A stretch of 25,332 nucleotides of DNA, taken from a virus. The DNA is taken from the IMG/VR virus record IMGVR_UViG_3300021197_000145, positions 1 to 25,332 of that record, one strand, 5' to 3'. Below are positions 1 through 25,332 of the stretch, piece by piece (the stretch's first letter is position 1; every line of letters begins with the position of its first letter). The notes under the pieces were generated by a model that did not search any database, was not told the origin of the DNA, and worked only from the letters and a program-made list of their open reading frames with translations. The translations under genes and the position numbers were made by a program.

Positions 1-21
1 AGCTTTTGATCGGGGGTGATC

Positions 22-171
22 ATGCGGGTATGTTTTTATGATGATGAAGGGTTTATGTTTTCTTATCTTACTTGTCGTGACATGCGGCAAGTATCGAAGA
101 TACTGAAACGTTTCCCTAGTAATGCAAGACTAATCACGGAAAATCCGAGAATGAAAAGGAGAATTAAATGA
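22..171 (+). CDS. small hypothetical early protein, 49 aa
   Basis: An open frame of 49 codons starts at ATG 22 behind a purine-rich GGGGGTG (11-17) and ends in TGA 169-171, which overlaps the ATG of the next gene (ATGA). The product is basic at its C-terminus (ends MKRRIK) and has the look of other small phage early proteins in this block. Its 3' part contains the first copy of the repeated CGGA..TCCG motif in frame, read as LITENPRM. No family is recognised. The stop/start overlap and the Shine-Dalgarno-like sequence argue that it is real, but such a short frame could be chance. Confidence 0.5.
   Translation: MRVCFYDDEGFMFSYLTCRDMRQVSKILKRFPSNARLITENPRMKRRIK
131..153 (+). repeat. early-gene palindromic motif, copy 1
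   Basis: First of four near-identical 23-bp copies. The core here is CGGAAAATCCG, flanked by TAATCA on the left and AGAATG on the right. It differs from copies 2 and 4 at one base (position 13, A for T), which shortens the stem to CGGA/TCCG. It lies within the preceding small gene and ends 14 bp before the next start at 168. A regulatory role is inferred from repetition and placement only. Confidence 0.7.
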
Positions 172-404
172 GTAACGTACCTTTAGATTTAGGTAATGGG
201 TATACCTTATCCATTGTTGCCGATGCTGTTGGCCTAGTAGAGGTAGCACTAATACATGATGATCATGGGTTTATTAATACAAGTCTATGGTTTTATGATG
301 TGACTGAGGCATCAGATTTTTATGATGATGTAGTAAGACACATGAATTCTGATCAATTAATAATTGCTTTGGTAAAAGCAAAAGCATATGCAAAAGGAGA
401 ATGA
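168..404 (+). CDS. hypothetical early protein, 78 aa
   Basis: ATG 168 follows AAAGGAGA at a good distance. The product is acidic, with the Asp-rich stretch IHDDHG near residues 29-34 and a basic C-terminus. It overlaps the preceding small gene by 4 bp and ends (TGA 402-404) just before the next start, so it belongs to a tightly packed rightward early operon. No domain is recognised. An early host-takeover or regulatory role would be a guess from position alone. Confidence 0.75.
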   Translation: MSNVPLDLGNGYTLSIVADAVGLVEVALIHDDHGFINTSLWFYDVTEASDFYDDVVRHMNSDQLIIALVKAKAYAKGE

Positions 405-405
405 C

Positions 406-645
406 ATGCGGATAGAACACATTGCAGAGAACAAAGTATTTGTTCACAAGAAGTCTATGCTTTCAGGTAAGGTAAACTCTATGGTTTTACCTACGACTCA
501 AGGTAAGATAGAATACTGGCTACAATCAGGTGAACTGATTCAGAATGTAATGCCTGACTTAAATGCCGAGCAACGTGAGTTTATTAAGACAGGTATCAGC
601 CCTGAAGAATGGAATGACATGTGTGGAGATAAGGATGAGGAGTAA
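406..645 (+). CDS. hypothetical early protein, 79 aa
   Basis: An in-frame ATG exists at 388, but ATG 406 is chosen because AAAGGAGA (393-400) lies five bases before it and the previous gene ends at 404. The product is 79 residues, soluble-looking, with a conserved-looking C-terminal segment GISPEEWNDM and an acidic tail. The pattern 'I(S/T)PEEW' is one I associate with small uncharacterised phage proteins, not with a known activity. No function is assigned. Confidence 0.75.
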   Translation: MRIEHIAENKVFVHKKSMLSGKVNSMVLPTTQGKIEYWLQSGELIQNVMPDLNAEQREFIKTGISPEEWNDMCGDKDEE

Positions 646-838
646 ACGTAACAGACAATCACTACGTGCCGACAAATATTGGCGGTCTATATGGCATCGA
701 CAAATGCTATTCAAAACAAAAGCCTTGACATCTGTTTCATCATGTGACAGAACTAAGGAAATTCATGGCAACAAGGAGTTAAGCCAATGTCCAGATCATA
801 CCTCGTCTATCAATTCAGACCAGAAGTCTATGACATAA
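635..838 (+). CDS. possible small basic protein, 67 aa, overlapping both neighbours
   Basis: The interval 646-786 has no other gene. In it an open frame starting at ATG 635 (after GGAGATAAGG) runs to TAA 836-838, overlapping the previous gene by 11 bp and the next by 52 bp. The product is strongly basic at the N-terminus (MRSKRNRQSLRADKYW) and Ser/Thr-rich later. The 52-bp overlap is long for this genome, and the next gene has its own strong ribosome site at 774-779, so the C-terminal part may not be real. It is either a genuine short gene or the remains of one. Confidence 0.35.
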   Translation: MRSKRNRQSLRADKYWRSIWHRQMLFKTKALTSVSSCDRTKEIHGNKELSQCPDHTSSINSDQKSMT

Positions 839-1185
839 TCAATGAGAACCCTCAGTCAGAGATAGCAAGAATTGCTTTTGATCTGAGGCTTCTCAATGAG
901 AAGTCTGCAGAGCAGAGTGTTAATGATGCTTTGTTTCATAACATGTATTATCCAACCAAGTTCCTGCATCTAGGTGTACTATCTGAATCTGTTGACCCAT
1001 TGGAAGCTGTCTTTGATGCAGGGAATGGCTATGGTAAAGCTAAGGTTACTACCCTTGCTAAGGGTGACACTAGCCTATCTGTAGGTAATATAATTGTACA
1101 CTTGCAGCAGAACAAGGCGTATCTATGTATGCCTACTGGATGGCATGAGCTATCACGAGAACTGGTACTAGGCATCAAATTGTAA
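787..1185 (+). CDS. hypothetical early protein, 132 aa
   Basis: ATG 787 is preceded by AAGGAG (775-780). The 132-residue product looks globular and soluble, with a hydrophobic core segment near residues 58-70 and a C-terminal GWHELSRELVLGIKL segment. No transmembrane helix or signal peptide is apparent, and no family is recognised. Its stop codon TAA 1183-1185 forms the first three bases of the second copy of the repeated palindrome motif, so the motif lies directly between this gene and the next. Confidence 0.75.
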   Translation: MSRSYLVYQFRPEVYDIINENPQSEIARIAFDLRLLNEKSAEQSVNDALFHNMYYPTKFLHLGVLSESVDPLEAVFDAGNGYGKAKVTTLAKGDTSLSVGNIIVHLQQNKAYLCMPTGWHELSRELVLGIKL

Positions 1186-1205
1186 TCACGGAAATTCCGA
1201 GAATG
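1183..1205 (+). repeat. early-gene palindromic motif, copy 2
   Basis: Core CGGAAATTCCG, a 5-bp inverted repeat around a single A, identical over all 23 bases to copy 4. It overlaps the stop codon of the upstream gene (TAA 1183-1185) and ends 9 bp before ATG 1215. The ATG inside the motif (1203) is in frame with ATG 1215. Confidence 0.75.
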
Positions 1206-1214
1206 GAGAATCAA

Positions 1215-1607
1215 ATGAAGACCGAGATATATTATAACCTACACAAGCATGTCTTTTCTGTAAGGAAAAGAAACGGTAAGGTTCAATGGCATACTAATAG
1301 TATCATAGCACACAAGCCTGTCTTTGCAGTGCAACCTGCAGGGTGGGCAAAGACTCAGGATGAACAGGTTAAGAATGTACACGCATTCGTTAGACCTCAA
1401 GAGGTTGAGGTGGATGCTGACCTATGGTTTCAAGACCCTGACTATGCCTTGCCCTATGATGTAGCTAGGCTTGAACGTGTACGGTATAACCCATATCATG
1501 CAAACACATTTGTAGATGAGCACGATGAACCGATCTACCATGCCGAGGTTGCTTATTTGTATATTGACAAACAAAATAAACCTGTCATAAAGGTATTCAG
1601 AACTTAA
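1215..1607 (+). CDS. conserved phage hypothetical protein, 130 aa
   Basis: ATG 1215 is preferred over the in-frame ATG 1203 inside the repeated motif, because GGAGA (1205-1209) sits five bases before 1215. The sequence opens with YYNLHKHVFSVRKRNGKV and contains KNVHAFV near residues 54-60. I recall this combination (YNLHK..FSVR and NVHAF) from a widespread uncharacterised protein of tailed phages. The C-terminal half is rich in Tyr and acidic residues. Function unknown. It sits in the early small-gene block with a copy of the palindromic motif on each side. Confidence 0.8.
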   Translation: MKTEIYYNLHKHVFSVRKRNGKVQWHTNSIIAHKPVFAVQPAGWAKTQDEQVKNVHAFVRPQEVEVDADLWFQDPDYALPYDVARLERVRYNPYHANTFVDEHDEPIYHAEVAYLYIDKQNKPVIKVFRT

Positions 1608-1616
1608 ACGAAAATC

Positions 1617-1639
1617 TAATCACGGAGATTCCGAGAATG
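1617..1639 (+). repeat. early-gene palindromic motif, copy 3
   Basis: Core CGGAGATTCCG. The single change from copies 2 and 4 (A to G at motif position 11) turns an A-T pair into a G-T pair, which keeps an RNA stem (G-U) but breaks perfect DNA symmetry. Here the ATG at the motif's end (1637-1639) is itself the start codon of the next gene, and no separate Shine-Dalgarno follows it. Confidence 0.72.
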
Positions 1640-2335
1640 ACTTTATCCACACAAGAACTTAATGATCTATTTAGAGAATGCAAAGACATAGGCATGGCTG
1701 CAACAGACAGACCGATAAATGATACCGAGAACCACACTGGCTCTTGTGACCACCGTACAGATTACTGTGATGACACTTGTTATAACGTTAAGTTATACAA
1801 GATGTACCCAAACATGGCTAAACGTGATGACAGGTGCGAGACTATCTGGCAAAAACTAAACAAGTCTAACTCTGACTTCACTAAATTCTTTAGTCGTAAA
1901 CGGTACGATACTAGTCGTGTTCGTCACATGACACGAGGCGAAGCCTTCAAAGATGTGATTGATGTGTACCGTGTCAAGACTATGTGCCTACTTAACCCGG
2001 ATACTACATGGTGGATTCCCACCAGAGCATGGCGTAATCCACGCCTCAAAGCTCTGATTGAGAAAGAGCTTATGCCTCTACCTAACTGTGCTATTAATGC
2101 ATCTCTTGACCCATCCAACAGCAAAGCTGAATGGAAGATGTTGATTGATGATGATTGGAATATTATGTTCTATGGTGATGATGACTTGACATCTGATCCT
2201 GTCTATGGAACAAGAATGTTCCTATGCCCTAAGACTCACAAGGATCTCAAGGGTCACTGCAAGGACTGCAAGGCAGGTTGCTTTGCACAAAAGACTATCA
2301 ACCGCACACAGATTGTGCATCTATCAGAGCATTAA
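1637..2335 (+). CDS. Cys-rich phage protein, possibly Gp88/Gp37-like
   Basis: A 232-residue protein whose only reasonable start is the ATG inside copy 3 of the repeated motif; the next in-frame Met is residue 20. It has an N-terminal Cys/His cluster (CDHRTDYCDDTCYN), a central block VRHMTRGEAFKDV followed by PDTTWWIPTRAWRNPRL, an N-A-S-L-D-P-S segment, and a C-terminal cluster CPKTHKDLKGHCKDCKAGCF. The order of a Cys cluster with 'CY', a conserved R-x-x-x-R-G-E, and a terminal Cys cluster resembles uncharacterised phage Gp88/Gp37-type proteins, which I recall as having metal-binding Cys groups. This is inference; a Zn or Fe-S site is plausible. The substrate is unknown. Confidence 0.7.
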   Translation: MTLSTQELNDLFRECKDIGMAATDRPINDTENHTGSCDHRTDYCDDTCYNVKLYKMYPNMAKRDDRCETIWQKLNKSNSDFTKFFSRKRYDTSRVRHMTRGEAFKDVIDVYRVKTMCLLNPDTTWWIPTRAWRNPRLKALIEKELMPLPNCAINASLDPSNSKAEWKMLIDDDWNIMFYGDDDLTSDPVYGTRMFLCPKTHKDLKGHCKDCKAGCFAQKTINRTQIVHLSEH

Positions 2336-2346
2336 GGAGAAACAAA

Positions 2347-3186
2347 ATGCCATTTGATACAACAACATCATTCGTACCAGAGCACTTGGACTTTGAAGTA
2401 GAGTTTGAGGAAACTAAATTCAAAGACAAGAAGTATGTAATCAATACTAATACAGGTGAATACCTTGGTATTGTGGGCAAGGACTTTACCTGTGCCAATC
2501 ATGGTGACTTCTTTCGTAATGTCGTAGACACTGCCACTCAAGAGTTACAAGAGGGTGACTTACATGGTGCAGACTTTAACTTCAGAACTGCCCGTGGTGG
2601 TGCTTGGGCTATGCTCGACATCACATTACCTAGCATGAAATCAGTTATAGAAACTGATCGACATCAGACTGAGGTAAAGAACCGTATCATATCATTACAT
2701 GGTATTGATGGGTCATGTAGTAACCAAGTATTCTTTGGTGCTATTGATAGCTTCTGCACTAATGGGTGCATCAGTGGTGAGCATGACAAGGTTCGGAGAA
2801 AGAACACCTCTAACTTCTCACTTAGCTCATTCATAAATGAACTGTCTAACCTACGGTCAGACTTCTATGAGCAAGCTATCAAGATGAAAACATGGGCACA
2901 GACTAGCCTAAAAAATGTAGATGTAGAGGCTTTGCTAGAAGCAATGATACCATCAGAACGTAAGGCAAAGAAGATGTATCAACTGTACCGTACAGAGACA
3001 TTCATGAGAGGTGAAAACAAGTGGGCCTTGTACTCTGCCTTTACTAATTATGCTACTTATGCAGATGATCGTAACGGATTTAATCTACGTAAGACAGGTA
3101 ATGACACACAAGCTACCTCAATGTGGGGTAGAGAACAGGAGGTATCTAAGTGGGTCAGTGACAATCGTTTTTTATTAGCAGCTTAA
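2347..3186 (+). CDS. DUF932 family phage/plasmid protein
   Basis: ATG 2347 is chosen over an upstream in-frame start at 2278 because AAGGAGAA (2335-2342) precedes it and 2278 would lie inside the previous gene. The 279-residue product matches what I know of the DUF932 (phage/plasmid-like, TIGR03299-type) family: an N-terminal Y-x-N-T-x-T-G-E-x-L-G-x-V-G-K-D segment (residues 31-46), a middle GIDGSCSNQVFFGAIDSFCTNG segment split over residues 120-140, and a C-terminal YRTETFMRGENKWALYSAFTNYAT region. The molecular role of the family is unknown; members occur on phages and plasmids. Its stop TAA overlaps copy 4 of the palindrome motif. Confidence 0.8.
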   Translation: MPFDTTTSFVPEHLDFEVEFEETKFKDKKYVINTNTGEYLGIVGKDFTCANHGDFFRNVVDTATQELQEGDLHGADFNFRTARGGAWAMLDITLPSMKSVIETDRHQTEVKNRIISLHGIDGSCSNQVFFGAIDSFCTNGCISGEHDKVRRKNTSNFSLSSFINELSNLRSDFYEQAIKMKTWAQTSLKNVDVEALLEAMIPSERKAKKMYQLYRTETFMRGENKWALYSAFTNYATYADDRNGFNLRKTGNDTQATSMWGREQEVSKWVSDNRFLLAA

Positions 3187-3206
3187 TCACGGAAATTCCG
3201 AGAATG
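3184..3206 (+). repeat. early-gene palindromic motif, copy 4
   Basis: Identical to copy 2 over the whole 23 bases, with core CGGAAATTCCG. Like copy 2 it begins on the stop codon of the upstream gene (TAA 3184-3186), and it ends 13 bp before ATG 3220. The ATG inside it (3204) is out of frame with that start and would open a 25-codon frame ending at a TAG inside the next gene. Confidence 0.75.
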
Positions 3207-3219
3207 GAAAGGAACTACA

Positions 3220-3486
3220 ATGACTCCAGAAGAAATCGCAAAGAACCACCAAGAGTGGGCAGACAAACGGGAACAACATAGAATAGATCTTGAAGAAAAG
3301 TGTAACAACCTGATGGACGAACAGGTTAAGGCAATCAAGTCTGCCTATGCTGCACTGCAAGAAGCAGATGGCAATCTTAGAGAAATGTTTGACATTACCA
3401 TAGAAGATGCTAGAGCTATATCTACTGCAGAAACTAAAATGAGGATGGCATTTCCTCATATCTGCATTCACCCTTACTGGTCTTAA
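3220..3486 (+). CDS. hypothetical coiled-coil early protein, 88 aa
   Basis: ATG 3220 follows AAAGGAA (3208-3214). The first about 65 residues are rich in Glu, Lys, Gln and Ala with spaced hydrophobics (HRIDLEEKCNNLMDEQVKAI), which suggests a helical, possibly coiled-coil, dimer. The C-terminus ends in aromatic and His residues (ICIHPYWS). No family is recognised. It is the last gene preceded by a copy of the palindrome motif. Confidence 0.75.
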   Translation: MTPEEIAKNHQEWADKREQHRIDLEEKCNNLMDEQVKAIKSAYAALQEADGNLREMFDITIEDARAISTAETKMRMAFPHICIHPYWS

Positions 3487-3511
3487 TGATACAAACACAA
3501 AGGAGCTAAAC

Positions 3512-3730
3512 ATGTTTGTAATTTTCGCAACTAAACCACTCAATGACGGAACAAAAGGGTTTCGTTTCAATCTCTTAGGTAAGAAAGGACTATACCGTAA
3601 GCGTAGCCGTAGCTCTCGTGGTTGGTTAAAGTATGAACCACTTAGTACTATGAATGCCTATCACTTTGGTAAACGTAGTTTGTACATTCAACATGCTTAT
3701 GGACGTAAGCTGCATCACTTTGCAGGATAG
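3512..3730 (+). CDS. hypothetical basic protein, 72 aa
   Basis: ATG 3512 is preceded by AAAGGAG (3499-3505). The product is very basic (GKKGLYRKRSRSSRGWLKY near residues 24-42) and rich in aromatic residues and His near the end. The charge suggests nucleic-acid or ribosome binding, but no fold is recognised and this remains inference. It ends four bases before the next gene. Confidence 0.7.
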   Translation: MFVIFATKPLNDGTKGFRFNLLGKKGLYRKRSRSSRGWLKYEPLSTMNAYHFGKRSLYIQHAYGRKLHHFAG

Positions 3731-3733
3731 TAT

Positions 3734-3994
3734 ATGGATTATTATGTAGTAGAAATGTATGTCGATGAGTTGGAAGAGTGCCTCGTAATGAGGTGCTCGA
3801 CCATCGAAAGTGCTAGTCTTATCTGTGAAAAACTAGAAGACGCATTTCCCAATGCTGTCTTTGACATCATGGACACAGAGCCTGTGATAAAAATGCGAGA
3901 CTACAATTTAGAAAGGTACGAAGAGTTGCGAAATGTTTTGACATCTAAACCAAGAAACCCACAACTAATTGTGATAGAAGGGGGTAAGCGTTAG
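3734..3994 (+). CDS. hypothetical acidic protein, 86 aa
   Basis: ATG 3734 lies directly after the previous stop, with only a weak ribosome site (GGATAG). The product is acidic and looks like a small alpha/beta protein: a strand YYVVEMYVDE, a helix ESASLICEKLEDAF and a second strand near residues 42-50. In general shape it resembles the first small gene at 22-171, which has the same short strand-helix arrangement (CRDMRQVSKILKRFPSNA), so the two could be distant relatives. Function unknown. Confidence 0.7.
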   Translation: MDYYVVEMYVDELEECLVMRCSTIESASLICEKLEDAFPNAVFDIMDTEPVIKMRDYNLERYEELRNVLTSKPRNPQLIVIEGGKR

Positions 3995-3998
3995 TGTT

Positions 3999-4199
3999 AT
4001 GTATTACGTAGAAATTATCCATAAGGATGAAAAGGTTGCATCTACCTATCAAGATCTACTTTCGGATAGTGTAGACGTTGCTAACAGCCTGTCTTTTGCA
4101 GACTGTACTGTAACTATATACGAATGTATTAAAAGCTTATGCGATGTGGAAAAGATTGCAGAGGTTATGTCATGGAAAGATGACGGTTACAGACTATAA
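3999..4199 (+). CDS. hypothetical small early protein, 66 aa
   Basis: It starts at ATG 3999, four bases after the previous stop. The nearest purine-rich stretch is GGGGGTAAG (3979-3987), so it is probably translated by coupling. It is a short alpha/beta-looking protein beginning MYYVEIIHKDEKVAS, with three Cys in the second half. No family is recognised. It is the last gene before the terminator at 4204-4252 and so closes the early operon. Confidence 0.65.
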   Translation: MYYVEIIHKDEKVASTYQDLLSDSVDVANSLSFADCTVTIYECIKSLCDVEKIAEVMSWKDDGYRL

Positions 4200-4203
4200 A
4201 CTG

Positions 4204-4252
4204 TAGTAGGGTATTGCTATGTAGTACCCTACTATGCTACTCTTACTTTTTA
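4204..4252 (+). terminator. rho-independent terminator after the early block
   Basis: A perfect 10-bp inverted repeat, TAGTAGGGTA (4204-4213) and TACCCTACTA (4225-4234), with an 11-base loop begins four bases after the stop of the preceding gene. It is followed by a T-rich run including CTTTTT (4247-4252). This is the clearest terminator in the window and separates the early genes from the integrase. The stem's symmetry means it could also stop leftward transcription. Confidence 0.75.
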
Positions 4253-4279
4253 GTATTATTATAAGGATCATATATTACT

Positions 4280-5377
4280 ATGTATAAATATACAAAGAAA
4301 GGAAACTTAAAGGCTGGTACTGTATGGAGATTCACACCACCACAAGATGCTATTGATGCTGGTGTTGTACGAAGACAAACATTTAAAGATGGACGTGCAG
4401 CAAGGTATGAAATACCAAGGCTAGTAGAAAAGGTAGAGGCATTTAAACGTGGGGATATTGTCGCAGGAAATATTGGAGCCAATTCTACAATACTACACAT
4501 CTATAAATACTATGTTACAACTACACATTTTAAACAGTTGGCATATAACTCACAGAAAACCTATGATAACACAATGAATGCTATAGCTAACACAAGTGTT
4601 GGTAGTAGGAAGTTAGGTCAGATTAAGATTAAAGATCTTACTGCAATGCACTGCACTGAAGCCTATGAGGAATGGTGTGAAGATGTGAGTGTGTCAAAAG
4701 GGAATCAGTGTGCAAGAATCTTTTCATTATTAATAAATTTTTGTATCTCTATTGATTTAATTAAGTATAACCCCATGTCTAAAGTTCGTAAAAGAAAACA
4801 TGAAACAAGGGATACAACATGGACAAAAGAACAAGTAGAAAAATTTCTTGATGTGGCATTCACTGATTTTGATTGGCGTAACGTGGGATTAATTGTACTA
4901 ATGTGCTATGAATGGGCACAAAGACCTACTGATATAAGATTATTAAAGTGGTCTTCAATTAATTTTAAAGAAAAGAAATTAAAAATAAAACAAACTAAAC
5001 GTGGTGCAACAGTTGAGCTACCAATATCTGATGAGATTATGAACATGCTCACACAACAAAAGAAAGACTGGGACTTTCAAGAGTATGTAGTACCACATCA
5101 GAGGCCATCAGACGGTGCTTACAGGCCACTAAACGTAGGTCAGGTATCGTGGTTAGCAAATCAAATAAAAGAAGCTGCAGACTTACCATCTAATTTACTT
5201 GTCGGAGATTTAAGAAAGAGTGCTATTGTAGAAATGATTGACTCAGAGGTAGATCATCTAGCTATAATGTCCGTGACAGGGCATCAGAATATCTCGTCAC
5301 TCAATCCATACCATAAGCATACTTATGCTGCAGCTAAGTCAGCATTAGATAGGAGAAAGGGTAATGAAAAAACCTAA
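4280..5377 (+). CDS. int: tyrosine recombinase (phage integrase)
   Basis: A 365-residue tyrosine recombinase that would integrate the phage genome at an attB site and help excise it. The N-terminal half has the usual SAM-like core-binding character (SQKTYDNTMNAIANTSVG, then KIKDLTAMHCTEAYEEW). The catalytic domain shows the first Arg in AQRPTDIRLLKW (R215), a Lys in IKQTKRGATVELP, the second Arg in GDLRKSA (R312), GH (334-335) and a likely nucleophile Tyr in LNPYHKHT (Y344). The His usually two residues before the DLR arginine is Gly here. The start follows AAGGATC (4263-4269). The gene stands after a terminator with its own about 80-bp leader, where attP might lie, though no att core can be identified. 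The region is visibly more AT-rich than the early genes. Confidence 0.92.
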   Translation: MYKYTKKGNLKAGTVWRFTPPQDAIDAGVVRRQTFKDGRAARYEIPRLVEKVEAFKRGDIVAGNIGANSTILHIYKYYVTTTHFKQLAYNSQKTYDNTMNAIANTSVGSRKLGQIKIKDLTAMHCTEAYEEWCEDVSVSKGNQCARIFSLLINFCISIDLIKYNPMSKVRKRKHETRDTTWTKEQVEKFLDVAFTDFDWRNVGLIVLMCYEWAQRPTDIRLLKWSSINFKEKKLKIKQTKRGATVELPISDEIMNMLTQQKKDWDFQEYVVPHQRPSDGAYRPLNVGQVSWLANQIKEAADLPSNLLVGDLRKSAIVEMIDSEVDHLAIMSVTGHQNISSLNPYHKHTYAAAKSALDRRKGNEKT

Positions 5378-5489
5378 CCCAATGGCTAAAGATCTTAGAC
5401 AACCTAAGTATAAGCAACAGGTAATACCTGATAAGAAAAAACCTGTGCCTAAACGAAAAGAAAAACATAAAGGAAAAAATAATGGGTGA
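5364..5489 (+). CDS. small basic Lys/Pro-rich protein, 41 aa
   Basis: ATG 5364 lies inside the 3' end of the integrase gene, behind AGGAGAAAGG (5351-5360), and the frame runs to TGA 5487-5489. The product is extremely basic, with a segment NPMAKDLRQPKYKQQVIP followed by a run of Lys and Arg. I recall very similar short 'NPxAKxLRxPKxxQxVxxxKK' proteins in many T7-like and marine phages, always unannotated. It may bind nucleic acid through charge. The overlap with int implies translational coupling. Confidence 0.65.
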   Translation: MKKPNPMAKDLRQPKYKQQVIPDKKKPVPKRKEKHKGKNNG

Positions 5490-5568
5490 AGCATTGACAG
5501 CACTTTGTATCTTATTATTTTTAATCTGTGGTATTGTGTGGATAATAATAAGTGAGGTAAATAAATGA
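5482..5568 (+). CDS. tiny single-span membrane protein, 28 aa
   Basis: ATG 5482 overlaps the 3' end of the basic protein gene by 8 bp, behind AAAGGAAAAAAT. The stop TGA 5566-5568 overlaps the next ATG (ATGA). The 28 residues are almost all one hydrophobic helix (LCILLFLICGIVWIII), so the product should insert in the cytoplasmic membrane. Overlap on both sides supports reality. Function unknown. Confidence 0.5.
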   Translation: MGEALTALCILLFLICGIVWIIISEVNK

Positions 5569-5783
5569 AAGAACATAATCCAGAAACTGTAATAAGGACA
5601 TTAAAATATTTACTTGATGGTAGTAACGATGTTCTTAGTAGTAATGCCGTATCATCAACACATGGTTGTTTATATTATGATGTTCACAATAGTTTAATAG
5701 ATGCTGTAAATTTATTAGGTGGTGATACAAGTAATTATGAATACATTGATTCTGAGAATCCTGATATAGAAGGTAGAAATTAA
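5565..5783 (+). CDS. hypothetical acidic protein, 72 aa
   Basis: ATG 5565 overlaps the stop of the membrane protein gene by 4 bp. The product is acidic, starts with a helix (PETVIRTLKYLLDG) and ends in an Asp/Glu-rich tail (YEYIDSENPDIEGRN). No family is recognised. It ends directly against the thyX start, so it is probably translated with thyX from one transcript. Confidence 0.65.
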   Translation: MKEHNPETVIRTLKYLLDGSNDVLSSNAVSSTHGCLYYDVHNSLIDAVNLLGGDTSNYEYIDSENPDIEGRN

Positions 5784-6509
5784 ATGTTACAAACATTTTA
5801 CATAGATCACATGGGTACAGACTTATCTGTAGCTAATGCAGCACGAGTAAGTTTTGGTAAACGTAGTGAGATGGATACGAGTGATGTGTGGGGTCCACCT
5901 AAGTTGAAAGACAAGGACGCAAAGCTTATACGTTACCTTGCCAAGCACAAACACATCAGCCCTTTCGGGCATTGCTTTGCCAGCTTTCACGTTAAAGCAC
6001 CTGTGTTCGTGGCACGTCAGCTAGTCAAGCATAAGTTCCTACGTTGGAATGAAATCAGCCGTAGGTATGTGGATAGTAAGCCTGAGTTTTATCAGCCAAC
6101 AGAATGGCGTGGACGTAGTGCTGACAAGAAACAAGGCTCAAGTAGTGAAGGCGTTAAAATGTTACACTGGATTATTGAAGACCCTGAGCTTTCCGTTGAG
6201 GGACATACACATTACGATAATGTAAGTGACAACCCTAATAGATGGTCATCATATGTAAATAAACAGGCAATAGACCTTTATAACGCTATGATTAACAGTG
6301 ATGTATGCCCAGAGCAAGCACGTATGGTACTGCCACAGAGCATGGTCACTGAGTGGTACTGGTCAGGTAGCTTAGATGCATTTGCAGACATGTGTAACCT
6401 ACGCTGTAAGCCTGACACACAGTACGAGACACAGGTTGTAGCTGGACACATTGACACAGAGATGGCTAAGCTGTTCCCTGTATCATGGATGGCATTGAGG
6501 GAGAATTGA
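5784..6509 (+). CDS. thyX: flavin-dependent thymidylate synthase ThyX
   Basis: ThyX makes dTMP from dUMP using methylene-tetrahydrofolate and FAD/NADPH, so phage DNA synthesis need not rely on host ThyA. The 241-residue length is normal. The family signature RHR-x7-S appears as KHK-x7-S: K82-H83-K84 ... N89-E90-I-S92-R-R94-Y95, within RQLVKHKFLRWNEISRRYVD. It is preceded by the usual LAKHKHISPFGHCFASFHVK segment and followed by ARMVLPQSMVTEWYWSGS and NLRCKPDTQYETQVVA. Lysines replacing both signature arginines are unusual and may change flavin or dUMP contacts. ATG 5784 follows the previous stop directly. The C-terminus KLFPVSWMALREN is repeated just downstream. With RNR and MazG it forms a nucleotide-supply set. 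Confidence 0.92.
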   Translation: MLQTFYIDHMGTDLSVANAARVSFGKRSEMDTSDVWGPPKLKDKDAKLIRYLAKHKHISPFGHCFASFHVKAPVFVARQLVKHKFLRWNEISRRYVDSKPEFYQPTEWRGRSADKKQGSSSEGVKMLHWIIEDPELSVEGHTHYDNVSDNPNRWSSYVNKQAIDLYNAMINSDVCPEQARMVLPQSMVTEWYWSGSLDAFADMCNLRCKPDTQYETQVVAGHIDTEMAKLFPVSWMALREN

Positions 6510-6571
6510 TGGAGAAACTATTCCCTGTGTCATGGACGGCACTAGCTAAAATAGCTAAAAGGAGGCACTAA
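6509..6571 (+). pseudogene. duplicated and diverged 3' tail of thyX (20-codon remnant)
   Basis: Directly at the thyX stop (TGA 6507-6509) a new ATG (6509) opens a 20-codon frame beginning MEKLFPVSWTAL and ending in TAA 6569-6571. It repeats the last part of ThyX (KLFPVSWMAL). Bases 6468-6497 and 6515-6544 match at 24 of 30 positions. Of ten codons, four of the differing five encode the same amino acid; only ATG/ACG changes it. This looks like the end of a second, diverged thyX allele left by recombination. Whether the 20-residue peptide is made is unknown, although AAAAGGAGG (6556-6564) inside it serves the next gene. Confidence 0.65.
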
Positions 6572-6714
6572 TGACAAACGTAGATATTTTCTTGGATAAC
6601 ATGAAACGTTTTACACAAGAACACCAAAGCACATGGGAAGAAAGAAAGATACAAAAACTAGAGCAGCAGGTTGCTAAACTAAAAGAGAAAGTTAAGGAGA
6701 AAGACGATGGTTGA
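6571..6714 (+). CDS. small coiled-coil protein, 47 aa
   Basis: ATG 6571 follows a very strong ribosome site, AAAAGGAGG (6556-6564), and shares its first base with the stop of the thyX-tail remnant. The product begins MTNVDIFLDNMKRF and ends in a charged heptad-like helix (KIQKLEQQVAKLKEKVKEK), a probable coiled coil giving dimers or trimers. It overlaps the next gene by 8 bp. No family is recognised. Confidence 0.6.
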   Translation: MTNVDIFLDNMKRFTQEHQSTWEERKIQKLEQQVAKLKEKVKEKDDG

Positions 6715-6817
6715 AGTAATTGGAATTGCAATTTTATCTGGTATGATTGGCATGATGCTTGGCTTGAAGATAGGTTGGCGTGATGCCAAGCGCCTCTATG
6801 ATCCCTACCTTGTATAG
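6707..6817 (+). CDS. tiny membrane protein, 36 aa
   Basis: ATG 6707 lies within the 3' end of the coiled-coil gene, behind AAGGAG (6694-6699), and ends in TAG 6815-6817. The N-terminal 22 residues form a Gly/Met/Ile-rich hydrophobic helix (VIGIAILSGMIGMMLGLKIG) followed by a short basic and polar tail. It is a probable single-span inner-membrane protein of unknown role. Confidence 0.5.
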   Translation: MVEVIGIAILSGMIGMMLGLKIGWRDAKRLYDPYLV

Positions 6818-6824
6818 GGATAGA

Positions 6825-7067
6825 ATGATGGGTAGATATGCAATTCAGATTGAGATAGAAAATGGTGAGTACACTTTAGTACGAAAAGAAAACCCTTGGA
6901 CTTATGATTCAGAAGTTCTTTTATTTGAAACAAGAGCAGAAGCAGAGGATGAATTAACAAGATGGAGCACAGGTATTGTTGTAGATTACAAACGATACAT
7001 AAGGCCCATGACTAAGGAAGAACGTACTAGATCTACTCAAAGGAATAGAACGTTTGTTACTAAGTGA
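6825..7067 (+). CDS. conserved small phage protein, 80 aa
   Basis: The frame is open from 6780 (GTG), but that part overlaps the membrane protein gene. ATG 6825 or 6828, behind TAGGGATAG, is the better start. The product begins MMGRYAIQIEIENGEYTLVR, contains ENPWTYDSEVLLFETRAEAE (residues about 22-41) and ends basic. It has the beta-beta-alpha look of small phage proteins with 'F.T..EAE.E...W' helices that I recall only as hypothetical. Function unknown. Confidence 0.65.
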   Translation: MMGRYAIQIEIENGEYTLVRKENPWTYDSEVLLFETRAEAEDELTRWSTGIVVDYKRYIRPMTKEERTRSTQRNRTFVTK

Positions 7068-7194
7068 GTACATACCGTACATAATTTCTTTATCCGTTGT
7101 CGTAGGTAGTCTTGCATTCATTCCTCTTTGGCTGCTATACTTCGGTTTCAGAATTATAAAAACCTTTATCAAAGGAAAAACAAATGTCAGATAA
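7054..7194 (+). CDS. possible TTG-started membrane protein, 46 aa
   Basis: The gap between the previous gene and the primase holds an open frame from TTG 7054 (behind AAAGGAATAG) to TAA 7192-7194, overlapping the previous gene by 14 bp and the primase gene by 11 bp. It encodes a hydrophobic helix (IISLSVVVGSLAFIPLWLLY) followed by a basic tail, as in the other tiny membrane proteins nearby. The rare start codon keeps confidence low. Confidence 0.4.
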   Translation: MLLSEYIPYIISLSVVVGSLAFIPLWLLYFGFRIIKTFIKGKTNVR

Positions 7195-8782
7195 TCCACA
7201 TTCACCATGCCCTTATGAAGACTGTAGTTCTTCAGATGCATTCAACTGGAACGATGATGGCTACGGTCATTGTCATTCATGCAGCAGGGCATACCCTATG
7301 AAAAACATGCCAGCAACTTTTGACTGGGTTAAACAGGAGTACCCCTTGAAAGAACGTATCCAACCACAAAACATACAAGTCACTGGTGTTAAGTATGATG
7401 GCATCAGAGGTATTGATGCTGATGTATGCAAACTTTATGGCATACAAATTCAGACAGGCCCGAATGGTGAGGATGTGCGGTATGCATACAAGTACCCACA
7501 CACTATTAAATATCGTATGTGTAATGACAAATCAAAGTCATGGGTCAAAGATCGTGGATTAGGTATGAACCACCTGTTTGGCCCTGAGTTCAATGCTGGT
7601 ACAGGTAAACGCATCTACCTTACAGAAGGTGAGTTCGATGCAGCCAGCTTGTATCAGATTCTTGGCAAGACATTTCCTGTAAAGTCTTTACCTTCTGCAT
7701 CTATTGGTGAAAAGTTTATCAAGCACAATCTAAAATACTTATCTTCATTCAAAGAGATTGTGTATGCAGGTGAGCTTGATGATGCTGGACGTAGGGCCGC
7801 TGATAAATTGTATCAGGCATTTCCTGAGAAGTTTTACTATGTGCCTATGACAGAGTGCAAGGACGCTAATGAGTTCCTTGAAACAGGCAAGCATGAGAAG
7901 CTTATGTGGGCAGCAAGATCACCACAAAGGTACACACCAGAGAACTTCTTTTGTTCTGATGCTGATGTAGAAGCAGCTATTAAGAACGAGAATCCATATG
8001 AGTATGTACCAACAGGTCACACTGGTTTGGATGAAAAGATTCGTGGTATGGTTAAGGGTGGATTGACATTCATCAAAGCCCCTCGTGGTACTGGTAAGAC
8101 TGAGGTGATTAGGTACTTTGAAACAGGCTTACTTAACAATGGTGATACATCAGTAGCTATGCTACACATGGAAGAAATGAAGTCTACCACTTATCGTGCT
8201 ATGGCTACATACCATCTGGGTGTAAACGTTAGGACTAAAGAAGATGCTGCTAATAACAACGTGTCAGAACAGAACGTTATTGAGGCAGCTAAGATTGCAA
8301 CCAAGGGTGAAAATACAATCATCTTTGAAATGATGTCACACGATGATCCACTCAAGCTACTCGACTATGTACGTCTAGCTGTTACAGTCTATGGTGCTGG
8401 CTATATATTCATTGACCATGTACAACGCTTGGCCTACCTGTCTAATTCGGGTGTAGATGGTGCTACTAGTACACTCACTACACTAGGTTCACGTATGGCT
8501 CAGTTAGCTAAGGAGCTAAACATTGGTGTTATATTTATCTCTCAGGTTAATGATGATGGACGCACCAAGTATGCTGCTTCACTTGAGGAAGAGGCAATCA
8601 TATGTATCAAGCTAGAACGTACAGCAGAAAGTGAGGACGAAGTAGAACAGAACACAACAACCTTTATCGTAGATAAGAACAGACCTTTTGCTAAGTTAGG
8701 TAGGGCAGGATCAGTGTACTATGATCCAACAACAACCATACTAAGAGAGGATTTGTTCACACAAGAATCACAGGTGGCATAA
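7184..8782 (+). CDS. T7 gp4-like primase-helicase
   Basis: A 532-residue bifunctional replication protein that unwinds DNA at the fork and lays RNA primers. The N-terminal zinc ribbon has C9, C14, C30 and C33. The TOPRIM primase core has the Glu motif YLTEGEFDAASL (E148) and the Asp motif GELDDAGRRA (D199, D200). The C-terminal RecA-like helicase has Walker A PRGTGKTEV (K305), Walker B YIFIDHVQRL (D411) and the sensor-like VIFISQVND. Length and order match T7 gp4 (566 aa). The start follows AAAGGAAAAAC. The stop overlaps the DNA polymerase start (TAATG), so the two replication enzymes are translationally coupled, as expected for partners at the fork. Confidence 0.93.
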   Translation: MSDNPHSPCPYEDCSSSDAFNWNDDGYGHCHSCSRAYPMKNMPATFDWVKQEYPLKERIQPQNIQVTGVKYDGIRGIDADVCKLYGIQIQTGPNGEDVRYAYKYPHTIKYRMCNDKSKSWVKDRGLGMNHLFGPEFNAGTGKRIYLTEGEFDAASLYQILGKTFPVKSLPSASIGEKFIKHNLKYLSSFKEIVYAGELDDAGRRAADKLYQAFPEKFYYVPMTECKDANEFLETGKHEKLMWAARSPQRYTPENFFCSDADVEAAIKNENPYEYVPTGHTGLDEKIRGMVKGGLTFIKAPRGTGKTEVIRYFETGLLNNGDTSVAMLHMEEMKSTTYRAMATYHLGVNVRTKEDAANNNVSEQNVIEAAKIATKGENTIIFEMMSHDDPLKLLDYVRLAVTVYGAGYIFIDHVQRLAYLSNSGVDGATSTLTTLGSRMAQLAKELNIGVIFISQVNDDGRTKYAASLEEEAIICIKLERTAESEDEVEQNTTTFIVDKNRPFAKLGRAGSVYYDPTTTILREDLFTQESQVA

Positions 8783-10611
8783 TGATATTTGATGTAGAAG
8801 CTGATGGCCTCTTGGATGAGGCCACTAAGATACACTGTATGTCGTTCACTAAGGATGGCTTACCTATGTGTTCGACAAGTGACTACGATGCAATGAGAAA
8901 CATACTACTTAATCAAAAAGTGTTGATAGGTCATAACATTGTACGTTATGATGTACCATTACTAGAAAAAATCTTAGGTATTAAGATTAAAGCTAAGTTG
9001 TATGATACATTACCTATGTCATGGGTAATTAATACTGATAGACCCAAGCATGGGCTTGAGTCTTTTGGTGAAGACTTTGGTGTACCTAAACCTGAGATAA
9101 CTGATTGGGTAAACCTATCTCAAGAAGAGTATCAGCATAGGTGTCAAGAAGATGTTAAGATAACTAAAAGACTCTGGGAAAATCTTACTCAAAGATTTAT
9201 GATGGTTTATAAAGACAAATCTAATCTAGACAGGTTCTTGCAATACCTTACATTCAAAATGAAATGTGCTTATGCTGCAGAAGAAAGTGGTTGGAAGCTT
9301 GACATTAATCTTGCTAAAGATTGTGTAGCTAAACTAAAAGCTGAACAGGACGAAAAGATTACTGAATTAAAAACAGTAATGCCAATGCGTACTTTGTTTA
9401 GAAAAAAGTCAAAGCCAAAAGTAATGCACAAGAAAGATGGATCACTGTCTAAGCAGGGTGCTGAATGGAATGCTTTACTTCTAGAGCATATGCATCCCTC
9501 TAACTATATCGGTGAAATAGAAATAGTAAAAGGAGTTGAAGAGCCTAACCCTAAGTCGAGTGACCAAGTAAAAGCATGGCTGTTTGATCTAGGTTGGAAG
9601 CCCTGTACATTTAAGTTTGTTGAAGATCGTAAGATCCCACAAGTACGAAAGAATGGTGAGCTTACTAACTCAGTTAAGTTGTTGATTGATGCCAACCCTA
9701 CGGTCAATGTACTTGATGGGCTTACAGTCATTCAGCACAGACTAGGTATCTTTGAAGGTATGCTTGATTGTGAAGTTAATGGTTACGTTAAGGCAGAGAT
9801 TGATGGTCTTACTAATACACTAAGATTCAAACACAGAAAGCCTCTAGTAAATCTTCCCGGTATAGATAAACCTTGGGGTAAAGAAATACGTGGTTGTCTT
9901 GTAGCACCAGAAGGTTATGTATTATGTGGTGCTGATATGACATCACTTGAAGACACAACTAAACGGCACTATATGAAACCTTACGATCCTAAGTATGTGG
10001 AAGAGATGTCAAAGGATGGGTTTGATCCACACTTAGACTTAGCCAAACATGCTGGTGCGGTAACACAGGCTGATATAGATAAACACAACTCAGGTCAGGT
10101 TAGTTTGAAGTCACTACGAAAAAACTATAAGGTTGTTAATTACTCAGCTACTTATGGTGTTGGCGCTGCAAAATTATCCAGAGAAACTGGTATGACAGAG
10201 GCAGAAGCTAGGAAACTTTTAGATGCGTACTGGAAACGTAACTGGTCTGTCGCAGAGTTTGCTTTAGATAACTTGAAGAAAGTAAAACGTATTAATGGGC
10301 AAATGTGGGTACAGAATCCTGTCAGCAAGTTCTGGCATACTCTTAGATATGAGAAAGATATATTCTCTACACTCAACCAATCTACAGGTGCTTACTGTTT
10401 TGATAAGTGGGTAGCTTACTATCGTATAGCAAGACCCAATATTGTAGGTCAGTTCCATGATGAATCAATTAATCTTGTTAAGAAAGGGCATGAAGAACAT
10501 CACCAACGTAGGCTTGTTAATGCTATTAATAAATTAAACAAGGAGTTAAATCTTAATGTTGATCTAGGTATTGATGTACAGTTCGGAAATAAATATTCCG
10601 AAATACATTAA
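8782..10611 (+). CDS. family A DNA polymerase with 3'-5' exonuclease
   Basis: The 609-residue replicative polymerase is T7 gp5-like but shorter than T7's 704. The exonuclease domain has Exo I FDVEADGL (D4, E6), Exo II IGHNIVRYDVPLL and Exo III near HRCQEDVKIT. Polymerase motif A is CGADMTSLEDTTKRHYM (D385, E390), motif B RKNYKVVNYSATYGVG (R446, K450, Y454, Y458) and motif C QFHDES (H559, D560, E561), so all catalytic residues are present. The residue matching E. coli Pol I F762 is Tyr (Y454), as in T7. Motif A has 'SLED' where many families have 'xIELR', a form I recall from marine and Vibrio phages. No DnaJ-like Cys insertion, reported for HMO-2011, is visible. A hairpin covers its last codons. 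Confidence 0.93.
   Translation: MIFDVEADGLLDEATKIHCMSFTKDGLPMCSTSDYDAMRNILLNQKVLIGHNIVRYDVPLLEKILGIKIKAKLYDTLPMSWVINTDRPKHGLESFGEDFGVPKPEITDWVNLSQEEYQHRCQEDVKITKRLWENLTQRFMMVYKDKSNLDRFLQYLTFKMKCAYAAEESGWKLDINLAKDCVAKLKAEQDEKITELKTVMPMRTLFRKKSKPKVMHKKDGSLSKQGAEWNALLLEHMHPSNYIGEIEIVKGVEEPNPKSSDQVKAWLFDLGWKPCTFKFVEDRKIPQVRKNGELTNSVKLLIDANPTVNVLDGLTVIQHRLGIFEGMLDCEVNGYVKAEIDGLTNTLRFKHRKPLVNLPGIDKPWGKEIRGCLVAPEGYVLCGADMTSLEDTTKRHYMKPYDPKYVEEMSKDGFDPHLDLAKHAGAVTQADIDKHNSGQVSLKSLRKNYKVVNYSATYGVGAAKLSRETGMTEAEARKLLDAYWKRNWSVAEFALDNLKKVKRINGQMWVQNPVSKFWHTLRYEKDIFSTLNQSTGAYCFDKWVAYYRIARPNIVGQFHDESINLVKKGHEEHHQRRLVNAINKLNKELNLNVDLGIDVQFGNKYSEIH
10582..10602 (+). other. hairpin at the end of the polymerase gene
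   Basis: A perfect 7-bp inverted repeat, TTCGGAA (10582-10588) and TTCCGAA (10596-10602), with a 7-base loop sits in the last codons of the polymerase gene, about 17 bp before the -35 box of the next promoter. No T-run follows closely, so it is a weak terminator candidate. The arms carry the same CGGAA/TTCCG pair as the four early-gene motifs, with a longer spacer. Confidence 0.5.
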
Positions 10612-10618
10612 AAAGTTC

Positions 10619-10648
10619 TTGCATGTACTTTTCAACACATGCTACAAT
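10619..10648 (+). promoter_or_regulatory. sigma-70-type promoter with extended -10, driving the SSB-like gene
   Basis: TTGCAT (10619-10624) and TACAAT (10643-10648) are separated by 18 bp, and TGC directly before the -10 box makes an extended -10 element. A start would fall near 10655, giving a leader of about 23 bases with the ribosome site AAAGGAG (10664-10670) before ATG 10678. This is the best host-type promoter in the window and lies in one of its few intergenic gaps. It would give the SSB-like gene and the nucleases after it their own transcription. Confidence 0.65.
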
Positions 10649-10677
10649 TCAATTCTAGTCTTTAAAGGAGTTAGCAA

Positions 10678-11217
10678 ATGGCTAAAATAACAGTAACAGG
10701 TATTGCTCAGTGGGCAAAAGTATTTGAAGAAAACCGTGACCTTGATGGGTATCAGGGTCAGTGGCAAGACACTAACGGACGTTGTACTATTGAGATGATT
10801 CTTGATGAAGACAACACCGCCCGTGTCAAAGCGTCTGGATGTATGTCATCAGGTAAGGATGATCCAGAAGGACGAGGACGTGCCTTTAAGTTTACACGTA
10901 AGTTTGAAACCCCCAACGATTGGGATGGTGGAGCACCTACAGTGTATAAACCAGATGGTTCAGAGTGGAGCTTTGAATCTGATGGACCAATTGGTAATGG
11001 TTCAGAGGTTCTAGTAGAGTTAGACATCTACAAGAACAAGCAGTATAGCACTGTAACTACACGACTTGAACGTGTTAAGGTTATGAAACATGTATCATAT
11101 GATGGTGCAGGTGGTAGCTCTGGGCCTGATCCTTTTACTAAGGATGTAACATCAGGCAGTGTAGCTGCATCAGCAGCACCACAAGCTGAACTTGTGTCAG
11201 AAGAAATCCCGTTTTAA
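10678..11217 (+). CDS. single-stranded DNA-binding protein (T7 gp2.5-like role)
   Basis: The 179-residue product lies directly after the polymerase. It has a beta-rich body of the OB-fold type (GRCTIEMILDEDNTARVKASG, then GSEVLVELDIYKNKQYSTVT over residues about 115-135), a flexible Gly/Ser/Ala-rich linker (residues about 140-168) and an acidic tail ending SEEIPF. This tail matches the D/E-D/E-I-P-F tip by which bacterial SSBs recruit partner proteins. It should coat single-stranded DNA at the fork and recruit the primase-helicase, polymerase and nucleases. The gene has its own promoter at 10619-10648. The family match to T7 gp2.5 is by layout and tail, not by clear sequence identity. Confidence 0.8.
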   Translation: MAKITVTGIAQWAKVFEENRDLDGYQGQWQDTNGRCTIEMILDEDNTARVKASGCMSSGKDDPEGRGRAFKFTRKFETPNDWDGGAPTVYKPDGSEWSFESDGPIGNGSEVLVELDIYKNKQYSTVTTRLERVKVMKHVSYDGAGGSSGPDPFTKDVTSGSVAASAAPQAELVSEEIPF

Positions 11218-11227
11218 GGAGTAGCTT

Positions 11228-12082
11228 ATGCCTAAGATAGATACATTAGTCGAAGATATTTATTCTGTAATTGAAGGAAAGGGTGGGTGGGATAGAACAA
11301 TTACGGAATACTTAGCACGTAATATAGCTGACGTTGCACACGATAGGTTTAAGGAACCTCAGAAGCCCAGAGGATATTTAAGTTTATCCTCTGTGGGTTC
11401 ACCCTGTAAAAGAAAGACTTGGTATAGAATAAATAAAACAGAGGAAGCTGCACCATTAAAGCCCCAGTTACTGGGTCTTTTCTTTTACGGGGATCTTTTA
11501 GAAACTCTTGTCCTTGCCCTAGCAAGGGCAGCAGGGCATGATGTACAGGGAGAGCAGGACAGACTCTCTGTTCATGGCATTAAAGGTCACAGAGATGCAG
11601 TCATTGACGGTGTAACAATAGATGTTAAGTCTGCATCACGATATGGAATGCAGAAGTTTAAGAACCATGTGTTACGTGATGACGATCCATATGGTTACAT
11701 CAGTCAGTTAAGTTCATACGTTTACGCAGGTAAGGATGATCCACTTGTAACAGATAAAAAACGTGGTGCTTTTCTTGTCGTACAGAAAGATACCTTTGAA
11801 CTTTGTTTAGATACTTACGACTTTACTGAGGAGTTAAAAAATAAAGAGCAAGAGGTTAAGAAAGTAAAAGAGGTTGTGTCAGGTGAGTTACCAGAAGAAC
11901 GTATTGCACCTGTACCACAGTCAGACACATCTGAAAATACTAAGCTTACATTTGCTTGTTCAGGTTGTGAATACAGAAAGATCTGCTGGCCTGAAGCAAG
12001 GGTATTTCAATATGCTGGTGGACGTAAGGAGTATTTAATTGATGTGGTTAAGAAACCTAAAGTACCTGAGTTAATAGATTGA
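11228..12082 (+). CDS. Cas4/RecB-like PD-(D/E)XK nuclease with Fe-S cysteines
   Basis: The 284-residue nuclease shows the RecB-type catalytic pattern: E92 in GDLLETLV, then GHRDAVIDGVTIDVKSAS with H121, D123 and the D132-V-K134 motif, and a following Q-Y-like helix (YISQLSSYVYAG). One Cys near the N-terminus (C60 in SPCKRKTWY) and three near the C-terminus (C244, C247, C253 in CSGCEYRKICW) match the four-Cys [4Fe-4S] arrangement of Cas4 and AddB-type nucleases. No cas1 or CRISPR repeats are nearby, so this is the free-standing phage type, probably a DNA end-processing exonuclease for recombination or replication. GGAG lies before ATG 11228. Three hairpins lie within its first third (11366-11545). 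Confidence 0.85.
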   Translation: MPKIDTLVEDIYSVIEGKGGWDRTITEYLARNIADVAHDRFKEPQKPRGYLSLSSVGSPCKRKTWYRINKTEEAAPLKPQLLGLFFYGDLLETLVLALARAAGHDVQGEQDRLSVHGIKGHRDAVIDGVTIDVKSASRYGMQKFKNHVLRDDDPYGYISQLSSYVYAGKDDPLVTDKKRGAFLVVQKDTFELCLDTYDFTEELKNKEQEVKKVKEVVSGELPEERIAPVPQSDTSENTKLTFACSGCEYRKICWPEARVFQYAGGRKEYLIDVVKKPKVPELID

Positions 12083-12429
12083 GTAAGCAGGGTAAACAGA
12101 AAGGCAGGTTAGGCCAGCAAGAGATCAGGGATGCTTTACTAGAAGCTTTCCCTGAGCTTGAGCCTGATGATGTTAAGTCTACTGTTATGGGTGACACTGG
12201 TGCAGATATACAACTATCACCTGCAGCACGTAAGTTGATACCTATATCAATAGAAGTTAAACGTAGGAAATCAGGTTTAAAAACTGCGTATGACTGGATG
12301 AAACAAGCCGACAATCACACAAAGAATCCACCTGTTGTTTTCTATCGAAGTGACAGACAGAAGTGGTTAGTTATAACAGAGCTAGATCATTACATACAAT
12401 TGCTCAGAGGTGACAATGACAAACAGTGA
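12079..12429 (+). CDS. resolvase-like PD-(D/E)XK endonuclease, 116 aa
   Basis: A small nuclease of the type annotated in phages as Holliday junction resolvase. It begins KGRLGQQEIRDALLEAF and has the catalytic set D43 (GDTGADIQLS) and E59-V-K61 (ISIEVKRRKS). It starts at TTG 12079, which overlaps the stop of the Cas4-like gene (TTGA). The first in-frame ATG would remove the first 36 residues, including the conserved GQQE helix, so the TTG start by coupling is favoured. It probably cuts branched DNA during packaging or recombination together with the neighbouring nuclease and SSB. Confidence 0.8.
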   Translation: MSKQGKQKGRLGQQEIRDALLEAFPELEPDDVKSTVMGDTGADIQLSPAARKLIPISIEVKRRKSGLKTAYDWMKQADNHTKNPPVVFYRSDRQKWLVITELDHYIQLLRGDNDKQ

Positions 12430-12649
12430 CATAAAAGATAAGACTGTAAAAATTTGGGATGTAATATCAGGGCCATATCCTTGTGACATTCCTGACGCAG
12501 AAGATGTGCATTTTAATCTATGTAAAATAGAAGTAGATGGCAAGATAGAATCTATAGAGTATTTTTTTGATAGTTTTAACGAGGCATACGAAATGATAAA
12601 GTACTTTCAAAAGAACATTGAACCTATTGAGATTGAATATGGTGATTGA
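12416..12649 (+). CDS. hypothetical acidic protein, 77 aa
   Basis: ATG 12416, behind AGAGG (12405-12409), is preferred over GTG 12410 in the same frame. It overlaps the resolvase-like gene by 14 bp. The product is acidic, begins MTNSDIKDKTVKIWDVISG, and has a beta-hairpin-then-helix look (VDGKIESIEYFFDSFNEAYE). It ends EIEYGD. No family is recognised. A role linked to the neighbouring nucleases is possible from position only. Confidence 0.65.
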   Translation: MTNSDIKDKTVKIWDVISGPYPCDIPDAEDVHFNLCKIEVDGKIESIEYFFDSFNEAYEMIKYFQKNIEPIEIEYGD

Positions 12650-12687
12650 CATGACATGTTTGTTGAGTATAACTAGGAGTTTCCACC

Positions 12688-12852
12688 ATGAAGTATGAGG
12701 TCACTTTAAATATTGATGTAGATCCAGCGGCAAACTTTTTTGAATCAGACCCCAGATTTAACTTGAACGTAATCCAAGAACTTATACAGGGAATATTATA
12801 TGACTTAGATGATATAGTTGTAACAAACTGTGAAGTAAAAACAGATGACTAG
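12688..12852 (+). CDS. small acidic hypothetical protein, 54 aa
   Basis: A short open frame starts at ATG 12688 behind a clear AGGAG (12675-12679) and ends in TAG 12850-12852. The product is acidic (EVTLNIDVDPAANFFESDP, then ILYDLDDIVVTNCEV) with alternating strand and helix character. It fills the gap between the previous gene and mazG. No family is recognised. Confidence 0.6.
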   Translation: MKYEVTLNIDVDPAANFFESDPRFNLNVIQELIQGILYDLDDIVVTNCEVKTDD

Positions 12853-12875
12853 ACTAACATTAGAAGGTGATAAGG

Positions 12876-13262
12876 ATGATCAATCGAAGTGATCTAGAAG
12901 CGTTTGGATATTTTGATATGTTTCAAAACAGTCCAGACTATGAGAAAGATCCTGTACGTTTTTATAGCCAGTTTGTAGAGGATAAGATATTAACTAAAGG
13001 GCGTGATCGTCTTATAGAAAATACCCTCGGTCTTGCTGGCGAAGCGGGTGAGGTATCTGAAAAGATAAAGAAACTCTTTCGTGACAAGAATAGATTTAGT
13101 GATGAAGATATATTAAAAGAGTTAGGTGATGTGTTGTTCTACACAGTAGCTTTGGCAAACATCTTCGGTGGTAATCTGCGTAAGGTTATGGAGATGAACA
13201 TGGCAAAGCTAGATGACAGAGAGCAACGTGGTGTACTAAAGGGAAGCGGAGATAATAGATGA
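12876..13262 (+). CDS. mazG: MazG-like nucleotide pyrophosphohydrolase
   Basis: The 128-residue protein shows the MazG all-alpha NTP pyrophosphatase metal-binding pattern: E56-A-G-E59 in NTLGLAGEAGEVSEKIKKLF, then E82-L-G-D85 in KELGDVLFYTVALAN. MazG enzymes hydrolyse (d)NTPs to monophosphates. In marine phages they are thought to alter ppGpp or dNTP pools to keep the host in a growth-like state or to recycle bases. ATG 12876, about eight bases behind GAAGG, is preferred over GTG 12867 in the same frame. Its stop overlaps the RNR start (ATGA), so the two nucleotide enzymes are coupled. Confidence 0.88.
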   Translation: MINRSDLEAFGYFDMFQNSPDYEKDPVRFYSQFVEDKILTKGRDRLIENTLGLAGEAGEVSEKIKKLFRDKNRFSDEDILKELGDVLFYTVALANIFGGNLRKVMEMNMAKLDDREQRGVLKGSGDNR

Positions 13263-15163
13263 ATAACTACCTACCAACAGACTATCAATCCTTCATTCAT
13301 ACTTCACGGTATGCACGATGGCTTGAAGACGAAGGGCGACGAGAGTCTTGGGGCGAAACAGTACAACGGTATATAGAAAATGTCGTGAGTAAATTACCTG
13401 AAGTGGATACAGAGACTGTACACGAAATATCTCAATCTATTTTTGGTTTAGAGGTTATGCCCTCTATGCGAGCCATGATGACTGCTGGTCCTGCTGCTGA
13501 TCGTGACAATACTTGTATGTACAACTGCAGCTACCTACCCGTAGATGACCCTAAGTCCTTCGATGAGGCTATGTTTATCCTCTTGTGTGGTACTGGTGTC
13601 GGCTTCAGTGTTGAAAGGCAGTTCATTAGTAAGCTCCCTGAGATCCCGGAGTTGTTTAATAGTGACACTACTGTCGTAGTCAAAGACAGTAAGGAAGGTT
13701 GGGCTAAAGCTCTTCGTCAAGTTCTTGCTCTCCTTTGGGCTGGTGAAATCCCTAAGTGGGATGTAAGTTTGGTACGTCCCGCAGGTGCGAAGCTCAAGAC
13801 CTTTGGTGGTCGAGCATCAGGTCCAGCACCTCTTGTTGAGTTGTTCAACTTTGTTATTACTACCTTCAAAAATTCACAAGGACGTAAGCTATCTAGCATT
13901 GAGTGCCATGACATCATGTGTAAGATTGGTGAGGTAGTTGTTGTAGGTGGTGTACGTAGATCAGCTATGATCAGTTTGTCTAACTTGTCAGATGATCGGA
14001 TGCGTCACGCTAAGTCAGGTGCATGGTGGGAGAATGATCCACAACGTGCCTTAGCTAATAACAGTGTTAGTTATACAGAAAAACCAGATGCTGTTTCATT
14101 CATGAGAGAGTGGATGGCATTAGTAGAATCAGGGAGTGGAGAACGTGGTGTATTCAATCGTCAAGCAAGTAAGAAGCAAGCTGAAAAAAATGGTAGGCGT
14201 GATCCTAACTACGAGTTTGGAACTAACCCATGCAGTGAAATCATCTTGCGTCCTAATCAGTTCTGTAATCTTACAGAAGTTGTTATCCGTGCCACAGATA
14301 GTCTCAAAGATCTGGAACGAAAAGTCCGTATGGCAACTATTTTGGGAACCATACAGTCTACATACACAAAGTTCCCCTATCTGCGAAAAGTGTGGTCTAG
14401 AAATACAGAAGAAGAACGACTGCTTGGTGTGTCACTCACAGGGATAATGGACAATCCTTTAATGACACTAAAGAATAAAGGTTTGGAGAAGACTCTTGAA
14501 CATCTACGTGGGATCGCTGTATCTACTAATGCTGAATGGGCTGATCGTCTTGGTATACCTGTTGCTGCTGCAATTACGTGCATTAAACCATCGGGAACAG
14601 TTTCGCAACTGGTGGATAGTGCCTCTGGCATACATGCTCGCCATAGCCCCTATTATATCCGCACTGTGCGTGGTGATAATAAAGATCCGCTAACACAATT
14701 TATGATTGATCAGAGAATACCTAGTGAGCCTTGTGTTATGAAGCCAGATCAAACCACAGTGTTTAGCTTTCCTGTTCAATCTCCTAAAGGATCTGTAGTT
14801 ACAAAAGATATGACTGCGATAGAACAGCTAGAAATATGGCTTGCATATCAACGACATTTTTGTGAGCATAAACCTAGCGTTACAATAAATGTCCGAAAGG
14901 ATGAGTGGTTTGAAGTAGGTGCATTTGTTTACAAACACTTTGATGAGATGTCAGGTGTATCGTTCCTACCTTATAACGAACATACTTATCAGCAAGCACC
15001 CTATCAAGATATAGGCAAGCATGATTATAAAACTTTGTTATCCTGTATGCCAGATACTATTGATTGGACTAAGCTTGCTTCGTATGAAAGTGAAGATAAC
15101 ACTGTAGCAATGCAAACTATGGCTTGCTCTGGTGACGTGTGTGAAATAGTAGACATAACATAA
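13259..15163 (+). CDS. nrdJ: class II (B12-dependent) ribonucleotide reductase
   Basis: The 634-residue enzyme reduces ribonucleotides to deoxyribonucleotides for phage DNA synthesis. The thiyl-radical Cys lies in NPCSEI (C325), with a redox partner C336 in QFCNLTEV. Their 11-residue spacing equals that of C408 and C419 in the Lactobacillus leichmannii enzyme. N-terminal C86/C90 (NTCMYNCSY) and the C-terminal shuttle pair C623/C628 (CSGDVC) complete the set. PSGTVSQLVDSASGIHARH is the usual phosphate-binding region. The length (739 in L. leichmannii) and the absence of a separate small subunit gene support the monomeric adenosylcobalamin class. It therefore needs a B12-containing host cell. 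It overlaps mazG by 4 bp and shares the transcript with it. Confidence 0.92.
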   Translation: MNNYLPTDYQSFIHTSRYARWLEDEGRRESWGETVQRYIENVVSKLPEVDTETVHEISQSIFGLEVMPSMRAMMTAGPAADRDNTCMYNCSYLPVDDPKSFDEAMFILLCGTGVGFSVERQFISKLPEIPELFNSDTTVVVKDSKEGWAKALRQVLALLWAGEIPKWDVSLVRPAGAKLKTFGGRASGPAPLVELFNFVITTFKNSQGRKLSSIECHDIMCKIGEVVVVGGVRRSAMISLSNLSDDRMRHAKSGAWWENDPQRALANNSVSYTEKPDAVSFMREWMALVESGSGERGVFNRQASKKQAEKNGRRDPNYEFGTNPCSEIILRPNQFCNLTEVVIRATDSLKDLERKVRMATILGTIQSTYTKFPYLRKVWSRNTEEERLLGVSLTGIMDNPLMTLKNKGLEKTLEHLRGIAVSTNAEWADRLGIPVAAAITCIKPSGTVSQLVDSASGIHARHSPYYIRTVRGDNKDPLTQFMIDQRIPSEPCVMKPDQTTVFSFPVQSPKGSVVTKDMTAIEQLEIWLAYQRHFCEHKPSVTINVRKDEWFEVGAFVYKHFDEMSGVSFLPYNEHTYQQAPYQDIGKHDYKTLLSCMPDTIDWTKLASYESEDNTVAMQTMACSGDVCEIVDIT

Positions 15164-15174
15164 AGGAGAAAAAT

Positions 15175-15267
15175 ATGTTTGAAGTAATGACATTTATTGC
15201 AGGTGCAATAGTAGTAGCAGATCTTGTTATCCCACTAGCAGTGGATATGATCTCAGGTCTGTTCTAA
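15175..15267 (+). CDS. tiny hydrophobic protein, 30 aa
   Basis: ATG 15175 follows a strong AAAGGAG (15162-15168), and the frame ends in TAA 15265-15267, overlapping the next ATG by one base (TAATG). Nearly the whole product is one hydrophobic helix with two Asp residues (FIAGAIVVADLVIPLAV), so it is a probable single-span membrane protein. It could be a holin-like or accessory peptide, but there is no specific evidence. Confidence 0.55.
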   Translation: MFEVMTFIAGAIVVADLVIPLAVDMISGLF

Positions 15268-15455
15268 TGTATGTGCTAGTGCTCATCATGACCTTTCAAG
15301 GGAATATGAAAGTACAAGCTTTTCACTCTCTGTTTCCAGATTATGAAACTTGTATACAAGTGGCTACAACAATGGAAGATAGATTGGTGAGCACTAAGCC
15401 ATCACCAGATGCTACAGCAAATACATATTGTTTTGAAATACCTAAAGGTGTCTAA
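15267..15455 (+). CDS. hypothetical small exported or membrane-anchored protein, 62 aa
   Basis: It starts at ATG 15267, overlapping the preceding stop, and ends at TAA 15453-15455, overlapping the endonuclease VII start in the same TAATG way. The N-terminus MYVLVLIMTF is hydrophobic but short. The rest has two Cys (YETCIQ and NTYCFE) that could form a disulfide if exported. I recall similar 'Y.L.L.MTFQG' small proteins in marine phages without known role. Confidence 0.6.
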   Translation: MYVLVLIMTFQGNMKVQAFHSLFPDYETCIQVATTMEDRLVSTKPSPDATANTYCFEIPKGV

Positions 15456-15835
15456 TGCAACTAGAATTATTCCCCATAGTTGAGAGTAAATCAGATGGAG
15501 ATGTTCAATGTAGAAACTGTAAAAAGTATTTACCCCTGAGTAACTTTAGACACAGGTCAGACAGAGTAAATAACTACAGGGTTAAGTCTTGTAAGACGTG
15601 TGAAAAAGAGGAGAACTTAATACTAAAAAATCTTCACGATACTTCACCAAAGAAGCTTGGTTTTTGTGAGTGTTGCAGAGAAGATTTTGATAATAAAGAC
15701 TTGAACTTAGATCATTGTCATGATACACTTTCATTCAGAGGTTGGCTCTGCGGTAAATGTAATTCTGGTATTGCATTACTAGGTGACAATAAAGAAGGGG
15801 TTCAAAGAGCACTTAAATACTTAACTGGTAAATAA
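15455..15835 (+). CDS. recombination endonuclease VII family (T4 gp49-like)
   Basis: The 126-residue protein combines an N-terminal Cys-x2-Cys ... Cys-x2-Cys zinc ribbon (CRNC at about residues 23-26, CKTC at about 46-49) with a His-Me finger nuclease core: CECCREDF, then LNLDHCHDTLSFRGWLCGKC and NSGIALLGD. The DHCH...GWLC..CN pattern is characteristic of endonuclease VII, which resolves Holliday junctions and other branched DNA before packaging. T7 gp3 plays the equivalent role. It overlaps the preceding gene by one base. With the Cas4-like and resolvase-like proteins upstream, this makes at least three DNA-processing nucleases in the module. Confidence 0.88.
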   Translation: MQLELFPIVESKSDGDVQCRNCKKYLPLSNFRHRSDRVNNYRVKSCKTCEKEENLILKNLHDTSPKKLGFCECCREDFDNKDLNLDHCHDTLSFRGWLCGKCNSGIALLGDNKEGVQRALKYLTGK

Positions 15836-15849
15836 TAAGGATACTAAAA

Positions 15850-16296
15850 ATGGCAGTAAGAAAAAAGTTTAATCGTTCTCTTTACAAAGCCTACGATGGC
15901 AAAGCTAAAGAAGCTCTGGTCAAACACTTAGAATCTAAAGGTCATACAATTCTTCAAGATAAAGAAGACTATTACGCTGATGTAGTTTCAGAAAAAGATG
16001 GATATACTTACTTCAACGAAGCGGAAGTAAAGGTAGCATGGGATGAGGATTGGCCTGAGCATTGGGCTGAGATTAGAATACCAGAAAGAAAACAAAGACT
16101 ACTAGATAAATACGAGGGAACAAATGGGGTTCTTAATTTCTATGTATTTCGTAGTGACATGAAACAAGCTTGGCGTATTAAAGATACCAAGCTAACACAA
16201 GAAAGTTTAGGAGAAGCAAAAGGTAGGTACATACGAAAAGGAGAATTGTTCTTTCACATTCCTTATACAGAAGCGGAGCTAGTAGAAATACGATGA
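15850..16296 (+). CDS. putative PD-(D/E)XK nuclease-like protein, 148 aa
   Basis: ATG 15850 follows AAGGATAC (15837-15844). The start is very basic (MAVRKKFNRSLYKAYDGKAK). A nuclease-like pattern follows: a helix (LVKHLESKGH), D44 in DYYADVV, and E59-V-K61 in YFNEAEVKVAW. The later WPEHWAEIRIPERKQRLLDK and NFYVFRSDMKQAWRI segments are typical of a restriction-endonuclease-type core. The D...ExK spacing and order fit PD-(D/E)XK, but I do not recognise a named subfamily. Its stop overlaps the next gene (ATGA). It could be a structural recombination partner rather than an active nuclease. Confidence 0.6.
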   Translation: MAVRKKFNRSLYKAYDGKAKEALVKHLESKGHTILQDKEDYYADVVSEKDGYTYFNEAEVKVAWDEDWPEHWAEIRIPERKQRLLDKYEGTNGVLNFYVFRSDMKQAWRIKDTKLTQESLGEAKGRYIRKGELFFHIPYTEAELVEIR

Positions 16297-16526
16297 GTTA
16301 TGATGCGGTAAATAATCCTGCCCACTATAAACTAGGTGATGGCATTGAGTGTATTGATTACATTAAACAGGTACTTACACCTGAAGAGTTCAAGGGTTAC
16401 TGTCATGGTAATTTAATTAAGTATCAACACCGTCATGGGTACAAAGGTAATCCTGTTGAGGATATGGAAAAAGCTGAGTGGTACTTACGTAAAATGTTAG
16501 AGGCTATGAAGGAGATTCGTAAATGA
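16293..16526 (+). CDS. DUF3310 (SaV-like) protein
   Basis: The 77-residue product has the family pattern of phage DUF3310: V-N-x-P-x-H-Y near the N-terminus (NNPAHYKLGDGIECIDYI), then F-K-G-Y-C-x-G-N-x-I-K-Y-x-x-R (residues about 34-48), then a C-terminal helix K-A-x-W-Y-L (DMEKAEWYLRKMLEAM). The function of the family is unknown; it is common in replication regions of many phages. The start overlaps the stop of the preceding gene, and the end overlaps the start of the RMF-like gene. Confidence 0.85.
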   Translation: MSYDAVNNPAHYKLGDGIECIDYIKQVLTPEEFKGYCHGNLIKYQHRHGYKGNPVEDMEKAEWYLRKMLEAMKEIRK

Positions 16527-16693
16527 AACCTTTTCAAAAAGGTATAGAAGCATTTAAAAAAGGACGGTTAGGGAATCCCTACCGTCCTAATACTAAAGAT
16601 AATCGTGATTGGGAGTTTGGTTTCAACAGAGCCTACTTTGCAAATCTAGAAAAAGTTTTAGAGAATGAAAACAAAATTAGAAACAGAAGCTAA
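16523..16693 (+). CDS. small protein resembling ribosome modulation factor, 56 aa
   Basis: ATG 16523 overlaps the DUF3310 gene end, behind AAGGAGA (16509-16515). The product carries G-I-E-A-F-x-x-G-R ... N-P-Y ... N-R-D-W-E-F-G-F-x-x-A-Y-F, which follows the order of bacterial RMF (G-Y-x-A-G-x-x-G-R ... C-P-Y ... R-x-W-x-x-G-W-x-x-A). RMF (about 55 aa) binds the 30S subunit and dimerises ribosomes into inactive 100S particles. A phage relative might adjust host ribosomes or bind RNA, but RMF-like motifs also occur in small phage proteins of unknown role. The match is by eye only. An unusually strong hairpin (16562-16587) lies inside the gene. Confidence 0.6.
   Translation: MKPFQKGIEAFKKGRLGNPYRPNTKDNRDWEFGFNRAYFANLEKVLENENKIRNRS
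16562..16587 (+). other. strong intragenic hairpin in the RMF-like gene
   Basis: GGACGG (16562-16567) pairs with CCGTCC (16582-16587) and TAGGG (16569-16573) with CCCTA (16577-16581), giving an 11-bp stem with one bulged T and a three-base loop. It is G/C-rich for this genome and is not followed by a T-run, so it is not a standard terminator. The element could be an RNA-processing or attenuation structure near the end of the rightward transcript. Confidence 0.5.
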
Positions 16694-16871
16694 GAAGTAC
16701 GTACAAAGTAAACGTACTCCCAAAGACACTAAGCCTTTGACTGCAAGACGTTACCTAGCTGGGCAAGCCCTAGCTGGGTTACTTGTTAATAGTAGAGGTG
16801 CACAAATGATAGATATAAAGAAGGCTGCATATGAGTGGGCAGACTACATGCTAGATGACGATACTAGTTAA
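16665..16871 (+). CDS. conserved small phage protein, 68 aa
   Basis: ATG 16665 lies within the 3' end of the RMF-like gene with only a weak GAG ribosome site. The N-terminus is basic (KLETEAKKYVQSKRTP), followed by a helix-rich body with TARRYLAGQALAGLLVN and KKAAYEWADYMLDD. I recall this 'A..AL.GLL.N ... A...AD.ML' pattern from small uncharacterised proteins of many phages. It is the last rightward gene, and its last 8 bp overlap the end of the convergent structural gene. Confidence 0.7.
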   Translation: MKTKLETEAKKYVQSKRTPKDTKPLTARRYLAGQALAGLLVNSRGAQMIDIKKAAYEWADYMLDDDTS

Positions 16872-19800
16872 TACCTTTTGGATTCATAGCTTGTGTTCTA
16901 AACATTAATATTTGACGTCTTTCTAATTCATTTGCAACGCTTTCAGCGTCAGCAATATAGTCTTGAGATGTGCTATATTTACCGTTGGTCTGAGCAGAAG
17001 CTGCCTCATTAAATTTTTCTGCTCCATATTCTGCACGTTTAAGATAGTAGACATTTCTTAAATAACCTGCAGCTTTAACTGGATTTTTTGCTAACATATT
17101 AGACAACATATCTGTCGCAAGATTAACTTCTCTTTTAATTTCGTTGTTAATAAAAGCTTTAAAATATTCTCTTTTTTCATCTATGTCTGTTATTTCATCA
17201 TAGACTTTTTGAGTTGCTTTTGCACGAGTAGGTACTTGTTCTGATCTAAAGTTTTCAAACTTTAAGTGTAAGTTTTGAGACAGTCTTGCACGAACAAAGT
17301 AATCAATGACAGGATTATCAACTCTACTGCTACCATACAGTTGATACTCTTTTAAACCTAGTTTATTTATTTCTTTTTCTATTTCTGTTTTAGGTGGTGA
17401 AGAAGACAAGCCAGTAAAAGTTTTCTTTAGTGGATTCATTTTACCAATAGCATTAGGATTAAAGATACCGTAGTAAGGTACGTCATATCCTTTTGCAGAA
17501 CCTTCCTGCGAATACTGAAGCTTTGTACCATCTAGCATTGCAGCATAGTCTGGTAAGAATCTAGTTGCCCTACTTGTAAAAGTTCCTTGAGGTGTTTCAA
17601 AAGAACTAACATCAGTTCCCTTAGCTAAGTCTCTTGTGTATGGAGCACCAGCAGATTCATAAGTTGTTTGACCTTTAATATCTTTAGCCAACTGAAAAGG
17701 TATCGGGTAGGTAAACGTAGATACAATGTTACCAGCTATTTTTTCTAGCTCTTCTGTTACTCCATCCTCTTCCCATGATTTATAAAGTTCTCTAAGTCCA
17801 GATATATCTGCACCCATGTCATTTAATCCACCCATAACAGATCCAACTTCACCAAGCATTCCAAAATCTCCTTGATTCATACGGCCAAGGTTATTGTTGT
17901 ATCTGTACCATTGATCACCAATAAATATTGGTGCTATTATAAAACCTAATGACGATGAAATATCTTCATCACCTTTAATCTCATTTTCAAGAGACTTGTA
18001 ATCTACTTTACCTTCTTTACTTTTAGCAAGTACATATCCAAGTAGTATTAGACTACCCCCAGTTACTTGTCTTACCCTTCTATCCTCTAAAGATTTATAA
18101 GGATCACCAGTAACATACTTTATTCTTCCCTTACCCACATTTACTTTTTCTAGTTTGTTAGTAATTTCACCTAATATTGGGGTATAGTCTGCAATCATTT
18201 CAATATGATTAGCTACATATCTAGGAAAAGGTACGCCAAAAACTCCTGACATTACAAAAGGAAGTTTTTTATTTACATCGGAAGCCATTCTAGCACCTGC
18301 CCCAAAAATAGACTCATCTCCCATATATGTTCTTTGCATTGTAAATCTGTTAGCATCATCTAACGCTTTATCCACAATGCTTTTATCTAGTTTATCTAGT
18401 TTACCCTTATTAATAATAAAATCTTTTACATTTGTACCCAGTTCTTTATTATTTAATGTACGTAACTGCCTGTCTAAACTTCCAAAGAATGCAGCCTCTT
18501 TAAACACAGTATCTGTAGCAGTGTTTAATATGTTTACAAATCTACCTGCCTTAGCAAAAGCGGATTGACTTTGACCAGACATCTCAGATCTCATAGTCTC
18601 ATGAAATGTTCTGGCGTAAGAGTCAGGCATCTCTAGCTCTAGCATTTCTCTTGCCACTTGTGCAGTTGCACTATCCATAGACATGCCACGAAGTGTGGCA
18701 GTCATATTACGAACAGTGTTACCTAGTCCACTACCTTCTTGACGAGTAATTGTTCTATACATTCCTCTGTAGAACTCATCTGACATTTCAACCGCAGCTA
18801 ATAAAGCAGTAGAAGTAACGTTACGTGCTGTAGTTGCTGGCTGAGATGTCATAAATGCAATACGCATTTGATCCATCTCTTGTAGGGTGTAGTAAGTTCC
18901 TTTAATTGCCTTACCAGTGGCACTACTAAAAGCAGAATTTTTAACTATGTTAGCAGTTATTTCCGCAGCTTTTAAATCATCTATACTAGATAAGCCTCTT
19001 GAAGATAATTCACTTAAATTTGCATTTAAACTTTTAAGTGCAGAGTCTTCAGGTATTCTTTGGCTTGTAGCTCTACCTGCAAGTTTAGCTATCTGAGAAG
19101 CTTCAGCAAGTTTTTTACCTGCCTCAGAAAGATCAGCTAAATAAATTAAAGAAAACTGTTCTTTAGTTAAATCATATTTTTCCATTAACTCTGGTACAAT
19201 TTTCGTTACATCTATATCTCCACCATCTATTAACGAAGATATCTTAGACGTAATTCTTTCATTTGGTTTTAAATCAATTGTCTCTGCTAACTCTATTGTT
19301 GCTGCGGTAATAGATCTAAGAGTAGTTAAATCTAAACCAGAACTAAGAGAAGATTCGACAGAAGTATCAAGCAAAGATCGTTTAAGTGCTTCACCCTGCT
19401 TAACTTTATCTGGATCTAGTGCATCTTTTAATACACCCTTAGTCCTGTCACCTTTCCTAGCAGCTAAGGTAGCTTCCATATCTAATGTTCTATTAACTGC
19501 GAAGTCACTTCTTTCAGCACTTGCATTTTCTAAAGTTTCTTTAGACTTAGCATTAGCTTTTTTAGCATTAGCTGCATTAGTTTTTTGTTGTTGACTAATT
19601 AACTCTTCAACATTAATTGCTTTTTTCTTTGTTAGCAACGCACCTAAGCTACCACCTACAGCACCCAGAGTAGCACTAACTGCTGCATCTTTAGCTAGAT
19701 CTGATGTCGTGTAGTCGTAGCCTTCTGTGTAAGCTCCCATATCCGACAGGTCTTCACGAGCCTCTCCTGCTGCACCAGCGGTAGCTGCACCAATAGCACC

Positions 19801-20328
19801 CTCTGTTACAGCACCAGTGGCAGCACCTTTAATCATTACATTCTTAGTAAAGTAATCTTTTAATTGTTTACGTACTAGTATTTGAGTACCTTTTGTAGCT
19901 GCTTTAGCTGCTGCCTTAGATAGACCAAAGCTACCCATACCTAAAAATGTAGATGGAGATTTAATTATTGCCTCTGCATAGTCAGCTGTAGCAGTATCTC
20001 TCCACCCAGCAGTTTCTGTTTTACCTACAGACTCTACATTATCCCAAGCTTGAATAAGATTACCAAAGGATTGCTTACCTAAAATGTTTGCACCCTTATC
20101 TCTTACATAGTTTAAATCTTTTAATGCAGTTGCATCATGTGCAGATTGAAATCGCATATGTTCAGCAAACTTTTGAGCAAGCTTTTCAAAACCTTGTTCT
20201 TTCATTTCTGCTTTGGACATATTATATCTGCCACCAGAAAAAAATCTGACAAGATCCACTTTAAAATCATCTTCTTTAACAAGATCCATAAAGTTTTTTT
20301 CTTCTATGTTTTCTAAGTAAGAGGTCAC
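16864..20328 (-). CDS. very large putative internal virion (ejection) protein, 1154 aa
   Basis: The start is GTG (20326-20328), about six bases after AAAGGA, and the stop of the upstream gene lies inside that ribosome site. The product is long, mostly helical and charged. A Gly/Ala-rich hydrophobic stretch (residues about 165-235, for example GAIGAATAGAAGEA and SATLGAVGGSLGALL) could insert into a membrane. A central conserved-looking segment is MTSQPATTARN (near residue 490), and a later weakly hydrophobic one is GSLILLGYVLAKS. Position after a transglycosylase gene and size (T7 gp16 is 1318 aa) suggest a DNA-ejection protein injected from the capsid. No enzyme motif was found. Its 3' end overlaps the opposing gene by 8 bp. 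Confidence 0.72.
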   Translation of the reverse strand: MTSYLENIEEKNFMDLVKEDDFKVDLVRFFSGGRYNMSKAEMKEQGFEKLAQKFAEHMRFQSAHDATALKDLNYVRDKGANILGKQSFGNLIQAWDNVESVGKTETAGWRDTATADYAEAIIKSPSTFLGMGSFGLSKAAAKAATKGTQILVRKQLKDYFTKNVMIKGAATGAVTEGAIGAATAGAAGEAREDLSDMGAYTEGYDYTTSDLAKDAAVSATLGAVGGSLGALLTKKKAINVEELISQQQKTNAANAKKANAKSKETLENASAERSDFAVNRTLDMEATLAARKGDRTKGVLKDALDPDKVKQGEALKRSLLDTSVESSLSSGLDLTTLRSITAATIELAETIDLKPNERITSKISSLIDGGDIDVTKIVPELMEKYDLTKEQFSLIYLADLSEAGKKLAEASQIAKLAGRATSQRIPEDSALKSLNANLSELSSRGLSSIDDLKAAEITANIVKNSAFSSATGKAIKGTYYTLQEMDQMRIAFMTSQPATTARNVTSTALLAAVEMSDEFYRGMYRTITRQEGSGLGNTVRNMTATLRGMSMDSATAQVAREMLELEMPDSYARTFHETMRSEMSGQSQSAFAKAGRFVNILNTATDTVFKEAAFFGSLDRQLRTLNNKELGTNVKDFIINKGKLDKLDKSIVDKALDDANRFTMQRTYMGDESIFGAGARMASDVNKKLPFVMSGVFGVPFPRYVANHIEMIADYTPILGEITNKLEKVNVGKGRIKYVTGDPYKSLEDRRVRQVTGGSLILLGYVLAKSKEGKVDYKSLENEIKGDEDISSSLGFIIAPIFIGDQWYRYNNNLGRMNQGDFGMLGEVGSVMGGLNDMGADISGLRELYKSWEEDGVTEELEKIAGNIVSTFTYPIPFQLAKDIKGQTTYESAGAPYTRDLAKGTDVSSFETPQGTFTSRATRFLPDYAAMLDGTKLQYSQEGSAKGYDVPYYGIFNPNAIGKMNPLKKTFTGLSSSPPKTEIEKEINKLGLKEYQLYGSSRVDNPVIDYFVRARLSQNLHLKFENFRSEQVPTRAKATQKVYDEITDIDEKREYFKAFINNEIKREVNLATDMLSNMLAKNPVKAAGYLRNVYYLKRAEYGAEKFNEAASAQTNGKYSTSQDYIADAESVANELERRQILMFRTQAMNPKGIN

Positions 20329-20338
20329 AACAAGTCCT

Positions 20339-21277
20339 TTATGAGTTTAGTGCGTTATCTAATATATCATCTTCATCTTCAAAAGGGTTATCTGATGTAT
20401 CATCTTTATTTTTAAAAGGGTTATCTATACGGGGAGAAGGTGTGGGTATAGGATCTAAAGAAACTACGACATCAGCAAGTTGATTACCCCCACTTCGTAT
20501 TTGATCACTAACATTATTAATAACATCACTTAAAATATCTAAAGGATTTCCAGAGTAAGTTGTATCAGAGTAAGCTGTTCGATAAACATCTTGAAGTTCT
20601 CTTATTATTCTATTCCCATTATCTGGGTCATTCCAAACCCATCTATTTGTATCAGATTGAAAGTCTCCTATAATACCATTTAATGAACTGTTAATAAGTT
20701 TATTTACGGTGTTCATTTCTGTGGGTGGTATATTTATAGCACTTCTTAATGGTACATTAGCTGAGGGTATTCTAATACTACTATCATCAGAAGGTATTTG
20801 ACCATATATTTTTTTAATATCCTCTAGCGTTTGATCTGGATCAAATGCAGCCATTGCAAGCTGCATTCCTAAATCTGCAGGATCAAAGTCTGTTCCTAAT
20901 AATAAACTATTGGCTAAGATTTTAGATTTAACTTCTTCTGGATAACTAGATAAAACAGTTTCACTTATAGCCTTAATATTATCTTTGTTTATTTCTGTAG
21001 GTTTTAATTTACTAAGGTGATTTAAAGCTATATCTAAATCTCCACTTGCATCCATTACAACTGCAGCTTCTTTAGAAATACCAAAGTTACCAGCTAATTG
21101 TATCTTAGACATTCTTTCTGAACGTCTTTTTCTAATAGATTCTAGTTTTTCTACACCACTTTCCATAAGATATTTTCTGCTAGTAAGAGACATCTCTTTA
21201 GTGAATGCATCTCTAGCATCTTTTATTTCCATATCTCTTTCAGCATATCCTGCCGCAACTTGTTTCCAATTAAACAT
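20339..21277 (-). CDS. hypothetical virion protein, 312 aa
   Basis: It begins MFNWKQVAAGYAERDMEIKD and overlaps the end of the upstream gene by 8 bp. The first 110 residues are helical and charged (GVEKLESIRKRRSERMSKIQ). The middle has IPSANVPLRSAINIPPTEMN and TNRWVWNDPDNGNRIIRELQ. The acidic C-terminus repeats D-N-P-F (IDNPFKNKDDTSDNPFEDED). Position between the transglycosylase and the giant ejection protein suggests a structural or ejection component. The family is not recognised. Confidence 0.65.
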   Translation of the reverse strand: MFNWKQVAAGYAERDMEIKDARDAFTKEMSLTSRKYLMESGVEKLESIRKRRSERMSKIQLAGNFGISKEAAVVMDASGDLDIALNHLSKLKPTEINKDNIKAISETVLSSYPEEVKSKILANSLLLGTDFDPADLGMQLAMAAFDPDQTLEDIKKIYGQIPSDDSSIRIPSANVPLRSAINIPPTEMNTVNKLINSSLNGIIGDFQSDTNRWVWNDPDNGNRIIRELQDVYRTAYSDTTYSGNPLDILSDVINNVSDQIRSGGNQLADVVVSLDPIPTPSPRIDNPFKNKDDTSDNPFEDEDDILDNALNS

Positions 21278-21794
21278 CAGAACTTCCTCTACTCATTAAA
21301 CCTTTTGGTTTTTGATCTACAACTTTTTCTGATACAGGTTTCTCTTTAATAGCCTCAGACATTTTTTGTACTAATTCATAACCAGAATCTTGCTCATCTT
21401 CAGGGGTTTCTTTTAAAGATTTTTTAAGAAGAAGGTCTACCTTACTATTTATCTTACCTTCTTCATCTTCAGAAAAGAACTCTTTAAAATCAATATTAGA
21501 ACTTTCTGCAATGTTTACTACATATTCATGTAGCACTGGTGCGACAAGCATACTTACATCAATAGTATGAAGACCAGTCATTACAGCACTGGTTAAAAAT
21601 ATTTCAACAAAAGTATTAACAGGCATACCTGACTCAAGTAAAAGTAGGATATTATCTAAAGATTTTTCTTCAGTTAGTTTGTTTAAATGAAAGCCAACAA
21701 CCTCATCTACATCTACCATTTCTGGGGGTTTTTCCCAAGGGTAGTTTTTAGGTTCTTTTGTTAAAGACTGTCCGGGTATAGGTGCCTCAAACAT
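21270..21794 (-). CDS. hypothetical structural protein, 174 aa
   Basis: It starts in a TAATG overlap with the stop of the transglycosylase gene, behind a strong AGGAGAAATA. The N-terminus is proline-rich: EAPIPGQSLTKEPKNYPWEK, a motif (APIPGQSLT ... PWE.PP) I recall from conserved structural proteins of marine tailed phages. A helical middle (residues about 35-110, with ILLLLESGMPVNTFVEIFL) and an acidic/basic C-terminal tail follow. The function is unknown. Its constant placement among virion genes suggests a minor virion or assembly protein. Confidence 0.68.
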   Translation of the reverse strand: MFEAPIPGQSLTKEPKNYPWEKPPEMVDVDEVVGFHLNKLTEEKSLDNILLLLESGMPVNTFVEIFLTSAVMTGLHTIDVSMLVAPVLHEYVVNIAESSNIDFKEFFSEDEEGKINSKVDLLLKKSLKETPEDEQDSGYELVQKMSEAIKEKPVSEKVVDQKPKGLMSRGSSDV

Positions 21795-22606
21795 TATTTA
21801 TTTCTCCTGTAATACGCATCAATACTTTCTTTAGTTATGTTACCAGTCTCTTTATCTCTCCAACCCGGATTTTTATTCCAAGCATCTGAACCTTTTTTGT
21901 AAATAATTGTGTTAGGAGAGGCGTTTCTTTTCCCCGGTGCAGCTTGAAGTAATCCTAAACTATAAGTACCATCGTACTTCCATTTTTTTAAATAGTTTTT
22001 ATAAACTAATAACTGTGAAGATGGTGGCATATCTCTAATTTCTTCTGGGGTAAACCCTAATTCAGCAGCAACTTTAGGTATAAATTGAAAAAGACCAGAT
22101 GCATTTGTATCTTCATTCCTAGCTTTTGGATTAAAGTTAGATTCACCATCCATAATTCTAAGTAGTTCATACTTACTTATACTTGGATACTCTTGTAAAA
22201 TAGAATCAAAATTTTCTTTAAAGGTAGGGTCGCTAAACAATTCTTTAGACTGTTCATCCAAACTAGGATCTAGACCACCCTCATCTCTAGATCTAGGACG
22301 AATCTCCCCTAAGTCTTTTTTAGAGTTCAGTTTAGAGACTTCAGCTATTGCTTCTTCCCTTGCATTATACAGACTTTCTAACCAATTGTCTATTTTTTTA
22401 TTAGGTCTTTCATTTTTAATTTCTTCAAAACCTTCTTGTAAAGCAGCATCCATATTTTTTTGCATAAGTCCTGTAGATATTTCAGACCGTTCTTTTATAC
22501 CAGATGTACGAACTCTACGTTTGTCTTGCTTCATTTTAGCAAGTCTATAGGCTGCTCTTTTTTGTTCAATAACTTTAGGATTGTATAGTTGTTTTGTATT
22601 TTGCAT
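21794..22606 (-). CDS. virion lytic transglycosylase (SLT domain)
   Basis: The 270-residue protein has a basic, helical N-terminal region (residues 1-130, with RLAKMKQDKRRVRT) and a C-terminal soluble-lytic-transglycosylase domain (about 138-250). The catalytic Glu is E155 in MDGESNFNPKARN. It is followed by NASGLFQFIPKVAAELGF and YKNYLKKWKYDGTYSLGLLQ, as in goose-type and Slt lysozyme folds. It would cleave peptidoglycan glycan strands locally during DNA entry, the role of the T7 gp16 N-terminal domain. Here the enzyme is a separate polypeptide. ATG 22604-22606 follows AGGTGA. Confidence 0.87.
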   Translation of the reverse strand: MQNTKQLYNPKVIEQKRAAYRLAKMKQDKRRVRTSGIKERSEISTGLMQKNMDAALQEGFEEIKNERPNKKIDNWLESLYNAREEAIAEVSKLNSKKDLGEIRPRSRDEGGLDPSLDEQSKELFSDPTFKENFDSILQEYPSISKYELLRIMDGESNFNPKARNEDTNASGLFQFIPKVAAELGFTPEEIRDMPPSSQLLVYKNYLKKWKYDGTYSLGLLQAAPGKRNASPNTIIYKKGSDAWNKNPGWRDKETGNITKESIDAYYRRNK

Positions 22607-22613
22607 TTTTCAC

Positions 22614-25332
22614 CTATGTAAAAATAATATCTCTGACCCAGCTACCAATTGTTGAATCAGCTTCCATATCTGCCTTTAATTTTGCAGCGTCTAAAGTTGC
22701 ATCAGCAGAGATTTTTTGCAGAACAACATTGTTAATTCTATCTTGCTCACTTTCAGAGGCTGTAAAAGCAAAGTCCATAAGGTCACGTTCACGTTGCCAT
22801 ACCTCGTCCATTGTTGTAGAAGTAAAAGCATTAGCAGCCGCTGCATCTACAGCATTAGCTTCATTCTGAGCAGCTGTATTTATTGTAGCTACATTTTGTT
22901 TCCACTGCGCATTAGCTTGAGCTATAACAAGAGAATTAGAAGCATTAAATTGTTCTCGATTATTTTTAATATTAGCATTAAATTCTAGTGCAGCATTTTC
23001 TGCGTTGACATTAGCTTGTTCTATAGCATTAGTTTGAGCAGCATTAAACTGATTGTTTTGTTGTGCAAGGTTATCATAAAACTGATTAACTTGATTTTGA
23101 GATGTTGCATTAAATTGTTTAGCAGCATTCTCTGCAGCTTGATCAGAAAACAATGCTTGTTGTGTAGCCTGTGCTTTAAATACTGCAATTTGTTGCTCGT
23201 TACTCAGATTAGTCATGTCTTTTTGTAGGAACGATTTAGCATTTTGTACTGCAGCTTGCTGCCGATTGTTTAGATTTGTGATATCCATATTAGCAACGGT
23301 TGCAGCATTTTGTAAAGTAGCGGCTTGAGTTGCATTTAACTCAGCTAAACCTATGGATGACATTAACTTAGAGTTATGCAATGCATTTTGTTGTTCTGCA
23401 GTAAACTCTATGTTAGCAGCTTCTGAATATCTTGCAGCATTACCGATAGATACTTGTTGATCATTAGAAAGAACTTGACCTTGCAGTGCGGCTGCAGCAT
23501 TGGCACTATTAATATACGCACTTTGTTCAGAAGATAGTTCAGCTAAGTTAGTCTGCAAAGCATTTGAATTATCTTGCATTGCTGCTTGCTGTTTATTATT
23601 TAAGTTAATATTAGCTGCTTCTGCGTATCTAGCTGCTGCAGCAATATTAGTTTGCTGTCTATTACTTAAGTTTTGCCCTTGCAAAGTAGCACGAATTTGT
23701 GCGTTTGCCACTTCAGCAGCTTGACGATTGGACAAGTTTTGTGTTTGCAAACTAAAAGCATTAACACTTTTTTGTAGGTTAGCTTTTTGCTGATTGTCTA
23801 AGTTTTGTAATTGCAAGCCTTGTTGTGCAGCAGCGTTAGCAATAGCAACTTGCTGACGATTATTTAGGTTTTGCATACCCATTTGTGCAAAAGTGTTAGC
23901 ATCTTGTTGAGCAATAGGTAACGCAGATTCCATAGCTGCCTGTAGGATAGCCGCACCTGCCATAGAGGATGCACCTAGACCCCGTGAGGACATAGCTGCA
24001 TTAGCTGCACGAATAGCCCCTGCAGACCATGCAGGTGTACCATCGTCAAACTGTTTCATTAGCTTACCAAGCTGACCTTCTACTGTAGCAAGTGAATCTA
24101 CATCACCTTGTGCAGCCTTAGCTAATGTACCATTATCTACAGAGAAGCTTGCCATTTTTGCAGCAATAGGGATAGCATCTTTGTCTAACCCTGTGTCAGT
24201 CATAGCTTTAGCTTGCGCCATGTCCTCTTCAGCAATAAGCTGTGGAGTAGGAAGCTCATTAGGTTGAACTACATGTGCTGCTGCTATTGCATCTAGTAAA
24301 GCAGAAGACTTTGCTACTTTTGTTTGTATAGCTCTTAGGTTTTTACCTTTTGCTTCTGCTAGTTGTTGTTTAGTAACTTCTAGGTCTACTTTTTCATTGA
24401 CTTTTTGGATACGATCTGCAGCTACTTTTAATGCCTCATCAGCATAAGCACCCTCTGATAGCTCCCCTTGTTCCCCTTCAAATGTAACACCTTTAGAAAA
24501 CTCATCTAGTGTTGCAGCTTCAACTTTATCTAACTCTTTTTTAGCTTTACCTGAAACAGTAGTAGCATCATATGTTGCAGCATCTGCTTTTTCTACACCT
24601 TCTGATGTAGTAACTACTCCTTTTACAGGATCATACGAAATATCACCTTTCAATTGACCTGTATCTTCAGGTATAATTGTACCAGCAGTCTCAGGGTCTA
24701 TAGTATCTACTTTAGTTTTAGTAACTAGAGAAGCAGGATCTTTAGCCTTCTCTATCATTATATCTGAGATTGTTTTTTGTGACTCCTTAAATGTAGGTTC
24801 AAGTTGTTTAATACGAGCAGAAAGATCTGTTACTGTTTTTTCTTTTTCTTCTACAAGCCCTTTTAAATAAGGATCATTTGGATTAGCCTCTGCCTGTGCT
24901 TTTAGCCTTTGTAATTCTAGCTCTGCTTGTTTATAGTTACTTTGAGCTTTTTTGTATTCTTCTTCAATGTTTTCAATGTCGCCAGTTACACCACCAGTAG
25001 TCTCTTCTGAAATGTATTTACGATATGCTTCTTCTTGGTTTTTAAACTGTTGATTTTTTTCTTCAAAACCACTCTCTTTTAATTTAGATATAACAGGAGT
25101 AATTTCTTCAGCAAGTGTTTTCTTAGCCTTATCTAAGTCGTACCTATTAACAACCGTAGATGTACCATCTTCAAAAGTAAATATCCAATTTTCTCTGCCC
25201 CCAGATACTTCATATTTATCTGGATTAGGAACTAATTTTTCTGTACCATCAAGACCTATTAACTTGTCAAACATTTCATCACTAGGTAACTTACCTGATT
25301 CCAAAAGCATATCAATGCCTTTTTGAGAATGA
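22614..25332 (-). CDS. giant helical repeat protein of the virion, N-terminus beyond the window
   Basis: The frame stays open to the right edge (seven further codons, HSQKGID, before the first internal Met at 25310), so the start lies outside and Met 25310 need not be the start. Counting from that Met, 898 residues are visible. Residues 1-480 are charged and helical (for example KQAELELQRLKAQAEANPND), with coiled-coil-like segments. Residues 481-722 are eleven consecutive 22-residue repeats with N-L-x-N-x-Q-Q starts. Residues about 730-810 carry Q-F-N-A repeats at 22- and 11-residue steps. A non-repeat C-terminus ends WVRDIIFT. Long Gln/Asn/Ala-rich helical rods of this type are likely structural, either an internal ejection protein or a tail component. 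No enzyme domain was found. Confidence 0.75.
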   Translation of the reverse strand, partial: HSQKGIDMLLESGKLPSDEMFDKLIGLDGTEKLVPNPDKYEVSGGRENWIFTFEDGTSTVVNRYDLDKAKKTLAEEITPVISKLKESGFEEKNQQFKNQEEAYRKYISEETTGGVTGDIENIEEEYKKAQSNYKQAELELQRLKAQAEANPNDPYLKGLVEEKEKTVTDLSARIKQLEPTFKESQKTISDIMIEKAKDPASLVTKTKVDTIDPETAGTIIPEDTGQLKGDISYDPVKGVVTTSEGVEKADAATYDATTVSGKAKKELDKVEAATLDEFSKGVTFEGEQGELSEGAYADEALKVAADRIQKVNEKVDLEVTKQQLAEAKGKNLRAIQTKVAKSSALLDAIAAAHVVQPNELPTPQLIAEEDMAQAKAMTDTGLDKDAIPIAAKMASFSVDNGTLAKAAQGDVDSLATVEGQLGKLMKQFDDGTPAWSAGAIRAANAAMSSRGLGASSMAGAAILQAAMESALPIAQQDANTFAQMGMQNLNNRQQVAIANAAAQQGLQLQNLDNQQKANLQKSVNAFSLQTQNLSNRQAAEVANAQIRATLQGQNLSNRQQTNIAAAARYAEAANINLNNKQQAAMQDNSNALQTNLAELSSEQSAYINSANAAAALQGQVLSNDQQVSIGNAARYSEAANIEFTAEQQNALHNSKLMSSIGLAELNATQAATLQNAATVANMDITNLNNRQQAAVQNAKSFLQKDMTNLSNEQQIAVFKAQATQQALFSDQAAENAAKQFNATSQNQVNQFYDNLAQQNNQFNAAQTNAIEQANVNAENAALEFNANIKNNREQFNASNSLVIAQANAQWKQNVATINTAAQNEANAVDAAAANAFTSTTMDEVWQRERDLMDFAFTASESEQDRINNVVLQKISADATLDAAKLKADMEADSTIGSWVRDIIFT
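23145..23870 (-). repeat. eleven tandem 66-bp units encoding 22-residue repeats
   Basis: Exactly 726 bp encode eleven gap-free units of 22 residues, each opening with a form of N-L-(S/N/D)-N-x-Q-Q. The DNA units have diverged, so the repeat is clear at protein level only. The period 22 equals two 11-residue (hendecad) turns, which fits a right-handed coiled coil. Units 3-4-5 resemble units 6-7-8, giving a 66-residue super-period. Confidence 0.85.

Follow-up and report, generated by a model that had tools for sequence, protein, structure and literature searches.

Tape-measure proteins of siphophages are helical rods that carry a variable number of 11-residue units and have a history of unit duplication and loss (PMC3271669; TP901-1, PMC5099701). 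The same 11-residue period is found in hendecad (undecad) coiled coils, for example in parts of NadA3 (PMC6191539). Among short-tailed phages, T7 is in need of a channel extension and encodes the core/ejection proteins gp14, gp15 and gp16, predicted to be all-helical, in a cassette of few proteins with a transglycosylase (PMC8954989, PMC11784390), and the P22 proteins gp7, gp20 and gp16 are encoded after the head and tail genes. Here, we describe a repeat protein from phages of the HMO-2011 type, a group reported to rank with the most abundant viruses of the sea (PMC9038755).

The window, that is, the whole stretch of DNA that was analysed (25,332 nucleotides), is a linear virus record of 25 kb. 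Its gene set is HMO-2011-like and includes an integrase, a primase-helicase, a family A DNA polymerase, a B12-dependent ribonucleotide reductase and an endonuclease VII. The gene for the repeat protein and the parts of its product were as follows.

22614..25331, minus strand: repeat protein gene, 905 aa, the last minus-strand gene, with its 5' end beyond the window edge
23907..24035, minus strand: conserved head of the array, aa 433-475, P-A-W...R-G-L-x-x-S-S...P-I-A, with P38, G56 and A79 invariant
23151..23876, minus strand: array 1, aa 486-727, eleven 22-residue units or 22 hendecads, without insertion or deletion
23115..23150, minus strand: joint between the arrays, aa 728-739, within a 32-residue spacing that is invariant in 190 of 190 relatives
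22821..23114, minus strand: array 2, aa 740-837, 11-residue units with F-N-A marks and the same Asn register as array 1
22737..22820, minus strand: C-terminal conserved segment, aa 838-865, W-Q-x-x-R-D...D-R, always 38 residues away from array 2

The first-pass annotation had placed eleven perfect 22-residue repeats at 23145-23870. Eleven consecutive units without an indel were recovered, with a self-identity of 66 at lag 22, where shuffling predicts 24.9 (z 9.4), and a z of 5.9 against shuffles at lag 44. The array is the same one, but the earlier coordinates are two residues out of phase, and the repeats are perfect in unit length and not in sequence, the mean pairwise identity between units being 30% (range 9-68%). 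Tandem Repeats Finder detected no DNA repeat at array 1 in the window, and a recent DNA tandem repeat was thus ruled out as the origin of the array. The 242 residues do divide into 22-mers, but at lag 11 the periodicity continues past their border to approximately aa 837. Both halves of each 22-mer share the signature h-A-N-h-x-x-x-Q-Q-h-x (more fully, hydrophobic, A/Q, N, L/A, three variable positions, Q, Q, A/M and a variable position), which bears out the proposal that 22 residues represent two hendecads. The basic repeat unit is 11 rather than 22 residues. Among distinct relatives, register position 3 is Asn in 65% of cases for array 1 and 78% for array 2, and because the Asn position within the 11 stays constant across both arrays we refer to it as an Asn ladder. 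In the variable N-terminal part of the protein, a charged stretch (aa 121-200, ~24732-24971) is probably a coiled coil; its peak period of 3.69 was reached in 36 of 500 shuffles.

Homologues of the repeat protein were collected by tblastn against phage records and by scans of viral contigs. They were found in HMO-2011, the Roseobacter CRP phages, the Pelagibacter HTVC phages, phages of Rhizobium and Sinorhizobium, Vibrio phage CHOED, Aeromonas phage MQM1, Pseudoalteromonas phage Slicky01 and approximately 170 environmental contigs, where they are almost always annotated as hypothetical proteins. The close relatives used are ~1000-1300 aa long, and distant ones are as short as 459 aa. A genome scan gave one match, on a 7.9 kb MAG contig that is probably a binned phage contig. 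The window protein has the PAW-PIA head, the 22/11-residue arrays, the F-N-A array, the WQxxRD end and the fixed spacing of the family and, judged by this signature, belongs to the HMO-2011-type repeat proteins (phage1322_25). The HMO-2011 protein itself (L015) has a C-terminal extension of its own (CWVAREVYG...), which is missing from the other aligned relatives. Searches of Pfam, PHROGs and PDB sequences with the repeat protein gave nothing specific. Foldseek with the protein model found no match in the PDB, and against viral models it found mainly unnamed phage proteins, including sequence relatives of the repeat protein.

Array lengths were then compared as distances between conserved anchors, which were located by profile HMMs. 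In 188 relatives array 1 fell into 12 classes of 38, 60, 82, 104, 115, 126, 181, 192, 236 (the window), 247, 302 and 346 aa, and a truncated relative with its protein end off the contig (L011) had the largest array seen, 566 aa or 26 units. All 188 lengths, as well as that of L011, leave a remainder of 5 when divided by 11. Counted in units, the classes are 2, 3, 4, 5, 5.5, 6, 8.5, 9, 11, 11.5, 14 and 16, plus the 26; three classes thus have a half unit, and half steps of 11 residues were present in 15 relatives. Array 2 measured 56, 67, 89, 100 or 111 aa, with a remainder of 1 in 188 of 189 relatives. The sole off-register array 2 (L121, 90 aa) has one residue extra (FNTQNSNLAIEQ versus FNTQNSNLVEQ), which may be a genuine insertion of one residue or an artefact of assembly. 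The spacing from array 2 to the C-terminal segment was 38 aa in all 188 relatives compared. As controls in the same proteins, the stretch from Q25 to P38 upstream was 13, 14, 18 or 19 residues long, and the C-terminal tails had lengths in all residue classes modulo 11.

If lengths were free, the probability of thirteen classes being congruent modulo 11 would be ~11^-12 by simple arithmetic. Taken alone this is the weaker argument, because recombination between tandem units by itself yields whole-unit steps. The stronger arguments for a register are that off-register changes are absent, that half units are tolerated and that the joints are rigid. No off-register change was seen in array 1 or in the joints in ~190 proteins, some of which are only 25-40% identical to the window protein. 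On an approximate tree (FastTree of the flank columns), the parsimony count of length changes was ~19 for array 1 and ~7 for array 2. In L011 the array (~6200-8031) grew by duplication of a block of five units (110 aa). The units at the array ends appear orthologous across phages, which indicates that array length changes mainly internally.

Copy number was constant only within clades; in that of the window, for example, each of 11 loci has 11 units. Isolated relatives that were measured have 2 to 9 units, and uncultivated ctYwJ313 has 11, like the window. Among phages of a single host strain, FZCC0040, CRP-3, CRP-212 and CRP-235 have 3 units and CRP-207 has 5.5 (units of CRP-3 and CRP-207 were counted manually in their sequences). 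Array length is therefore not set by the host envelope. The first-pass annotation had proposed that either the length or the register of the rod is functionally fixed, that the rod could span the periplasm, and that units of other lengths in relatives would speak against it. Strict conservation of register was confirmed, and the only other units found were the 11-residue half units, which are consistent with hendecads. Comparison of repeat numbers across relatives upheld the 11-residue step but not a constant number of units, which ranged from 2 to 26. A fixed length was contradicted by the FZCC0040 phages, the same variation left the span of the periplasm unsupported, and a fixed length tuned to the periplasm was ruled out. 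The register of the array is fixed and its length is variable, with steps of almost only exactly 11 aa.

Array 1 (34,531 residues over the family) contains 0.0% Pro, Cys, His and Trp and 1.6% Gly; it is rich in Ala, Gln, Leu and Met and has few beta-branched residues. AlphaFold2 gave all-alpha models of the window protein (pLDDT 55) and of a relative with 6 units, whose alignment has few gaps (pLDDT 60). In both models the helix is interrupted at or close to the inter-array joint. The absence of Pro and these two low-confidence models agree with the helical rod proposed earlier, and the arrays are probably alpha-helical. A right-handed coiled coil, the form that the rod had been given, was not borne out. 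The 3.67-residue hydrophobic stripe was not significant in the family-averaged pattern of array 1 (permutation p ~0.75), and array 2 showed a weak stripe at positions 2, 6 and 10 (p 0.09 for large residues). In array 1 the hydrophobic variance lies at periods of 2.2-2.75 and not at 3.67, and the hydrophobic positions 1, 4 and 10 fall on two sides of an 11/3 helix. Helices that are hydrophobic on two sides would lend themselves to packing in a sheet or barrel. At 0.149 nm per residue, a straight helix across both arrays would measure ~56 nm in the window protein and ~105 nm in L011, the latter assuming the shortest common array 2 since the end of L011 lies off the contig. Reported heads measure 65-71 nm (PMC10507051, PMC10410586) and the MQM1 tail is 9.2 nm (PMC10410586); thus, at least in its long forms the array has to bend or fold back on itself, unless it is located outside the head.

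The genes that follow the repeat gene were these.

21794..22606, minus strand: lytic transglycosylase (SLT), 270 aa, the next gene
21270..21794, minus strand: cassette protein of 174 aa, conserved, with an A-P-I-P-G-x-S-L-T motif
20339..21277, minus strand: cassette protein of 312 aa, fast evolving
16864..20328, minus strand: cassette protein of 1154 aa, whose Slicky01 counterpart matches PHROG families of virion structural proteins

The cassette order is kept in the group, with the repeat protein followed by a hydrolase or other small gene, a protein of ~170 aa, one of 300-930 aa and a last one of ~800-1900 aa. The slot after the repeat gene holds an SLT/Phage_lysozyme2 gene in CRP-13 (L029, 5160-6038) and a Hydrolase_2 gene in CRP-603 (L032, 5183-6124). 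The CRP-603 cell wall hydrolase is unrelated to the SLT family, and non-homologous hydrolases therefore share one slot; no hydrolase was detected in this slot in CRP-2, CRP-9 and Slicky01. In HTVC115P a gene annotated as a toxin-activating lysine-acyltransferase (gp46; L017, 7447-7896) lies directly after the repeat gene, and acyltransferase annotations are also found near it in CRP-738 and CRP-235. A 33-bp tandem repeat in the window (20354-20427, 2.2 copies, 85%) gives the 312 aa protein a C-terminal acidic repeat of 11 residues. The repeat gene is very probably a virion gene.

Our favoured explanation, which we hold tentatively, is that the repeat protein is a virion protein of HMO-2011-type podophages that acts as a helical pilot or ejection protein, equivalent in podophages to the tape-measure rod of long-tailed phages. 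Its C-terminal half would form a long, nearly uninterrupted alpha-helical rod of 11-residue (three-turn) steps, with two arrays on one common Asn register. The protein would be stored in the particle, exit ahead of the DNA or alongside it, and contribute to forming or lengthening an envelope channel, jointly with the large virion protein and the hydrolase of peptidoglycan that are encoded next to it. The 11-residue step would keep the helix face with the Asn ladder aligned toward partners or neighbouring copies, and the number of steps would be free to change rather than matched to the host envelope. Quantisation in 11 residues, invariant joints, the absence of proline and growth by block duplication are observed properties of the protein. 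The pilot role is suggested by the SLT neighbour, the varied hydrolases in the slot, the virion structural match and the conserved gene order, and also by the F-x10-F marks, which resemble those in tape-measure proteins (PMC3271669). It is weakened by the low pLDDT of the models (55-60) and the lack of a significant 3.67-residue stripe in array 1, by the length of a straight 26-unit rod (~105 nm), which is too long for the head, by the lack of homology to T7 and P22 ejection proteins, and by an S74-type trimeric chaperone ending, typical of external fibres, in four relatives. A literature search found no virion proteomics or structure of the repeat protein, which also counts against it.

The chaperone ending raises the alternative of an external trimeric adhesion fibre or whisker with the arrays as its coiled-coil shaft, which we regard as somewhat unlikely. 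Pfam detected a Peptidase_S74 domain at the C-terminus of three of 27 aligned relatives (CRP-738, L025; CRP-212, L030; CRP-235, L031), CRP-3 (L195) has a matching ending by eye, and such endings are confined to this subgroup. The ICA domain is described as homotrimeric (PMC6972908), and the length of a shaft could vary freely. However, Pfam found no such domain at the C-terminus of the window protein, most relatives lack it as well, and the S74 part of CRP-738 has its best PHROG match in a family called DNA ejection protein. HMO-2011 also has separate fibre genes annotated elsewhere, and, opposite to the usual pattern of tail fibres, the repeat protein is conserved in its C-terminal half and variable in its N-terminal half.

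An unlikely variant is a true ruler, in which the number of steps in a hendecad rod with an Asn ladder would set the height of an internal core or the length of an ejected channel. The protein would then be the podophage counterpart of a tape measure, having evolved by the same duplication of units. Less probable again is a component of an internal core or scaffold, packed around the portal, that remains inside the head and whose array length measures nothing. In its favour, the probable helices are low in charge and rich in Ala, Gln and Asn, and the gene sits in a morphogenesis block, but the peptidoglycan hydrolase genes nearby suggest passage through the envelope.

We consider it very improbable that recombination alone explains the whole-unit changes, leaving the quantisation structurally meaningless and the region perhaps a flexible linker. 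Tandem units do recombine in register, the 5-unit block of L011 was duplicated and model confidence is low, but array 1 and the joints lack any off-register change in ~190 proteins whose neighbouring regions vary freely, half-unit steps exist and proline is excluded. A parallel beta-helix with 22-residue coils is hardly credible, since, despite the Asn ladder, the 22-residue period and the hydrophobic variance of array 1 at periods of 2.2-2.75, half-coil steps of 11 residues occur in 15 relatives, Gly and Pro are nearly absent, beta-branched residues are few among the Ala, Gln, Leu and Met, and both models are all-alpha.

That unit length is constant within one genome does not imply a constant total length. 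The natural series from 2 to 26 units represents a ready-made set of length variants whose ends and joints are constant. Isolates with 2 (MQM1, CHOED), 3 (CRP-3), 4 (Slicky01), 5.5 (CRP-207), 6 (HMO-2011) and 9 units (HTVC115P) exist, and whether array length measures core height, channel length or nothing becomes addressable with them.

When set against the known systems, the pilot protein proposed here resembles P22 gp7, gp20 and gp16 in its similar genome place after head and tail genes, and HMO-2011 has a P22-type coat annotation, but there is no sequence homology to the P22 ejection proteins. Like gp14, gp15 and gp16 of T7, it is predicted to be all-helical, belongs to a short-tailed phage and is encoded in a small cassette with a peptidoglycan hydrolase, in the window the SLT protein. 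Unlike in T7, the transglycosylase is a separate gene, and no long repeat arrays are noted for the T7 ejection proteins in the sections available of their descriptions (PMC8954989, PMC11784390). With single-sequence templates, which have low power, hhalign gave probabilities <1% for the repeat protein against T7 gp14 and gp15 and P22 gp7 and gp20, and likewise for the 1154 aa neighbour against T7 or P22 gp16. The 11-residue period is shared with hendecad coiled coils such as those of NadA3, but here the arrays are far longer and array 1 has no significant 3.67-residue stripe. No homology to tape-measure proteins was detected, and their pattern 1, with seven [FW] marks spaced by 11 (PMC3271669), was not reached, the longest run of F-x10-F marks in array 2 being 6, in 76 proteins. 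Furthermore, these are short-tailed phages with no long tail to measure (9.2 nm in MQM1, PMC10410586), and the marks of array 1 are Asn and Gln and not F or W. What the two have in common is a variable number of 11-residue units with a history of duplication and loss, in array 2 F marks every 11 residues, and probably also a helical rod. In its behaviour, the repeat array is closest to the tape-measure repeats of long-tailed phages.
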